NCBI RefSeq assembly: GCF_010669145.1
Contig: NZ_CP048632.1
Coordinates: forward strand, 1,426,001-1,490,000
Direction: 5' to 3'
DNA from: Rhizobium oryzihabitans
GTDB lineage: Bacteria; Pseudomonadota; Alphaproteobacteria; Rhizobiales; Rhizobiaceae
DNA: 64,000 bases
A program made the translations under genes and the position numbers. Positions 1 through 64,000 of the stretch are shown piece by piece; within the stretch, counting starts at the first letter, position 1, and the number at the start of each line of letters is the position of its first letter. A model generated the notes under the pieces. The model saw only the letters and a program-made list of their open reading frames with translations. It ran no database searches and was not told the DNA's origin.

Positions 1-303
1 GATGCCGGGATGAAACGACACATTCCGAAAAAGAGACATCAGGGTTCGCCACTTGAAGCAGTCTTGAGGAGATGATGACGCTCACCCATAGTCGACGTCA
101 CACACCACCCGAAAGGGGGGCCTCGTTCCTGCGGTCATTTCAAGCCGCCTCACCATAACCAGGGCCGATTAAAGTCGGATTAACGCTTAACCCGGCGTTG
201 ACGGAAATGATTAAATGCCGAACAGGCCGGAAAACATGTGCAAACTCTCGTCGTCAGAGTTTTTTGCTTTCGAAGCGGTGACGAATCCGCGAAAATGACG
301 ATC
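1..303. other. Unassigned region upstream of mutL
   Basis: I see no convincing gene here. A short open frame enters from the left edge and ends near position 84; it could be the last two dozen codons of an upstream gene, but it matches nothing I recognise. The stretch just before mutL presumably holds its promoter and ribosome binding site, though no clear consensus stands out. Confidence 0.3.
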
Positions 304-2124
304 ATGGCCATCAAGCAGCTTTCAGAAACCCTCATCAACCAGATCGCCGCCGGCGAGGTCATCGAAAGACCCTCCAGCGCCACGAAGGAACTGGTGGAAA
401 ACGCCATCGACGCCGGCGCGACGCGGATCGAGATCGCCACGGCGGGCGGCGGCAAGGGGCTGGTGCGCATCACCGACAACGGCTCCGGCATGTCGCCTGC
501 CGATCTCGAGCTTGCTGTCCGGCGCCATTGCACCTCGAAAATATCCACGACGCTGGATGATATCCGCACGCTCGGCTTTCGCGGCGAGGCCCTGCCCTCC
601 ATCGGCTCGGTCGCCAAGCTGTCGATCACCAGCCGCCAACAGGGCGCGGAACAGGGTTCGGTCATTTCCGTCACCGGCGGCAAGGTTTCGGACGTGCGGC
701 CTGCCGCCTCGAATGCCGGCACCATCGTCGAGGTGCGCGACCTGTTCTTCGCCACGCCTGCGCGGCTGAAATTCCTGAAGACGGAACGCGCCGAGGCGGC
801 CGCCATCACCGAGGTCGTCAAGCGTATGGCGATCGCCTTTCCGCATATCCGCTTCGTGTTGTCAGGCACCGACCGTTCCACGCTCGAAATCCCCTCGACC
901 GGCGATGACCACCTCGCCCGCATGGCGCAGATTCTGGGTGCGGAATTCAAGGACAACGCCATCGAGATCGATGCCGGGCGCGAGGATGTGACGCTGACCG
1001 GCTTTGCCGGCGTGCCGACCTTCAACCGTGGCAATTCGGCGCATCAATATGTCTTCGTCAACGGCCGTCCGGTGCAGGACAAGCTGCTTTTATCCGCCAT
1101 TCGCGGCGCCTATGCCGAAACCGTGCCGCATGGGCGATATCCCGTTGCGGTGCTGTCCCTGACGCTCGACCCCGCCTTTGTGGATGTGAACGTGCATCCG
1201 GCGAAATCCGACGTGCGCTTCCGTGATCCCGGCCTTATTCGCGGGCTGATCGTCGGCGCGATCCGCCAGGCGCTGACGCGCGACGGCGACAGGGCGGCAA
1301 CGACGGGTGCGAGCCAGATGATGAGCGCCTTCCGCCCGGGTTACAGCCCGTCCAATCTCCGGCCTTCTCCGTCCGCAACATGGTCCGCCGCGACTTCTCC
1401 TTCCCGGCCGCTTGCCGTTTCCAGCGGAACGCAATTTTCGGAGGCCGTGCAGTCGCGCTTTTCCGACATCACCATGCCGACGGCGCGGGCCGAGCCGCGG
1501 GAGACTTACGAGGCCGCCGCAAGCCCCTCGCCAGAACCGGTGCTTTATCCGCTGGGTGCGGCACGGGCGCAGCTGCACCAGAACTACATCGTGGCGCAGA
1601 CGGAAGACGGTCTCGTCATCGTCGATCAGCATGCCGCGCATGAGCGGCTGGTGTTTGAGGAAATGCGCAACGCGCTGCATTCCAGACGCCCGCCTTCACA
1701 GGTGCTGCTCATCCCCGAGATCATCGACCTGCCGGAAGAGGATTGCGACCGGCTGATGGATCATGCCGCCGGTTTCGATGCGCTGGGCCTCGTCATCGAG
1801 CGTTTCGGGCCGGGCGCGGTCGCCGTCCGGGAAACGCCCGCCATGCTCGGCGAGGTCAATGTGCAGGGGCTGGTGCGGCAGCTTGCCGACGAGATTGCCG
1901 AATGGGACGCCGCCTCCACGCTTGCCAACAAGCTCGAATATGTCGCCGCCACGATGGCCTGCCACGGTTCGGTGCGTTCCGGCCGGCGCATGCGGCCGGA
2001 GGAGATGAACGCGCTTTTGCGGCAGATGGAAAACACGCCGGGCTCCGGCCAGTGCAATCACGGCCGACCGACCTATATCGAGCTGAAACTTTCCGATATA
2101 GAACGGCTCTTCGGCCGCAGCTGA
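304..2124 (+). CDS. mutL: DNA mismatch repair protein MutL
   Basis: MutL couples MutS mismatch recognition to downstream repair. The 606-residue product begins [20 protein letters not shown], the canonical start of the GHKL ATPase domain. It continues with the motif I region around [17 protein letters not shown] (motif II) and TLGFRGEAL (motif III). A proline/serine-rich linker near residues 340-420 separates the ATPase from the C-terminal dimerisation domain, which has VDQHAAHER and ends with CNHGRPT. The frame stays open upstream to a GTG at 238, but homology begins at the ATG chosen here. A DUF2093 gene follows on the same strand. Confidence 0.96.
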
Positions 2125-2263
2125 TCTCGTTACCCGGCGGGCTGGCCTTGGGCCGCGTCGAGAGATATAAATTCAAGGGACTGGAGCATCCGGATTGTTC
2201 AGGAGAACGCTGCGCCGTTTCGGGCTGGATGCACTGACAGGACATAGCAGGAGACGAAAACGG

Positions 2264-2485
2264 ATGAACAGATTTGAAGGAGGCGGAAACCGTCTCGCCG
2301 TCATCGAATATCTCGACGGTGACTTCCGGATCGTGCAGACCGGCTCGCATGTTGCCTGCGCCATCACCGGCAAGACCATTCCGCTCGACGAACTCCGCTA
2401 CTGGAGCGTGGCGCGGCAGGAAGCCTATGTGGACGCCGCCGCTTCGCTGGAGGCCGAAAAGAAAGCTGGTAATTTGCCTGCGTGA
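2264..2485 (+). CDS. DUF2093 family small protein
   Basis: This 73-residue protein starts MNRFEGGGNRLAVIEYLDGD and fits DUF2093, a small family of unknown function in Rhizobiales and relatives. It has no signal peptide or membrane segment. The ATG follows a purine-rich GGAGACG stretch. It lies downstream of mutL on the same strand and faces lpxK, a neighbourhood I recall as common in rhizobia. The IS110 element now lies between it and lpxK. The conserved YWSVARQEAY segment near the C terminus is the most recognisable part. Function unknown. Confidence 0.85.
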   Translation: MNRFEGGGNRLAVIEYLDGDFRIVQTGSHVACAITGKTIPLDELRYWSVARQEAYVDAAASLEAEKKAGNLPA

Positions 2486-2609
2486 TCAGGCGCGGAAGCA
2501 CGCCCATAAAGAGCCATGCGTGAGAACGCTTCTTTTCACGCTGAGACTGCTCAACTCTCCACCCTCATCCCTGTGCTTGTCACAGGGATCCTGTGTATTG
2601 CGTCTGTGC

Positions 2610-2757
2610 TAGAATGGTAGCGGACGGAAGGCCGTCGGGATCCTGGTCGTTTGAGACCGCTTGCTGGCTCTGGTCCTCCGTCCGCCTTTGATATCCCAAC
2701 CTGAACAGTTGATTGAGGCCGTGAGCGCGGACCTCGAAGCACAGGATGAGGCTTGCC
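2610..2757 (+). ncRNA. Candidate IS110 bridge RNA
   Basis: The non-coding left end can form two guide-bearing loops. Loop 1 is closed by a perfect 9-bp stem, GCGGACGGA (2620-2628) with TCCGTCCGC (2677-2685), and has an inner hairpin GGTC/GACC (2645-2658). Its left side carries GGGATCC (2637-2643), identical to the left flank at 2585-2591. Its right side carries GCTGGCT (2663-2669), the reverse complement of the right flank at 3701-3707. Loop 2 surrounds hairpin GAGGCCG/CGGACCTC (2715-2735). It carries ACAGTTG (2705-2711), identical to the right end of the element (3692-3698), and CACAGG (2740-2745), the reverse complement of core plus left end (2590-2595). This is the target-loop and donor-loop layout of bridge RNAs. 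Transcript ends are unknown. Confidence 0.8.
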
Positions 2758-3687
2758 ATGATACACCCTGTTTTCATTGGATGCGACGTCGCCAAGGCGC
2801 ATCTTGATCTTTTCGACGGCCGGACATCCCGGCATATCCGCATCGACAACACCGCTGCCGCCATTCATGCATGGCTGCAAAGCCTGGAGGGGCAGGAGGC
2901 GACGGTCATTCTGGAGGCGACCGGGCGTTATGACAGGCAGCTGCGCGCGGCTCTCGATCGGCAACAGCGTCCGTATTGCCGGGTCAACCCCGCCCGGGCG
3001 CGCGACTTCGCAAGAGCCACCGGCCGCCTGGCCAAGACCGACGCCATCGATGCCCGCCTGCTGGCACGCATGGGCGAAACGCTTGGCCCCGCAACCAGCA
3101 CACCACCCGATCCGGCCCGGCAGGCGCTTGCCAGCTTCCATACAAGGCGCGATCAGCTCGTTGCCATGCGCCAGCAGGAGCGGCTTCGCCTTTCCAGCGC
3201 AGAACCCATGGAGCACGATAGTCTGGAGCGCCATCTCATCTGGCTGGACGGCGAGATCGAGGCGATCGAAAAAGCCTGTCACGCCCATGTCCGGGAAAAC
3301 GCGGAACTGAACGAACAAAGCACCAGGCTTCGTTCCATTCCGGGCGTCGGGCCAGTCACCGCATTCACGCTGATGGCGCATATGCCGGAACTGGGCGGCA
3401 GCTCTTCCAAAGCCATGGCGGCATTGGCGGGACTTGCTCCCTTCAATGCCGACAGCGGCATCAAACGCGGCCAGCGCCATATTCGCGGCGGACGAAAGCG
3501 CGTGCGCGATGCCCTCTACATGGCGGCGCTGGTGGCTTACAGGCTGAAGACCGCCTTCGCCCGCACGGCGCAAACCATGCAGACCAAGGGCAAACCGTTC
3601 AAGGTCATGATCATTGCCATCGCCCGCAAAATCCTCGTCGCCGCAAACGCAATCCTCAGGGATAAAACCGTCTTTGCTAAAACCTGA
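2746..3687 (+). CDS. IS110-family transposase (DEDD recombinase)
   Basis: The 313-residue product has the N-terminal DEDD RuvC-like domain of IS110 transposases: D14 in IGCDVAKAHLD, E57 in ILEATGRYD, and D99 and D102 in KTDAIDARLL. A helical middle segment leads to the Transposase_20 domain, with RSIPGVGPVTA near residue 197 and NADSGIKRG near 235; S238 is the likely catalytic serine. The frame looks full length and uninterrupted, so the enzyme may be active. An in-frame ATG at 2758 is an equally good start and would leave the whole guide region untranslated. The protein would act with the RNA encoded just upstream. Confidence 0.93.
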   Translation: MRLAMIHPVFIGCDVAKAHLDLFDGRTSRHIRIDNTAAAIHAWLQSLEGQEATVILEATGRYDRQLRAALDRQQRPYCRVNPARARDFARATGRLAKTDAIDARLLARMGETLGPATSTPPDPARQALASFHTRRDQLVAMRQQERLRLSSAEPMEHDSLERHLIWLDGEIEAIEKACHAHVRENAELNEQSTRLRSIPGVGPVTAFTLMAHMPELGGSSSKAMAALAGLAPFNADSGIKRGQRHIRGGRKRVRDALYMAALVAYRLKTAFARTAQTMQTKGKPFKVMIIAIARKILVAANAILRDKTVFAKT

Positions 3688-3825
3688 CAATACAGTTGCC
3701 AGCCAGCCCAAGTCCTTAGGCTGAGAGGACTATTCTCGCCGCGCAGACGCGCGTCGGCTGGATTCCTGTGACAAGCACAGGAATGAGGAGAAGTAGGTGC
3801 ACGGCGGTTTATCTTCTTAGGTACT

Positions 3826-4872
3826 CTAAATCGACGGTCGCGCATGTTCCCGCAGCAGGCGGGCGCGGCAGTTCACCACCGCCGTCTCGATGATCGTTCC
3901 AGCCGCATTGGGATCGTCGAACACCATGTCGATCTCGATCACCACGCTGTTCCACAGCAATTCTTCCGCCCGGCCATGGTGACCGTTGAGGCGTATGGCG
4001 TCCTTGGCCGTCGTCACCAGCTGCAAATTTTGCTTGCCGGCGTCCTGCAGAAGATCGGCGATCTCGTCGTCGCTGAAATGGTGATGGTCGGGAAAGGAGC
4101 GCCGCTCCACGATCTCGCCGCCCACAGCCTCGACGGTTCTGAAGAATTTGGCCGGATCGGCGATGCCCGCATAGGCCAGCACGCGCCTTCCCCTGAAATC
4201 CTGCGGCTCCTGCGGCGTGATTGCGGCTACGAAAACCGGTTTTGCAGCCTTTGCCGCCATTCTCACCAGCGGATCGGCTGCATGGCCGTTGCCGACCTTC
4301 AGAAGTCCCGTCATATGCCGCATCTGTTCGGCAAGCGGCGCCCGGACCGGACCGCCCGGCACGAGATGGCCGTTACCGATGCCGCGCACCGTGTCGATGA
4401 CGACGAGCGCATAATCCAGCGTCAGGCGGGCGCTCTGGAAACCGTCATCCATGATGATGAGGTCCACGCCCTCCTTCACCAGCCGGTGCGCGCCTTCCAC
4501 CCGCTTGCGGGAAATGACGGTCACCGCCTCGCGTGCAAGCAGCAGCGGTTCATCGCCGACATCGGCGGAGCGGTGCTGCGCGGGATCGACAAGGGTGGTG
4601 ACATCAAGCGTGCCGCCATATCCGCGACTGAGAAATCCGGGTTTGAGGCCTTTTGCGACGGCGGCTCTGGCGATTGCCATCGCTGTCGGCGTCTTTCCAG
4701 CACCGCCCACGGTGAAGTTACCGATGCAGATGACCGGAACGTGAACGCTCGCCCGTTTTGCCGTACGCATCCGCCGGCCGGCAATATTGCCGTATAGAAG
4801 GGAAAACGGTGATAACAGCCAGGCCTGCCAGCCTGCTTTCTGCCACCAGAACGGCGGCGCTTCAGAAACCAT
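3826..4872 (-). CDS. lpxK: Tetraacyldisaccharide 4'-kinase LpxK
   Basis: LpxK phosphorylates the 4' position of the tetraacyldisaccharide lipid A precursor at the inner face of the cytoplasmic membrane. The 348-residue protein begins with the typical tryptophan-rich amphipathic region ([14 protein letters not shown]), followed by a Walker A loop [12 protein letters not shown] near residue 52 and the IIMDDGFQ motif characteristic of LpxK. It is the last gene of a leftward envelope cluster with waaA and a HAD phosphatase upstream. A 312-bp gap containing a palindromic repeat separates it from the HAD gene, so it may depend partly on its own promoter. Confidence 0.95.
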
Positions 4873-5050
4873 ATATGCCCGCTCCCGGCCGCGTCGTCCG
4901 CAGCATTCCGTTCGGATGTCATGTCCGGAGGTTGTTTGCCAGAAAAAACCGTAAATTGCAAAAATGGACTGAGTGGGTTTCCCTTGTCTGTCCCGACACC
5001 GGCTTGCGGTGCTTTACTCGACATGTCTGTGCGCTGGGGACACCCACTCT

Positions 5051-5166
5051 CCGTCTTTCCGGCCTTGTGCCGGAATCCAGTCGACGCGCGTCTGCGCGGT
5101 GGGAAGGTCTCCTTTCAGCCCAAGGACTTGGGCTGGCTGGATTCCGGCTCAAGGCCGGAATGACGG
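5051..5166. repeat. Palindromic mosaic repeat, CCGGCCTT-arm type
   Basis: Outer arms pair TTCCGGCCTTGTGCCGGAAT with ATTCCGGCTCAAGGCCGGAA. The inner part (GTCGACGCGCGTCTGCGCGG, then CAGCCCAAGGACTTGGGCTG) is shared with the copies at 37796 and 62264. It lies between the HAD phosphatase and lpxK. The junction corresponding to the IS110 target reads GGAATCC then AGCCAGC on the minus strand. Confidence 0.85.
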
Positions 5167-5184
5167 AAAATGGACCTTATCGTC

Positions 5185-5922
5185 CTAAGCAACCCGTTCC
5201 GGCAGCAGTGCTTCCAGCGCGGTAATGTCATCGAAACAATAATGCGCATCGGCGCCAAGGCTTTCGCGTGATCCCGTGCCCGTCAGAACTGCGATGCGCA
5301 ATCCCGCGCCGGCATTCCTTGCCATATGCAGATCGTGATTATTGTCGCCGACCACCGCCACCCGCTCCGGCGGGAACCCAACCGCCTCGCAGAAACCGAG
5401 AACCATGCCGGGTTGCGGCTTGGTGCCATAACCGCTGTCATAACCCGCGACGAAATCGACATCGCTTTCGAAACCGAAGCGAATGGCCGTCTGGCGAATG
5501 GAGTTTTCATTGTCGCTGGAAGCGATGCCGAGCTTGTAGCCGCGTGCCTTCAGCCTTGCGAAAAATGCCTTGAGGTCGGTGACGGGCACGGATTTATCCG
5601 CTGCCTCAGTGAAAAGCCGATCGAGCCGCGCAGTCAATTCGCCGACATCGCAGGGCGAACCGGCCGCGACCAGACCGGCGGCGATTTCCGCCGTATTGCC
5701 GGCGGCCAGCAGGCTGTCGGGTACCACATGGCCGGTGACGGGGTCCATGCCGCAGGCGGCGAGCAGCTGGTCTGCAAGAACGGGATCACCCTTGGCCGCG
5801 ATCGCCGCAAGCTCGCGGTTCACTGGTCCCCAGCTTGCGTCATAGCCCAGAAGCGTGCCGTCCTTGTCGAAAAGGACGGCCGCGATCGACTGCGTCACAT
5901 CACGTTCGATATCCGCTACCAT
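5185..5922 (-). CDS. HAD-superfamily phosphatase (Gph-like)
   Basis: This 245-residue protein has all HAD motifs: the nucleophile loop VLFDKDGTLL near residue 17, a threonine/serine motif at GIASSD near 134, the motif III lysine at GTKPQPGM near 168, and acidic motif IV GDNNHD near 193. The helical cap between motifs I and II is of the phosphoglycolate phosphatase type. Its start overlaps the end of waaA by 7 bp, so the two are probably translationally coupled. The position between the Kdo transferase and lipid A kinase genes hints at an envelope or sugar-phosphate substrate, but the sequence does not define it. Confidence 0.85.
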   Translation of the reverse strand: MVADIERDVTQSIAAVLFDKDGTLLGYDASWGPVNRELAAIAAKGDPVLADQLLAACGMDPVTGHVVPDSLLAAGNTAEIAAGLVAAGSPCDVGELTARLDRLFTEAADKSVPVTDLKAFFARLKARGYKLGIASSDNENSIRQTAIRFGFESDVDFVAGYDSGYGTKPQPGMVLGFCEAVGFPPERVAVVGDNNHDLHMARNAGAGLRIAVLTGTGSRESLGADAHYCFDDITALEALLPERVA

Positions 5923-7238
5923 GAACCGATGGCGCTCCGCGGTTGCAGCTTGGCGGTAACGGTGAGCGGGTTGATATAGGGTTCCAGCGCCTTGACGGTG
6001 GAGGAAAGCGCGCCGCGCATATCCTGAATGACCCGGTTGCCGGCATCGATCATCTTGTAACGCTCATTGTCGTTGACCAGCAGATAATGCACCGCCTTGG
6101 CCAGCATCTCGACATCGCGGATGATGCGACCGCCGCCGGCACGGATCAGTTTCTGATAGGCCTCACGGAAATTCTGCACATGCGCGCCGGATAATACCGC
6201 GCAGCCGAGCATCGCCGGTTCCAGCGGGTTCTGGCCGCCCTCAGCCGTCAGCGAGCGGCCGACAAAGGCAAGTTCGGTCAGCCGCAGGTAAAGCCCCATC
6301 TCACCGATGGAATCGCCAAGGAAAATATCGGTTTCCGGCGTGATGACGTCGTTGCGGCTTCGGCGGGCTACAGTCAGCCCCATGGTCTTCAGCATGGCTT
6401 CCACATCGTCGCCCCGCTCTGGGTGGCGCGGCACGATGATAGTCAATTGACCATTGCGCGACTTGATCGCCGCATGCACGGTGGCGGCTGCCTTCTCTTC
6501 ACCGTCGAAGGTGGAGATCGCCGCCCATGTCTTGCGGGTTCCGACCTGCTTGCGATAGTGCTCGAGCAGAGCCTCGTCGCAGGGTGGCGGATCGGTATCA
6601 CCCTTGAGGTTGCCGGAAATGACCACCGGCCAGGAGCCGAGATCGCGGAAGCGTTCGGCATCGAGATCGGATTGCGCGACAACGAGGGCAAGCTTGGAAA
6701 ACAGCGATTCCGCAATATCGTGCCGGTTGTTCCAGCGATCGAAGGAACGGTCGGACAGGCGCGCATTGACCCTGATCTGGGGAATGTGCCTGCGCTCCAG
6801 CTCCATCATCGTCACCGGCCAGATTTCCGATTCAGCGGTGATGGCGGCATCCGGCGCCCAATAGGCGAGGAAACGATTGACCGCGATCTTGATGTCCAGC
6901 GGCACATATTGATGGATGACATCATCGCCAAGCCGGGTGCGGGTCAGCTCGGCCGAGGTCACGGTACCGGTGGTCAGGAGCACGTAGATGTCGCGCTTGC
7001 GTATCTCGCGGATCAGCGGAATGAGAGCGAGCGTCTCGCCGACACTTGCGGCATGGAACCAGACGAGCGGCCCGCGCGGGCGCTCGGCGCTGGCATAACC
7101 GAAGCGTTCGAGGCGACGGCGCTTGTCTTCCTTGCCCTTTGCCGCCCGATAGGAAAGATAGGGACGGGCAAAGGGATAGGCGGCAATCCCGGCAATCCGG
7201 TAACCGGAAAGAGCGAAGCGTGCGAGACGGCTGCTCAT
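5916..7238 (-). CDS. waaA: 3-deoxy-D-manno-octulosonic acid transferase
   Basis: WaaA (KdtA) transfers Kdo from CMP-Kdo to the lipid A precursor at the inner membrane. The 440-residue protein has the N-terminal membrane-associated segment, LVWFHAASVGE near residue 58 with the catalytic glutamate, ITAESEIWP near 134, ISGNLKGD near 209 and the C-terminal glycosyltransferase-B signature EGGQNPLEP near 337. These are diagnostic of family GT30. It is followed by the overlapping HAD gene and then lpxK, and preceded by a DUF4170 gene, giving a lipid A/core cluster. Confidence 0.95.
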   Translation of the reverse strand: MSSRLARFALSGYRIAGIAAYPFARPYLSYRAAKGKEDKRRRLERFGYASAERPRGPLVWFHAASVGETLALIPLIREIRKRDIYVLLTTGTVTSAELTRTRLGDDVIHQYVPLDIKIAVNRFLAYWAPDAAITAESEIWPVTMMELERRHIPQIRVNARLSDRSFDRWNNRHDIAESLFSKLALVVAQSDLDAERFRDLGSWPVVISGNLKGDTDPPPCDEALLEHYRKQVGTRKTWAAISTFDGEEKAAATVHAAIKSRNGQLTIIVPRHPERGDDVEAMLKTMGLTVARRSRNDVITPETDIFLGDSIGEMGLYLRLTELAFVGRSLTAEGGQNPLEPAMLGCAVLSGAHVQNFREAYQKLIRAGGGRIIRDVEMLAKAVHYLLVNDNERYKMIDAGNRVIQDMRGALSSTVKALEPYINPLTVTAKLQPRSAIGSW

Positions 7239-7454
7239 GACATTCTGCCCTTGATCATTCCGCTCAATGCCCTGCCCCTGTTCTTTGTTGTTATCGCCGC
7301 CTACTTCTTCTCAAATTGCGTCATTTTTTGTCATCGGAAACGAAAGCGCGATCACATTTTCTCGCAATCCAAATCCCGGCCTGCACGTCTTTGGCAGGAA
7401 TCACGGGAAAACTCGCCTTCACCCGATAGTATTACAACGCAAGGGCAAAGGTAC

Positions 7455-7694
7455 TCAAATTTTGTCGTCGGGATTGAGAAGACGGTGCATATGCACGATA
7501 AAATAACGCATATGGGCGTTGTCGACCGTCATCTGGGCCTTGGATTTCCACGCGGTCAGCGCAGAAGCATAGTCAGGATAGATGCCGACGATATCGAGCG
7601 CATTCAAATCCCGGAACTGAACATCCTGAAGGTTTTCCAGTTCGCCGCCGAACACCAGGTGCAGCAGCTGTTTCTGTTTGCCAGATTCCGTCAT
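7455..7694 (-). CDS. DUF4170 family protein
   Basis: The 79-residue protein (start MTESGKQKQLLHLVFGGEL) matches DUF4170, a short alphaproteobacterial family of unknown function commonly encoded between cysQ-like genes and waaA. It has no signal peptide or membrane segment. The AHMRYFIVHMHRL segment near the end is typical. It is 216 bp upstream of waaA and 61 bp downstream of the phosphatase gene, on the same strand. The 7239-7454 gap is AT-richer than its surroundings and may hold a waaA promoter. Confidence 0.85.
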   Translation of the reverse strand: MTESGKQKQLLHLVFGGELENLQDVQFRDLNALDIVGIYPDYASALTAWKSKAQMTVDNAHMRYFIVHMHRLLNPDDKI

Positions 7695-7755
7695 GTCTTT
7701 ATCTCTTTCTTAAGCTCTGAGAGAGCCCCTCATCTGCGGGATTTCCCGGCAAACG

Positions 7756-8562
7756 TCAACCGTCGGACAGATGCGAAAACGCTTTCAAAAGCGCAGGCAG
7801 CGCATAATCTGCTGCAGCGCACAATGCGGGGTGGTTTACCTCACGGCGATTATACATCAGAGGTTTTCCATCAAGGCCGACCAGAAGGCCGCCCGCCCTT
7901 TCGAGGATAAGGTCGGCGGCGGCCAAATCCCACTCGTGCGAGTTCGCCTTGACGAGCGTTCCGTCGATGCGGCCATCCGCCACCATGGCCAGCCGATAGG
8001 CGAGCGACGGCACATGCGGAATGCGCTTGACGCCGTCCCGAACCTCGTCCGGCAGGTGCGCGATCACATCTTCAGGTGCTGCCAGATGGAAGGTGCCGGT
8101 ATTTTCGCGGGCAGCGGAAATGGGTTCCCCATTCTTCAGCGCTTCGCCGCCTTCCATTGCCGTGAATTCCTCTGCGAGCGCCGGCGCGACAAGGGCAGCC
8201 GCCACCGGCCGCCCCTGATGCACGACCGCGACGCTGACGCACCAGGTGTCCCTGCCGCCGATGAAGGCGCGGGTTCCGTCGATGGGGTCGACGACGAACA
8301 CGGTGGAACGGGCAAGCCTGTCCGTGTCGTCGTCCGTCTCTTCCGACAGCCAGCCGTAGTCAGGCCGGGCGGATCGCAGGATGGTTTCGAGAATTTCGTT
8401 TGCGGCGTAGTCGGCCGCACTCACCGGCGAAAGACCGCCATTTTTCCACCAGACCTCGGGATCCTTGCGGAAAAAACCGAGCGCCGTCTCGCCGGCCTTG
8501 CGCGCGGCCTCGAGGACCAGCCTCAAATCGGAAGCCCAGCGGGCCTCTGCAATATCGTTCAT
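7756..8562 (-). CDS. Inositol monophosphatase family, CysQ-like 3'(2'),5'-bisphosphate nucleotidase
   Basis: The family removes phosphate from PAP or inositol phosphates using Mg2+ and is inhibited by lithium. The 268-residue product has the metal-binding motifs GWLSEETDDD near residue 66 and VVDPIDGTRAF near 86, plus the C-terminal WDLAAADLILERAGG motif near 204. The frame extends 21 codons upstream, but I prefer MNDIAEARWASDL, where homology begins. It is the second gene of the leftward run after pmbA. The cysQ assignment over other family members rests on context and length. Confidence 0.85.
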   Translation of the reverse strand: MNDIAEARWASDLRLVLEAARKAGETALGFFRKDPEVWWKNGGLSPVSAADYAANEILETILRSARPDYGWLSEETDDDTDRLARSTVFVVDPIDGTRAFIGGRDTWCVSVAVVHQGRPVAAALVAPALAEEFTAMEGGEALKNGEPISAARENTGTFHLAAPEDVIAHLPDEVRDGVKRIPHVPSLAYRLAMVADGRIDGTLVKANSHEWDLAAADLILERAGGLLVGLDGKPLMYNRREVNHPALCAAADYALPALLKAFSHLSDG

Positions 8563-8655
8563 TTTGCCGTCTTTTCCGCGCGCCTCAGGCGGCGCGCCTG
8601 TTTTTCTCTTCGCACTTGCACACAAAGTGCCGGCGAAAACAACCCGCAGGTTGCC

Positions 8656-10002
8656 TCACTTGCCCGCGATCGTCATGCCTTCGATGGCGAGCGTCGGTGC
8701 GGCGACGCCGTATTTGCGGTCGATATCGTTGGCCGGCGTGACACGCATGAACATGTCCTTCAGGTTCGAGGCAATCGTCACCTCCGAGACCGCGAAGGAC
8801 TTTTCGCCATTCTCGATCCAGAAGCCGCTTGCACCACAGCTATATTCACCGGTGATCATATTGGCGCCATGGCCGATCAGCTCGGTGACGTAAAAGCCGC
8901 TTCCGACCTGCGCCAACAGTTCTTCCGGAGATAGTTCGCCCGGCTCCAGCGCGAGATTGGTGGAGGCCGGCGATACCGAGGTTCCGCCGCGCACGCCGCG
9001 GCCGTTGGTTTCAAGGCCGAGTTCACGCGCTGCCGAGGTGGAGAGGAACCAGTGCTTCAGCACCCCGTCCTCGATCATCGTCATCTTCTCGCCCCTGACA
9101 CCTTCGCCATCGAAGGGACGAGAGGACGGGCCGCGAACGATCTGCGGGTCATCGGTGAGGTGGAGGCCCTTTTTTAGAACCTGCTGCCCCATCTTGTCAC
9201 GCAGGAAGCTGGTCTTGCGGGCGACGGAAGCGCCGTTGATCGCGCCGGCAATGGCACCAACGAAACCGCGGGCGATGCGGGGATCGAAAACCACGGTAAT
9301 GTTGCTGCCGGTATCCACCTGGCGCGGGCCGACCCGCCGCACGACTTTTTCACCGGCGCGACGGCCGATCTCTTCGGCCGCATCGAGATCAGCATAATAG
9401 AGGCGGCTGTCGAAATCGTAGTCGCGCTCCATCTTCGTGCCTTCGCCAGCGATGACGCTGACGGAGCGGCTGAAACGGCTGCCCATGTAGCTGCCGGAAA
9501 AACCGTGCGAAGTAACGAGGACGAGGCCGCCCATGCCGCTCGATGCGCCGGCGCCGGAGGAATTGCTGACGCCCTTGACGGCAAGTGCCGCCTCTTCCGA
9601 GGCGAGTGCCGCTTCGCGCAGCTGATCGGCCGAGACCTCGGTCGCATCGAAAAGTTCGAGATCGTCGTAGGATGTCGCCAGCCGTTCCCTGTCTGCCAGA
9701 CACGCAAACGGGTCTTCCGGCGAGACCTTCGCCATGGCCACTGCCCGTTCCGCCAGCGTCTTCAGATCGAAGCCGGGATTGGCCGAAACACTCGCCACCC
9801 GCCGTCCGACGAAAACGCGGAGCGAAAAATCGTCGCTCTCGGAGGATTCGGTGCTTTCCACTTTGCCCAGCCGCACGCCGACCGATTGCGAGCGTGAACG
9901 GACGACAACGGCGTCCGCCTCATCCGCACCCGCTGCACGGGCAAGATCGACAAGTTCACTGGCGCGATCGAGAAGTTTGGAAGAATCTATTTCTGAGGAC
10001 AT
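8656..10002 (-). CDS. pmbA: TldD/PmbA family metallopeptidase-like protein
   Basis: PmbA (TldE) partners TldD in a zinc-dependent heterodimeric protease that processes peptides such as microcin B17. TldD carries the catalytic HExxxH; PmbA proteins generally do not, and I see none here. The 448-residue protein has the family N-terminal domain (ARAAGADEADAVVVRSRS), VVFDPRIARGFVGA in the middle and GEYSCGASGFWIENGE near the C terminus. The start MSSEIDSSKLL at 10002 is preferred over upstream in-frame starts. No tldD gene lies in the window. It diverges from the antiporter gene. Confidence 0.92.
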   Translation of the reverse strand: MSSEIDSSKLLDRASELVDLARAAGADEADAVVVRSRSQSVGVRLGKVESTESSESDDFSLRVFVGRRVASVSANPGFDLKTLAERAVAMAKVSPEDPFACLADRERLATSYDDLELFDATEVSADQLREAALASEEAALAVKGVSNSSGAGASSGMGGLVLVTSHGFSGSYMGSRFSRSVSVIAGEGTKMERDYDFDSRLYYADLDAAEEIGRRAGEKVVRRVGPRQVDTGSNITVVFDPRIARGFVGAIAGAINGASVARKTSFLRDKMGQQVLKKGLHLTDDPQIVRGPSSRPFDGEGVRGEKMTMIEDGVLKHWFLSTSAARELGLETNGRGVRGGTSVSPASTNLALEPGELSPEELLAQVGSGFYVTELIGHGANMITGEYSCGASGFWIENGEKSFAVSEVTIASNLKDMFMRVTPANDIDRKYGVAAPTLAIEGMTIAGK

Positions 10003-10118
10003 GAGTTGGCCTTTCATTCCTGTTCCATTTATTGTGCCAGGCACCCCGCATCAAGGGCGAAACGCCGCTTTCTCCATCTGAGCGGCTCCATCGCCGCCAT
10101 ATTCGAAAGTCCGCCCGC

Positions 10119-11939
10119 ATGACCGAGCACGACGCTCTCTTTTCCGAACCTTTGCTGCTTCTGGCCGGCGCGGTCATCGCGGCCTCGGTTTTCCGCAAAC
10201 TCGGGCTTGGCACCGTGCTCGGCTATCTGGTGGCGGGCATCATCATCGGGCCCTTCCTGCATCTCGTCACGGACGCCAAGGACATCTTCAATGTCTCGGA
10301 ACTGGGCGTCGTTTTCCTGCTCTTCATCATCGGCCTGGAACTCAAGCCATCGCGCATATGGCAGATGCGGCGCGACATTCTGGGGCTCGGACTGGCGCAG
10401 GTGCTGGTGACGGGCAGCGTGCTGGCCGCCATTGCCTGGTGGGCGGGTTTGATCGATGCACGCGGCAGTCTCGTCGCCGGTTTCGGCCTTGCGCTTTCCT
10501 CCACCGCCTTTGCGCTGCAAATCCTTGCCGATGACGGCGACATGAACACCCGCCACGGCAATCGCTCCTTTTCGATCCTGCTGTTTCAGGATCTCGCAAT
10601 CGTACCGCTTCTTGCCCTCGTCACCATTCTTTCGAACCGCCCGGACGTGCCGACGGATTCGATGTCCTACGATCTCCTTGCTTCGATCATCGCGGTGGCG
10701 GGCATGGTGCTGGCGGGGCGCTACCTGCTGACACCGATGTTCCAGATCATTGCCCGCACGGGTGCGCGGGAAGTGATGATCGCCGCCGCCCTCTTCGTCG
10801 TCATCGGTGCTGCCGCCATCATGGAGGCGGTCGGGCTTTCGATGGGCATGGGCGCGTTGCTGGCTGGGCTGATGCTGTCGGAATCCTCCTACCGGCACGA
10901 GCTGGAAGCCGATATAGAGCCGTTTCGCGGGCTGCTTCTGGCGCTTTTCTTCATGGCGGTCGGTATGTCGCTGCATGTCAACATCGTCTATGAGCACATC
11001 GTCCTCATCCTGATCGCCGTTCCGGCGATGATGGCGGTGAAGGCGGCCGTCATCTACAATCTGTGCCGCGTCGCCGGCTCGTCCCGTTATGCGTCGAGCC
11101 GTATCGCGCTGCTTCTGGCGCAGGGCGGTGAATTCGGTTTCGTGCTGTTCACGACGGCCGCTGCCTCCGGACTGTTTCCGCAGGCGACCGCCTCGATCCT
11201 CGTTGCCGTGGTGACGCTTTCCATGGCGCTGACGCCGTTACTGGCCGTGATTTCGCGCCGGCTGACGGCGGAGGATGCTGAGGAAGACACTCTGGACGAG
11301 GATTTCGACGGGGCGGGCGCGGATGTGCTGATGATCGGCTTTTCGCGCTTCGGCCAGATCGCCTCGCAAATCCTTCTGGCGGGCGGGCGGGATGTGACTG
11401 TCATCGACAGTTCGGCCGATCGCGTGCGTCAGGCCGCACGGTTCGGTTTCCGCATCTTTTTCGGCGATGGCACCCGCAAGGATGTGCTGATCGCGGCCGG
11501 CATCGAACGGGCCGATCTGGTGGCGGTCTGCACCCATAAGAAGGAAGTCACCGACCGCATCATCGACATGATCCAGTCGGAATTTCCAAGCGTGCGCATC
11601 TATGCCCGCTCCTATGACCGCGTGCATTCTCTCGATCTCAGGAAAAAGGGCGTGGAATATGAAATCCGCGAGACGCTGGAATCGGGCCTGCTGTTCGGCA
11701 GGCGCATTCTGGAAGGGCTGGACATGGACGGCGAAAGGGCGCTGGCGATCTCCGACGACATACGCGAACGCGACGAGGAGCGGTTGCAGCTACAGGCCGT
11801 GGAAGGTCTCGCCGCCGGCAGGCAGATGCTGCACAACAAGCCGGTGCGCGAAGTGAAGCCTGAGCCGCTGATGAAGCCGAAGAACAAGGCGGAGAAGCGT
11901 GAGGAAGAGGAAGACGGGGAAACGGAAGTTTCGTTGTAG
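10119..11939 (+). CDS. Monovalent cation:proton antiporter (CPA2, KefB/KefC type)
   Basis: The 606-residue protein combines an N-terminal CPA2 membrane domain of roughly 12 segments (residues 8-390) with a cytosolic TrkA-N/RCK nucleotide-binding domain. That domain begins VLMIGFSRFGQIA near 410 and includes VTVIDSSADRVR and FGDGTRKDVL. The last 60 residues are highly charged. This is the layout of glutathione-gated potassium efflux systems, although no KefF/KefG-type ancillary gene is adjacent. Expected role: K+/H+ exchange under electrophile or pH stress. The start MTEHDALFSEPLLLLAG places the first helix at the N terminus. Ion specificity cannot be read from sequence. Confidence 0.9.
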   Translation: MTEHDALFSEPLLLLAGAVIAASVFRKLGLGTVLGYLVAGIIIGPFLHLVTDAKDIFNVSELGVVFLLFIIGLELKPSRIWQMRRDILGLGLAQVLVTGSVLAAIAWWAGLIDARGSLVAGFGLALSSTAFALQILADDGDMNTRHGNRSFSILLFQDLAIVPLLALVTILSNRPDVPTDSMSYDLLASIIAVAGMVLAGRYLLTPMFQIIARTGAREVMIAAALFVVIGAAAIMEAVGLSMGMGALLAGLMLSESSYRHELEADIEPFRGLLLALFFMAVGMSLHVNIVYEHIVLILIAVPAMMAVKAAVIYNLCRVAGSSRYASSRIALLLAQGGEFGFVLFTTAAASGLFPQATASILVAVVTLSMALTPLLAVISRRLTAEDAEEDTLDEDFDGAGADVLMIGFSRFGQIASQILLAGGRDVTVIDSSADRVRQAARFGFRIFFGDGTRKDVLIAAGIERADLVAVCTHKKEVTDRIIDMIQSEFPSVRIYARSYDRVHSLDLRKKGVEYEIRETLESGLLFGRRILEGLDMDGERALAISDDIRERDEERLQLQAVEGLAAGRQMLHNKPVREVKPEPLMKPKNKAEKREEEEDGETEVSL

Positions 11940-11980
11940 GTGACGAGGCAGGCATTAGCGCAGGGAGCGCGCTGCTTGTT

Positions 11981-12101
11981 TCTTCTCCCCGCCGGGGAGA
12001 AGATGGCCCGAAGGGTCAGATGAGGGGGCAAGCTCTCCGTATATCGCTACCGTCGCCCTCTCATCCCGCTGCCGCGACCTTCTCCCCGGCGGGGAGAAGA
12101 A
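11981..12101. repeat. Inverted repeat pair, CTTCTCCCC type
   Basis: The two ends are self-complementary hairpins, TTCTCCCCGCCGGGGAGAA and TTCTCCCCGGCGGGGAGAA. The inner blocks GATGAGGGGGC and GCCCTCTCATC also pair, so the whole region can fold into one long structure. It lies between the converging antiporter and patatin genes and may also terminate transcription. It differs in sequence from the other repeat families in the window. Confidence 0.8.
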
Positions 12102-12148
12102 GAGAGTGGCACCCGCTCGCTCGATAGTGAATATTCACGGAGTACCGC

Positions 12149-13075
12149 TCAAGCCTCCACGCCCTGCCCGCGGTGAAACAGTTCCACCTGCATGTCGATC
12201 TGCCGTTTCAGATCGTCCTTGATGCCAGCGGATGCGTTCAGCACCTCCTCGGACTTCAGGAAATCCAGCACGCCGAAACGGTGCACCGGCGGGCGCAGGA
12301 AAATGTGCGGCGGACGTAACCTCAGTTTCAGGGCAATCGCCGCCTGCATCATCAGCTGGCTGGCGCCGAACAGGCTGTCCAGCCGGTTCGGCATGGTGGT
12401 GCCGTCGCCTTCGGGACCGCCGACCACATCGACGCCGATGACGATATCGGCCTGATCCAGCAGATGTTCATAGGGCACGGGGTTGAAGATGCCGCCATCG
12501 ATCATGATGCGGCCATCGATACGCACCGGCATGAACAGCGCCGGAATGGCGGCGGACGCCGCCAGCGCCTGGATGATTTCGCCGCTCTCCACCACCACTT
12601 CGGTCTGGGCGTAATAGTCCGTGGTGATCACTTTGAGCGGAATGGCAAGTTCCGAGAAATCCTTCGGCAGGGCCTGCGGCATCAGTGCGTGCAGAATGAG
12701 TTCGAGATTGAACTGCCCGAGGCGAAAACCATCGACCGCATGGCGCATCGATGCCGGGCCGAGGCTCCAGAGCCGGTTGGCCACCGAGCCCTTCCGCCCC
12801 ATGAGTTCGAGCGTATATTCACGGATTTCCCGGCCCGTCATACCGGCCGCCATGCCTGCACCGATGATGGAACCGATCGATGAGCCTGATAGTGCCACCG
12901 GCCGGATGCCGAGTTCGTCCAGCGCCTCGATGACGTTGATGTGGCAGATGCCGCGCGCACCGCCGCCACCGAGCGCCACGCCGAATGTCGGTTCCTGGCC
13001 ACCCGTGCCGCCGCCTTCGAGAACATCTTCTCCGGCGCGGACGATCGTGACGCTCTCGTTTACACCCTGCTCCAT
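12149..13075 (-). CDS. Patatin-like phospholipase (RssA/YchK type)
   Basis: The 308-residue protein has the patatin lipase features: oxyanion glycine loop GGGGARG, nucleophile elbow GSSIGS with the catalytic serine, and the Asp of the Ser-Asp dyad in MIDGGIFNPVP. No signal peptide is seen, so it is probably cytosolic or inner-membrane associated, like bacterial RssA proteins. The start MEQGVNESVTIV at 13075 is the first ATG in a frame that could extend to a TTG at 13195. It lies downstream of rsmD on the same strand with about 150 bp between. The natural lipid substrate is unknown. Confidence 0.9.
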   Translation of the reverse strand: MEQGVNESVTIVRAGEDVLEGGGTGGQEPTFGVALGGGGARGICHINVIEALDELGIRPVALSGSSIGSIIGAGMAAGMTGREIREYTLELMGRKGSVANRLWSLGPASMRHAVDGFRLGQFNLELILHALMPQALPKDFSELAIPLKVITTDYYAQTEVVVESGEIIQALAASAAIPALFMPVRIDGRIMIDGGIFNPVPYEHLLDQADIVIGVDVVGGPEGDGTTMPNRLDSLFGASQLMMQAAIALKLRLRPPHIFLRPPVHRFGVLDFLKSEEVLNASAGIKDDLKRQIDMQVELFHRGQGVEA

Positions 13076-13224
13076 GCGAATACCCAAAACTCTTTCCCCG
13101 CACAGGTCCTGTCTGCCGGCATAGCCTATCCGCGACACTGCCTGACAGTATAGGTCGACAGGACGCAGGCTCTGCCTATTCGGCAAACAAGACAAGACCG
13201 TGGCGTGACGGGAAGGTGTTCCCG

Positions 13225-13782
13225 TCAGGGCTCGTAACGGTAGAAATGCATTTTCGTGTCGCCGAAGATACGGCTTTCAAGCAGCTTGAACGCTGCATCG
13301 ACATTGACCGCGACATCGCCGCGCTCTTCCAGAATGGCAAGCGCGCCGGGTGTCAGCCAGCCGCCACCATGGGCAGCAGCGAAAGCCTTCTCGCCATGGC
13401 CATGGCCATAGGGCGGATCGGCAAACAGAAGATCGAAAGGCTCGATATTGTTGACGCCGCCGAGCTTGGTCGCGTCACGCCGCAGGATGCGGGCACGCCC
13501 GTGCAGCCCCAGCGCATCGATATTCTCCCACAGAAGCCCCCTGCCCTCGACGCCGTTTTCGACGAAGAGCGCCACGCGACAGCCGCGCGACAAAGCCTCC
13601 AGACCGACCGCGCCCGTTCCGGCAAAAACGTCCAGAACGCGCGTGCCATCCAGACTTTCCGGATAGGCGTGGCTCAATATGTTGAAGAGGCTTTCCCGCG
13701 TCCTGTCGATTGTCGGACGAATGGAATTTGTTTTCGGCGCGGCCAGTGTCCGGCCGCGGAACTCACCGCCTACGATCCGCAT
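13225..13782 (-). CDS. rsmD: 16S rRNA (guanine(966)-N(2))-methyltransferase
   Basis: RsmD methylates N2 of G966 in the small-subunit rRNA. The 185-residue protein begins MRIVGGEFRGRTL, typical of RsmD. It has the SAM-binding motif VLDVFAGTGAVGLEALSRG and the catalytic NPPY-like motif ADPPYG near residue 121. Its start overlaps the end of the pseudouridine synthase gene by 20 bp, so the two rRNA modification genes probably form one transcript. Confidence 0.95.
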   Translation of the reverse strand: MRIVGGEFRGRTLAAPKTNSIRPTIDRTRESLFNILSHAYPESLDGTRVLDVFAGTGAVGLEALSRGCRVALFVENGVEGRGLLWENIDALGLHGRARILRRDATKLGGVNNIEPFDLLFADPPYGHGHGEKAFAAAHGGGWLTPGALAILEERGDVAVNVDAAFKLLESRIFGDTKMHFYRYEP

Positions 13783-15745
13783 TACGTGTCATTCCCCTGC
13801 CTCCAGAAGGTTTGCCACCCGGGCCTTTGCCACCCGGCTTGCCGCCGCCGGGGCCATTGCCGCCGGGGCCTTTACCCTTGCCCGAAAAACCCGAACGTTC
13901 GCCACGCTCGCCCGGTTTTCCAAAGGATGGCTTGCCCGATGCGGGTCTGCCACCCGGTTTTGCGCCCCGGGGCTTATCCCCGAAAGGTCGCTCGCCACGC
14001 GGACGATCGCTGCGTGGGCGATCCCCCTCTTCACGCGGCTTGTCACGGAACGGCCGGTCACCGAAAGGTTTTTCGCCACGCGCGGTGCGATCGCCGAAGC
14101 TCTTTTCGCCGCGCGGACGGTCGCTGCGCGGGCGATCACCCTCCTCACGCGGCTTGTCGCGGAACGGCCGGTCGCCGAAAGGCTTTCCGCCACGCGCGGT
14201 GCGGTCGCCGAAGCTCTTCTCGCCACGGGGGCGGTCGCTGCGCGGGCGGTCACCATCCTCACGCGGCTTGTCGCGGAATGGCCTGTCGCCAAAAGTCTTT
14301 TCACCGCGAGGCGCGCGATCGCCAAAGCTCTTGCCGCCACGCGGACGGTCGCCGCGTCCGCGACCACCTTCCTCTTCGCGGGGGGAATCCGAACGGATCC
14401 ACTCGCCCTCGGCATCGGCATGCCTGACGACGTTGCGGCGCGCCTCCGCCTGGGCGGATGGCTTCTTGAACAGGCTTTCGGCTTCCGCACGGGCGGAAGA
14501 CTTGCGTTCCTTGCCGTCACGGGTCGGCCTTGCGCCGGGCGCCATCCACACATTGGCGGTGCGGTTGGTGCCGGCGGGCTGGCGGGGGCTGCGGCGCTCT
14601 TCGCCATCGTCCTCGCTGCGGCCCTTCGCGCCGAATTTCCCGGCGGGCTTGGAGCCGAACTTGCCGGCAGGTTTGTCGCCACGCCTGGTGTCGAGCCGGC
14701 CAAGCGCCTTTTCGCGACGGTCTTCCGGCTTGCCGGCGGTCTTTTCAAAACGGGGCTTGCCTTCCGGCGCGTCGCCCTTTGCCCATTCCGGCTTGGCGCG
14801 CTTTGCCGGTACTTCTTCTTCGTCGTCAACCGTCGGCGCATCGTAGATCGGCGCGTCGAAATTGGCGCCAGCCTGCTCGATGAGGCGTGGGCCGAGCTGG
14901 TCGCGCAGCATGCGGCCGCGCACTTCAAGCACCTTGCCCTCAGCGAGATCACCGAGCTGGAACGGGCCATAGGAGATACGGATCAGGCGGTTGACCTCAA
15001 GGCCGAGCGCGCCGAGCACGTTCTTGATCTCGCGGTTCTTGCCTTCGCGCAGACCCATGGTGATCCAGACATTGTGGCCCTGGGTGCGGTCGAGAGTCGC
15101 GTCGATCGCGCCATACAGCACGCCGTCAACGGCGATACCCTCTTTCAGCTTGTCGAGTGCGGCCTGATCGACCTCACCATGAGCGCGCACGCGGTAGCGG
15201 CGCAGCCAGCCGGTGGTCGGCAGTTCCAGCACACGGGACAGGCCGCCATCATTGGTCAGAAGCAGCAGGCCTTCGGTATTGATATCAAGGCGACCGATCG
15301 ACAGGACGCGCGGCAATTCACCCGGCAGATTGTCGAAAACGGTCGGGCGGCCTTCCGGGTCTGAGTTGGTCGTCACCAGGCCGGCGGGCTTGTGGTAGAG
15401 CCACAGACGCGTGCGCTCGGCACCGCGAATCGGCATGCCGTCCACTTCGATCTTGTCCGAAAGCGTGGCGTTCACCACCGGGCTATCCAGCTTGACGCCA
15501 TTCAGCGACACGCGGCCTTCCATGATCATCCGCTCGACATCGCGTCGCGAAGCGACACCGGCACGCGCCATGATCTTGGAGATGCGCTCGGGCTTGGTGC
15601 CGACGACGGCTTCCTGCGCCGTGGCAGCCTTTGCTTCCACCGGTTTCTTTTCACGCTCTGCGGCGGGCTTGCCGGGGCCTTTCGGCTTCTTGTCGCGGCT
15701 AATTGTCTTGCCGCCGTCACGCTTCGGCTTGTCTTTAAAAGTCAT
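13763..15745 (-). CDS. rRNA pseudouridine synthase (RluB/RsuA family) with long repetitive C-terminal tail
   Basis: The N-terminal 320 residues are a standard RsuA/RluB enzyme. A lysine-rich leader is followed by an S4 RNA-binding domain (RISKIMARAGVASRRDVE) and the pseudouridine synthase domain with catalytic motif GRLDINTEGLLLL. About 340 further residues are Arg/Gly/Asp/Pro/Lys-rich. They contain three imperfect tandem copies of a 38-residue unit built on GDRPRSDRPRGEKSFGDR, ending in a Gly/Pro/Lys-rich tail. The tail looks disordered and cationic, suited to RNA contact. The start at MTFKDKPKRDGG gives 660 residues. The homologue probably acts on 23S rRNA; RluB versus RsuA or RluE cannot be settled here. 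Confidence 0.88.
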   Translation of the reverse strand: MTFKDKPKRDGGKTISRDKKPKGPGKPAAEREKKPVEAKAATAQEAVVGTKPERISKIMARAGVASRRDVERMIMEGRVSLNGVKLDSPVVNATLSDKIEVDGMPIRGAERTRLWLYHKPAGLVTTNSDPEGRPTVFDNLPGELPRVLSIGRLDINTEGLLLLTNDGGLSRVLELPTTGWLRRYRVRAHGEVDQAALDKLKEGIAVDGVLYGAIDATLDRTQGHNVWITMGLREGKNREIKNVLGALGLEVNRLIRISYGPFQLGDLAEGKVLEVRGRMLRDQLGPRLIEQAGANFDAPIYDAPTVDDEEEVPAKRAKPEWAKGDAPEGKPRFEKTAGKPEDRREKALGRLDTRRGDKPAGKFGSKPAGKFGAKGRSEDDGEERRSPRQPAGTNRTANVWMAPGARPTRDGKERKSSARAEAESLFKKPSAQAEARRNVVRHADAEGEWIRSDSPREEEGGRGRGDRPRGGKSFGDRAPRGEKTFGDRPFRDKPREDGDRPRSDRPRGEKSFGDRTARGGKPFGDRPFRDKPREEGDRPRSDRPRGEKSFGDRTARGEKPFGDRPFRDKPREEGDRPRSDRPRGERPFGDKPRGAKPGGRPASGKPSFGKPGERGERSGFSGKGKGPGGNGPGGGKPGGKGPGGKPSGGRGMTRNADRRR

Positions 15746-15816
15746 TTGCTGTTTGCCTGTTGTTTGGGCTGTCCTATCAGGTCCAAGCACAAGGGTTAAG
15801 AGGAAATTGAAACACA

Positions 15817-16275
15817 ATGGCCGAAAGGACGCATTTCATGGAACTGGCGCTGGCGGAAGCCCGCGCTGCCGGCGAACGCCAGGAGGTTCCTATCGGCGCG
15901 GTGCTGGTTCTGGAGGGCCGCGTCATTGCCAGTTCCGGCAATCGCACCCGTGAATTGAACGATGTGACGGCGCATGCCGAAATCGCCGTCATCCGCATGG
16001 CCTGCGAGGCGCTGGGGCAGGAACGGCTGCCTGGCGCCGATCTCTATGTGACCCTTGAGCCCTGCACCATGTGCGCGGCGGCGATCTCGTTCGCCCGTAT
16101 CCGCCGCCTTTATTACGGCGCGGAAGACCCCAAGGGCGGCGCGGTGGATAATGGTGTACGCTTCTTCAGCCAGCCGACATGCCACCATGCGCCGGATGTT
16201 TATTCGGGACTTGCGGAAAGCGAAAGTGCGGAAATCCTGCGGCAATTTTTCCGCGAGAAACGTCTCGACGATTGA
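15817..16275 (+). CDS. tadA: tRNA-specific adenosine deaminase TadA
   Basis: TadA converts A34 to inosine in tRNA-Arg(ACG). The 152-residue protein has the zinc deaminase signature: HAE near residue 53 (His ligand and proton-shuttling Glu) and PCTMC near 83 (two Cys ligands). VPIGAVLV and the C-terminal FFREKR are also typical. It is transcribed divergently from the rRNA modification genes, with 71 bp between the start codons, so promoters of both lie there. An AGAGGA sequence precedes the ATG. Confidence 0.95.
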   Translation: MAERTHFMELALAEARAAGERQEVPIGAVLVLEGRVIASSGNRTRELNDVTAHAEIAVIRMACEALGQERLPGADLYVTLEPCTMCAAAISFARIRRLYYGAEDPKGGAVDNGVRFFSQPTCHHAPDVYSGLAESESAEILRQFFREKRLDD

Positions 16276-16325
16276 GCGACCGGCGGGAGGCGCAAGCTTT
16301 CTCGCAGGCCATCAGCCATTGGTTT

Positions 16326-16967
16326 TTACTGGAAGGGGTTCCACCAGCTCTTGCCGGTATTTGCGACAGCCGCTTCTTTCTTGCGGCGCTTTTCCTTCTT
16401 CTGCTCCGGCTCACCAAGATCGGTCAGCTGATCCTGCGGAACGCTGCGATATTCGGCCGGCGGATCAGTAAGGAACCGGCGCTGGGCGTTAACGACCGAG
16501 CCGCCCTGGGCTTCGGCCTTCGCCTTGCGGAAGGCTTCCCATTTCTGGCTTTCGGTCATCTGGCCGGCAGTGCCGTTACCGGCGAGCAGCGGCGAGCGGT
16601 AGTGCGGATTGTTCTTGTTGGCATCCGCCTCGTCGCGCAGACGTTCGCGGGTCTCTTCCGGCGATTCGACCCATTGCGGGTTGTTTTCGCGGCTTGCCAT
16701 GTTCTGCTGCGGCGCGGCCAATTGTTCGGCGCGGGACTGGGCCGGAACGACGAGGCCCGGGCGGGGGCTGTATTTCAGGTTACGCTTGGTCTGATCACCG
16801 GTGATCGACGTCGCGTTGCCGAGGTCGTCGACAAGCTGTTCCGCCGCCGTCTTGCCCGTACCGTAGGTCGGGCTCGTGCAAGCGCCGAGCAGCACCCCTA
16901 TCGCCGTGATGCCTGCAACCGTGCGAAACATGCCCAAACCCTGCGCATTACCCTGCATCGTCTTCAT
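16326..16967 (-). CDS. Putative lipoprotein, conserved hypothetical
   Basis: The 213-residue product starts MKTMQGNAQGLGMFRT. It has a hydrophobic signal segment ending in the lipobox LLGAC, predicting cleavage and acylation at the cysteine near residue 30. The mature part is hydrophilic and charged, with a Lys/Arg-rich stretch before the end (KWWNPFQ-like final residues). I do not recognise a catalytic domain. The open frame extends far upstream, but that part overlaps the ileS 3' end and lacks a plausible signal peptide, so it was discarded. It is convergent with tadA and downstream of ileS. Confidence 0.78.
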   Translation of the reverse strand: MKTMQGNAQGLGMFRTVAGITAIGVLLGACTSPTYGTGKTAAEQLVDDLGNATSITGDQTKRNLKYSPRPGLVVPAQSRAEQLAAPQQNMASRENNPQWVESPEETRERLRDEADANKNNPHYRSPLLAGNGTAGQMTESQKWEAFRKAKAEAQGGSVVNAQRRFLTDPPAEYRSVPQDQLTDLGEPEQKKEKRRKKEAAVANTGKSWWNPFQ

Positions 16968-17109
16968 CGAAACCCTTCCAGCCGTCTGTCCCACTGCGCC
17001 AGACATCGTCTTTCGGCAGGCGGCAGCCCGCATTGCCGTGCAAATCCGGCCATTTTCAGGCAGGTGTACCGGATGAAGAGCCAAAGCGCAATTCATCCGG
17101 CCATTTTCA

Positions 17110-20076
17110 TTATGCCAGGGCCGCAAGCTCGCGCAGCGCGGCCGCATCGCGGGCCGAAACCTCCGGATAATCCGGATCGGAACCGACATCGGTGGTGATG
17201 CGCCACGAGCGGGCGCATTTTGCACCCTCCGCCAGCTTCTGCTCGACCACGACCTTTGCGACTTCCGGCAGGCGGAAGCCATCGGCCGGGCCTTCATCAC
17301 CCACCACCGAAATGGCCGAAGTGATGCAGATTTCGGCAAAATCCTGCCCCTTCAACGCCGCCAGCAGGTCGGCATCGGCAATATGCACGACGGGAGCAGC
17401 CTCAAGCGAGGAGCCGATGCGCTTTTCACGACGCTCCACTTCCAGCGCACCTGTCACGACCGTGCGGACCTTGCGGATTTTTTCCCACTTCGCTTCCAGC
17501 GCATCGTTCTTCCATTCCGCCGGGATTTCCGGGAACTGGGCAAGATGCACCGATTCAGCATCCGGATAACGCGAAAGCCACGCTTCTTCCGTCGTGAAGG
17601 GCAGCATGGGCGCGAGCCACGAGACGAGGCAATCGAACAGCTTTGCGATGACCGACAGCGAAGCACGGCGCTTCAGCGACGACGGCGCGTCGCAATAAAG
17701 CGTGTCCTTGCGGATATCGAAATAGAAGGCCGAAAGCTCGACATTGGCGAAATCCACCAGCGCGCGGGCGATCTTCTTGAACTCGAAGCCGTCATAACCT
17801 TCACGAACGACGCCATCCAGTTCGGACAGGCGGTGCAGCACCAGCTTTTCCAGCTCCGGCAGATCGGCATAGGCGATCTCCTCGCCCTCATAATGGGCAA
17901 GGGTGCCGAGCATCCAGCGGATGGTGTTGCGCAGTTTGCGATAGGCATCGACATTGGTCTGGATGATGGCCTTGCCGAGGCGCTGGTCTTCCCAATAATC
18001 CGTGGTCATGACCCACAGGCGCAGGATATCCGCACCGGCGTCCTTCATGACTTCCTGCGGCGAAACCACGTTGCCCTTGGACTTGGACATCTTCTCGCCC
18101 TTCTCATCCATGGTGAAACCATGGGTGACAACGGCGTTATAGGGTGCACGGCCGCGCGTCGCGCAGCTTTCGAGCAGCGACGAATGGAACCAGCCGCGAT
18201 GCTGGTCGGAACCCTCAAGATAGACATCCGCCGGCCATTTCATGTCCGGGCGGTCTTCCAGCGTGAAGGTGTGGGTGCAGCCGCTGTCGAACCAGACGTC
18301 GAGGATATCCATGACCTGCAGCCATCTGGCGTGGTCGTGGTCATTGCCGAGGAAGCGTTCCTTGGCGCCTTCGGCAAACCAGGCATCCGCACCTTCAGCC
18401 TCGAAGGCCTCGAGGATGCGGGCGTTGACGGCCTCATCGACCAGGACTTCGCCCTTTTCGTCGGCGAAGACGGCGATCGGTACGCCCCAGCTGCGCTGGC
18501 GCGACAGAACCCAGTCGGGCCGGCCTTCGATCATGGCGCGCAGGCGGTTCTGGCCGGAGGCCGGGACGAAGCGGGTGTCGTCGATGGCGCTAAGCGAGCG
18601 AGAACGCAGCGTCGTGCCGTCGCCCAGTTCCTTGTCCATATAGACGAACCATTGCGGCGTGTTGCGGAAGATGACCGGCTTTTTGGAGCGCCAGCTATGC
18701 GGATAGCTGTGCTTCAGACGGCCTCGGGCAAACAGGTTGTTTTCCGCGATCAGCGCCTTGATGACACGCTCGTTCGCATCGCCCTTCTTGCCGTTGTCGT
18801 CCATGACGCGGGCAGCACCGCCTTCGGCGGACGGGCCGAAACCGGGGGCGTCCTCCGTGTAGAAGCCGTCGTCGCCGACCGGGAACGGGATGGCCGGCGA
18901 CACGCCGCGCGCTTCCAGCTCACGCTGATGCGCGGTCCAGACGTCAAAGTCTTCGCGGCCATGGCTCGGCGCTGTATGCACGAAGCCCGTACCGGCATCG
19001 TCGGTAACGTGATCGCCTTCGAGCAGCGGAACCGCGAAATCGTAACCGAGCGACGCCAGCGGATGGGCGCAGGTGATGGCGGCCAGTTCTTCGCTTGTCA
19101 CATCGCGAACGAGCTTAAAGGTCAACTTCGCCTTGGCGGCGGCCTCATCGGCCAGCTTCTTCGCGAAGATCAGCTTTTCGCCCGGCTGCGGACCGAAATC
19201 GTTCTGCGCGCTTTCAACTTCGTAGAGGCCATACTCGACCCGCGACGAAAACGCGATGGCGCGGTTACCGGGGATGGTCCACGGTGTGGTCGTCCAAATG
19301 ACGACTGAAGTACCCTCAAGATCGTTGAGATCATTGACTACAGGCAAAACTGAGTTGGCTCCTGATACCCACTCTGCTTTTGCTGCTCCCTTCACATCCA
19401 CGACCGGGAATTTGACCCAGATCATGTCGCTCTCGACATCGGCATATTCGACTTCGGCTTCCGCCAGCGCCGTGCGTTCGACCACCGACCACATGATCGG
19501 CTTCGAGCCGCGATAAAGCTGGCCGGTGCGGGCGATCTTCAGGAGTTCGCCGGCGATGCGGGCTTCGGCGTGGAAGTTCATCGTCGTATAGGGATTTTCA
19601 AAGTCGCCTTCGATGCCGAGGCGCTTGAACTCCTCCGACTGAACCTTGATCCAGCCAGCCGCAAAGTCACGGCATTCCTTGCGGAATTCGTTGACCGGAA
19701 CCTCGTCCTTGTTCTTGCCCTTGGCGCGATAGGCTTCCTCGATCTTCCATTCGATCGGCAGGCCGTGGCAATCCCAGCCCGGCACGTAATTGGCATCGTA
19801 ACCGCGCATCTGGAACGAGCGGGTGATGACGTCCTTCAGGATCTTGTTGAGCGCATGGCCGATGTGGATATTGCCGTTGGCATAGGGCGGGCCGTCATGC
19901 AGCACGAATTTTTCGCGGCCGGCGGCGGAGGCGCGCAGCCGCTTGTAAAGGCCCATCTCCTGCCAGCGCTTGACCGTTTCCGGTTCCTTCTGCGGCAGGC
20001 CGGCGCGCATCGGAAAATCCGTCTGCGGCAGATAGAGGGTGGCGGAATAATCGAATTTTTCTGCGGTGTCGCTCAT
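17110..20076 (-). CDS. ileS: Isoleucyl-tRNA synthetase
   Basis: IleRS charges tRNA-Ile and edits misactivated valine. The 988-residue protein has the class I HIGH motif (NIHIGHALN near residue 71), the editing domain with [14 protein letters not shown] near 260, the WDCHGLPIE motif and KMSKSKGN near 660. An anticodon-binding C-terminal domain follows. The start [17 protein letters not shown] is well placed. One oddity: residues of about 224-252 (DNA 19321-19405) are encoded by sequence near 48% GC within a gene near 62%, and this segment looks longer than in E. coli IleRS. Confidence 0.96.
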
Positions 20077-20356
20077 AATCGTACCGTTGTTGCGCGCCGT
20101 GTCGGTCGCGCCGTCTCAATTTCAAAGAGGGCAAATTCGGAAAGCACCGTCACAAATGCCATGACAAGCGCCAAAATCCCGGACCTTCCGGCTCTTCAGA
20201 GCGGGCGGAAGGCCGGGCCAATAATTCGGCCAATCTGATTTTTAAACATCAACCGGTATTGGGACATGGCCGGTTGTTTATGCGGTTTTCCAGCAAAAAG
20301 GAAGAGAAAAGCGACAGCAATATGGGCCGGAATACGGGCTGACCGGCCCTGCGCGC

Positions 20357-21337
20357 TCAAAACGCGATCTTCTCATCAACTTCGCTCAGCGGCCGCACGC
20401 CTGAGAGCATCGCCCTCGCCTCTTCCTCATCGCGCCTGATCTGCGCGACCAGCGGCTCCAGACCGTCGAATTTCAGCTCGTCGCGCAAGTGTCCGAAGAA
20501 GGACACCGAACATACTTCGCCGTAGAGATCGCCGGAGAAATCGAAGACATAGGTTTCGAGCAGCGCCGCGCCGTTTTCGGTCACCGTCGGGCGGTAGCCG
20601 AAACTTGCGACACCATCTCGGATCGAACCATCGGGACGGCGGAACCGCACGGCATAGATACCCGCCTTCAGTTCCGTTTCAGGTGCCAGCGCCATGTTGG
20701 CTGTCGGATAACCCAATGTGCGCCCAAGCTTCTGGCCGCCGATGACTTCGCTTTCCACCGTGAAGCGGTAATCCAGCAATCCGGCCGCACCCGCCACATC
20801 GCCTTCGCACAAATGCGAGCGGATGCGGCTGGAGGAAACGACATCCGAGCCCTCGTCGCGGAAGGCATCCACCAGCGTCACATCGAAACCGTGGCGCTTG
20901 CCGGCCGCCATCAGAAATGCCGGGCCGCCTTCGCGACCTTTACCGAAGTGAAAATCAAAGCCGGTGACGACGGCGCTGGCGCCCAGCCAGTCGACCAGAA
21001 TGGACTTGACGAATTCTTCCGCCGAACGCTGCGAGAATTCCCTGTCGAAGGGGTATTCGATGACGGAGCGGAAACCGATGGCTTCAAGAATGCGCGCCTT
21101 CAACGGTGCGGGGGTGAGGCGGAAGACCGGCGTTTCGGGGCGGAACACGAAACGGGGATGCGGCTCGAAGGTCAGAACCAGCGCGGGCACGCCACGCGCC
21201 TCGGCCAGTTCCAGCGCACGGTCCAGAACGGCGCGGTGGCCGCGATGCACACCATCGAAATTACCGATTGCGATCACGCCGCCGCGAAGAGCTTCCGGCA
21301 GCGGCTCTTTTTTTTCGTTGCGATGAAAGACGGTCAT
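20357..21337 (-). CDS. ribF: Bifunctional riboflavin kinase/FAD synthetase
   Basis: RibF makes FMN from riboflavin and then FAD. The 326-residue protein has the N-terminal FAD synthetase domain (GGVIAIGNFDGVHRGH, the nucleotidyltransferase motif, near residue 19) and SSSRIRSHLCEGD near 168. The C-terminal flavokinase domain has GRTLGYPTANM and the family-typical hydrophobic core. Length matches typical RibF. It sits 280 bp downstream of ileS; that gap holds no gene I can support. The next gene upstream is the frameshifted HAD phosphatase, 57 bp away. Confidence 0.95.
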   Translation of the reverse strand: MTVFHRNEKKEPLPEALRGGVIAIGNFDGVHRGHRAVLDRALELAEARGVPALVLTFEPHPRFVFRPETPVFRLTPAPLKARILEAIGFRSVIEYPFDREFSQRSAEEFVKSILVDWLGASAVVTGFDFHFGKGREGGPAFLMAAGKRHGFDVTLVDAFRDEGSDVVSSSRIRSHLCEGDVAGAAGLLDYRFTVESEVIGGQKLGRTLGYPTANMALAPETELKAGIYAVRFRRPDGSIRDGVASFGYRPTVTENGAALLETYVFDFSGDLYGEVCSVSFFGHLRDELKFDGLEPLVAQIRRDEEEARAMLSGVRPLSEVDEKIAF

Positions 21338-21394
21338 GGCAGTCGATCCATTTTTTACGTCAGCTCAGGCCAGATGTTCTCGGGCCAGACGTTC

Positions 21395-22242
21395 TCAGGC
21401 AAGGCGTGGCATCCACCAGCCGGGAGCAGCACCCTGCCCCTTCAGATAGGCGTTCAGAAGCGCCTCGTCCGTGTGGCCGTTCAGCGTATATTCGGCAGCG
21501 TGAATGCCGCCGCTGATATAAAGAAGGTTGAGGCCGCTCGCAATCGCGCCCTTCACATCCGTCGGCATGCCATCGCCAATGGCGAGCACGCGATCCTTCG
21601 GGAAGGAACCGCGCACTTCTTTGGCCGCCGCAAGGCAGGCTTCATAAATCGGCGCATGCGGCTTGCCGGCAATGCGGACTTCGCCGCCGAGCTGTTCATA
21701 ATAGGCGGCCATGGCACCGGCGCAGGGAATGATGCGCTCGCCGCGCTCCACCACCAGATCGGGATTGGCGCAGATCATCGGCGCGCCGCGGGCGATGAAG
21801 CCCTTGAGCATCTCGGTATAATCCTCGGGGGTTTCCGTCTCGTCGTCGAAGAAACCGGTGCAGACGACGGATTGCGCTTCCGCCTCGCCCACCCGTTCGA
21901 CATCGAGACCTTCGAGCAGCGGCATGTCCCGCTCCGGGCCAAGCAGGAAGACTTTCTTCGGACCTTCGGCGATCAGGCCGCGGGTAACGTCGCCGGAGGT
22001 GATGATGCGGTCATAGGCCTCATCCGGCACGCCGAGCACGCGAAGCTGGGCAATGACACCGGGGCTGGACGCGGCGAATTGGTGATGAGCACCACCGTCT
22101 TGCCGGCCTTGCGCGCTTCGTGCAGTGCAACCGCCGCATGGGGAAAGGCGCTGACGCCATTGTGCAGCACGCCCCAGACATCCGAAAGAATAACGTCGAA
22201 CCCATCAGTGATTTCGCCGAGGGTGAGAATGCGATGGGCCAT
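21395..22242 (-). pseudogene. HAD-IIA family (TIGR01459-like) phosphatase, single-base frameshift
   Basis: The two halves lie in different frames. The N-terminal part starts MAHRILTLGEITDGFDVILS and contains the nucleophile motif LSDVWGVLHNG through VVLITNSPRP. The C-terminal part resumes at LGVPDEAYDRIITSGD and continues to the RVLAIGDGMPTDVKGA motif. The shift falls at the GGGG run at 22061-22064 (CCCC on the coding strand). One extra base there would give SPRPAPGVIAQLRVLGVPD without a break. The total span is one base short of a multiple of three. The intact family is a sugar-phosphatase-like HAD enzyme of unknown substrate. Genuine decay and an assembly indel are both possible. Confidence 0.82.
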
Positions 22243-22363
22243 GATATGCTTTCCGGATGCGAGAAAAGGGTGTGCGTCACATCGCAAAGCGGGACGCCGA
22301 TGGCAAGAAAAAAAGCGGTATCGAGCGGGGCTTCGGCCCGAACGGAATGCCGCCTCACACTCG

Positions 22364-22452
22364 CCGTCATCCTCGGGCTTGTCCCGAGGATCTAAACACG
22401 TCGAGAAAATCAATGCGTTGGCAGATCCTCGGGACAAGCCCGAGGATGACGG
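22364..22452. repeat. Palindromic repeat, CCTCGGGCTTG type
   Basis: Inverted arms CCGTCATCCTCGGGCTTGTC and GACAAGCCCGAGGATGACGG flank a short unique loop. Each arm also contains CCTCGGG...CCCGAGG. Copies of the same family occur at 32555, 56486 and 61126. Located upstream of the HAD gene and divergent from groES. Confidence 0.85.
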
Positions 22453-22574
22453 CGGCGACTTTTCGCGCCGTCCAAGCTCACGATGTGGAGTTTTATGACT
22501 TCTCCCAAGCATGGGAAATTTCTGTCATGGAACGCTGATAACCATAGCGCATAAAATTTTTCCGACGGCGCGTT

Positions 22575-22601
22575 CTTGACTCAGGTAGAACGCCTCCTTA
22601 T
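22575..22601 (+). promoter_or_regulatory. Candidate sigma-32 (RpoH) promoter of groESL
   Basis: CTTGAC is followed after 15 bp by CCTTAT, resembling the heat-shock promoter pattern of alphaproteobacteria. It lies immediately upstream of the CIRCE element, so the predicted transcript start would fall near CIRCE. Confidence 0.5.
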
Positions 22602-22611
22602 CTCGGTTTCG

Positions 22612-22638
22612 CTGGCACTCCAACAAGGGGAGTGCTAA
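22612..22638 (+). promoter_or_regulatory. CIRCE operator (HrcA binding site)
   Basis: CTGGCACTC, a 9-bp spacer and GAGTGCTAA form the CIRCE inverted repeat, with mismatches to consensus only in the left arm. HrcA repression of groESL through CIRCE is established in Agrobacterium and relatives. No hrcA gene is in this window. Confidence 0.93.
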
Positions 22639-22696
22639 CACCCATCACGTGAACCTCCAAAAGGTTCCTGAAGTCATTTGATCGAGGGATTAGGCA

Positions 22697-22993
22697 ATGA
22701 CAAGCACCAATTTCCGCCCGCTTCATGATCGCGTCGTCGTTCGTCGCGTTGAATCCGAAGCAAAGACCAAGGGCGGCATCATCATTCCCGATACCGCCAA
22801 GGAAAAGCCGCAGGAAGGCGAAATCGTCGCCGTCGGTTCCGGCGCACGTGACGAGGCCGGCAAGGTCGTCGCTCTCGACGTCAAGGTTGGCGATCGCGTC
22901 CTGTTCGGCAAGTGGTCGGGCACTGAAGTCAAGCTCGACGGCGAAGACCTTCTGATCATGAAGGAAGCCGACATCATGGGTATCATCGGCTGA
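22697..22993 (+). CDS. groES: Co-chaperonin GroES
   Basis: GroES caps the GroEL ring. The 98-residue protein begins [20 protein letters not shown] and has the mobile loop around [20 protein letters not shown], then [16 protein letters not shown]. Length and motifs are standard. It is the first gene of the groESL operon behind the CIRCE operator and precedes groEL by 74 bp. Confidence 0.98.
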
Positions 22994-23019
22994 TTTCGCC
23001 GGACCCATCGTTTCCGTAA

Positions 23020-24702
<1,683 letters not shown>

Positions 24703-24725
24703 TCAGTCCTGTCTCTGGAATAAGA

Positions 24726-24753
24726 AAGGGCGGTCTTCGGATCGCCCTTTTTC
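24726..24753 (+). terminator. Rho-independent terminator of groESL, copy 1
   Basis: GGGCG and CGCCC form the stem around a TCTTCGGAT loop, extended by AAA/TTT and followed by TTTTTC. Confidence 0.9.
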
Positions 24754-24844
24754 TTTGCCGCCCATGCCACCTTGGTGGTCTGGCGTCGCAAGCGCACCAG
24801 ACGGGCGGCATGGACTTCCAATCAGTCCTGTCTCTGGAATAAGA

Positions 24845-24872
24845 AAGGGCGGTCTTCGGATCGCCTTTTTTC
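24845..24872 (+). terminator. Rho-independent terminator, copy 2
   Basis: A second copy of the groEL terminator, with the same GGCG/CGCC stem and TCTTCGGAT loop and a T-run after it. One stem pair differs from copy 1. Confidence 0.8.
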
Positions 24873-24880
24873 TTTGCCGC

Positions 24881-25316
24881 GGGGGGAACCGGCGACGCCA
24901 AATCCGCAGGATATTGCAACCTGGCCGATGCGGGCTAAAAATATTGTCTCTTTTTGGGACAGGATCGACCTTAGCCGGCTTGTTTTTGGAAGCGCATGCA
25001 ATAATAGGACAGCCCAAAGAGCGAATCGCAATCGCATATGGGGCGGAGTTTCGCCCTTGCCGGCTTATAAGTTCGACACATAGTTGTCTTTTTTCATATA
25101 TTTCGCGATTGCGATGAAGGAATACATAATATTTTTGATTTTCTCTCTGACAGGTTGTTGTGGGTAAGAGAAAATAAACTATAAGTCAGCCCCCGTAAGG
25201 GTGCCGCGACAGAACGCAAGCATTGAAGGGGTTCGATGCCTGGCTAACACGTTCGACTGCGGGTGGCGGTGGAAGTTCAACTTGGCAGCGACGCTTGAAA
25301 TTGCGGTGCTGGTACG
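24881..25316. other. Intergenic region, no gene seen
   Basis: This stretch is AT-richer than its neighbours in the 24950-25180 part. Short open frames exist but none looks coding. A GC-rich hairpin-capable segment (CCCCCGTAAGGG near 25191) precedes the hypothetical gene and may belong to its leader. Confidence 0.4.
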
Positions 25317-25757
25317 ATGTTCATGCGGGGGCGCGATTTGTTCGAAATATCAAGACGCAACGATGCTCTGCCTGCGGCCGTGACGACCACGCCCGATCCC
25401 CGAACCCTGTCCAATTTCTTCATTTCGGAGGAGTGGAGCAGCGATCTTTCAAGCGGCGTCATCCGGCTCGGCGAACAGGCCTCCTTCATGCACGGCCTGC
25501 CGCCCGGCGAATGCGGTCTGCTCAGCCTTGTCCGCTGTTACGATCGCAGCGACCATGCCCGCGTCCTGGAGCTTTTCGAGCAGGCCTCCACTGCGCCTTC
25601 ACGATTCTGCTTTTCCACCAACCTCTTCATCCTGCCGGCGATGCGACAGCCCGTCATCTGCATGGGTGAATCCGCCGGTTTCGAGGACGACCGGCAAGGG
25701 CGGATTTCCGGGCTCTTCCTGTTTCCGCGTTTCGAAGATATTCGCTTCGCCGCCTGA
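25317..25757 (+). CDS. Hypothetical protein, 146 residues
   Basis: I do not recognise a family. The product starts MFMRGRDLFEISRRNDALPA; a second ATG two codons on is an alternative. The composition is soluble and mixed alpha/beta, with no signal peptide or membrane segment. The distinctive segments are TLSNFFISEEWSSDL near residue 30, HARVLELFEQAS near 80 and the hydrophobic strand GRISGLFLFPRFEDIRF at the C terminus. Codon use matches the neighbours, supporting a real gene. It stands alone between groESL and the DoxX gene. Confidence 0.6.
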   Translation: MFMRGRDLFEISRRNDALPAAVTTTPDPRTLSNFFISEEWSSDLSSGVIRLGEQASFMHGLPPGECGLLSLVRCYDRSDHARVLELFEQASTAPSRFCFSTNLFILPAMRQPVICMGESAGFEDDRQGRISGLFLFPRFEDIRFAA

Positions 25758-25911
25758 ACAACTTGCCGAAGGCTTGCCATCGTTCACAAAATGACGACAA
25801 TTCGTCTCCTCTTGTTCATCTTTATGAGCGAGTAATTTTCGGCCATTGATATCTCCAGACATTGCCCTGCAGCTTAACCGGCGACACGCCGATCAATTAC
25901 CGGAGATTTTC

Positions 25912-26358
25912 ATGTCCAGCAGCCAGAACGTTCTCGTTCTCATCGCCCGCATTCTGCTTTCCTTCATCTTCATCTCTTCAGGCTTCAGCAAGCTTGTCGA
26001 TCCAGCCGGTACGGCCGGCATGATCACGGGCGCCGGCCTGCCCGCCGCAACCGCGCTTGCCTATGTTGCAGGCCTGTTCGAACTCGTTGCCGGCCTTGCC
26101 ATTCTCACTGGTTTCCAGACCAAGATCGCCGCCTGGGCGCTTGCCGTCTTCTGCGTCTTCACCGGTCTGGTGTTCCACAGCGGCACCGTTGCCGTTCCCG
26201 GCTGGCCTGAGCCGGCTCTTGGCTGGATCAACACGCTGAACGGCATCATGATGGTGAAGAACATCACCCTTGCCGGCGCCTACATCCTGCTTGCCGCCTT
26301 CGGCCCCGGCGCCTACTCCGTCGACGCTAAGCGCGGCGCGGCTGTGGCCCACGCATAA
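25912..26358 (+). CDS. DoxX family inner-membrane protein
   Basis: The 148-residue protein has four predicted hydrophobic segments and the DoxX pattern: ARILLSFIFISSGFSKL at the N terminus, YVAGLFELVAGLAILTGF near residue 60 and a MMVKNITLAGAYILLA segment near 110. DoxX-like proteins are poorly characterised membrane proteins, some linked to oxidative stress. The start MSSSQNVLVLIARI follows a CCGGAGA ribosome site. The gene ends just before a strong terminator shared with the convergent hisG. Confidence 0.88.
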   Translation: MSSSQNVLVLIARILLSFIFISSGFSKLVDPAGTAGMITGAGLPAATALAYVAGLFELVAGLAILTGFQTKIAAWALAVFCVFTGLVFHSGTVAVPGWPEPALGWINTLNGIMMVKNITLAGAYILLAAFGPGAYSVDAKRGAAVAHA

Positions 26359-26377
26359 GCCAAATGGATCGACTTAC

Positions 26378-26411
26378 AAAAAAGCCGCCGGATCGCTCCG
26401 GCGGCTTTTTT
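26378..26411. terminator. Bidirectional terminator between doxX-like gene and hisG
   Basis: AAAAAAGCCGCCGG and CCGGCGGCTTTTTT form a 14-bp stem with A/T tails on both sides, suited to ending both converging transcripts. Confidence 0.92.
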
Positions 26412-26422
26412 GTTTTACGTCG

Positions 26423-27115
26423 TCAAACCGCAGCCCTGATGCGCGAGGCGATCTCCTGAACCGCCGCATCGCCCTCATGGTCCGCCTTGCGGGCGCGTAC
26501 GAAGCAGGCTTCCGAACGGACGATGATGCCGTCGGAGAGAATTTTCAGGTGGTTGGCCTTCAGCGTCGAGCCGGTCGAGGTGATATCGACGATGATATCC
26601 GCCTGCCCCGCCGCCGGCGCACCTTCGGTCGCGCCAAGGCTTTCGACGATGCGATAAAGCTGGATGCCGTGCTGGCGCGAAAAGAACTGCTGCGTCAGCC
26701 GCCAGTATTTGGTGGCGATGGCGAGCCTTCGTCCGTGACGGGCGCGGAATTCCGAGGCCACGTCGCCGAGATCGGCCATGCTGTCCACATCCAGCCAGAT
26801 TTCCGGCACGGCGACAACGACATCGGCATGGCCGAAACCGAGGCGGGCGCAGAATTCCACCTGTGCATCGGCGTTGGTCAGCCCCTCGCGCACGAGGTCC
26901 TCCCCCGTCACGCCGAAATCCACCGTACCAGCGCCGATCTCGCGGGCGATCTCGGAGGCTGACAGATAAGCGATCTCGATATCGTCGCGTCCTTCGATGC
27001 GGCCGCGATAGGAACGGTCATTGCCGACAGCCGCGACTTTCAGCCCGGCACGTTCCAGAACAGCGGAGGCGTCTTCCTTCATCCGGCCCTTGGAGGGCAA
27101 TGCGATGGTGATCAT
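26423..27115 (-). CDS. hisG: ATP phosphoribosyltransferase catalytic subunit, short form
   Basis: HisG catalyses the first step of histidine synthesis. The 230-residue length is that of short HisG, which lacks the C-terminal regulatory domain and needs HisZ. It begins [16 protein letters not shown] and contains [13 protein letters not shown] near residue 62 and the PRPP-binding [16 protein letters not shown] near 174. The start overlaps the hisZ stop by 4 bp (ATGA), indicating translational coupling with its partner. Confidence 0.96.
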
Positions 27116-28236
27116 GGCTTGCTCCCGCGCACCGTTTCGATGCGATCCAGCCAGAGCGAAAAGCCCACGGCGGGTATTTTTTCCTGCGCGCCGAGCAGCG
27201 TCAGCAGCCGGTCGAAACGGCCGCCACCTGCCAGCACGCTATCGCCGCCCGTTTCCACCACCTCGAAAACAAGGCCGGTATAATAATCGAGCGGGCGGCC
27301 GAAGGCTGCGCCATAGGTAACCGTTTCCAGATCGACGCCAGCATTGGCAAGTGCTGCGACACGTTTATCGAAAGCGGAAAGCGCGCCATCCAGTTTTAGT
27401 TTCGCCTTTGCGGCGAAGTCAGCCAGAATTTGCGATGCCTGCGGCAAGGGCGCCTGCAGGGCCAGGAACTGCTTGAGCAGCTCGAAGCTCTCATCCGGCA
27501 GCCGCGTGGCGGCAAGCGCCAGCTTTTCCCGCAGGCGGCGGGCAATTTCCTGCGGTGAGCGGCTGGCATTGGTGGAATAGCCGGTTTCCTGCATCACCGT
27601 GTCGAGATAATCGACCAGCACCGCCTCTTCGCCTGTGGCCAGAAGGCCGGCGACCCGCGCGTCGAGGCCGGTCATGGGTTTGGGATGCACGAGGCTTTCC
27701 AGCAACGCGTCCAGCTGCGCCATATCGCCAAAGGCCTGCACCAGCCGCTTCTGCCAGCCGAGCGGCAGGCCGAGAGCTGCGACGACCGCTTCGAACACCT
27801 GCTGGTCTCCCAGCGTGACGGAGAGTGAACGGCCGGGCAGCAGCCGCTTGAGGATGGCGGTTGCGTCTATCACGGCGCGGGCATCGGCAGCGGCGATATC
27901 GGTGTCGCCAAGATCCTCGATGCCAGCCTGATAAAATTCGTTCGCACCTTCACGGCGCTGGCGGAAGACCTCGCCCAGATAGGAATAACGCTTCGGCGTA
28001 CCGGTCGCCGTCTCGATATGGCGCAGGCAGACGGGAATGGTGAATTCCGGGCGCAGGCACAGGCTCTCACCCGTCTCGCTCTCCGTCATGAAAATACGGC
28101 GTCGCAAATCTTCGCCCGCCATATCCAGAAAGGGTTCGGCGGGCTGGATGACCGGCGTGTTCACGCGGCTCGTGCGGCGCGCGGCGAATTCTTCCAGTAG
28201 CTCTCCGGAAAATTCCGGCATGTCGATCAGGGGCAT
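27112..28236 (-). CDS. hisZ: ATP phosphoribosyltransferase regulatory subunit HisZ
   Basis: HisZ is a HisRS paralogue without aminoacylation activity that forms a hetero-octamer with short HisG. The 374-residue protein has the class II synthetase-like fold: [20 protein letters not shown] near residue 50, [16 protein letters not shown] near 86 and [12 protein letters not shown] near 315. It lies between hisS and hisG on the same strand with only the small VOC gene interposed. The hisS-hisZ-hisG grouping is common in rhizobia. Confidence 0.93.
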
Positions 28237-28252
28237 GGAACGGTACTTTTCG

Positions 28253-28621
28253 TTACGGTTCGAGCGGCTGCATCATTTCGATGCGGTTTCCGAAGGGATC
28301 ATGGACATAAAACCGGTGATACCCTTCAAGCGGCTCATCCTCAACCACATGGCAGCCTGCTGTTTCAAGTGTTTTTCGCAAGGTTGCCATATCATCGACC
28401 AGAAAGGCCGGATGGGCTTTCTTCGCCGGGCGGAAATCCTGCTCGACGCCGAGATGCAGTTTTATCGAACCCCGGCTGAACCAGCACCCGCCGCGCGCGG
28501 CGAGATTAGTGGGCTTGGCCTGCTCCGCAAAGCCGAGCAGGCCGCCATAAAAAGCGCGCGCCTCATCCTCACGGCCCGCCGGCATAGCCAGTTGAACATG
28601 GTCGAGCGCGAGGATCGCCAT
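28253..28621 (-). CDS. VOC (glyoxalase/bleomycin resistance) family protein
   Basis: The 122-residue product starts MAILALDHVQLAMPAG. It has the metal-binding pattern of vicinal oxygen chelate enzymes: a histidine in LDHVQL, one near KKAHPAFLV and the C-terminal HDPFGNRIEMM with the acidic ligand. The substrate is unknown. It lies in the his cluster, 4 bp after the hisS stop and 16 bp before hisZ, so it is probably co-transcribed. A longer upstream frame overlaps hisS and was rejected. Confidence 0.88.
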   Translation of the reverse strand: MAILALDHVQLAMPAGREDEARAFYGGLLGFAEQAKPTNLAARGGCWFSRGSIKLHLGVEQDFRPAKKAHPAFLVDDMATLRKTLETAGCHVVEDEPLEGYHRFYVHDPFGNRIEMMQPLEP

Positions 28622-28625
28622 GACC

Positions 28626-30212
28626 TTAACGCCCTTCGGCGGCGCGGCGAACGTCCTCTGCCTGATGCTCCAGAATCTCGCGGACCTTCGCCACCAGATC
28701 CGCCTCCAGTACGGTGACCTGCGCCACACGCGCCTCGCGCCAGCTGGCATTGTCCTCGATCTCGCCGGAGAGACGCTTGCCTTCGATCAGATCCTTGATC
28801 TGCACCACACCTTCGGCGCGCTCATCACCGCCCTGAATGATGGCGATGGGGGAACCGAGGCGGTCGGCATATTTCAGCTGGTTGCCGAATTTCTTCCAGT
28901 TGCCCTGATACATTTCAGCGCGGATGCCCTCATTGCGCAGCGCCTGCGTGAATGTCTGGTAACGGCCCATGCTCTGCACATCGCCATCCATGACCGTGAT
29001 CAGAACGGGGGCAAGCGGCTTGACCTGACCGAGCTTGCCGAGGTTCTTCAGCGCCGTCATCAGGCGCGAAACGCCGATGGAGAAACCCGTGGCCGGAACC
29101 GGCTGGCCCATGAAGCGCGAGACGAGGCCGTCATAACGACCGCCGCCGCCGACCGAACCGAACACGACCTTTTCGCCCTTTTCATTAGTAACATCGAAAG
29201 TCAGTTCGGCCTCGTAGACGGGGCCGGTGTAGTATTCGAGGCCACGCACGACGGAGGGGTCTATCTTGATGCGATCGGAGCCGTAACCAGCAGAGTGAAT
29301 TATACTCCGGATCGTGGACAACTCCGCGATTCCCTCAGAAAAGCGTTCATTCGAAATCAAGCGGTTGCCGTCGTATGGAAACATCGCGTGAGGCATCAGC
29401 TTTGTATCAACGCTCTGATCGCTATTCTCGTACGCTATCTGATGACTTCCAATGCTTACTGTGGACTGAAGGAAACCAATCAGAAGTGTGATGTCTTCGG
29501 CATCCAGCCCCGCGCCCTTGGTGAAATCACCGGACTCGTCCTTGCGGCCGGGACCAAGCAACAGCTTCACGCCTTCAGGACCGAACTTGTCGAGCTTATC
29601 GATGGCGCGCAAAACATTGAGGCGACGACCGACATTGTCCTCACCGCCGAGGCCGATGGCTTCCATCACGCCATCAAGCACCTTGCGGTTGTTGACGCGG
29701 ACGACGTAATCGCCACGCTGAATGCCGAGCGCTTCCAGTGTATCGGCCATCATCATGCACATTTCGGCATCGGCCTGCACGCCGGCGGCGCCCACCGTAT
29801 CGGCATCGAACTGCATGAACTGCCGGAAGCGGCCGGGGCCGGGCTTTTCATTGCGGAAGACATAACCGGCGCGATAGGTGCGGTATGGCAGCTGGATTTC
29901 GTTAAAGTTTTCCGCGACATGGCGGGCGAGCGGCGCGGTGAGATCGTAGCGCAGGCTCATCCATTGGTCGTCATCGTCCTGCAGCGAAAACACGCCTTCG
30001 TTCGGACGGTCGCTATCGGGCAGGAATTTGCCGAGCGCATCGGTATATTCGAACAGTGGGGTTTCCACCGGATCGAAGCCGTAAAGCTCGTAGACCCTGC
30101 GGATCTTCTCGATCATCTCATTGGTGGCATGAATATCGGCAACCGAGCGATCCACGAAGCCGCGCGGCAGGCGGGCTTTCAGTTTCTGAGGCTTTTTTGC
30201 TTTTTCGCTCAT
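28626..30212 (-). CDS. hisS: Histidyl-tRNA synthetase
   Basis: HisRS charges tRNA-His. The 528-residue class II enzyme has motif 2 around [19 protein letters not shown] near residue 110, histidine A motif [15 protein letters not shown] near 318, and motif 3 [11 protein letters not shown] near 373. A C-terminal anticodon domain follows. Residues of about 240-310 (DNA 29281-29500) are encoded by sequence near 47% GC. This part reads [17 protein letters not shown] and beyond, unlike the insertion segment I remember from rhizobial HisRS. The flanks are normal. A mosaic or recombined segment is suspected; the catalytic motifs are intact. Confidence 0.94.
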
Positions 30213-30325
30213 GATGCCGATCCGATATTTTCCTGAAATTATGCCGGTGTATTAGAGGATGAAGCCCTGTGCGGCAAGCTGCAAAGGCTCAGTTCTGCTG
30301 GCCGGCGCAGCCAAGCGGTGCTATA

Positions 30326-30343
30326 TGGGATACATGTATCCCA
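30326..30343. promoter_or_regulatory. Perfect 18-bp palindrome, candidate antitoxin operator
   Basis: TGGGATACATGTATCCCA is a perfect palindrome 25 bp upstream of the antitoxin ATG. Ribbon-helix-helix antitoxins typically autoregulate through such sites. Confidence 0.75.
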
Positions 30344-30368
30344 ATTCGGATCGGGAAGGACGCGACCC

Positions 30369-30596
30369 ATGAGCAAACAGACGGCCATTCGCCTGCCGGA
30401 CGAGACCTATGAACGGCTGAAAGCGCTGTCTGCGCGCACCGGCCGCACATCCGCTTTTTACATCCGCGAGGCGATCGAGAAACATATCGAGGATATGGAA
30501 GATCTCTATCTCGCCGAAGAGGCAGTGCGACAAATCCAGCGTGGCGAAGCAAAGGTGATAAGCGCCGAGGAGTTCTGGCGTGATCTGGACAATTGA
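30369..30596 (+). CDS. RelB/DinJ-like ribbon-helix-helix antitoxin
   Basis: The 75-residue protein starts MSKQTAIRLPDETYERLKAL, a ribbon-helix-helix DNA-binding domain (strand, then helix DETYERLKALSARTG, then helix SAFYIREAIEKHIED). The C-terminal segment AEEAVRQIQRGEAKVISAEE is typical of the toxin-wrapping helix of RelB-family antitoxins. It overlaps the toxin gene by 17 bp. The product looks intact although the partner toxin is frameshifted. Confidence 0.88.
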   Translation: MSKQTAIRLPDETYERLKALSARTGRTSAFYIREAIEKHIEDMEDLYLAEEAVRQIQRGEAKVISAEEFWRDLDN

Positions 30597-30839
30597 GTAC
30601 CACACACTTGTCCAGAAAGAGATGCGCAAGTTAAATCCGGAAATACGCCGGAGAATCCGCGCCTTTCTCCACGAAAGATTGGCGGTGCTCGACGATCCCC
30701 GTCAGACAGGTTCCGCCCTGCAAGGCTCCGAACTCGGAAATTTCTGGCGCTACCGGGTGGGCGATTACCGCATATACAGGATCACAAGCTTGTCGTGCTG
30801 GTGGTCGAAATCGGCCATCGCCGCGAAATTTACCGTTAG
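30580..30839 (+). pseudogene. RelE/ParE-family toxin, frameshifted near the C terminus
   Basis: The first 66 codons read as a RelE-type toxin: TIEYHTLVQKEMRKLNPEI, then RIRAFLHERLA, then GNFWRYRVGDYRI. After GDYRI the reading frame changes. In another frame the sequence IQDHKLVVLVVEIGHRREIY, the normal RelE C terminus, continues to a TAG at 30839. About 10 bases seem to be missing at 30771-30776, where ATATA may mark a slippage or short-repeat deletion. As read, the product ends in unrelated residues and lacks the C-terminal strand and basic/aromatic residues needed for mRNA cleavage. The module is probably decayed. Confidence 0.78.
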
Positions 30840-30845
30840 GCATTC

Positions 30846-31610
30846 ATGATCCTCGAAGCCCTGCAATATGCCGCCACGCGCGCGGCCACGCCGAAGCCCT
30901 TTCGGCCGCATATCCGATATTCCGTCAACCTCTGGGCGCGCGCCAGCCGCTGCGCCAAAGCCTGGGCGGAGCATGAAAACAACAGCCGGCAATTCGTGCT
31001 GCAATCGGCGAGAAAACTGAAACAGAGGCGAACGGCCGTGGTGCTCGGCTCGGGCCTGCTGCGCGACGTGCCCTATGATGCGCTGGTGGCAATGTTCGAC
31101 ACCGTCGTCCTGGTCGATCTGGTGCATCTCGCCAGCGTGCAGGCGAAGCTGCGCCTCAATGCCAAAAAGAATGTCCGTATCGCCAACCGCGATCTTTCCG
31201 GTTTTGACGATGTTCTTGCCGGCCGGCCGGCCGAACCGCTCGATTTTCTGCGGCGGGTGCCCTATCTCGATTTCGTCGTATCGGCCAATCTTCTGTCGCA
31301 GATCGGCACGGGCGCGCGCCATCGGCTGGAGCGGGAAAAGATCGCAGATGCGCCGAACGACCTGCTGCCGAGGCTTATCCAGACGCATCTGGACGCGCTT
31401 GCCGGACTTCCCTGCAAGGTATGCCTTGTCACGGACACCTCCTTCGAGGTCATCGGCAGGGATGGCAGCTTGCAGCAGCACGAGGACTTGCTGCATGGCA
31501 TCGATATTCCCATGCCGGCCGCCGCATGGGACTGGCCGCTCGCGCCGCTCGGGGAGGAAAGCCGGAATTATCGCATCGTGCATCACGTCATTGCGCGCGA
31601 ACTGACCTGA
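30846..31610 (+). CDS. Conserved hypothetical protein, possible SAM-dependent methyltransferase fold
   Basis: The 254-residue protein has a central Rossmann-like segment, TAVVLGSGLLRDVPYDAL followed by FDTVVLVDLVH. This resembles motif I (glycine loop) and the acidic end of strand 2 in class I methyltransferases. DFVVSANLLSQIG near residue 140 resembles the motif IV region. No signal peptide or membrane segment is seen. The substrate is unknown, and the fold call is inference from pattern only. The start lies just after the toxin remnant; the original relation between the two is unclear. Confidence 0.6.
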   Translation: MILEALQYAATRAATPKPFRPHIRYSVNLWARASRCAKAWAEHENNSRQFVLQSARKLKQRRTAVVLGSGLLRDVPYDALVAMFDTVVLVDLVHLASVQAKLRLNAKKNVRIANRDLSGFDDVLAGRPAEPLDFLRRVPYLDFVVSANLLSQIGTGARHRLEREKIADAPNDLLPRLIQTHLDALAGLPCKVCLVTDTSFEVIGRDGSLQQHEDLLHGIDIPMPAAAWDWPLAPLGEESRNYRIVHHVIARELT

Positions 31611-31651
31611 TCGCCATGCTTATTCCATAATTTTCACGGCAAATTCGCACC

Positions 31652-32044
31652 ATGTCTCAGGTGGTTCGCACATTGATGTTTCTTGCCTGTCTGCTTTTCG
31701 GCGCCATGCCGGTGCAGATGGCGCTGAGCATGCCGACGGCCACGGGCAAGACTGTTTCCTCACAGACCCCGATGAAACATGATGCCCATTCACACCATTC
31801 CGATCGGGACGGCGGCTCTCATACGCAAGGCAAGAATGCTCCTTATAGTGCAGCCATGGGTGGCTGCTGTCCGCATGGCGACAACGCCGCGCATCCCGGC
31901 TCCTGCGCCGCCTGCCTGATCGTGGTTCCGCGAACGATCTTCGCCGATAGCGGCCGGATGACATTCGCCTATCCGAAACCACAACGCAGCACCCTCTTCA
32001 ATGGCGAGGCTTTCGCGCCGCCCCTGCCGCCTCCCCGCGCCTGA
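31652..32044 (+). CDS. Small exported His/Cys-rich protein, DUF2946-like
   Basis: The 130-residue product has an N-terminal hydrophobic export segment (VVRTLMFLACLLFGAMPVQM). It then has a His-rich stretch (KHDAHSHHSDRD) and a Cys cluster (GGCCPHG and SCAACLIV). This arrangement suggests periplasmic binding of soft metals such as copper. The family assignment is tentative. It is followed 58 bp downstream by a DUF305 protein on the same strand, and the pair looks like a small metal-handling unit. Confidence 0.6.
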   Translation: MSQVVRTLMFLACLLFGAMPVQMALSMPTATGKTVSSQTPMKHDAHSHHSDRDGGSHTQGKNAPYSAAMGGCCPHGDNAAHPGSCAACLIVVPRTIFADSGRMTFAYPKPQRSTLFNGEAFAPPLPPPRA

Positions 32045-32102
32045 CGCCATATTTTTCCAGACAATCCATCGAAAAATACGTCGGACACAGGAAGGATAAT
32101 CC

Positions 32103-32477
32103 ATGTCTATCAAAACCATCACGCTCGCCGCCGCTTTCACCACCGTCTTCGCCATGCCCCTTCTCGCACAGGAAGCGGGCGGCCATGCCGGACACGACAT
32201 GTCAAAGAGCGCAGCAGGCGAAACCGCGTCCACCAAGGCCTTCATGGAAGCAAGCAAGAAGATGCATGGCGATATGGCGATCGACTATAGCGGCGATGCC
32301 GATGTCGATTTCGTGCGCGGCATGATCCCGCATCATCAGGGCGCAATCGATATGGCAAAGGTTCAGCTGGAATACGGCAAGGACCCGGAAATCCGCAAAC
32401 TGGCCGAAGAGGTGATCAAGGCGCAGGAGGGCGAAATCGCCATGATGAAGGCCTGGCTGAAATCCAAGGGCAAGTGA
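32103..32477 (+). CDS. DUF305 family periplasmic protein
   Basis: The 124-residue protein has a signal peptide ([20 protein letters not shown], cleavage after LAQ). The DUF305 core contains [20 protein letters not shown] near residue 62 and the C-terminal [10 protein letters not shown] helix. HHQGAIDMA is the family hallmark, and the Met/His side chains probably bind copper or silver. AGGAAGG lies upstream of the ATG. Together with the preceding His/Cys-rich gene it suggests periplasmic copper handling. Confidence 0.9.
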
Positions 32478-32554
32478 TTGCTGTTGCTGAAGGAGGGGCG
32501 CTGGCGACGGCGCTCCTGACGTTATTTATCAGGGACTTCAACCCTCTCGTCCAG

Positions 32555-32628
32555 CCATCCTCGGGCTTGACCCGGGGATACACAAGCCGCGACGCCATGG
32601 GATCCTCGCCTCAAGGGCGAGGATGACG
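32555..32628. repeat. Palindromic repeat, CCTCGGGCTTG type, diverged
   Basis: A shorter and more diverged copy of the family at 22364, 56486 and 61126. It reads CCATCCTCGGGCTTGACCCG at the left and CCTCAAGGGCGAGGATGACG at the right. Confidence 0.7.
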
Positions 32629-32694
32629 CTGAAGAGGGGGGAAGCTTGCCCAACACGCTCGCAAAGGCCAATGGTGCCGCCCCCCTTCGCACCG

Positions 32695-33612
32695 CTATAC
32701 CCCGGCGAGACCAGCCTTGTAGTCCTCCGACGCCGCACGGCTCAGTCGTTCCAGTTCCATTGCCGCACGGCTGGTGTGGCGTTCCTTGTGGCGTAACAGG
32801 GCGAAGTTGCGGGCGGGCAGATCGATGCCCGAACGGACCAGCAATCCCTGCCGCAGGAAAAGGGAAGCGACGGATGCGGAAACCGCCGTCGCCGCGCCGC
32901 CGGAGCGCGCTGCCATCACCACCGCCTCGTTGGACGGCAGTTCGAGCATGACAGACAGTTCAGCCGGGTCCACGCCCATCTGCCGCACCGCCGCCTCAAA
33001 GGCGGAGCGGGTTCCGGAGCCCTGCTCGCGCAGCACCCAGGATGTTCCGTAGAGCATATCGAGAGCGGTGAGATACCGACCGTCAGCGAAGGGATGGGCC
33101 GAGCCGGTCACCACCAGAAGCTTGTCGGATACCACTGGCTGCACCATCAATGCGGGCTCGTCGATCCTGCCCTCGATGAAACCGACCTCCGCCAGACCGT
33201 CGAGCACGGCCTGCGTCACCGTTTTCGTATTGCCGATATCGAGTTTCAACGTGACACCCGGATAAAGCTTCTTAAACTGCATGAGGATTGGCGGCAGCCA
33301 GTAGCTTGCAATCGTCTGGCTGGCGCAAACGGTGATTTCGCCGCGTGTCAGGCCGCCCATTTCGGAGAGGATCAGTTCGGCGTTGCGGACGCGCGCCAGC
33401 GTCGCCCTGGCCTCACCCAGAAACACCCGGCCGCTTTCGGTCAGCTCGATATTGCGGCCGACGCGATGAAACAGTTCGACATTATAAAAGGCTTCCAGAT
33501 TCTTGATGGAGGAACTGACGGCGGAGGCGGTCAAACCGATGGCTTCGGCAGCCCTTGTCAGGTGCTCGCGCTCAGCGACGGCGATGAAAATGCGGAGTTG
33601 CTCGAAGGTCAT
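32695..33612 (-). CDS. LysR-family transcriptional regulator
   Basis: The 305-residue protein has the N-terminal LysR helix-turn-helix (MTFEQLRIFIAVAEREHLTR, then AAEAIGLTASAVSSSIKNLE). The effector-binding domain starts near residue 90 (GEITVCASQTIASYWLP), a pattern seen in CysB/CbbR/YeiE-like regulators. It is divergent from the yeiH-type gene, the usual arrangement of YeiE with YeiH. A perfect inverted repeat lies between them. The ligand is unknown. Confidence 0.93.
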   Translation of the reverse strand: MTFEQLRIFIAVAEREHLTRAAEAIGLTASAVSSSIKNLEAFYNVELFHRVGRNIELTESGRVFLGEARATLARVRNAELILSEMGGLTRGEITVCASQTIASYWLPPILMQFKKLYPGVTLKLDIGNTKTVTQAVLDGLAEVGFIEGRIDEPALMVQPVVSDKLLVVTGSAHPFADGRYLTALDMLYGTSWVLREQGSGTRSAFEAAVRQMGVDPAELSVMLELPSNEAVVMAARSGGAATAVSASVASLFLRQGLLVRSGIDLPARNFALLRHKERHTSRAAMELERLSRAASEDYKAGLAGV

Positions 33613-33634
33613 GGCTCTTCATTCGATTTTACCG

Positions 33635-33655
33635 AATAATATATGCCATATTATT
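33635..33655. promoter_or_regulatory. Inverted repeat between LysR and yeiH-type genes, candidate operator
   Basis: AATAATAT, five bases, then ATATTATT: perfect 8-bp arms centred in the 81-bp divergent gap. AT-rich dyads of this size are typical LysR sites. It may also overlap the promoters. Confidence 0.6.
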
Positions 33656-33693
33656 TGATAGAATAAAACAGGCCGCTGCGGCATTGTCTGGCC

Positions 33694-34737
33694 ATGGCAC
33701 AGCATCGCACCCTCACTCATCCTTTTCAGTTCTCCCTTCGCTGGTTGACCCCGCTTCTGCCGGGAATTCTGCTCTGCGCGGCAGTCAGCTGCGCGGCTAT
33801 TCTCGCGGAGCGTTTTCAGGTGCGCCTTGCCGGTCATGCATGGCTGGGCGATCTTGTGCTTGCCATTCTGATCGGCACGCTTTTACGCTCGCTGGTGTCG
33901 CTGCCGGCGGTTGCTGCGGCCGGGATCAAGTTCAGCGCCAAGACCCTGCTCGAAATCGCCGTGGCGCTTCTTGGCGCGTCGCTCAGCCTCGCCATTCTCA
34001 AGGGCGCCGGCGGCCTGCTGATTGGCGGTATTGCGCTGATTGTCGCCCTGTCACTGGTCGTCAGCTATGCCGCCGGGCGAATGCTGGGGCTGCCGCCGAA
34101 ACTGGCGACACTGATTGCCTGCGGCAACTCCATCTGCGGCAATTCCGCCATCGCGGCGGCCGCACCCGCCATTGGCGCGAAGCCGGAAGATGTTGCTGCC
34201 TCGATTGCCTTCACCGCGGTCCTCGGTGTCGCCGCCGTTCTGCTGATGCCGTTCCTGCCACAGCTTCTCGGTCTCGACGCCACCCAATACGGTATCTTTG
34301 CGGGCCTGACGGTCTATGCCGTGCCACAGGTTCTGGCCGCCACCGCACCGCTCGGCGCCGTCGCCGTGCAGACAGGCACCATCGTCAAGCTCATCCGCGT
34401 GCTGATGCTGGGACCGGTCATCGCCGCCCTTTCCGTCATCCACGGCCAGTCCGGCACGGGACGGCTGAAATTGCAGCAGATGGTTCCGTGGTTCATCATC
34501 TGCTTCGTGCTGATGATCATGGCCAGATCCTTCAGCCTTATTCCCGAGGGTCTGCTCGGTCCCCTCGCCTCGCTTTCCAACATCCTCACCATCATGTCGA
34601 TGGCGGCACTGGGCCTGTCCGTCGATATTCGCAGCCTTCGCCATGCCGGCGGCAAGGTCATCGTCGCCGCCAGCCTGTCGCTCGTCCTGCTTGGAATTCT
34701 GAGTTTCGGCCTGATCATGCTGACGCAAGCGGGCTGA
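33694..34737 (+). CDS. YeiH/UPF0324 family putative sulfate exporter
   Basis: The 347-residue protein is strongly hydrophobic with about ten membrane segments and the family features KFSAKTLLEIAVALLGASLS near residue 75 and LIACGNSICGNSAIAA near 138. YeiH-family proteins are annotated as putative sulfate exporters, but direct evidence is thin. Pairing with a divergent LysR regulator suggests inducible expression. The convergent hypothetical gene ends 12 bp downstream. Confidence 0.9.
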   Translation: MAQHRTLTHPFQFSLRWLTPLLPGILLCAAVSCAAILAERFQVRLAGHAWLGDLVLAILIGTLLRSLVSLPAVAAAGIKFSAKTLLEIAVALLGASLSLAILKGAGGLLIGGIALIVALSLVVSYAAGRMLGLPPKLATLIACGNSICGNSAIAAAAPAIGAKPEDVAASIAFTAVLGVAAVLLMPFLPQLLGLDATQYGIFAGLTVYAVPQVLAATAPLGAVAVQTGTIVKLIRVLMLGPVIAALSVIHGQSGTGRLKLQQMVPWFIICFVLMIMARSFSLIPEGLLGPLASLSNILTIMSMAALGLSVDIRSLRHAGGKVIVAASLSLVLLGILSFGLIMLTQAG

Positions 34738-34749
34738 ACGGTACTACCG

Positions 34750-35193
34750 CTACTTTTCGGTGCTGACCGTCAGCGTATAATGCGCACCGAGACCGCGACG
34801 GGGTAACCCCAGGATTAGCGTCGGGCGGATCAGCCATTCCGTATCCGCCTTCGGCGTCAGCGTTGCCGTTTTACCTTCGGAATCGCTGAAGAAGATCGCA
34901 TCCTCATCCGGTGTGGAAAAATCGAAGATCGCCATCAGGACGAATTCGCTGGAGGAGGCAAGCTCCACCTTCACCGTCTGCCCGGCCTTGACTTTCAAAC
35001 GGTAGACATCGCCGCGCCCGCGCCGCGTCCAGCCATCGAGCTTCAGCGGCCCGGTCGGCGGCATGGCCACTTCCTTCAGCCTTTCGCCATCATCCAACCA
35101 GATGCCATCGACATTGCGGCTTTCAGCGAAGGACTGATGCGGCACGGCCGCCATCGCCATGGTAAGCGCCAGAAGAAGGGAGGTTACCTTCAT
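34750..35193 (-). CDS. Exported hypothetical protein
   Basis: The 147-residue product begins MKVTSLLLALTMAMAAVPHQ, a clear signal peptide with likely cleavage near SFA. The mature part is predicted beta-rich, with DVYRLKVKAGQTVKVELASS resembling the pre-peptidase C-terminal or similar small beta-sandwich pattern. I cannot assign a family firmly. Its ATG overlaps the tag stop codon (ATGA), so it is probably translated from the tag transcript. Confidence 0.7.
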   Translation of the reverse strand: MKVTSLLLALTMAMAAVPHQSFAESRNVDGIWLDDGERLKEVAMPPTGPLKLDGWTRRGRGDVYRLKVKAGQTVKVELASSSEFVLMAIFDFSTPDEDAIFFSDSEGKTATLTPKADTEWLIRPTLILGLPRRGLGAHYTLTVSTEK

Positions 35194-35819
35194 GGACGTA
35201 CAAACTCCCGCCGCATGACCTCGATCGGCTCGCGGCAATGACAACCTTCGATATGATCGTTGACCATACCCATGGCCTGCATGAATGCATAGACTGTCGT
35301 CGGACCGACGAAACTCCAGCCGCGTTTCTTCAAGTCCTTGGAAAGACGAATGGACGCGGCACTGGTGGGATTGGCCCTTAACGTCGCATAGTCCAGCTTT
35401 TGCGGCCTTTCTGCGGCGGCGGGCTCGAAACTCCAGAAATAACGGGCAAGAGAACCGAATTCGTCACGCAATTCCAGGGCGCGGCGGGCATTGTTGATCG
35501 TTGAGACGATCTTGCCGCGATGGCGGATAATGCCCTTGTCCGCAAGGCAGCGCTCGATTTCGGCTTCACCGAACTCCGCCACTTTTTCGAACTCGAAATT
35601 GGCGAAGGCAAGACGGAAAGCCTCACGCTTGCGCAGAACCGTCAGCCAGGAAAGCCCGGACTGAAATCCTTCCAGGCAGATCTTCTCGAACAGGCGACGG
35701 TCATCGGTAACGGGGTAGCCCCATTCCTCATCGTGGTAACGGCTGTAATCCTCCAGCCCCTGCTGCCAGAAACACCGCACACGGCCATCCGCACCGGTTT
35801 CAAGTCCCGCCTCATCCAT
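35190..35819 (-). CDS. tag: DNA-3-methyladenine glycosylase I
   Basis: Tag removes 3-methyladenine from DNA. The 209-residue protein contains RCFWQQGLEDYSRYHDEEWG near residue 14 (Cys and His zinc ligands, catalytic-site Glu), FEKICLEGFQSGLSWLTVL near 44, and the C-terminal zinc ligands in NDHIEGCHC near 190. The zinc-snap residues are all present. The downstream exported-protein gene overlaps its stop. Confidence 0.95.
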   Translation of the reverse strand: MDEAGLETGADGRVRCFWQQGLEDYSRYHDEEWGYPVTDDRRLFEKICLEGFQSGLSWLTVLRKREAFRLAFANFEFEKVAEFGEAEIERCLADKGIIRHRGKIVSTINNARRALELRDEFGSLARYFWSFEPAAAERPQKLDYATLRANPTSAASIRLSKDLKKRGWSFVGPTTVYAFMQAMGMVNDHIEGCHCREPIEVMRREFVRP

Positions 35820-36056
35820 TCCGCAACAACCCTTTTCCGCTCCCGCAAATCACCGGCGGGACACGCGCACTTACCACTCATTCACCACGTTTCAAAACCC
35901 GGTGCTAACCCTAAATACAGGTTGCACTAATGAAGCGCTTTTTAATGAACAGCCATTTACGATTCACTTGCGTCAAGGTGCGAACGTGTCCGGCAATGCG
36001 GGCGAATAAACCCGCGATTTCCATTGTTGCGACATCCCGCAGAGAGAGTCCACCCG

Positions 36057-36833
36057 ATGACGATGAAGTCCGTTTTTCTGGCGCTGAGCCTCGTTTCCAC
36101 CTTCACGGCGCCAGCCGCCATGGCCAATGAGCGTTATCGCGAGCGGCCGCCCGTCATCGTCAGCCCGGACCTTTCCGCGCCCTGGGTAACGCAGCTCGGG
36201 CGTGGCAATGTGCGCCCCGTGGTTTATCCGCGCGCACCGGCCGCACGCCAGCCGCTCTTCCAGCAGCGTCAGGCCGCAGCCATGCCCCAGCGCCCAAGCT
36301 CGGGCGTCACATCACAACGCCCGGCACGGGTGCAGAACGCCGCCGTGCGCCCGAACGCGCCGGTGCGCACGCAGATCGCCCCGCAGTTCCTGCCGCAGAT
36401 CGTGAGCTACCAGACCACCCAGAAGCCCGGCACCATCGTCATCGATACGCCGAACCGCTTCCTCTATCTCGTCATGGCCGATGGCAAGGCGCGCCGCTAC
36501 GGCGTCGGCGTCGGCAAGCCCGGTTTTGAATGGGCCGGAACGCACAAGGTGACCCGTAAAGCGGAATGGCCGAGCTGGACCCCACCGAAGGAGATGATTA
36601 CCCGCGAAGCGGCGAAGGGACACTACCTGCCGGCCTTCATGGAAGGTGGCCCGGCCAATCCGATGGGCGCGCGCGCCATGTATCTCGGTTCCACCCTTTA
36701 CCGAATCCATGGCACCAACCAGCCCTGGACGATCGGCAGCAACAATTCATCCGGCTGCATCCGCATGCGCAACGAGGATGTCACCGATCTTTATGAGCGC
36801 GTCAACGTCGGAACCACCGTCATTGTGATATGA
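36057..36833 (+). CDS. L,D-transpeptidase (YkuD/ErfK family)
   Basis: These enzymes form 3-3 peptidoglycan cross-links or anchor proteins to peptidoglycan in the periplasm. The 258-residue protein has a signal peptide (MTMKSVFLALSLVSTFTAPA, cleavage after AMA), a low-complexity Ala/Arg/Gln/Pro linker to about residue 120, and a YkuD domain. The domain contains GTIVIDTPNRFLYLV and the catalytic motif HGTNQPWTIG...SSGCIRM, with the nucleophilic cysteine. Rhizobiaceae carry many paralogues; the specific role of this one is unknown. Confidence 0.92.
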   Translation: MTMKSVFLALSLVSTFTAPAAMANERYRERPPVIVSPDLSAPWVTQLGRGNVRPVVYPRAPAARQPLFQQRQAAAMPQRPSSGVTSQRPARVQNAAVRPNAPVRTQIAPQFLPQIVSYQTTQKPGTIVIDTPNRFLYLVMADGKARRYGVGVGKPGFEWAGTHKVTRKAEWPSWTPPKEMITREAAKGHYLPAFMEGGPANPMGARAMYLGSTLYRIHGTNQPWTIGSNNSSGCIRMRNEDVTDLYERVNVGTTVIVI

Positions 36834-36841
36834 CGGCAACG

Positions 36842-36996
36842 GGTTCCCCTATTCCGGGTGATATCGGACCACATCGCGGCGTATGCGCTTGTATTGCCGC
36901 CTTGCGGCGGTACACTCCGGGCAAATCTGATTGATCGAGACTTGGCGGGGGACGCCAGGCGCCGGACCTCTCTCAGGGGGATGATGGAACGGCCTT
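36842..36996 (+). ncRNA. Candidate small RNA or leader ending in a strong terminator
   Basis: Between the transpeptidase stop and the next start there is structured, non-coding sequence. A hairpin GCCGCC-TT-GCGGCGG lies near 36897 and a second, CTGGCG/CGCCAG-like, near 36950. An intrinsic terminator follows. The stretch could be a long 3' UTR, an independent sRNA or a leader of the porin-like gene. I do not recognise a known RNA family. Confidence 0.3.
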
Positions 36997-37027
36997 AAAA
37001 CGGGTGGTCAGCTGACCGCCCGTTTTT
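36997..37027 (+). terminator. Rho-independent terminator
   Basis: AAACGGGTGGTCAG and CTGACCGCCCGTTTTT pair in a near-perfect long stem followed by a T-run. It lies between the L,D-transpeptidase and the outer-membrane gene. Confidence 0.88.
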
Positions 37028-37096
37028 CGTTTCTGTCATTTAAATGTTACGAAAAAACGCTTTGGTGCATTTCTGATATCAATCTGGATTCTCTTC

Positions 37097-37756
37097 ATGC
37101 CGCGCCACGCTTCTTTTGTCTGCGCCCTGTTGTTCAGCGGCGTTTCCTTCTCCGCAGCCATGGCGGGGGAATTTGAAATTTCCGGTTACGGCGGCTGGCA
37201 GAGCGCCCCGCATAGCGACGTGAAAGTGTCCGACGGACCGGACTTCCGGGCTGGATGGGAAGGCAAGTCGTTTTCAAGCCCACCCTATTGGGGCGTGCGC
37301 GGCACCTACTGGTTCGACGAGGGCCGGCTCAACAATTTCGGTATCTCGCTCGATTTCACGCATGACAAGGTCTATGCCGATGACCAGACCCTTGCCCGCT
37401 CCGGCTGGTCGCATTTCGAATTCACCGACGGCCTGAACCTGTTGACGCTGAATGCGCTCTACCGCTTTCCGCTGGAGAACCTGCCGCTGACACCCTATGT
37501 CGGCGCGGGCGTCGGCATCAACGTGCCGCATGTGGAGGTCACACGCGGTTCCGGTCGCACCTTCGAATACCAGTTCGGCGGCGCAACCCTGCAGGCACAG
37601 GCCGGTCTCAGCTACCGCATCACCGACAACTGGTCGACCTTCGTGGAATATAAAGGCACCTATTCCTTTATCGACGTGGATATCGACAATGGCGGCAAGC
37701 TCAAGACCGATATCATGACCAATGCGGTGAACTTCGGCGTCGCCTACAAGTTCTAG
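37097..37756 (+). CDS. Outer-membrane beta-barrel protein, LpxQ (lipid A oxidase)-like
   Basis: The 219-residue product has a signal peptide (cleavage near AAMAGEFE). It then shows alternating amphipathic strands ending in the C-terminal aromatic pattern NFGVAYKF expected of a small outer-membrane barrel. The GVRGTYWFDEG, PYVGAGVGINVPHVEV and YRITDNWSTFVEYKGTY segments match proteins annotated as lipid A oxidase in Rhizobium/Agrobacterium. LpxQ oxidises the proximal glucosamine of lipid A to aminogluconate. Whether this homologue does so is unproven, so the name is tentative. Confidence 0.72.
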   Translation: MPRHASFVCALLFSGVSFSAAMAGEFEISGYGGWQSAPHSDVKVSDGPDFRAGWEGKSFSSPPYWGVRGTYWFDEGRLNNFGISLDFTHDKVYADDQTLARSGWSHFEFTDGLNLLTLNALYRFPLENLPLTPYVGAGVGINVPHVEVTRGSGRTFEYQFGGATLQAQAGLSYRITDNWSTFVEYKGTYSFIDVDIDNGGKLKTDIMTNAVNFGVAYKF

Positions 37757-37795
37757 CGTTGGGCTGGAAAATCGGGCGACAGGGCACCCCCTGAA

Positions 37796-37912
37796 CCTCA
37801 TTCCCGTGCTTGTCACAGGAATCCAGTCGACGCGCGTCTGCGCGGCGGGAGGAGCCCTTTCAGCCCAAGGACTTGGGCTGGCTGGATTCCTGTGACAAGC
37901 ACAGGAATGAGG
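37796..37912. repeat. Palindromic mosaic repeat, CTGTGCTTGTC-arm type, intact
   Basis: Intact copy of the element that IS110 interrupts at 2563-3788. Outer arms read CCTCATTCCCGTGCTTGTCA and TGACAAGCACAGGAATGAGG, with the shared GACGCGCGTCTGCGCGG core and CAGCCCAAGGACTTGGGCTG hairpin inside. It lies between the converging barrel and glcF genes. On the minus strand it contains GGAATCC followed by AGCCAGC, one mismatch from the sequence at the IS110 insertion point. Confidence 0.9.
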
Positions 37913-37940
37913 GACGAGTGCGCACCACAGGCATTGCGCT

Positions 37941-39242
37941 CTAAGCGGAAAGCCTCGCCGGTTTCGGCCCGCCATAGGCCCAGTCCAGCAGCTCGACCGT
38001 GTGCAGGATCGGCATTTGCGTGCCGGTGGCGATCTGCGTGATGCAGCCGATATTGCCGGTGGCGATGACATCCGCCTTCGTTGCCTCGATGTTCTTCACC
38101 TTGCGTGCCTTCAGCTTTCCGGAAATCTCCGGCTGCATGATGTTGTAGGTTCCGGCAGAGCCGCAGCAGAGATGCCCTTCCGCCGGATCGCGGACGGTGA
38201 AGCCCGCCGCTTTCAGCAATTGTTTCGGCGCCATGGTGATCTTCTGGCCATGCTGCATGGAGCAAGCCGAATGATAGGCGACCGTCAGTCCCTGGCTCTC
38301 CTTTTGCGGTAGGTCGAGGGTGGCAAGATATTCGGTAATGTCCTTCGCGAGCGCCGATACCCGCGCGGCCTTGTCCGCATAAGCCGGATCGAGCCGCAGC
38401 ATATGGCCGTAATCCTTGATGGTGGTGCCGCAGCCGGATGCGGTGATGATGACGGCGTCGAGGCCGCCATTCTCCATCTCCCGCATCCAGACATCGACAT
38501 TGCGGCGGGCGGCGGCCAGCGCCTCGGCCTCTCGCCCCATGTGGTGCACCAGCGAACCGCAGCAGCCCTCTCCCCTGGGAACCACGACCTCGACGCCGAG
38601 CCGCGCCAGCAGGCGCAGCGTCGCTTCGTTGATACCGGGATCGAGCACCGGCTGGGCGCAGCCGGTGAGGATGGCGACGCGACCGCGCTTCTCGCCTTCC
38701 GCCGCCCGTTCACCCGGCCGGGCGGAAGCGGAAACGACGGGGATGGAGGCGGGAGCAAGATCGAGCATGGATTGCAATGGCTTCAGTGCCGGAAACTTCG
38801 CGAGCAGCCCGGCAAAGGGTCGCGCGATCCTTGCCAGATGCAGGGCCAGGCGGAAGCGACCGGGATAGGGCAGAACCGCAGCCAGAAGATTGCGGGTCAG
38901 GCGATCCATGAAGGGGCGTTTATAGGTCTGTTCGATATGGGCGCGGGCATGATCGACAAGATGCATGTAGTCCACGCCGGAGGGACAGGTGGTGGTGCAG
39001 GCAAGGCACGAGAGGCAGCGGTCGATATGGGTAACGACCTCCCGGTCGGCCGGGCGGCTGTTTTCCAGCATGTCCTTGATGAGGTAGATGCGGCCGCGCG
39101 GACTATCCAGCTCGTTGCCGAGCGTGACATAGGTGGGACAGGTGGCGGTGCAGAAGCCGCAATGCACACATTTGCGCAGGATCTTTTCGGATTCCGCCAC
39201 ATGCGGATCGGCCAGCTGCTCGGGCGTGAAGGATGTTTGCAT
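37941..39242 (-). CDS. glcF: Glycolate oxidase iron-sulfur subunit GlcF
   Basis: GlcF passes electrons from the glycolate-oxidising flavoprotein subunits to the membrane chain. The 433-residue protein has two 4Fe-4S motifs (CVHCGFCTATCPTY near residue 26 and CLSCLACTTTCPSG near 77) and two cysteine-rich CCG domains (GEGCCGSLVHHMG and EGHLCCGSAGTYN). It is the last gene of glcD-glcE-glcF and starts only 3 bp after the glcE stop, so it is translationally coupled. Confidence 0.95.
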   Translation of the reverse strand: MQTSFTPEQLADPHVAESEKILRKCVHCGFCTATCPTYVTLGNELDSPRGRIYLIKDMLENSRPADREVVTHIDRCLSCLACTTTCPSGVDYMHLVDHARAHIEQTYKRPFMDRLTRNLLAAVLPYPGRFRLALHLARIARPFAGLLAKFPALKPLQSMLDLAPASIPVVSASARPGERAAEGEKRGRVAILTGCAQPVLDPGINEATLRLLARLGVEVVVPRGEGCCGSLVHHMGREAEALAAARRNVDVWMREMENGGLDAVIITASGCGTTIKDYGHMLRLDPAYADKAARVSALAKDITEYLATLDLPQKESQGLTVAYHSACSMQHGQKITMAPKQLLKAAGFTVRDPAEGHLCCGSAGTYNIMQPEISGKLKARKVKNIEATKADVIATGNIGCITQIATGTQMPILHTVELLDWAYGGPKPARLSA

Positions 39243-39245
39243 GGT

Positions 39246-40460
39246 TCAGACGGCCCTTTCCATCGTTACAGCCATCTTGCCGGGATTGAAGATGCCCACT
39301 GGGTCGAGCTTTTCCCTGATGCGTTCAGACAGCATGGCTTCCGCCGCCGGGCGTGGTTCGAATGCCGGCACGGTGGCGCGTATCGCATCATTTGCCCGCA
39401 TCAAGGTGGCATGCCCGCCGCCAAGCGCGCGAATGGCGCCGCGCAGCAGCTCCGCCTCCGGGTCTGCTTCCATCTGCATCCAGACGAGACCGCCCTGCCA
39501 GTCGTAAAAGGCATCGATGCCGGCTTCCATGCGCAGGGCGGCCACCAGCCGGTGGCCTTGCGCCGGCGCGACCGAGACTTTCCAGAGCGGTTTGGCGTTT
39601 TCCCCGGCATAGGGCGCGACATCCCGCACCTGACGCCACAAAACCGTGCTTTCCTCGCCTTCCAGCAACGCCCATGGGCCAACCCTGTCCATGACCGAGA
39701 GGAGTTTGGCCGCGCGCGCCTCCACCGACGCCGCGAGACCTTCCAGCCTGAGGATCGTCGCCGGACCTTCCGGCAGGGCGCCATCGATGAAACGGGAGCG
39801 TACGCTTTCCGGCAGATGGGCCGCACCGGAGACCTCGACGCTCATCGCCATGGCCGCCGCCATGATCCGCGTCGCTGCCTCATCATCCAGCCCGGAAACA
39901 ACGACTGTCTTTTCCGAAGGCGGTTTCGGCAATACGCGGAAGGTGACTTCGGTGAGAAAACCGAGCGTGCCGTGCGAACCCGCCAGAAGCCTCGAAAGAT
40001 CGAGCCCGGTCACATTCTTCATCACCCGACCGCCGGCCTTGATGACTTCTGCGCGACCGTTGACGAAACGGATGCCGAGCAGGCTGTCGCGCGCAGCACC
40101 CGCCACATAACGGCGCGGGCCGGAGACATTGGCGGCGAAAACGCCGCCGATGGTGGGTTCGCCTGCGGTTGCCATGATCGCGCGATGGTCCATTGGCTCG
40201 AAAGCCATCATCTGGAAATTTTCGGCAAGGGCGGCTTCGACGGTGGCGAGCGGCGTTCCGGCCTTTACGGTCATGACCATTTCGGCGGGCAGATAGGAGA
40301 CGATGCCGTTCATGGCGCGGGAAGAGAGTGCTTCATCTGCTGCGACAGCATTGCCGAAACCGGAGCGGGTGTTGCCGCCGATGATTTTCAGCGGGCTTTT
40401 ACGCGCGGCGTGGTCGCGGATGATGTCGGCGGCCTGGGTTTCTGCGTAGGGGGTCAACAT
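39246..40460 (-). CDS. glcE: Glycolate oxidase FAD-binding subunit GlcE
   Basis: GlcE is the shorter FAD-linked oxidase subunit of the glycolate oxidase complex. The 404-residue protein starts MLTPYAETQAADIIRDHA. It has the PCMH-type FAD-binding domain (LKIIGGNTRSGFG near residue 26 and GEPTIGGVFAANVSGPRRY near 107) and ends with the EKLDPVGIFNPGKM signature of this family. A longer upstream frame runs through a palindromic repeat and was rejected. The 237-bp gap to glcD contains that repeat. Confidence 0.93.
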   Translation of the reverse strand: MLTPYAETQAADIIRDHAARKSPLKIIGGNTRSGFGNAVAADEALSSRAMNGIVSYLPAEMVMTVKAGTPLATVEAALAENFQMMAFEPMDHRAIMATAGEPTIGGVFAANVSGPRRYVAGAARDSLLGIRFVNGRAEVIKAGGRVMKNVTGLDLSRLLAGSHGTLGFLTEVTFRVLPKPPSEKTVVVSGLDDEAATRIMAAAMAMSVEVSGAAHLPESVRSRFIDGALPEGPATILRLEGLAASVEARAAKLLSVMDRVGPWALLEGEESTVLWRQVRDVAPYAGENAKPLWKVSVAPAQGHRLVAALRMEAGIDAFYDWQGGLVWMQMEADPEAELLRGAIRALGGGHATLMRANDAIRATVPAFEPRPAAEAMLSERIREKLDPVGIFNPGKMAVTMERAV

Positions 40461-40508
40461 GGGGTGGCGGGCTCCGGGCATGGGATAGCGACGTTTGCGC
40501 GAGGGATA

Positions 40509-40661
40509 CCCCCCTCTGCCCTGCCGGGCATCTCCCCCACAAGGGGGGAGATCGACTCGCGGCAAGGCCCCGCATTTTTCTTCGGTCGAGATGGAGCGAC
40601 GCAGGTGCGTCTTGCCAATCTCCCCCTTGTGGGGGAGATGCCCGGCAGGGCAGAGGGGGGT
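40509..40661. repeat. Long inverted repeat between glcD and glcE
   Basis: Arms of about 40 bp pair CCCCTCTGCCCTGCCGGGCA through ATCTCCCCC with the mirror ATGCCCGGCAGGGCAGAGGG. Each arm also folds on itself through ATCTCCCCC and GGGGGAGAT. The interior is about 60 bp. It sits inside an operon, where the transcript would form a large hairpin that could affect glcEF expression or mRNA stability. It belongs to a different family from the other repeats here. Confidence 0.9.
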
Positions 40662-40697
40662 GAGCCACACCCACAGAGAGCACAAAATTCACACCCA

Positions 40698-42131
40698 TCA
40701 TCCCCTCCCCTCCAGCGGAAACACCTTGGAAGGGTTCATCAACCACCCCTCGTCAAAAGCCGCGCGCACCGCCATCTGCTGGGCCAGATCGGCCTCGCCA
40801 TATTGGTGGCGCATGAGATCGCGTTTTTCGATGCCGACACCATGCTCGCCGGTCAGGCAACCACCGGCATCGACGCAGAGCTTCAATATCTCATTGCCCG
40901 CCTCTTCGGCCCGGGCGGCATCATCAGGGTCATTGGCGTTGAACAGGATGAGCGGGTGCATGTTGCCATCACCCGCATGGAAGACATTGGCAACGCGAAG
41001 GCCGAGCCGGTCGGTGATTTCACTCGTCTTTTTCAGCACATAAGAAAGCTGGGAAAGCGGCACCGTGCCATCCATGCAGATGTAATCCGCGATGCGGCCC
41101 GTTGCGCCGAAAGCGGATTTGCGGCCTTTCCAGATCGCCGCCGCCTCCATGGCCGACTGGCATTCCTTCACCGTCTTCACGCCGTGTTTTCTGGCAATGG
41201 TAACGATATCCGCCAGCATGGCGTCCATTTCCGCCTCGGAGCCTTCGACCTCGACGATCAGAAGCGCGCCGACATCCAGCGGATATCCCGCCTTGGCGAA
41301 GGCCTCGCAGATCTCGATTGCCGGCTTGTCCATGAATTCGATGGCGACCGGAATGATGCCCGCGCCGATGATATCGGCGACGCAGGAGCCCGCTTCTTCG
41401 GAGGCTTCGAAACCGAACAGCACCGGCCGCGCACCCTCCGGCTTGGCGATCAGCCGCACCGTCGCTTCCGTAACAATGCCAAGCTGGCCTTCCGAGCCGC
41501 AGACGAGGGCCAGCAGATCGTAACCGGCGGCATCGAGGTGCTTGCCGCCCAGCTCCAGCACCGTGCCATCGACGAGCACCATTTTTACGCCGAGCAGATT
41601 ATTGGTGGTGACGCCATATTTCAGGCAATGCGCGCCGCCGGAATTCATGCCGATATTGCCGCCGATGGTGCAGGCAAGCTGCGAGCTTGGGTCCGGCGCA
41701 TAAAAGAAGCCTTCCGCACCCGCCGCATCGGAAATGGAAAGATTGGTGACACCCGCCTGGACCTGCGCCGTGCGATTGTAGAAATCCAGTTCGAGGATCG
41801 AGGACATCTTTGAAAGACCGATCACCACCGCATCCTCCTGCGGGATCGCGCCGCCGGAGAGCGAGGTGCCGGCACCGCGCGGTACGACCGGAATGCCATA
41901 ACGGTTACAATATTTCAGCACCGCTGCGACCTGCTCGGTCGTCTTCGGCAGCGCAACGGCCAGCGGAAGGCGGCGGTAGGAAACGAAGGCATCCGTCTCG
42001 AAAGGCACGAGCTCACGCGGCTCATGCACAAGACAGCCCTCGGCGAGGATATCCTTCAGATCGGATATGATGCGGTCACGGCTCGCCACGACCTTTGCCC
42101 GCGGCTCCAGAAACTTGATCGGCTGCGTCAC
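40698..42131 (-). CDS. glcD: Glycolate oxidase FAD-linked subunit GlcD
   Basis: GlcD oxidises glycolate to glyoxylate. The protein has the FAD PCMH domain (VPRGAGTSLSGGAIP near residue 85 and TIGGNIGMNSGGAHCLKYG near 150) and the FAD-oxidase C domain with HAGDGNMHPLIL near 375 and GEHGVGIEKRD near 430. I chose the GTG at 42131 (477 residues) because GGAGGAGG lies directly upstream; the frame continues six codons to another GTG. It is the first gene of glcDEF and is transcribed away from a LysR regulator. Confidence 0.94.
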   Translation of the reverse strand: MTQPIKFLEPRAKVVASRDRIISDLKDILAEGCLVHEPRELVPFETDAFVSYRRLPLAVALPKTTEQVAAVLKYCNRYGIPVVPRGAGTSLSGGAIPQEDAVVIGLSKMSSILELDFYNRTAQVQAGVTNLSISDAAGAEGFFYAPDPSSQLACTIGGNIGMNSGGAHCLKYGVTTNNLLGVKMVLVDGTVLELGGKHLDAAGYDLLALVCGSEGQLGIVTEATVRLIAKPEGARPVLFGFEASEEAGSCVADIIGAGIIPVAIEFMDKPAIEICEAFAKAGYPLDVGALLIVEVEGSEAEMDAMLADIVTIARKHGVKTVKECQSAMEAAAIWKGRKSAFGATGRIADYICMDGTVPLSQLSYVLKKTSEITDRLGLRVANVFHAGDGNMHPLILFNANDPDDAARAEEAGNEILKLCVDAGGCLTGEHGVGIEKRDLMRHQYGEADLAQQMAVRAAFDEGWLMNPSKVFPLEGRG

Positions 42132-42157
42132 CGCCCCTCCTCCATGCACGTCTTGCC

Positions 42158-42182
42158 AAGTGGTATTCTTTCTTTACCACTT
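42158..42182. promoter_or_regulatory. Inverted repeat, candidate LysR operator for glcDEF
   Basis: AAGTGGT, 11 bases, then ACCACTT: a perfect dyad 27 bp upstream of the glcD start and in the divergent gap with the LysR gene. It matches the T-N11-A format typical of LysR-type regulators. Confidence 0.7.
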
Positions 42183-42243
42183 TGAAAGAGCGCAATCAAA
42201 TGTTATGGATTTTTTCCATTACGGAAACAATCAGAGGTCAACT

Positions 42244-43143
42244 GTGACAAATCTGGGCGATCTGGAAGTCTTCGCAACCGTTGCCGCCTCCGGCAGCATG
42301 TCGCTTGCCGCCAAGGAGCTTGGCTATTCCCCAGCCGTCATTTCCAAGCGCATCAAGCGGCTGGAAGAGAAACTCGGCGCACGGCTGTTCCAGCGCACCA
42401 CAAGGCAGATTTCGCTGACCGAAGCGGGTCAGGGTTTTTACGAGCGAGTGCTTGCCGTGCTGGAAGGGCTGGAGGATGCGGAAGATTTCGTGTCCGGCCG
42501 GGCGAATACCGTCAACGGCACGCTGAAAATCTCCGCCCCCACCTCTTTCGGGCGCATGCATATCGCGCCGCATCTGCGGATTTTCATGGAGCGGCACCCG
42601 GACCTGTCGGTCAATCTGGTCTTGAGCGACGAATTCATCGATATCATCGAAGGCGGCTACGATCTGGCGATCCGCATTGCTGATCTCAATTCCTCCAGCC
42701 TCGTCGCGCGCCGTCTGGCGCCCGTGCGCCGCGTGCTGTGCGCCTCGGCGGACTATGTGGCCACCCACGGCATGCCGGAAACGATCGAAGATCTGAAGAA
42801 GCACCGCTGCCTGCCTGCCCACAACAACGATATCTGGCGATTGGAGGGGCCGGGCGGCGCGCTCAGCATCCGCCCGGAAGGCATGCTGGTCACCAATTCG
42901 AGCGAGGTGATCCGCGAGGCGGTGATTTCCGGACTCGGCATTGCGCTGCGCTCAACCTGGGATATCGGCCATGAACTGCGCGCCGGTAAACTGGTGCAGG
43001 TTCTGCCCGCCTATGAGGGGTCGCGAAACGTCACGCTGTCGGCGGTTTATCCGAGCCGGCAGTTCCTGCCCGCGAAAGTGCGGCTGTTCATTGACTATCT
43101 GGCCGGGCTTTATGGGCCGTCGCCCTATTGGGAGCAGGGCTAG
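42244..43143 (+). CDS. LysR-family transcriptional regulator, probable glcDEF regulator
   Basis: The 299-residue protein begins with the LysR DNA-binding domain (NLGDLEVFATVAASGSMSLA, then KELGYSPAVISKRIKRLEEK). The effector domain follows from about residue 90 (GTLKISAPTSFGRMHIAP) and groups with DmlR/AaeR-like regulators by pattern. GTG at 42244 is chosen, with AGAGG six bases upstream; earlier in-frame starts lack this and cross the divergent promoter. Its position opposite glcD suggests control of glycolate oxidase, perhaps in response to glycolate. Confidence 0.9.
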   Translation: MTNLGDLEVFATVAASGSMSLAAKELGYSPAVISKRIKRLEEKLGARLFQRTTRQISLTEAGQGFYERVLAVLEGLEDAEDFVSGRANTVNGTLKISAPTSFGRMHIAPHLRIFMERHPDLSVNLVLSDEFIDIIEGGYDLAIRIADLNSSSLVARRLAPVRRVLCASADYVATHGMPETIEDLKKHRCLPAHNNDIWRLEGPGGALSIRPEGMLVTNSSEVIREAVISGLGIALRSTWDIGHELRAGKLVQVLPAYEGSRNVTLSAVYPSRQFLPAKVRLFIDYLAGLYGPSPYWEQG

Positions 43144-43178
43144 AACGGCGGAGGCGCTGGCCAATGCCACTTGTTCTG

Positions 43179-43210
43179 CCCTCGTCCCTGTGCCTGTCAC
43201 AGGAATGAGG
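43179..43210. repeat. Solo arm of the CTGTGCTTGTC-type mosaic repeat
   Basis: CCCTCGTCCCTGTGCCTGTC joined to ACAGGAATGAGG: only the two outer arms, fused without the internal core found in the complete copies. Confidence 0.7.
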
Positions 43211-43226
43211 GAAGCGCGAGTGTGCC

Positions 43227-44501
43227 TTAATGCCCACCCTCGGCATGGGAGCGACGGACGCGGCGCACCACCCACCAGACGCCCAGCACGGCAAAGGGGA
43301 CGGAAAGACCCGTAACCACGGTGGGGTCGACCGGCAGCACGTCGTGGCTGATGGCCTTGGTGAGATAACCAATAAGGCCGACGACATAATAGGAGATGGC
43401 GGCGACCGAGAGACCCTCAACCGTCTGCTGCAGGCGAAGCTGCATGGCGGCGCGCTTGTTCATGGTGTTGAGCAGCACCGTATTCTGCCGCTCCAGTTCC
43501 ACGTCGATCCAGCTTCTGACGAGAGCCGTGGCGCGATAGAGCTTGCGTGACAGGTTGGCCTGCCTTTCTTCGACGGACTGGCAGGTGCGCATGGCGGGCG
43601 CGAGCCGCCTTTCCAGAAAGCTGCCCATGGTCTCGTGCCCCTGAACCGGCGTTTCCGCAAGCGCGCGAATACGTTCGCGCACAATGCCGTCATAGGCGCG
43701 GCTGGCGCCGAAACGATAAAGACTGAGCGCGGCATTGGCTTCCAGTTCCGCCGCAAGCCGGGTCATCTCCGCCAGAAGCGCATCGGCCTCGTCGCGCGCG
43801 CCGTTCTTCATGCGCTGGGTGATGCCCGTCAGGCCATCCTCGATGCGGCGGATTTCCGGCGAGAGTGTCTGCGCCATCGGCAGGCCGAGCATGGCGAGCG
43901 TGCGATAGGTCTCGATATCCAGCAGCCGCTGCACCAGCGCGCCGCGGCTGTAATCGCTCAAGCCCCGGTCTATCACCAGGATCTGCGTCAGCCCATCGCG
44001 ATCCTGACGGAAATCGGTGAGGATCGCCGCCTGACCGTCGCGCACGTCGCTGTGACAGAGGCTTGTCGGTTCGAACAGCGTCTCTGCTTGCGAGGCGAGC
44101 TTATTGTCGTTGCGAATTTCCAGCCGCACGCCTGATATCAGCGAGCCGGGCGGCGAAAAACCATCCCCGAAAGGGTCGCCGGCAATATCGCCGCCGAATT
44201 TTTCCGGTGCGGGGCCATCCCAGAACCATGTCGAGAATTCGGTATGCCGCTCCCACCGCAGTGTGCCCTGCCCCCAGGGCATGGCGTGATGGCGGGCGTC
44301 GCGTTCCGGCGGCGCAACACCCCGGCTGCGCGACATTTCCGCGATGACCGAATGATGCACGGCCGAGCCGCCATCCATCATGAAGGCAAGCTGGACGATG
44401 ATGCGCGACGGAGCCAGCAGCACTGTTGGCCGCGCATGAACTTCCCCGAGCGCCAGCGACCTTTCCGGCGCGCTTGCGAAAGCAAATCTACCCTTGGCCA
44501 T
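43227..44501 (-). CDS. DUF3422 family membrane protein
   Basis: The 424-residue protein belongs to DUF3422, found mainly in proteobacteria. The N-terminal part begins LALGEVHARPTVLLAPS near residue 16, and the middle contains LVIDRGLSDYSRGALVQRLLDIE-like sequence near 175. Two hydrophobic segments lie near the C terminus (SVAAISYYVVGLIGYL and VTGLSVPFAVLGVWWVV), followed by a basic tail. This suggests a large cytosolic domain anchored in the inner membrane. Function is unknown. It converges with the LysR gene. Confidence 0.85.
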   Translation of the reverse strand: MAKGRFAFASAPERSLALGEVHARPTVLLAPSRIIVQLAFMMDGGSAVHHSVIAEMSRSRGVAPPERDARHHAMPWGQGTLRWERHTEFSTWFWDGPAPEKFGGDIAGDPFGDGFSPPGSLISGVRLEIRNDNKLASQAETLFEPTSLCHSDVRDGQAAILTDFRQDRDGLTQILVIDRGLSDYSRGALVQRLLDIETYRTLAMLGLPMAQTLSPEIRRIEDGLTGITQRMKNGARDEADALLAEMTRLAAELEANAALSLYRFGASRAYDGIVRERIRALAETPVQGHETMGSFLERRLAPAMRTCQSVEERQANLSRKLYRATALVRSWIDVELERQNTVLLNTMNKRAAMQLRLQQTVEGLSVAAISYYVVGLIGYLTKAISHDVLPVDPTVVTGLSVPFAVLGVWWVVRRVRRSHAEGGH

Positions 44502-44813
44502 TGCGATACCGTCCCCGCCTGTTCCGCCGGTTTTCTAAAGCATCAATGGCGATGACGACACCGCAATCGAGGCCGATGTAATTGTTTTGATGCACCTGGC
44601 GGAGAAAACCCGCCATCATCACCCTGTCCGGGCACAGCTTTAACAAAAGCCAAGTTAAATAGGCAGATGCCGTGTTGACGCAGGGCAGCTGCTTCAAGTG
44701 AAAGGCATGAACTGGACAGAATATTTGACCAGTACGATATTCCGCTGATAATTTGCGTTCCATTGCACCTATGGGCACACACAGAGGGCGGATTTTTACC
44801 GGAGAATGCTGCG
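44502..44813. other. Intergenic region between DUF3422 and GntR genes
   Basis: This 312-bp divergent gap presumably carries promoters for both genes. Frames within it are short and lack family features. No clear operator dyad was identified. Confidence 0.4.
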
Positions 44814-45587
44814 ATGGATGAAACGCTGTTCGCACGGATAGAGCACAGCCGCACAGCGCAGGAGGTGATCTTACGTTTCGAGGAACTGATCCTCGACGGC
44901 ATATTGCGTGACGGCGACCGGTTGCCTGGCGAGCGGGAACTGGCGCAACGGCTCGATGTCTCACGGCCGATCCTGCGGGAAGCGCTGAAGGAACTCGAAA
45001 CGCGCGGCCTTCTTACCAGCCGGCATGGCGGCGGAACCTATGTCGCCGATATTGTCGGGCCGGTCTTTTCCGACCCCTTGAGTGCGCTGATAACCCGCCA
45101 CAGCCGGGCAACACGGGATTTCCTCGAATATCGCCGCTATATTGAAGGCATGACCGCCGAACTTGCAGCGAAACGCGCGACGGAGCCGGACAGGCGTAAC
45201 CTTGCGGCCATCGTTGAAAAGATGCGGGAGGCCCATGAGGCTGGCCGTTTCGATGACGAGCTGACGGGGGACGTGGAATTTCACAATGCCATCGGTGAGG
45301 CGGCACATAATATCGTGCTGATGCACACATTGCGGTCCTGCTACCGGCTCCTGAGCGACGACATCTTTTATAACCGCCATCTCATCTTCACCGTGGCCGG
45401 TGCTCATGACGAGGTGCTGCGACAGCATATCGCCATCCACGATGCCATCACACGCAGCGATCCGGCGGCGGCGAGGGCCGCGGCGGAGGCCCATATCGAT
45501 TTCATCGTGGATACGACATCGAAGGCGCATCAGGCGCGGGAATGGGACCGGATTTCGCGCCTCAGGCAACAGCAGCGCGACGCCTGA
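44814..45587 (+). CDS. GntR-family (FadR subfamily) transcriptional regulator
   Basis: The 257-residue protein has the GntR winged helix (AQEVILRFEELILDGILRDG, then LPGERELAQRLDVSRPILRE and ALKELETRGLL). A FadR/FCD-type helical effector domain follows, with metal-binding histidine patterns (DVEFHNAIGEAAHN and HIAIHDAI). GGAGA precedes the ATG. It lies 85 bp upstream of the mannosylfructose genes on the same strand and may regulate them or be co-transcribed; that link is inferred from position only. Confidence 0.92.
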   Translation: MDETLFARIEHSRTAQEVILRFEELILDGILRDGDRLPGERELAQRLDVSRPILREALKELETRGLLTSRHGGGTYVADIVGPVFSDPLSALITRHSRATRDFLEYRRYIEGMTAELAAKRATEPDRRNLAAIVEKMREAHEAGRFDDELTGDVEFHNAIGEAAHNIVLMHTLRSCYRLLSDDIFYNRHLIFTVAGAHDEVLRQHIAIHDAITRSDPAAARAAAEAHIDFIVDTTSKAHQAREWDRISRLRQQQRDA

Positions 45588-45672
45588 AAACGGCGAAAAA
45601 CGAAATACGGCAGCTCTTTTATTCAGGTTTTTATGGAACCTTTTGTCCTCTTTGGTCTTTTTCTCCAGTTAA

Positions 45673-47037
45673 TTGGAAAAATTTACCAAGATGGGACCCA
45701 TGACAACCACGAGCGAAACTGAACGCTATCCAAGGATAGCTCTCATATCGACGCATGGCTATGTCGCCGCGCACCCGCCACTGGGCGCCGCAGACACCGG
45801 GGGACAGGTGGTTTATGTGCTTGAGCTTGCACGCAAACTCGGCCAACTCGGTTACACTGTCGATCTTTATACCCGCCGCTTCGAAGACCAGCCGGAATTT
45901 GACGAGGTGGACGAGCGCGTCCGCGTGGTTCGCATTCCCTGCGGCGGCCGCGATTTCATTCCCAAGGAATATCTGCACCGCCACCTGATGGAATGGTGCG
46001 AAAACGCGCTGCGCTTCATCAAGAAAAACGACCTCAACTACTCTTTCGTCAACAGCCACTATTGGGATGCGGGCGTGGCCGGACAGCGGCTGTCCGAAGC
46101 GCTGAAAATTCCGCATCTGCACACGCCACATTCGCTCGGTCTCTGGAAAAAACGCCAGATGGAAACCGATTATCCGGAAAAGGCCGATACGTTCGAACTG
46201 GAGTTCAACTTCAGGGAACGCATCCAGCACGAACTCATCATCTATCGCAGCTGCGACATGGTGATCGCGACGACGCCGGTGCAGCTCGACGTGCTGATCG
46301 AGGACTACGGCCTGAAGCGCAAGCATATCCACATGATCCCGCCGGGTTATGACGATAACCGCTTCTTCCCCGTCTCGGATGCGACGCGCCAGATGATCCG
46401 GCAGCGTTTCGGCTTCGAGGGAAAGACGGTGCTGGCGCTCGGACGTCTCGCCACAAACAAGGGTTACGACCTCTTGATCGACGGCTTTTCGGTGCTGGCG
46501 CAGCGTGAGCCGGAAGCGCGCCTGCATCTCGCCGTCGGCGGTGAAAACATGGACGAGCAGGAAACAACCATCCTCAACCAGCTGAAAGACCGGGTGAAAT
46601 CGCTCGGGCTGGAGGACAAGGTGGCGTTTTCCGGTTACGTGGCGGATGAGGATCTGCCGGATGTTTACCGGGCGGCGGACCTGTTCGTTCTGTCCAGCCG
46701 TTACGAGCCCTTCGGCATGACTGCCATTGAGGCCATGGCCAGCGGGACGCCAACTGTCGTGACCATTCACGGCGGGTTGTTCCGGGCGATCAGCTATGGC
46801 CGCCACGCTTTGTTCGCAGATCCCTTTGACAAGGAAGATCTTGGTATCACCATGATGAAGCCGTTCAAACATGAGCGGCTTTACGGGCGACTTTCCCGCA
46901 TGGGTGCGCACAAGGCGCGCAGCCTCTTCACCTGGACGGGCATCGCGCAGCAATTGCTGGCGCTTGTGGAAGGCCGGACCATGATGCCGGTTCTGGAAGA
47001 AGCGGATTGGGCCGAACCATGGAACGATGGCGATTGA
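45673..47037 (+). CDS. mfpsA: Mannosylfructose-phosphate synthase
   Basis: MfpsA transfers mannose from GDP-mannose to fructose 6-phosphate, forming mannosylfructose phosphate, a compatible-solute precursor described in A. tumefaciens. The protein is a GT4 glycosyltransferase related to sucrose-phosphate synthase. It has an N-terminal LISTHGYVAAHPPLGAADTG loop (sugar-phosphate binding), VNSHYWDAGVAG, LGRLATNKGYDLLI near residue 255 and the EX7E motif in EPFGMTAIEAMASGTP. The 454-residue version starts at TTG; ATGs at 45691 and 45700 are alternatives and none has a strong ribosome site. It overlaps the phosphatase gene. Confidence 0.92.
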   Translation: MEKFTKMGPMTTTSETERYPRIALISTHGYVAAHPPLGAADTGGQVVYVLELARKLGQLGYTVDLYTRRFEDQPEFDEVDERVRVVRIPCGGRDFIPKEYLHRHLMEWCENALRFIKKNDLNYSFVNSHYWDAGVAGQRLSEALKIPHLHTPHSLGLWKKRQMETDYPEKADTFELEFNFRERIQHELIIYRSCDMVIATTPVQLDVLIEDYGLKRKHIHMIPPGYDDNRFFPVSDATRQMIRQRFGFEGKTVLALGRLATNKGYDLLIDGFSVLAQREPEARLHLAVGGENMDEQETTILNQLKDRVKSLGLEDKVAFSGYVADEDLPDVYRAADLFVLSSRYEPFGMTAIEAMASGTPTVVTIHGGLFRAISYGRHALFADPFDKEDLGITMMKPFKHERLYGRLSRMGAHKARSLFTWTGIAQQLLALVEGRTMMPVLEEADWAEPWNDGD

Positions 47038-47804
47038 AACCGCTTCGCCTTTTCTCCACCGATCTCGACGGAACCGTCGTCGGCGATAACGACGCCACGC
47101 GCCGGTTCCGCGATTTCTGGCAATCGGTGCCGGACGATCTTCGCCCGGTTCTCGTCTTCAACAGCGGCAGGCTGATCGACGATCAGCTTGCGCTCATCGA
47201 AGACACCCCCTTGCCCAAACCCGACTACATCATTGGCGGTGTGGGCACCATGCTGCACGCCAGGGAGCGGAGCGAGCTGGAAAGCGCCTATACCCATTCG
47301 CTCGGCACGGGTTTCGACCGGCAAAAGATCACCGACGTCATGGCGGGCCTTCCGGGCGTGACCATGCAGGCGGAACGCTATCAGCATGGCCTCAAGTCCA
47401 GCTGGTTCCTGCATGACGCGGATGAAAGGGCGCTTGGCGATGTCGAAGCCGCACTCCTGACCGCGGGTATCGATGCGCGCATCGTCTATTCCAGCAATCG
47501 TGACCTCGACATATTGCCGAAGGCCGCCGACAAGGGCGCGGCATTGGCATGGTTATGTGGACAACTGCGCATCGGCCTCGACGAATCAGTCGTGGCGGGC
47601 GATACTGGCAATGATCGGGCGATGTTCGAATTGAACGGCGTTCGCGGCGTGATCGTGGGTAATGCCCTGCCGGAGCTTGTCTCGCTGGCAGATCAAGACA
47701 GCCGTTTTTTCCTCTCCAGCGCGACGGAAGCAAACGGTGTGATCGAAGGTCTCCGGCATTGGGGACTGCACCCCGGTCAACGCAATTCCGGCGCCAACTC
47801 ATAG
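47019..47804 (+). CDS. mfppA: Mannosylfructose-phosphate phosphatase
   Basis: This enzyme dephosphorylates mannosylfructose phosphate to release the disaccharide. The 261-residue HAD protein of the sucrose-phosphatase type has FSTDLDGTVVGDND near residue 12 (nucleophile and general acid Asp), VFNSGRLIDD near 49 (motif II), LPKAADKGAALAWL near 166 (motif III Lys) and AGDTGNDRAMFE near 194 (motif IV). The ATG (MERWRLKPLRLF) lies inside the end of mfpsA, overlapping by 19 bp, so the two-step pathway is translationally coupled. Confidence 0.92.
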   Translation: MERWRLKPLRLFSTDLDGTVVGDNDATRRFRDFWQSVPDDLRPVLVFNSGRLIDDQLALIEDTPLPKPDYIIGGVGTMLHARERSELESAYTHSLGTGFDRQKITDVMAGLPGVTMQAERYQHGLKSSWFLHDADERALGDVEAALLTAGIDARIVYSSNRDLDILPKAADKGAALAWLCGQLRIGLDESVVAGDTGNDRAMFELNGVRGVIVGNALPELVSLADQDSRFFLSSATEANGVIEGLRHWGLHPGQRNSGANS

Positions 47805-48033
47805 CAGCGTGCCGAATGGCCTGAAAACAGACAGATACGGTATTACCGCAATCGGCTGATTGCCCGGAAAGCACCGGGCAAAACCCCTGTTCGCAAACCT
47901 GCTGCATCGATTTTGCCCAAAGGCTTCATCAGCGTGAAGACAGTAGTGGGTTAAGGGTGATGGGGGATTGGCGGCGCATGCGGGATATCTATATTAGCAA
48001 CTATGACCGACGAAAAATAAGGACTTATTCGGA

Positions 48034-48513
48034 TTGAAGATTTTGAATCGATTGGCGACAGATGTTGGCTTGATGTTGCGCAGACCGCCGCGACAGCAAT
48101 ATGCGGCGCTGTGCTATCGATTGTCCAAAAAAAATCCGGAACCTGAAGTTCTGCTGCTCACCAGCCGGGATACGGGCCGGTGGGTCATTCCGAAAGGCTG
48201 GCCGATGGGCGGCAAGAAGGCCCATGCGGTTGCCGAGCAGGAAGCCTATGAGGAAGCCGGTGTCAAAGGCACGGTCGAGAAAGCGCCCTTCGGTTTTTAT
48301 GAATATGAGAAAAAGCTGAACAGCGGCATCAATGTTCTGTGCAGGGTTCAGGTGCATCTGCTCGAAGTATCGGAGCTTCAGGACAGCTTTCCTGAGAAAG
48401 ACTCCCGGCGTCTGGAATGGGTCAGCCCGCAGGAGGCGGCCAAACGGGTCAATGAGCCGGAACTGAAAGCTCTGATGCTCACTTTCGACAAGCGAATGGC
48501 GCTTTCGAAATAG
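48034..48513 (+). CDS. Nudix hydrolase (DIPP-like)
   Basis: The 159-residue protein has a Nudix fold signature. RWVIPKGWPMGGKKAHAVAE leads into QEAYEEAGVKG, where the paired glutamates of the EExG part are kept. The usual Arg is Gln, and the first Glu of the box is not obvious. This pattern suits the diphosphoinositol-polyphosphate-phosphohydrolase-like group. The only in-frame start upstream of the fold is TTG; an ATG would arise only at residue 14 (MLRRPPRQQYAAL). Substrate unknown. Confidence 0.85.
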   Translation: MKILNRLATDVGLMLRRPPRQQYAALCYRLSKKNPEPEVLLLTSRDTGRWVIPKGWPMGGKKAHAVAEQEAYEEAGVKGTVEKAPFGFYEYEKKLNSGINVLCRVQVHLLEVSELQDSFPEKDSRRLEWVSPQEAAKRVNEPELKALMLTFDKRMALSK

Positions 48514-48674
48514 CGCGCCCGCGCGAATAGTGGCAATTTGCAGTTTGTTTTTCCAACATGGCTTTTACCGTCTTTCATTTTGGAAAGATGTGCGAGATGT
48601 AACAGTCTTTCTGTAAATTGCCTTCAGCCCGCGAGACTGCCGGACGAAAAGGAATGCTGGCAAACGAGGTCTGA

Positions 48675-50180
48675 ATGGCAATGAAGCCGCCACCCAATAT
48701 GAAGCCCACGCTCGACAAGGATCTCGACAAGATCACCCGTGTCGAGGAGGCGACGCTGCACGTCACGCAGCAGCTTGCCGGCCTTGGCGCGGGGTTCATG
48801 TTCGTTGTCCTGGCGGCCATATTTGCCGGCGTCTTCGTCACCGGCACCTCGGGCGCCGTCATCATCATCGCGGCCGTCGCCATCGGCGCCTATATGGCGA
48901 TCAACATTGGCGCGAATGACGTGACGAATAACGTCGGCCCGGCGGTCGGCGCCAAGGCGATGCCGCTTGCGGCGGCGCTCATCATTGCCGCCATCTGCGA
49001 GATTGCGGGTGCCTTGATCACCGGCGGCAATGTCGTCGAGACCATTTCCAGCGGCATCATCAATATCCAGACCATCCCGGACCGGACCGTGTTTTCCTGG
49101 GCGATGTTGTCGGCGCTTCTTGCCGCCGGCCTCCTCGTCAATATCTCGACCTGGACGAAAGCGCCGATTTCCACCACCCACACGGTGGTCGGTGGCGTTG
49201 CTGGCGCGGGCATGGCAGCCTATGGCATCGGGGCGGTCGACTGGCTGTCGCTCGGCAGTATCGCTTTCGCGTGGGTTCTGGCGCCTTTCATCAGTGCCGC
49301 CATCGCCATCGTCATCCTTGCCTTCATCAAGGAATTCATCATCTACCGCGAAGACAAGATTGAATCCGCGCGGCTTTGGGTGCCTGTCCTCATCGGCTTG
49401 ATGGCCGGGGTTTTCGCCGCCTATCTCATCTGGGTCGGGTTGCGGCAGCTCATGCATGTGTCGCTTGGCCATGCCAGCGTCATAGGCCTCGTGACCGGGC
49501 TCATCGCCTGGCGGCTCTGCGTGCCGATCATCCGCAAACAATCGGAAGGATTGGAGAACCGCAACCAGTCGCTTCGCATCCTGTTCCAGTGGCCGCTCGT
49601 TCTTGCTGCCGGATTGATGTCCTTCGCACACGGGGCAAATGACGTTTCGAACGCCATCGGCCCGGTGGTGGCGATTGTTCGGGCATTGCATGACGAGGCG
49701 GTGCAGACCTCCGCCCGCGCACCTCTATGGGTGATGCTGGTCGGTGCTTTCGGGCTTTCCTGCGGTATTCTGCTTTATGGCCCGCGCCTCATTCGCCTCG
49801 TGGGTGAGCAGATCACAAAGCTCAACCCCATGCGGGCGTTTTGCGTTTCCGTGGCGACAGCGCTTACCGTTCTTGTGGCCTCGCGCTTCGGCCTGCCGGT
49901 CAGCACCACCCATACGGCGATCGGCGCGGTGTTCGGCGTCGGCTTCTTCCGTGAATGGTACACGCAGGCATCGCGACGGCGGCAGGAACTCGTGCAGGCG
50001 GGTGACGGCGCAATCCGCCGGGCTGACAGGTATGCGGAGAACCCCTCCGAGGTGCGCCGCCGTTATCTCGTCCGGCGCTCCCACTTCATGACAATCATCG
50101 CCGCCTGGCTGGTAACCGTTCCCGCGAGTGCTACGCTTGCGGCGCTGCTCTATTGGCTGATGTCCTTCCTCTTTCTCTGA
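48675..50180 (+). CDS. pit: Inorganic phosphate transporter, PiT family
   Basis: PiT proteins take up metal-phosphate complexes by proton symport. The 501-residue membrane protein has about ten segments and two copies of the family signature: [20 protein letters not shown] near residue 75 and [17 protein letters not shown] near 315. The paired STTHT motifs ([13 protein letters not shown] and [13 protein letters not shown]) are also present. A cytosolic, Arg-rich stretch near 440-470 precedes the last helix. It stands alone, with rsmE starting 21 bp after its stop on the same strand. Confidence 0.93.
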
Positions 50181-50200
50181 CGCTGAAACCGAAAAGTCCC

Positions 50201-50938
50201 ATGCGCGCAAATTTCCGGATGCAACGCCTGTTCGTCGAAACCCCGCTTGAAGCGGGGGTGACACAGGAAGCGACGACCGAACAGTTCAACTATCTCGCCA
50301 ATGTGCTGCGCATGAGCGACGGCGCGGAAATCCTGCTGTTCAACGGCCGAGACGGCGAATGGAAGGCCAGGCTCTCCTTCCCGAGCCGCAAGAAGATCAC
50401 CCTCATTCCCGTAGAGCAGACGCGGCCGCAACCGCCGGCAGCGGATCTGCACTATCTGTTTGCGCCACTGAAAGTCGGGCGGATGGATTATCTGGTGCAG
50501 AAAGCGGTCGAGATGGGCGCCGGTCTCTTGCAGCCGGTGATGACGCAGCATGTGCAGGGCAAGATCCACAATACCGAAAAGCTGCGCGCCAACGCCATCG
50601 AGGCCGCCGAGCAATGCGGCATCCTTTCCCTGCCCGATGTCGCCGAGCCGGTGAAACTGAAGGATATGCTCGAGACCTGGCCCCATGACCGGCGTATCAT
50701 CTATTGCGACGAGGGCGATGCGGGGCAAAATCCGCTGCCCGTTCTGCAATCCGTCAGGGAATGCAAGCTCGCCCTGCTGGTCGGTCCGGAAGGCGGGTTT
50801 TCCGAAGAGGAAAGGGAGCTCCTGCGCAGCCTCGCCTTCGTCACCCCCATCCCGCTCGGCCCGCGTATTCTGAGGGCCGACACGGCCGCCGTTGCGGCAC
50901 TTGCGGTCATTCAGGCATCAATCGGCGACTGGAACTGA
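50201..50938 (+). CDS. rsmE: 16S rRNA (uracil(1498)-N(3))-methyltransferase
   Basis: RsmE methylates N3 of U1498 in the decoding centre. The 245-residue SPOUT-class protein has an N-terminal PUA-like domain ([14 protein letters not shown], then [12 protein letters not shown]). The knotted methyltransferase domain contains [13 protein letters not shown] near residue 193 and [16 protein letters not shown] at the C terminus, both diagnostic. The ATG at 50201 is chosen over an earlier in-frame start inside the phosphate transporter gene. Confidence 0.94.
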
Positions 50939-51111
50939 CCTCTTTGGCGCATGTCTTTATCGCAAAACCGCTGCACAGTTTTGCGCTACATGCGCTGGAC
51001 CATTGCGCTTCATGCATCTTTAAAAGAAATTCATTTGCCTCCGGATGCGATCCGGCTCTATCTGCCAAACATATGCCTCGCCGCAACAGAGACGTCATAA
51101 CAAGGTAAGCC

Positions 51112-52485
51112 ATGGCACGCGACACGACCGACCAGACCCCCCTCTCCTCCGTCACGGAGCTTACAGATTATCTGGCGGGCGGTTGCAAAGCTGAAACCGA
51201 TTTCCGCATCGGCACCGAACACGAAAAATTCGCGTTTTTCCGAGATGGCAACCGGCCGGTTCCCTATTTTGGCGAAGCCAGCATTTCCGCCCTTCTGAAG
51301 GGCATGCAGGAAAAGCTCGGCTGGGAACCGATCATGGACGGCGAAAACATCATCGGGCTTGGTGAGCAGCACGGCATGGGCGCCATCTCCATCGAGCCCG
51401 GCGGCCAATTCGAACTATCAGGCGCGCCGCTTGAGAACCTGCATCAGACCTGCAAGGAATCCAACCAGCATCTGGCGACGCTGCGCGAAGTGGCGGAGCC
51501 GATGGGCATCCGTTTTCTCGGCATCGGCGGAAGCCCGCTGTGGAGCTATGACGAAACGCCGCATATGCCGAAATCGCGCTATGCGATCATGACACGTTAT
51601 ATGCCGAAGGTTGGGACCAAGGGTCTCGACATGATGTACCGCACCTGTACGATCCAGGTTAATCTCGACTTCTCCTCGGAAGCGGATATGCGCCAGAAGA
51701 TGCGCGTTTCCATGAAGCTGCAGTCGCTGGCAACCGCGCTGTTCGCCTCCTCGCCCTTTACCGAGGGAAAGCCGAACGGCCTTCTGTCCTGGCGCGGCGA
51801 TATCTGGCGCGACACCGACAATAACCGCTCCGGCGTGCTTCCCTTCACATTCAATGATGATTTCGGCTTCAAGGACTACGTCGAATGGGCGCTTGATGTG
51901 CCGATGTATTTCATCGTGCGCGACGGCAAATATCATGATTGTACGCATGTCACCTTCCGCCAGTTCATGAACGGCGCGCTGAAGGGCGAAATCGCCGCAT
52001 GGGAACCGACCATGGGCGACTGGACGAACCATCTCTCCACATTGTTTCCGGATGTGCGCCTCAAGCGTTTTCTTGAAATGCGCGGTGCGGATGGCGGTCC
52101 GTGGCGGCGCATCTGCGCCCTGCCCGCCTTCTGGGTCGGCCTTCTTTATGATCAGGAAGCGCTTGATGCGGCCGATGCATTGACGGCCGGCTGGAGTTTC
52201 GACGAGGTGATCGCGCTCCGCGATGCCGTGCCGGCCAGGGGGCTCGGCGCTGAGATTGCCGGCAAGCCGCTTCTCGGCCTTGCCCGCGAGGTGCTCGACA
52301 TTTCCCGCACCGGTCTCAAAAACCGCAACCGGCTGAATGGCGACGGCCAGGACGAGACAGTGTTCCTGTCATCGCTGGACGAGGTGCTTGCCAAGAAGAC
52401 AACGCTCGCCGACGACCTGCTGTCGCTCTATAACGGCCGCTGGGGTGGATCGGTGCTGCCGGTGTTCGAGGAATATCAGTACTAG
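51112..52485 (+). CDS. gshA: Glutamate-cysteine ligase
   Basis: GshA makes gamma-glutamylcysteine, the first step of glutathione synthesis. The 457-residue protein is of the alphaproteobacterial/plant type. It has RIGTEHEKFAFFRDGNRPVP near residue 32 (the E-x-E/K active-site strand), ISIEPGGQFELSGAP near 92, YMPKVGTKGLDMMYRTCTIQ near 165 and YVEWALDVPMYF near 260. The start MARDTTDQTPLSSV agrees with homologues. A 173-bp gap separates it from rsmE. Confidence 0.95.
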   Translation: MARDTTDQTPLSSVTELTDYLAGGCKAETDFRIGTEHEKFAFFRDGNRPVPYFGEASISALLKGMQEKLGWEPIMDGENIIGLGEQHGMGAISIEPGGQFELSGAPLENLHQTCKESNQHLATLREVAEPMGIRFLGIGGSPLWSYDETPHMPKSRYAIMTRYMPKVGTKGLDMMYRTCTIQVNLDFSSEADMRQKMRVSMKLQSLATALFASSPFTEGKPNGLLSWRGDIWRDTDNNRSGVLPFTFNDDFGFKDYVEWALDVPMYFIVRDGKYHDCTHVTFRQFMNGALKGEIAAWEPTMGDWTNHLSTLFPDVRLKRFLEMRGADGGPWRRICALPAFWVGLLYDQEALDAADALTAGWSFDEVIALRDAVPARGLGAEIAGKPLLGLAREVLDISRTGLKNRNRLNGDGQDETVFLSSLDEVLAKKTTLADDLLSLYNGRWGGSVLPVFEEYQY

Positions 52486-52892
52486 GGCCGAGCCCCCAGC
52501 GCCCACCAGGGTGTAAACGCTGCGATTTGACATTGCCGCGACAGCGGTCCCGGCTTGTCATCTCGGCTGGCAACACCTGCCACTCCGTGAGGCGGCCGGC
52601 ATAGCTTCAATGATATTTCTACGTTTGCGTCCCGGGATCGCAGGGGGATGAGCGCTTGCGTGATGGATTGTTTGGGAATGACCCGCAATATCACAGGGCC
52701 CGTGAGAAAGGTGTGCAGGGCTGATTGGTCTGAAGCAGATGTACGGGGACTTCCATTCCTCACCATCCAGTGCGATTTTGCCGCCATCGTCAAAGCCATC
52801 CTCGCTCGACGGACTGAATGTCATTTATAATCAAAAGGGTTGGTTAAGTTTCGCCTCCTCGGCCCCTGAGGAAAACACCGGCCATAAAATAT
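52486..52892. other. Intergenic region after gshA, no gene seen
   Basis: About 400 bp without a convincing coding frame. Frames of 60-105 codons exist on both strands but show no family motif and no clear ribosome site. It could be remnant sequence. The convergent repeat-protein gene ends just beyond it. Confidence 0.4.
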
Positions 52893-52920
52893 GAAAACTG
52901 GCGGCCTTCCGACCGCCAGT
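52893..52920 (-). terminator. Terminator of the Gly/His-rich gene
   Basis: On the minus strand CTGGCGG and CCGCCAG form a 7-bp stem, followed by TTTTCATATTTT. Confidence 0.75.
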
Positions 52921-52949
52921 GTGTGATTGGGTCTCGGCAATCAGACCTG

Positions 52950-53759
52950 CTAATTACCGTTATTATTTTCGTGATTGTGATGGCCATCGTGGTCGCCACC
53001 GCCGTCATGATCGCCACCGCGGCCATGGTCGCCACCGCCGTCGTGATCGCCACCTCGGCCATGGTCGCCACCGCCGTCGTGATCGCCACCGCGACCATGG
53101 TCGCCACCGCCATCATGATCGCCACCACCGCCATGGTTACCACCACCGCCGTGGTCACCACCACCGCCATGGTCACCACCACCGCCGTGGTCGCCGCCAC
53201 CGCCGTGGTCACCACCACCGCCATGGTCACCGCCACCGCCATGGTCACCGCCACCGCCATGGTCACCACCACCGCCATGGTCGCCGCCACCGCCATGGTC
53301 ACCACCACCGCCATGATCGCCACCGCCGCCGTGGTCACCGCCACCGCCGTGGTCACCACCACCGCCATGGTGACCGCCGCCACCGTGGTCGCCTCCGCCG
53401 CCATGGTCACCGCCACCGCCATGGTGACCGCCGCCACCGTGGTCGCCACCGCCACCGTGGTCACCGCCGCCACCGCCGGGGTTGTTACCTCCGCCGCCAC
53501 CGCCGGGATCACTCGGTCCGTTGCTGCTGCCAGGATTAGACGGCCCGCTGCCTGGATTGCTCGCTCCTACAACATTGTTGTCGCCGTGGTCGTTTTCATC
53601 GACGCCGGGAATGGAAGCAGTCGCCCTACAGAGCGCAGCCTCAAGAGTTCCGGGCCTTACGAATTCACATCGCTGCAAACGCGTCTGCGCGGTTCCCAGT
53701 GTCGTACTGGACAGCAAGATTGCAATACACGAGAACACAGTTGTTACCTTACTGCGCAT
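52950..53759 (-). CDS. Exported Gly/His/Asp hexapeptide-repeat protein
   Basis: The 269-residue product has a signal peptide (MRSKVTTVFSCIAILLSSTT, cleavage after TAQ) and a short mature N-terminal part with two cysteines (RCEFVRPGTLEAALCRA). A Gly/Ser/Pro/Asn linker follows, then more than 20 copies of the hexapeptide DHGGGG with HH, NH, DHDGGG and DHGRGG variants toward the end. The tail is HNHENNNGN. The regular His/Asp spacing suggests divalent-metal binding outside the cytoplasm, but no function is known to me. DNA repeats are 18 bp and imperfect, so copy number may vary between strains. The long frames on the opposite strand are by-products of the repeat. Confidence 0.82.
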   Translation of the reverse strand: MRSKVTTVFSCIAILLSSTTLGTAQTRLQRCEFVRPGTLEAALCRATASIPGVDENDHGDNNVVGASNPGSGPSNPGSSNGPSDPGGGGGGNNPGGGGGDHGGGGDHGGGGHHGGGGDHGGGGDHGGGGHHGGGGDHGGGGDHGGGGDHGGGGDHGGGGDHGGGGDHGGGGDHGGGGDHGGGGDHGGGGDHGGGGDHGGGGDHGGGGNHGGGGDHDGGGDHGRGGDHDGGGDHGRGGDHDGGGDHGRGGDHDGGGDHDGHHNHENNNGN

Positions 53760-54234
53760 GGGTTTTCCTCCCTTATCGGCAGTTATAACTGCATTCTCTA
53801 ATTTATATTAATGCAACCACATTCGCAACATACTGAAATATACTAACTATTTTGCATTAGTACTTCAGATGTAATCAATTCAAGCTATAAGAAAAATCAC
53901 ATTTATCGAAAGTACTATTACACTTAAGATTTTCTAAGCTTGAAAGTATTATTTTTTAGATCGCCGAGTTCATCTCCAGCTGCCCCCAAATATTTTGCTG
54001 GCTAAGCGTTCTTTTCCGATTTGGCACACATCCCAACAGGCGATGTTAATTTTTTTTTGAAATTTTGGGCTAATCATGCAATGAGGTGAGCTTTAGCGCG
54101 TTTTGGATGTGTTTTTTTAGTTCGAGCATGGCGTGGGATCTGGTGATCTTCAGTCAATGTTTAACTTCTGTGAGATCGGGCGGCATGAAGCCAGCATCAC
54201 GATCATCAGCTACCTCGAAGGAACTGATATAATC
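53760..54234. other. AT-rich intergenic region
   Basis: About 475 bp with GC clearly below the window average, especially 53800-54070, including runs such as TTTTTTTTGAAATTTTGGG. No gene is supported. It holds the upstream regions of the repeat-protein gene and of the peptidase gene. Its composition suggests acquired DNA or extensive promoter sequence. Confidence 0.5.
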
Positions 54235-54815
54235 ATGAAGATTTATGTTCTTGCATTCGCTCTGCTGGGCGCGATGACGCTTGGCACAAAGGTTTCTGCC
54301 AGCGAACTTTCTGCCACTCGCTCAATTGCCGCGCCGGTCGGCTTTTCCTCCGCCTGTCAGCGTTACAGCTGGCTATGTTCCTCCAAGGGGGCGCGAAAAT
54401 GGGTGATGATCAGACGCGCGAACTGCTTTCTGAGGTCAACCGCAAGGTCAACAGCTCCATCAGGCCAGTGGAAGATACCGTCGTTTATGGTCGCAGCAAC
54501 TACTGGGCCTTGCCGAAAGACGGGCGCGGCGATTGCGAGGATTATGCCATCGCGAAGACCAAGGCTTTGCTGGACGCCGGTCTGCCCTCCAATAAAATGT
54601 CCATTTCCGTCGTGCTGGATCGCAGCGGCAACAATCACGCCGTGCTGCTGGTTCGCCTGTCTGACGGGGAGTATGTTCTCGATAATCTGAGTGGCTCGAT
54701 CAAGCCGTGGGACCGCACCGGTTATACTTTTCTTGCACGCCAGAAATACGCCAACAAATCCGCTTGGGAAGTCGTTCTGGCCGGTCCCCGCGCCGGACAG
54801 TTCAGAGAAATGTGA
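54235..54815 (+). pseudogene. Transglutaminase-like cysteine peptidase (BTLCP family), single-base frameshift
   Basis: The N-terminal part (MKIYVLAFALLGAMTLGTKV signal peptide, then SACQRYSWLCS) and the C-terminal part (DDQTRELLSEVNRKVN onward) lie in different frames. The C-terminal part keeps the BTLCP catalytic motifs: GRGDCEDYAIAK (Cys), NNHAVLLVRL (His) and YVLDNLSG (Asp). The break is at the GGGGG run at 54387-54391; one more G would restore CSSKGGAKMGDDQ in a single frame. The intact family is periplasmic, often linked to surface-protein processing. This may be an assembly indel rather than a dead gene. Confidence 0.82.
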
Positions 54816-54980
54816 GCCACGGTGGCCACCCAGGCTACACGCAGGTAAAAAAAGCCCGATGCGGCCGAGGGGCCGGACACCGGGCAAAGGCAGGGCTATT
54901 GGCAAATCACCCTGCGGGGAAAACCTGTCCGTCAGAAACAATTCCGGCAGCTGGAGGTCTGCTGGAATTGTGTAGACGGT

Positions 54981-55274
54981 CTAGAGCGTCTCGAACCGCT
55001 TGACGGCACGAAGCCGTGCGGCGCGGCTCAGATGGGTGGTCGGATCCTCGAGCAGGCCGGTATTGAGCGCGCTCGTCACATCCGATCGCGCCAGCCCGAC
55101 ATCGGCGAGCAGGCGGTCGTCGAGCTCCATGAGATCATTGGCGACGATACGATTGTAAATGCGCTGCACAAACGTTTTGACGGTGGAAGCAACGACAATG
55201 ACCACGCGGCGCAGGGTATCGCCCTGCCGGCCGGTTGCAAGTTCCAGTTCCATTCTCCGTTCTGCCGTGCGCAT
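54981..55274 (-). CDS. DUF1127 domain small protein
   Basis: The 97-residue product starts MRTAERRMELELATGRQG and carries the DUF1127 (YjiS-like) motif LMELDDRLLADVGLARSDV near residue 48. In Rhizobiaceae such Arg-rich small proteins can affect sRNA turnover and phosphate or carbon metabolism, but this paralogue is uncharacterised. GAAAGGA lies upstream of the ATG. It is divergent from the following LysR gene, with about 200 bp between. Confidence 0.85.
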   Translation of the reverse strand: MRTAERRMELELATGRQGDTLRRVVIVVASTVKTFVQRIYNRIVANDLMELDDRLLADVGLARSDVTSALNTGLLEDPTTHLSRAARLRAVKRFETL

Positions 55275-55477
55275 GACACATATCCTTTCGTAACGGCACG
55301 ATGCGGCACCGCCCCGGCGCACCATGCGCTAGAAGCTGCCTTGGGTTGGGGGCCTGACGCGATGTCCGCCCCGGGGTTGAGATTGATTTGCTGGATGTCA
55401 AAATGTCGCAAGACTATTGATCAGTCCAACGAATGTTTCTAATGTAAGACATCAATCATTCTGATGGATGACCATCC

Positions 55478-56428
55478 ATGTCCGCACCTCTCGACATAGA
55501 CCAGCTGCACACCTTCATCGCCATCGTCGATACGGGTAGTTTTACCAAGGCCGCAGACCGCGTTTTCAAGACGCAATCCGCCGTTTCCATGCAGATGCGG
55601 CGGCTTGAAGAGCGCATCGGCAAACAGCTTTTCGCCAAGGACGGACGTGGCAACCGCCTGACGGCGGAGGGCGAAAAACTGATGAATTACGCCCGCCGCA
55701 TCATTCGCCTCAACAACGAGGCGATCGCCGCCTTTGACGACAACAGGCTCGAGGGCACGTTGCGCATCGGCACGCCTGACGACTATGCCGACCGTTACAT
55801 GCCGGAGATCATCGGGCGTTTTGCCAAAACCCACCCAAATGTCGAGCTGTACATCGTCTGCGAACCATCGGTGGGGCTTGCCGAAAAAATGGCGCGCGGC
55901 GAACTGGATATCGCGCTCGTCACCCATAATCCCCGCGCCCGCTCCTCGGATGTCGTGCGCACAGAGCCGCTCTGCTGGGTCGCCTCCGCCAACCATCCGC
56001 TGAAGGACGATGCGCCCGTGCCGTTGGCGGTCGGGCGACGCGATTGTCACTGGCGCCAGCTTGCCTGCTCGGCGCTTGATGCCGACGGCCGGGATTATCA
56101 GGTTCTGTTCACAAGCTGGTCTTCCACCGTGGTCGCCGCCGCCGTGCTGGCGGGCATGGCTGTCTCCGTACTGCCGGAATCGGCGCTGCGCACCGGCATG
56201 AAGGTTCTGACCGCCGCGGACGGATTCCCGCCCCTGCCGCCGGTGCAGATCGGTCTGATGAAACGGCCCGGCCTGTCGCCCTCGCTGGTGAACGCCATCA
56301 CCGACCACATCACCGCCTGCCTCGACAATATCTCACCGATGAGCGTGACCGACGAGCTGGACAATGATGTGAAGACCTACCCGAAGATGCCACGCCTGCG
56401 CGCCGGGCATATGCTGCCGGGCTGGTAG
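55478..56428 (+). CDS. LysR-family transcriptional regulator (LsrB-like N terminus)
   Basis: The 316-residue protein begins MSAPLDIDQLHTFIAIVDTG, then SFTKAADRVFKTQSAVSMQM and RRLEERIGKQLFAKDGRGN. By recollection this resembles the rhizobial LsrB group, redox-linked LysR regulators. The effector domain starts near residue 90 (GTLRIGTPDDYADRYMP). Only two cysteines stand out in the effector half (near RRDCHW and LACSAL), which may be redox relevant. Its targets are unknown; the divergent DUF1127 gene is one candidate. Whether it is LsrB itself or a paralogue is open. Confidence 0.88.
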   Translation: MSAPLDIDQLHTFIAIVDTGSFTKAADRVFKTQSAVSMQMRRLEERIGKQLFAKDGRGNRLTAEGEKLMNYARRIIRLNNEAIAAFDDNRLEGTLRIGTPDDYADRYMPEIIGRFAKTHPNVELYIVCEPSVGLAEKMARGELDIALVTHNPRARSSDVVRTEPLCWVASANHPLKDDAPVPLAVGRRDCHWRQLACSALDADGRDYQVLFTSWSSTVVAAAVLAGMAVSVLPESALRTGMKVLTAADGFPPLPPVQIGLMKRPGLSPSLVNAITDHITACLDNISPMSVTDELDNDVKTYPKMPRLRAGHMLPGW

Positions 56429-56485
56429 GCGGATGCGTTAGCCGGAGCAGGTTTCGGCTAATGACTAAAGATACACCAAACTCGG

Positions 56486-56562
56486 CGTCATCCTCGGGCT
56501 TGACCCGAGGATCCATTCTCTCCACGGCTTGTGGATCCTCGGGCCTAGCCCGAGGATGACGG
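56486..56562. repeat. Palindromic repeat, CCTCGGGCTTG type
   Basis: Arms CGTCATCCTCGGGCTTGACC and GGGCCTAGCCCGAGGATGACGG, with a GGATCCA/TGGATCC inner pair. Same family as 22364, 32555 and 61126. It sits between the LysR gene and the end of the DUF1217 gene. Confidence 0.85.
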
Positions 56563-56611
56563 CATGGAAACCTCAGCGATTTATATCGCGGAACATCCCC
56601 GGTTTCCCCGC

Positions 56612-59050
56612 CTACCGCGCGCGCAGTGACGCAACCGCCAGCAGCGTGTCGCCGCTGATGCCGACCGACCCGCTGCCATTGAACAGCATCATGATCGGAT
56701 CGGTGGTGTTCTGGGAGTTATCATACATGATGGTGAAACGGGCGATCAGCTTCTTGACCTTTTCCGGGTCCTGAAAATCCTGGATGTCGAAATATTTTTT
56801 CATCATCGTCACCTGCGTATCAACTCCTGCATTGCCGAGCTCGTCAGGAATACCGAAAGTGGTCTTGATGAAATTCTGGATCGCCGTGTCGGCCAGAATG
56901 GAATAATAGGACGTCGTCCCCGCTGCCATCCGCTGGAAATAAAGCGCCAGACGCACACCGGCATTTTCTTCGCCCGCCTGCGTTTCCAGCGTCTGGGTCA
57001 GATAGTTGTCCAGCGTCTCGTAAAGGCCGCGCCGCGTCTGGATCAGGCTGCGATCCTCATGAAGAATATTGCCGTCTGTATTGAAATTGAAGGCGGTGAC
57101 GAGACGGCGGAAAACCGGGTCCATCTCCTTGTTGACGTAGCTCTGACTGTCGTCGAGATTCGAGGTGAAAATCTTCTCCAGCTGCTCCTTCGTCACGCTT
57201 TTTGGATCGATCCCGAGTGATTCCATCGCGAACTTCGTCAGGCGGTCATTGGCCAGAAACTCCTTGAGCGTCTTGATCTTCTGCATCTCGTCCGTGAAAT
57301 ATTCCGCTTCTTTCTTGGCCGTTTCTTTGTCTTTTTCCGTGCCGAAAGCCGATTTTTTCTTGATGTAGTCGGCCGACATGGTTTGCAGTTCGATTTCCGA
57401 CTGCGCCAGAACTGGCGTGCCTACCGTACCGTCGGAGGCGAAATTGAAAAGCTCCGCCAGCTTGACGTAACGCTCGTCTTTCAGCGTATAGACGAAGCTC
57501 TTCTTATCCTGCAGGTCGCTGGTGAGGACCTTGCGGATATCTGCAGGGTTCACCTTTGCCGGATCGAGACCAACCGCCTTCAGCGCATAGGTGTAGACCG
57601 CGCTGCTTTCGAGGAAATCCTTGACGGAAGTGACACTTCTTATGTCGCTCTTGAACAGCGTGAGCGCCTTTTCGTCGGCAGCATCGTCCTTGTCGTTGTA
57701 ATGGGTCATGTAACCGCTGGTGGTGGCTGCGGTCTGTGTCGTCGTCTGCGGCGCCGTACCGGCCGCAAGCGTTCCATCTGTCTGGAAGTTGAACGCATTT
57801 CGCATGGCGATATAGCGTGCGTCGTTCTTGCCGAAGGTCGCTATGTAGTTGTTCGGATCGCTCAAATCACTCATCAGGATGTTCTCGATCGTCGCCTTCA
57901 CAATTGTCACATCGTTCAGGTCGAAGGCAACCTTGATATAGTTGAGAAGCCGCGTATCAGAGGTCAGTTCCGATACAGTCTTGATCGAGCCGATCTTCGA
58001 TTCGAAATAATCCCTGTTCAGGGTGGCGACGGTCGGCGTGACGCGCGGCGCGCTGCTGATATAGGCATCCGTCATTATCTTGACATTCTCGGCCTTCTGG
58101 GCGCCGCCGGCCTCCACTGTGCCGTCGTTCTTGAATTCGAAGGCGGCGGCAATGTATGACATGGTATTATATTGCGTGACGGTATTCGACAGCTTCGTCT
58201 GCTCCGCCTTGATCGCGGCGAGCTTTGTTTCCCACTCGGCCTTTGGCGGCAGCACGGCTTCAAGCTGTGTCAACTGATCCTGCCGGGTGACCTTTTCCGC
58301 CTCGAGTTTTGTGCGCTCCTCGTCGCTCAAACCAGTCCCGGCAAGCGCGGTGTCAATCGCCGTAATCCGGCTAGTAACCTGGGCATGCATTTCGATATTG
58401 CCCTTCATCGCCAGTTTTTCGACGGCATCATTATAGGCAGCGCCGTATTTCTGGTTGATGTAGCTATCGGGATCGGAAACATCACTCGTCATCAGACCCT
58501 TGATATGGGCGTAAGAATAGGTCTTCTCATCGACGCCGAAGACCTGAAAAATATAGGCGCGGGTTCTGTCGTTGCGCAGCAGCTGGTCCACATTGGTCAC
58601 CGTGCCGATGATCGCCTTGTAATAGCGCGTCTCTTCCGCAAGGCTGTCATTCATGTCGGTGATCGACGTGCCGTAGAGCCCGATCATCTTGTCGAGCTGG
58701 GCTTCCGTCTGCACTGTCTTCGTCGACGAGGTGAAATTGAAGGCGGCGGCGAACTCGCGATAACGCTCGTCGGTCAGCTTGTTGGCGAAGCTGTTCTGGT
58801 CGTTCAGGTCGCTATCCAGCACCTTTTTCATGAAGGCCTTGGCATAGGTCATCTCGCCGAGACCGAAGGCATCCATGGCGTAGGAATAGAGCTGGTAGTT
58901 ATTGAGGAACTCGTCGACGCTTTTCACATCGCCGATGTTCTCCTTGTAATATTTCGTCTGCCGCTCGATCATTCCCTGCTGCGACACGCGCGAAATGCTT
59001 GCCTTCATATCACGGTTGATGAGGTCGTAGCTGAGATAAGTCGATACCAT
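56612..59050 (-). CDS. Large DUF1217 multi-repeat protein, possibly flagellum-associated
   Basis: The 812-residue protein consists of six DUF1217-like repeats of about 73 residues, starting near 34, 143, 347, 465, 583 and 703. Each follows the pattern YY/YF...I-(V/I)-(K/T)-V-D/E-F-L...Y...AFG...SDL-D...FNF. A charged, coiled-coil-like stretch (about 220-310) separates repeats 2 and 3. In rhizobia, DUF1217 proteins are encoded in flagellar clusters; this gene is far from any such cluster here. I chose MVSTYLSYDLINRD as the start. It has no signal peptide, so secretion, if any, would use another route. Confidence 0.85.
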   Translation of the reverse strand: MVSTYLSYDLINRDMKASISRVSQQGMIERQTKYYKENIGDVKSVDEFLNNYQLYSYAMDAFGLGEMTYAKAFMKKVLDSDLNDQNSFANKLTDERYREFAAAFNFTSSTKTVQTEAQLDKMIGLYGTSITDMNDSLAEETRYYKAIIGTVTNVDQLLRNDRTRAYIFQVFGVDEKTYSYAHIKGLMTSDVSDPDSYINQKYGAAYNDAVEKLAMKGNIEMHAQVTSRITAIDTALAGTGLSDEERTKLEAEKVTRQDQLTQLEAVLPPKAEWETKLAAIKAEQTKLSNTVTQYNTMSYIAAAFEFKNDGTVEAGGAQKAENVKIMTDAYISSAPRVTPTVATLNRDYFESKIGSIKTVSELTSDTRLLNYIKVAFDLNDVTIVKATIENILMSDLSDPNNYIATFGKNDARYIAMRNAFNFQTDGTLAAGTAPQTTTQTAATTSGYMTHYNDKDDAADEKALTLFKSDIRSVTSVKDFLESSAVYTYALKAVGLDPAKVNPADIRKVLTSDLQDKKSFVYTLKDERYVKLAELFNFASDGTVGTPVLAQSEIELQTMSADYIKKKSAFGTEKDKETAKKEAEYFTDEMQKIKTLKEFLANDRLTKFAMESLGIDPKSVTKEQLEKIFTSNLDDSQSYVNKEMDPVFRRLVTAFNFNTDGNILHEDRSLIQTRRGLYETLDNYLTQTLETQAGEENAGVRLALYFQRMAAGTTSYYSILADTAIQNFIKTTFGIPDELGNAGVDTQVTMMKKYFDIQDFQDPEKVKKLIARFTIMYDNSQNTTDPIMMLFNGSGSVGISGDTLLAVASLRAR

Positions 59051-59417
59051 CCGAATGCCCCCTGGAGCGCCGCGCATCCCCTGGGATACCGAAAGCTCCG
59101 GTTTTAAATCCATACATCGCGCCTCCATCCGGAGGCACGGCAAGCCTTGGCGGGACTATGCATGAAGCGCCTTGCCCGGAGCTTGAAAGAGCACAATTTC
59201 GGCCGCGATAAAAATCGCATTGTCCCAATCTGCTTTACCTAAGCGAAACCATGCCACAGTGGGTTTTGCTAACCATTTGGGAATGCAAAGTTTTCTTAAC
59301 CGCGATTTTTAAGCTGTCTCGAAGATACGGCGGATATTCTCCCTGACATCAGAGGACGAAAAGTCCCGATGAGAAGACCGGAAACCGGCTCTCAGGTAAA
59401 ACAAGGGTAGAATAAAC
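59051..59417. other. Divergent promoter region, DUF1217 / DUF6101
   Basis: About 370 bp with a moderately AT-rich centre near 59210-59340. No additional gene is supported. Promoters of both flanking genes are expected here; no consensus was clear enough to mark. Confidence 0.4.
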
Positions 59418-59984
59418 ATGACCAAGACCGTTCTGAAGCCCGACTGGGCCGTCGCCACACTCAGACTCGACCCGGCACGTTTTCCGCAACAGGTCACCTA
59501 CGGCAAAGGCAACGGCGCGACCGACATCGCCGTGACGCTCGACGAACGGGGCGCCGTTCTGCGAAAGGTCCTTTCCTCTTCCGGCCTGCCTTTGTCCTTC
59601 GCTTTGCCAGCCCGTGCCTTCAAGGGCGTTGCCGCCCGCGCCATCGACCATGGCGACGGACAGGTAACGGTGACGCTGGAGCTGCACCACGACGATCCGG
59701 ATCTGTGCGTTCCGCTTCTGGTCGCCCACGATCTCTGCGACATCGCCGCCGACTGGCGCAGCTGGTCCGAAGCCTACCGCATTCCCATGCTGATGGTGGA
59801 AGCCGATGGCGTTGCCCGCCCGCTGGAAGAACATCTCGGCAAGGTGCGCACGAAGAATAGCCGCCCGCGCCGCCGCCATTCCTATTTCGCGGATCGCCGC
59901 CCGCGCTTCCTCGTTCGCCGCTCCACCGGTTCTCTCGGCATGAGCATGAAGATCGAGGGCAAGGAAATCATCGCCCGCAGCTGA
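59418..59984 (+). CDS. DUF6101 family protein
   Basis: The 188-residue product matches a Rhizobiales-specific family that I recall as DUF6101. It has a hydrophilic N-terminal half, the segment VTVTLELHHDDPDLCVPLLV near residue 84 and a strongly basic C-terminal part (KNSRPRRRHSYFADRRPRFL). No signal peptide or membrane segment is visible. The basic tail suggests nucleic-acid or envelope contact, but the function is unknown. It ends before a strong terminator shared with convergent ubiA. Confidence 0.75.
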   Translation: MTKTVLKPDWAVATLRLDPARFPQQVTYGKGNGATDIAVTLDERGAVLRKVLSSSGLPLSFALPARAFKGVAARAIDHGDGQVTVTLELHHDDPDLCVPLLVAHDLCDIAADWRSWSEAYRIPMLMVEADGVARPLEEHLGKVRTKNSRPRRRHSYFADRRPRFLVRRSTGSLGMSMKIEGKEIIARS

Positions 59985-60005
59985 TAATCTTCAGCAGAAA
60001 CAAAC

Positions 60006-60041
60006 AAAAGCCCGGCGCGCACCATGCGGCCGGGCTTTTTT
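60006..60041. terminator. Terminator between DUF6101 gene and ubiA
   Basis: AAAAGCCCGGC and GCCGGGCTTTTTT pair around a GCGCACCATGCG loop. A/T tails are present on both sides, so it can act in both directions. Confidence 0.9.
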
Positions 60042-60062
60042 GTATCCTGCGTTGCCGCAGCC

Positions 60063-61015
60063 TCACGCCAAGAGAAGCGGCAGAATGAGGCCCGCGAAAA
60101 TCAGCACGCCGACACGGTTGTTGGATTTGAACAGCACGAGGCATTGCGCCACGTCATCGATATCGAGCACCCATACCTGCCGGAACAGCATGATGGCGGC
60201 AGCAGCAAGGCCGCTATAGGCGATGACGTTAACACCCGCCCCCAGAAGGACAGGGCGATCATGACAAGGGCTGTGCCATAAAGAAAAACCAGCCAGCGAT
60301 GTGTATTCTCTCCAAACAGCAATGCGGTCGAACCGATGCCGACCGCAGTGTCGTCTTCCTTGTCCTGATGGGCGTAGATTGTATCATAACCGATCGTCCA
60401 GGCGATGGAGCCGACATAAAGCAGGACAGCCGGCCAGGCGATCGATCCGAACTGCCCGGCCCAACCCATCAGCGCGCCCCAGGAAAAGGCAAGGCCGAGG
60501 AAAAATTGCGGCCAGTTGGTGAAGCGCTTGGCGAAAGGATAAATCGCCACGAAGATCAGCGAGAATATGCCTGTCGCAATCGCGAAACCGTTGAACTGCA
60601 GAAGCACCACCAGACCGGCAAGCGCCTGCAGCACGATGAAGACCTTGGCCTGCAACCGGGTCACGCGGCCGGACGGCAGGGGACGGGAACGGGTGCGCGC
60701 CACGGCCATGTCGATCTTGTGGTCGGCGAGATCATTATAGGTGCAGCCCGCGCCGCGCATCGCGACCGATCCGATGAAAAACAGCGCCAGGTGCCAGATG
60801 AGCGTACCCCAGGAAAATCCGCCACTCGCCACTGCGGCGTTGGCAGCAAGGGCTGCGGACCAGAAACAGGGCCACATCAGCAATTGCCAGCCAATGGGGC
60901 GATCCCACCGGGCCAGCTGCGCATAGGGCCAGAGGGGCCTCGGCAAAATCCGATAGACCCAGTTATTGGATGGCGCGTCCGAAACGCGGTCTGACAAATC
61001 GCTGTGGTGAACCAT
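60063..61015 (-). pseudogene. ubiA: 4-hydroxybenzoate octaprenyltransferase UbiA, single-base frameshift near the 3' end
   Basis: UbiA prenylates 4-hydroxybenzoate in ubiquinone synthesis. The N-terminal 255 residues are a normal UbiA: RWDRPIGWQLLMWPCFW near residue 37, the first Asp-rich motif GAGCTYNDLADHKIDMAVAR near 88 and the second IGYDTIYAHQDKEDD near 209, with multiple membrane helices. After ALSFWG the frame is lost at the CCCCC run near 60251-60256. One more base would continue GAGVNVIAYSGLAAAAIMLF and end in LLLA at 60063. The span is one base short of a whole number of codons. Because UbiA is normally essential for respiration, an assembly error is likely. Confidence 0.85.
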
Positions 61016-61125
61016 GCGGATGTTCTACAACATCGGCGGGCAAATCGGAACGGTTTTCAAAGTGCAAAGATGTGCGGTTTTTGGCGGATTGCAACACGCC
61101 ACCGGCAAAGCGCCTTACCTCTCCA

Positions 61126-61206
61126 CCGTCACCCTCGGGCTTGACCCGAGGATCCACAACCCTTTGAAATCAATGGATCCTCGGGTCAAGCCCGAGGATG
61201 ACGTCG
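61126..61206. repeat. Palindromic repeat, CCTCGGGCTTG type
   Basis: Arms CCGTCACCCTCGGGCTTGAC and GTCAAGCCCGAGGATGACGT with inner GGATCCA/TGGATCC. Same family as 22364, 32555 and 56486; it lies upstream of ubiA and downstream of the MipA/OmpV gene. Confidence 0.85.
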
Positions 61207-61230
61207 GACGCGGATTAGCTGAAACATCAA

Positions 61231-61255
61231 GGCCCGCAACGGTTTCCTGCGGGCC
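61231..61255 (-). terminator. Candidate terminator of the MipA/OmpV gene
   Basis: GGCCCGCA and TGCGGGCC form a perfect 8-bp stem 28 bp after the gene end; the following T-tract is weak. Confidence 0.6.
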
Positions 61256-61283
61256 GTCAATCTCAGACATTCGGTTTATTGTC

Positions 61284-62084
61284 TCAGGGCAGCGAGAAAT
61301 TGAATTTGTAGCTTGCCTGAACGCCGATGATGAACTGGTTCTTCGAACCACGCTCGCGCACCAGCGAGCTGTCGGCGGCATCACCGGTGAGACGGCGATA
61401 TTCCGCAAACGAGCCGACTTCGGCGTTCTCCGTGACTTTCCAGGTGATGGCTGCGCCGACACCGGCGGAATGCAGGCCGCCGCCGGGGCTATAGGGCGAT
61501 GGTGCGCCGGCGGCCGTCTGTGCGGCGCTTACGCCGTAATAACGCTCGTTATATTTGCTGCTTACCCATGTGGCACGCGGGCCGGCGGAAATCTGGATGC
61601 CGGGGGCGATATCGGTGAAGGCATCAACGGCGACATCGCCGACCACGCCGCTATGGCTGCGGATGCCCTGACGGACTTCACCGCGAACGCGCAGCCAGTC
61701 GGTCGGATAGGCCTCGGCGAAACCGCCAAGTTCGCCGCCGCGCTTGATGCGGGTCATGCCCTTAAGATCGGAGGAATCACCGTCATCACGCGCGGATACC
61801 AGCTTGCCGGCCAGACCCATGCTGATCGGACCATTGTCCAGAAGCGAGATCGAGGCGCTGTCATTGCGCGAGGTGAAACGCGCGCCCTGTCCCTGACGGC
61901 CAAGGGAGATGATGGGTGAAAAGCCGAATTCATTCTTGTTGTCGCCCTGATATTTCGGCGCGGTGAAGCCGGCACCGCCGAGCTTCAGATACCAGTCGCC
62001 GGAAAACCAGCCCTCGGCATGGGCATTGCCGACGGCAAAAAGCGATAAGACACAAGCGGCAACCGCCGCTGACGGCTTGAACAT
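61284..62084 (-). CDS. MipA/OmpV family outer-membrane protein
   Basis: The 266-residue product has a signal peptide (MFKPSAAVAACVLSLFAVGN, cleavage after AHA) and the MipA/OmpV barrel pattern. GFTAPKYQGDNKNEFGFSPI lies near residue 38 and GPRATWVSSKYNERYYGVS near 170 (the typical YNxxYFGVs strand). The C terminus alternates hydrophobic residues (IGVQASYKFNFSLP). The role is structural or scaffolding in the outer membrane; MipA of E. coli is linked to murein synthesis. The internal ATG at 62084 is the likely start. Confidence 0.9.
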   Translation of the reverse strand: MFKPSAAVAACVLSLFAVGNAHAEGWFSGDWYLKLGGAGFTAPKYQGDNKNEFGFSPIISLGRQGQGARFTSRNDSASISLLDNGPISMGLAGKLVSARDDGDSSDLKGMTRIKRGGELGGFAEAYPTDWLRVRGEVRQGIRSHSGVVGDVAVDAFTDIAPGIQISAGPRATWVSSKYNERYYGVSAAQTAAGAPSPYSPGGGLHSAGVGAAITWKVTENAEVGSFAEYRRLTGDAADSSLVRERGSKNQFIIGVQASYKFNFSLP

Positions 62085-62263
62085 GAAAGAACCCCAGAAA
62101 CGCAATACAGACAGGTGCCCGTAGAATTAGAGGGATTGTCTTTCCATTCCATTAACCAGCGTGAGAAGAAATGCGGCGACAACGTCCATCTTCACTCCGG
62201 CGCTGAGACACTGCCGTCCAGTTTAAATCAGGATGTTAATCGGAGCGCGAAAACCTCTCGTTT

Positions 62264-62377
62264 CCGTCATTCCGGCCTTGAGCCGGAATCCAGCCGACGC
62301 GCGTCTGCGCGGCGAGAAGAGTCTTTTCAGCCCAATGACTTGGGCTGGCTGGATACCGGCTCAAGGCCGGTATGACG
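62264..62377. repeat. Palindromic mosaic repeat, CCGGCCTT-arm type
   Basis: Arms CGTCATTCCGGCCTTGAGCC and GGCTCAAGGCCGGTATGACG with the shared GCCGACGCGCGTCTGCGCGG core and CAGCCCAATGACTTGGGCTG hairpin. Located between the MipA/OmpV promoter and the end of cfa. Confidence 0.87.
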
Positions 62378-62387
62378 GAGGAATGCC

Positions 62388-63644
62388 TCAGAACGCCACC
62401 TTCTCCAGCGGCGGCCGTGTCTTTTCGAACTCCAGAAGCCTCTCCTCGTTGCGGGCGATGTAGTCGCGATTATGCGGAACGGCATCGCGGTCCTTGGCGA
62501 GCTGGATCTGGAAAATATGGAAGTTTTCGTGGGTAAAGGCCATTTCCGACCCCGCCAGATAGAACTCCCACATGCGGAAGAAACGCTCATCGTAAAGTGC
62601 GATCGCTTCGGCCTTGCGTGCCACGAAACGTTCACGCCAGTGCCTGAGCGTATGGGCATAGTGCATGGGCAGGATTTCGATATCCTTCACCAGCAGCCCG
62701 GACTTCTGGATCGCCGGCAGAACCTCGGCAAGCGAGGGTATATAGCCACCGGGGAAAATATATTTTTCGATGAAGGGATTGGTCGCCAGCGCCGGATAGG
62801 GCTGGCCGATGGAATGCAGCACCATCACGCCCCTGTCGTCCAGCACCTCCGCCACCTTGTCGAAATAATCGCGATAATGGGTCGGCCCCACATGTTCGAA
62901 CATGCCAACCGAGACGATGCGGTCGAATTTCCTTGAGGCCGGCAGGTAACGGTAATCCTGCAATTCGAAACGGACATTGCCGGCAAGCCCGCGTTTTGCC
63001 GCCCGATCGCGGGAAACGCGCAACTGCTCTTCGCTAAGCGTGATGCCGGTCACATCGGCACCCGCACTTTCGGCGATATACATCGCCATGCCGCCCCAGC
63101 CGGAGCCGATCTCCAGCACGCTCTGGCCCGGCTCAGTCATCAGCTTGGCAGCGATGTGACGTTTCTTGGCGACCTGCGCTTCATAGAGGCTGATACCCGG
63201 CGGATTGAAATAGGCGCAGGAATATTGCCAGTCCTCATCGAGGAAGAGGTCGAACAGCTTGGCGCTCAAATCGTAGTGGTGGGCGACGTTGCTCTTGTTG
63301 TGATTGACCGGCAGATGCATCCTGATGCGGGCGGCGATGATGCGCGCCATGCCGCGCCAGATCATGCCAAAAGACAGCGCCTCGCTCAGCGTGTTGCTTT
63401 TGACGAGCGCCAGAAAGTCGTAGATATCGCCCTCGACGACCTTCATACGGCCTTCCATATAAATCTCGGCGAGTTTGAGTGCAGGATCGGCAGCGATCTC
63501 CTGCATGGCGGCTTCGTCGGTGAAATTCAGAACCACCTTTTTTCCCGTGCCGTCGCCAAATATGCGGCTACCACCCGGGCTGTTGACGGTGAGATCACCG
63601 ACCTTGATTATCTTTTCGAGAAGAACATGCAGAGACGACGCCAT
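62388..63644 (-). CDS. cfa: Cyclopropane-fatty-acyl-phospholipid synthase
   Basis: Cfa transfers a methylene group from SAM onto unsaturated acyl chains of membrane phospholipids. The 418-residue protein has an N-terminal lipid-binding domain and, from about residue 170, a class I methyltransferase domain. The latter has SVLEIGSGWGGMAMYIAESA (motif I), IVSVGMFEHVGPTHYRDYF and YIFPGGYIPSLAE. The HYDLSAKLFDLFLDEDWQYS segment near 125 is diagnostic. Rhizobiaceae carry more than one cfa gene. A T-rich stretch lies upstream of the ATG. Confidence 0.95.
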   Translation of the reverse strand: MASSLHVLLEKIIKVGDLTVNSPGGSRIFGDGTGKKVVLNFTDEAAMQEIAADPALKLAEIYMEGRMKVVEGDIYDFLALVKSNTLSEALSFGMIWRGMARIIAARIRMHLPVNHNKSNVAHHYDLSAKLFDLFLDEDWQYSCAYFNPPGISLYEAQVAKKRHIAAKLMTEPGQSVLEIGSGWGGMAMYIAESAGADVTGITLSEEQLRVSRDRAAKRGLAGNVRFELQDYRYLPASRKFDRIVSVGMFEHVGPTHYRDYFDKVAEVLDDRGVMVLHSIGQPYPALATNPFIEKYIFPGGYIPSLAEVLPAIQKSGLLVKDIEILPMHYAHTLRHWRERFVARKAEAIALYDERFFRMWEFYLAGSEMAFTHENFHIFQIQLAKDRDAVPHNRDYIARNEERLLEFEKTRPPLEKVAF

Positions 63645-63752
63645 GGCACCCCCAATTGCTAAGTCTCACTTATCAATTTTGCTGACCGTATTCCTTTCGG
63701 CACAAGTTTCAAGATAGTCTTATTTCAAAAAAATTGAACGATTTCATCAAGC

Positions 63753-63787
63753 AAAAAGCCCCACCGCGTGTCGCGATGAGGCTTTTT
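63753..63787 (-). terminator. Terminator downstream of tex
   Basis: AAAAAGCC and GGCTTTTT pair around a GC-rich loop (CCACCGCGTGTCGCGATGA), with a T-run on the minus strand. Confidence 0.85.
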
Positions 63788-63812
63788 GGTAAAAAAACAT
63801 TTCAACCCAGGG

Positions 63813-64000
63813 TCAGCGCCGCTTCATCGCTTCAGCCAGAGCAGCGGCAAGCGCACCACCTGTTTGCGACCCTTCGTTGCGATCTTTCGGTTTGGATGTC
63901 GCGTGCCGCATGGCGCCAGCATTGCCCTTCTCGCGCATTGACTGGGGCGCGGCCTCCCCGCCGTCCTTGCGCATGGTGAGGCCGATTCGCTTGCGCTTCA
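63813..64000 (-). CDS. tex: 3' end of Tex-like RNA-binding transcription accessory protein (partial)
   Basis: Only the last 61 codons lie in the window; the gene enters from the right edge. The frame reads KRKRIGLTMRKDGG and continues through an Ala/Arg/Gly-rich tail to EAMKRR and a stop. KRIGLTM-type sequence closes the S1 RNA-binding domain at the C terminus of Tex proteins, followed by a variable tail as here. Tex proteins bind nucleic acid and affect transcription. The assignment rests on this short segment. Confidence 0.7.
   Translation of the reverse strand, partial: KRKRIGLTMRKDGGEAAPQSMREKGNAGAMRHATSKPKDRNEGSQTGGALAAALAEAMKRR

Follow-up and report, generated by a model that had tools for sequence, protein, structure and literature searches.

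The window analyzed here, a stretch of 64,000 nucleotides, contained an IS110-group element of 1107 bp on the forward strand (2592..3698), accompanied by one additional CC core. Its extent was defined by six identical copies and by an empty site in the relative G025. A small ORF and an oppositely oriented gene, which we take to be a DUF2093 ORF and lpxK, respectively, flank the element. The genome of 5.86 Mb carried six copies, 100% identical over the 1107 bp, and four of them were found within 65 kb of contig C4. In the relative G005 the element was present at the same place.

The IS110 DEDD recombinase gene spans 2758..3687 (+). Its start was placed to correspond to that of WP_114836078.1, an annotated relative, and an alternative ATG is located at 2746. 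Both the DEDD (RuvC) N-terminal domain (PF01548, 63.8 bits) and the Transposase_20 domain (PF02371, 71.1 bits) scored above the Pfam cut-off, and the translated sequence is thus assigned to the IS110 family. The sole solved proteins matched in a PDB search (E 0.001) were the recombinases of ISCro4 and IS621. With numbering from 2746, residues D14, E57, D99, D102 and S237 were aligned to D11, E60, D102, D105 and S241 of IS621, the roles of which are described in PMC11208158 (published papers are cited here from excerpts, except where main texts are named). The noncoding DNA of the element amounted to 166 bp upstream of 2758 versus 11 bp downstream of 3687. A long noncoding region upstream of the recombinase gene points to the IS110 group, as it lies downstream in IS1111 elements.

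All six copies were inserted into an arm of a palindromic repeat, which consists of two arms approximately 65 bp apart. In the window the left part of the occupied arm (2567..2591, +), recognized by flank sequence, copies, empty site and hairpin, includes the left target CAGGGAT (LT, 2583-2589) and the left core copy CC (2590-2591). The right side (3699..3789, +), defined by the flank sequence of the copies, comprises the remainder of the repeat including the second arm and begins with the right core copy CC (3699-3700), followed by the right target AGC (RT, from 3701). Copies at unrelated sites, which would speak against guidance, were not found among the six: each had the left flank CACAGG(G/A)ATCC and the right flank CCAG. 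The same locus of G025 (L157) showed the unoccupied repeat ...TGTCACAGGGATCCAGCCAGCCCAAG..., reading GGGAT-CC-AGCC. Since this site lacks exactly the element and one CC, the crossover core is CC. A scarless empty site with such a short core is found in the IS110 group. For this comparison 15 of 30 relative loci were viewed; several of these displayed an incorrect stretch or lacked the repeat.

The complete identity of the copies and the position of four of them within 65 kb could also be expected if they had spread by homologous recombination between repeats instead of guided insertion. However, the flanks outside the repeat differed in all six copies, the junctions coincided to the base at CC, and G025 lacked exactly the element and CC. 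We therefore regard such a spread as hardly credible and continue with guided insertion.

A census of free sites, counted in the own genome only, yielded 68 sites of the form CAGGRATCCAGC and none for the reversed control pattern; five of the 68 were second arms of occupied repeats. The motif GGGATCC occurred four times in the window, two of these being the left flank and the guide described below. Unoccupied two-armed stretches resembling the repeat, with 0-2 mismatches per arm to CAGGRATCCAGC, were additionally observed at 5070-5147, 37816-37892 and 62283-62359 of the window.

The noncoding region upstream of the recombinase gene carries a putative bridge RNA. When a covariance model was derived from 21 relatives, with the window sequence left out, it gave a single match in the 64 kb up to E 1, at 2609..2747 (+; 134.9 bits, E 7.2e-32). 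This span is the coverage of the model with target and donor loops, not the transcript ends. When 30 further loci were searched, 23 matched below E 0.001 and seven gave no match; the 23 were L193 and 22 loci with recombinases 35-42% identical. A perfect 9-bp stem GCGGACGGA/TCCGTCCGC, noted in the sequence-only reading, was present (2620-2628 with 2677-2685). It is part of the target-loop stem, whose 5' side (2620..2631, +) contains a bulged A2629 and whose 3' side lies at 2675..2685 (+); compensatory changes were found in nine of its 11 pairs. Stem covariation also supported the target-loop inner hairpin (2645..2658, +, helix 2) and the donor-loop inner stem of GAGGCCG with CGG-A-CCTC (2715..2735, +, helix 3). 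An alignment of 22 RNAs, with A22 left out, showed the target-loop stem with its bulged A, the inner hairpin and the donor-loop stem, and its donor guides hardly varied. Double changes were found for 14 of the 21 named pairs. Within 462 cells, 97.8% were paired, compared to 87.4% in shuffles (0 of 500) and 39-49% when the pairs were slid. Covarying stems of this kind are those of a bridge RNA, as far as the alignment can tell.

Folding of the RNA, which had been proposed as a check, was modest by itself (z -1.7; 6 of 200 shuffles folded as well), and fold energy was dropped as evidence. The actual support for a structure is therefore the covariation among relatives. A search of 2301-4000 against Rfam at E up to 5 gave no match. 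In 200,000 single-letter shuffles of 2592-2757 the motifs GGGATCC, ACAGTTG, CACAGGAT and GCTGGC appeared in 1.6%, 0.8%, 0.14% and 8.8%, respectively, and at least two of the four jointly in 0.2%.

The left target guide (LTG, 2635..2643, +) reads TCGGGAT plus the core CC, is made up of the nine bases directly after GCCG and covaries with LT. As stated before, its GGGATCC (2637-2643) equals the left flank at 2585-2591. The right target guide (RTG, 2661..2667, +) reads TTGCTGG and ends in the core complement GG, so that GCTGG (2663-2667) pairs with CC-AGC at 3699-3703. Originally, GCTGGCT (2663-2669) had been taken as the guide for 3701-3707. It is indeed the literal reverse complement of AGCCAGC at these positions, but this match arises from the repetition of AGCC within the flank, and as a pairing this register is an artefact and four bases out. 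Among 38 distinct element-flank pairs of 22 elements, the four innermost RTG positions paired in 37 with the core-inclusive register versus 7 with the earlier one, and at least five of the seven positions paired in 35 versus 9.

In the second loop, the left donor guide ACAGTTG (LDG, 2705..2711, +) was invariant in the 22 aligned RNAs and is identical to the left donor (LD), the right end of the element (3692..3698, +), which was also read from the ends of relatives. The right donor guide CACAGG (RDG, 2740..2745, +) is the reverse complement of CCTGTG at 2590-2595, and thus pairs with the core and the right donor TGTG (RD, 2592..2595, +), the left end shared with relatives. Both donor matches had been described correctly. 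Overall, LTG and RTG match the target, and LDG and RDG match the donor ends, as in the two-loop arrangement of a bridge RNA. The earlier view that target and donor codes can be read from the DNA holds for the left target and both donor guides, while the right target guide needed the correction of its register.

Candidate handshake bases were located next to the guides. The target loop carries C2668 (+), which can pair with donor G3698; this C was found in 23 of 23 elements and the donor G in all 22 with a right end read. In the donor loop, AU at 2746..2747 (+) can pair with target A2588-T2589. The base after the RDG and target position 7 formed A-T in nine, G-C in 12 and G-T in two of the 23 elements, which corresponds to Watson-Crick pairs in 21 and is in agreement with the handshake guides expected from PMC11208158. 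RDG and handshake bases are found shortly before the start of the recombinase gene, where they overlap with the alternative ATG at 2746. In the region 2740-2760, use of the RNA and translation of the recombinase may compete.

To compare guides and sites, 23 elements were read at 71 loci, 69 of them with a left junction (22 elements), and junctions were set from the ends of the elements, independently of the guides. The 23 elements carried 16 different left and 17 different right guides. Loops that are not conserved among relatives had been named as an argument against a guide function; the guides varied and the sites varied along with them. The covariation test included 63 loci. On either side 22 elements contributed, with 30 distinct element-site pairs on the left and 31 on the right. 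LTG positions 2-7 matched their own sites at 88.9%, compared to 47.7% with re-dealt guides, and RTG positions 10-11 at 98.4%, compared to 58.7%; in both cases none of 10,000 deals was as high, though neither deals nor shuffles remove the shared ancestry of the elements. The core letters matched in all element-site pairs. Poor matches were found at LTG position 1 (differing in 26 of 30) and position 2 (9 of 30) as well as at RTG positions 12-14 (55.9% matching). The working guide is therefore shorter than its full length.

Several loci were dropped from the counts. L033/L078 had lost the left end. The register was unclear in L112 and L116 as well as at the C-run sites of L104, L105, L106 and L038; L039, a relative of L038, was left unread. 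L193 is a tandem whose assembly contains N, L121 and L124 duplicate loci already included, and L062 was dropped on its right side, where the end had diverged. L016, L123 and other relatives of about 35-42% identity were outside the counts and entered the model search, the tree or neither. Searches around G557, G525 and G447 added one genome and eight copies.

Instead of an RNA, the recombinase itself could recognize the palindromic repeat, by sequence or as a cruciform, with the RNA matches as a by-product and the 5' region as an mRNA leader. All six sites lie in the palindrome, targeting of REP sequences by IS110 elements was known before any guide RNA was proposed (PMC1525189), and a 5'-UTR structure of ISPpu9 regulates translation (PMC8450116). 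Such recognition is nevertheless very improbable, as guides and sites changed jointly over 22 elements, including other sequences and a CT core, and as the right flank of L005 leaves the guide past CCAG while the site is still used and the left guide region is kept. The proposal that the element is guided to the palindromic repeat, where all six copies were found, was thus borne out by the covariation over the 22 elements, as far as this can be judged from DNA, and guidance by the RNA is assumed in the following.

The remaining mismatches of the left guide were not evenly distributed. At LTG positions 3-7, 31 distinct pairs contained 12 mismatches. In nine of these a guide G stood over a target A, which gives rG:dT with the bottom strand, and the remaining three came from L073 and L091, which did not fit their own guides at LTG positions 5-7. 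L073 (W03:C1:935830-936948) is an atypical S. medicae copy at the site GGCAT-CC-TGTGAC, in the opposite sense of the repeat arm, and on the right it is similar to TGTG of the donor itself. In L091 (G447:C15) the left flank misfits the guide; those of four sister copies fit. Both were kept in the covariation test, and the wobble statistics are given with and without them. Without both, the purine cells were 58 G/G, 22 A/A, nine guide G over A and no guide A over G. Over the transition biases assumed, the binomial P ranged from 0.0001 to 0.08 with both loci and from 1e-6 to 0.003 when they were left out. An rG:dT bias of the left guide is suggested rather than proven, and the elements are related by ancestry. 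Published data include rG:dT at position 4 of IS621 (PMC11208160). The right target guide showed no wobble bias, with 13 of 42 mismatches being wobbles.

In the own genome, occupied sites were GGGATCC in four and GGAATCC in two copies; the free ones numbered 11 and 57, respectively. Perfectly matched sites were over-used relative to rG:dT sites (odds ratio 10.4, Fisher p 0.014), with six events being few. When the right side was held to CCAGC, 3 + 1 occupied versus 11 + 57 free sites remained (p 0.021). The guide reading predicts that GGGATCCAGC is used best, GGAATCCAGC less and GGGGTCCAGC nearly not at all.

The core of the lineage differed from that of IS621. Across the 23 elements it was CC in 20 and CT in three. 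In a tree of 42 recombinases 25 were labelled CC and 17 CT, and 21 CC rows including the element of the window formed one supported group (96/89). Three changes of the core label are required on this tree, and supported branches force two or more of them. In IS621 and its orthologues, T at position 9 is almost invariant (PMC11208158); in the element analyzed here a C would take its place. Thus it appears to work like IS621, yet its core, read from the junctions, is not of the IS621 type. L054 (G165) has the core CC and the donor end CAGTCG, and its nearest tree rows are CT; its core is likely an independent change. Residue 63 (numbered from 2746) was considered as a reader of the CC core. Of 20 CC-core rows, 19 had D and one a gap, and the five CT rows had E in three, T in one and D in one. 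Because one CT row has D and the IS621 core-contact residue G63 is conserved here as G60, this stays a guess. The term "CC core" was absent from the main texts of both IS621 papers (PMC11208160, PMC11208158). A search for work on IS110 bridge RNA and wobble found none; as it covered open-licence literature, such absence is weak.

The ends of the element may come together as a promoter. At a circle junction, TTG (3696-3698), CC and T2592 would form TTGCCT, which agrees with TTGACA in four of six positions and would be placed 17 bases before the -10 hexamer TAGAAT (2610..2615, +). A -10 of at least 4/6 at a spacing of 16-18 was found in 16 of the 23 elements versus 7% in shuffles, and TGN directly preceded the -10 in 18 of 23. 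The linear stretch 2500-3800 contained no promoter-like site by the rule of the tool. Therefore, a promoter rebuilt at the circle junction, as expected for a bridge RNA, is predicted from the sequence.

Additionally, the ends carry a short subterminal inverted repeat with the arms TGTATTG (2594..2600, +) and CAATACA (3688..3694, +). This perfect 7-bp pair was the longest between the outer 60 bases of both ends and extends beyond the guide-paired bases. In 22 elements the arms covaried, agreeing on average at 5.77 of seven positions versus 4.90 with re-dealt left ends (0 of 10,000), with shared ancestry remaining. A long subterminal inverted repeat as in the IS1111 group (usually 11-13 bp, with the RNA downstream) was absent from the element. 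Subterminal inverted repeats are stated as not found in the IS110 type in the excerpted text of PMC11187229. The short repeat may have been overlooked there or may be a peculiarity of the present lineage. As to its role, we would guess at symmetric contacts of the protein with the donor junction.

Some elements were found inserted into other copies. In L105 (G392:C4:27600-29600) the target loop of one copy is interrupted by a whole second element at the position corresponding to the left guide, and the broken outer RNA was recovered downstream as a second weak match (1514-1641). L095 (G447:C21) shows a duplicated RNA start, from the left end to the left guide, followed by a full element; perhaps an insertion into the guide was followed by recombination. 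L193 (G1131:C1:408000-409627) is a tandem of two left ends with N in the assembly, and its joint is in the target loop and not in the left guide. A side branch (L038, L104, L105 and L106) has C-rich left guides and C-run insertion sites.

Taken together, 2592-3698 of the window is almost certainly an IS110-group insertion sequence which works like IS621, with expression and activity presumed by analogy. The evidence read from DNA is strong and includes guides, site, empty site, identical copies, covariation and stems. Circle, transcription, strand order and chemistry are inferred from IS621. In the proposed mechanism the recombinase would excise the element as a circle, and the junction TTG-CC-TGTG would complete the promoter transcribing the bridge RNA. 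This putative RNA would be bound by the recombinase and direct recombination. Its donor loop would pair with the joined ends ACAGTTG-CC-TGTG and its target loop with GGGAT-CC-AGC in an arm of the abundant palindromic repeat, the left guide binding the bottom and the right guide the top strand. The top strands would then be exchanged at the CC core, and the handshake bases C2668 (with donor G) and A2746-U2747 (with target T and A) would pair with the product junctions.

Several features might belong together, a joint reading that we put forward tentatively and consider possible, if somewhat doubtful. Wobble would be a design feature in this lineage: at positions of the host repeat that can be G or A, the guide would carry G and read both (rG:dC, rG:dT), while a guide A would stay on A sites. 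The core would have switched from CT to CC, accompanied by matching changes in both target guides, donor ends and target. A short covarying inverted repeat, unexplained by the guides, surrounds the donor junction. Finally, the left target guide has the same sense as its target, which makes the guide gene a half-site in its own right, and elements would sometimes insert into the target loop of another copy and break it, as in L105 and perhaps L095.

Since guide, site, donor ends and handshake bases can be read from the DNA, they can be checked on six sibling insertions and on free sites. The copies and free sites of one genome offer a natural measurement of targeting rules, here an over-use with an odds ratio of about 10 from six events. 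The CC lineage would widen the cores beyond CT, AT, GT and TT, those reported for IS621 in the excerpts, and is relevant to the engineering of bridge recombinases.

Mechanism and REP targeting have already been published, and the element is a very well resolved further member. Our analysis adds candidate handshake bases, a predicted circle-only promoter, the CC core, a covarying 7-bp end repeat and a guide-G/target-A bias. Like IS621 of E. coli (PDB 8wt6; PMC11208160, PMC11208158), it encodes the RNA ahead of the recombinase gene and has left and right guides in two loops, a core inside the target guides, candidate handshake bases, a promoter predicted to be rebuilt in the circle and insertion in REP palindromes, and an rG:dT pair is tolerated in the left target guide. 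Unlike IS621 with its core CT, the core here is CC with the donor ends ACAGTTG-CC-TGTG, rG:dT was found at LTG positions 3, 5 and 6 instead of position 4, and the recombinases are distantly related (E 5e-35). REP sequences and IS110 elements targeting them were described in Sinorhizobium meliloti (PMC1525189), where four of four copies of ISRm19 were in REP sequences. No guide was known for ISRm19 at that time, and the likeness is drawn from the published description. The IS110 elements ISPpu9 and ISPpu10 of Pseudomonas putida and ISPa11 of P. aeruginosa were also found in REP sequences (7/7, 7/7 and 6/6 copies; PMC1525189), though in other hosts and other repeats, and the sRNAs of ISPpu9 were read as regulators (PMC8450116). 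The noncoding RNA of seekRNA elements, of both IS1111 and IS110 types, matches both target strands as well, and natural redirection was described from ISEc11 to ISXne4 (PMC11187229). In contrast to the IS1111 types of that study, with the RNA downstream and subterminal repeats of usually 11-13 bp, the RNA of the element lies upstream and its repeat is 7 bp long.
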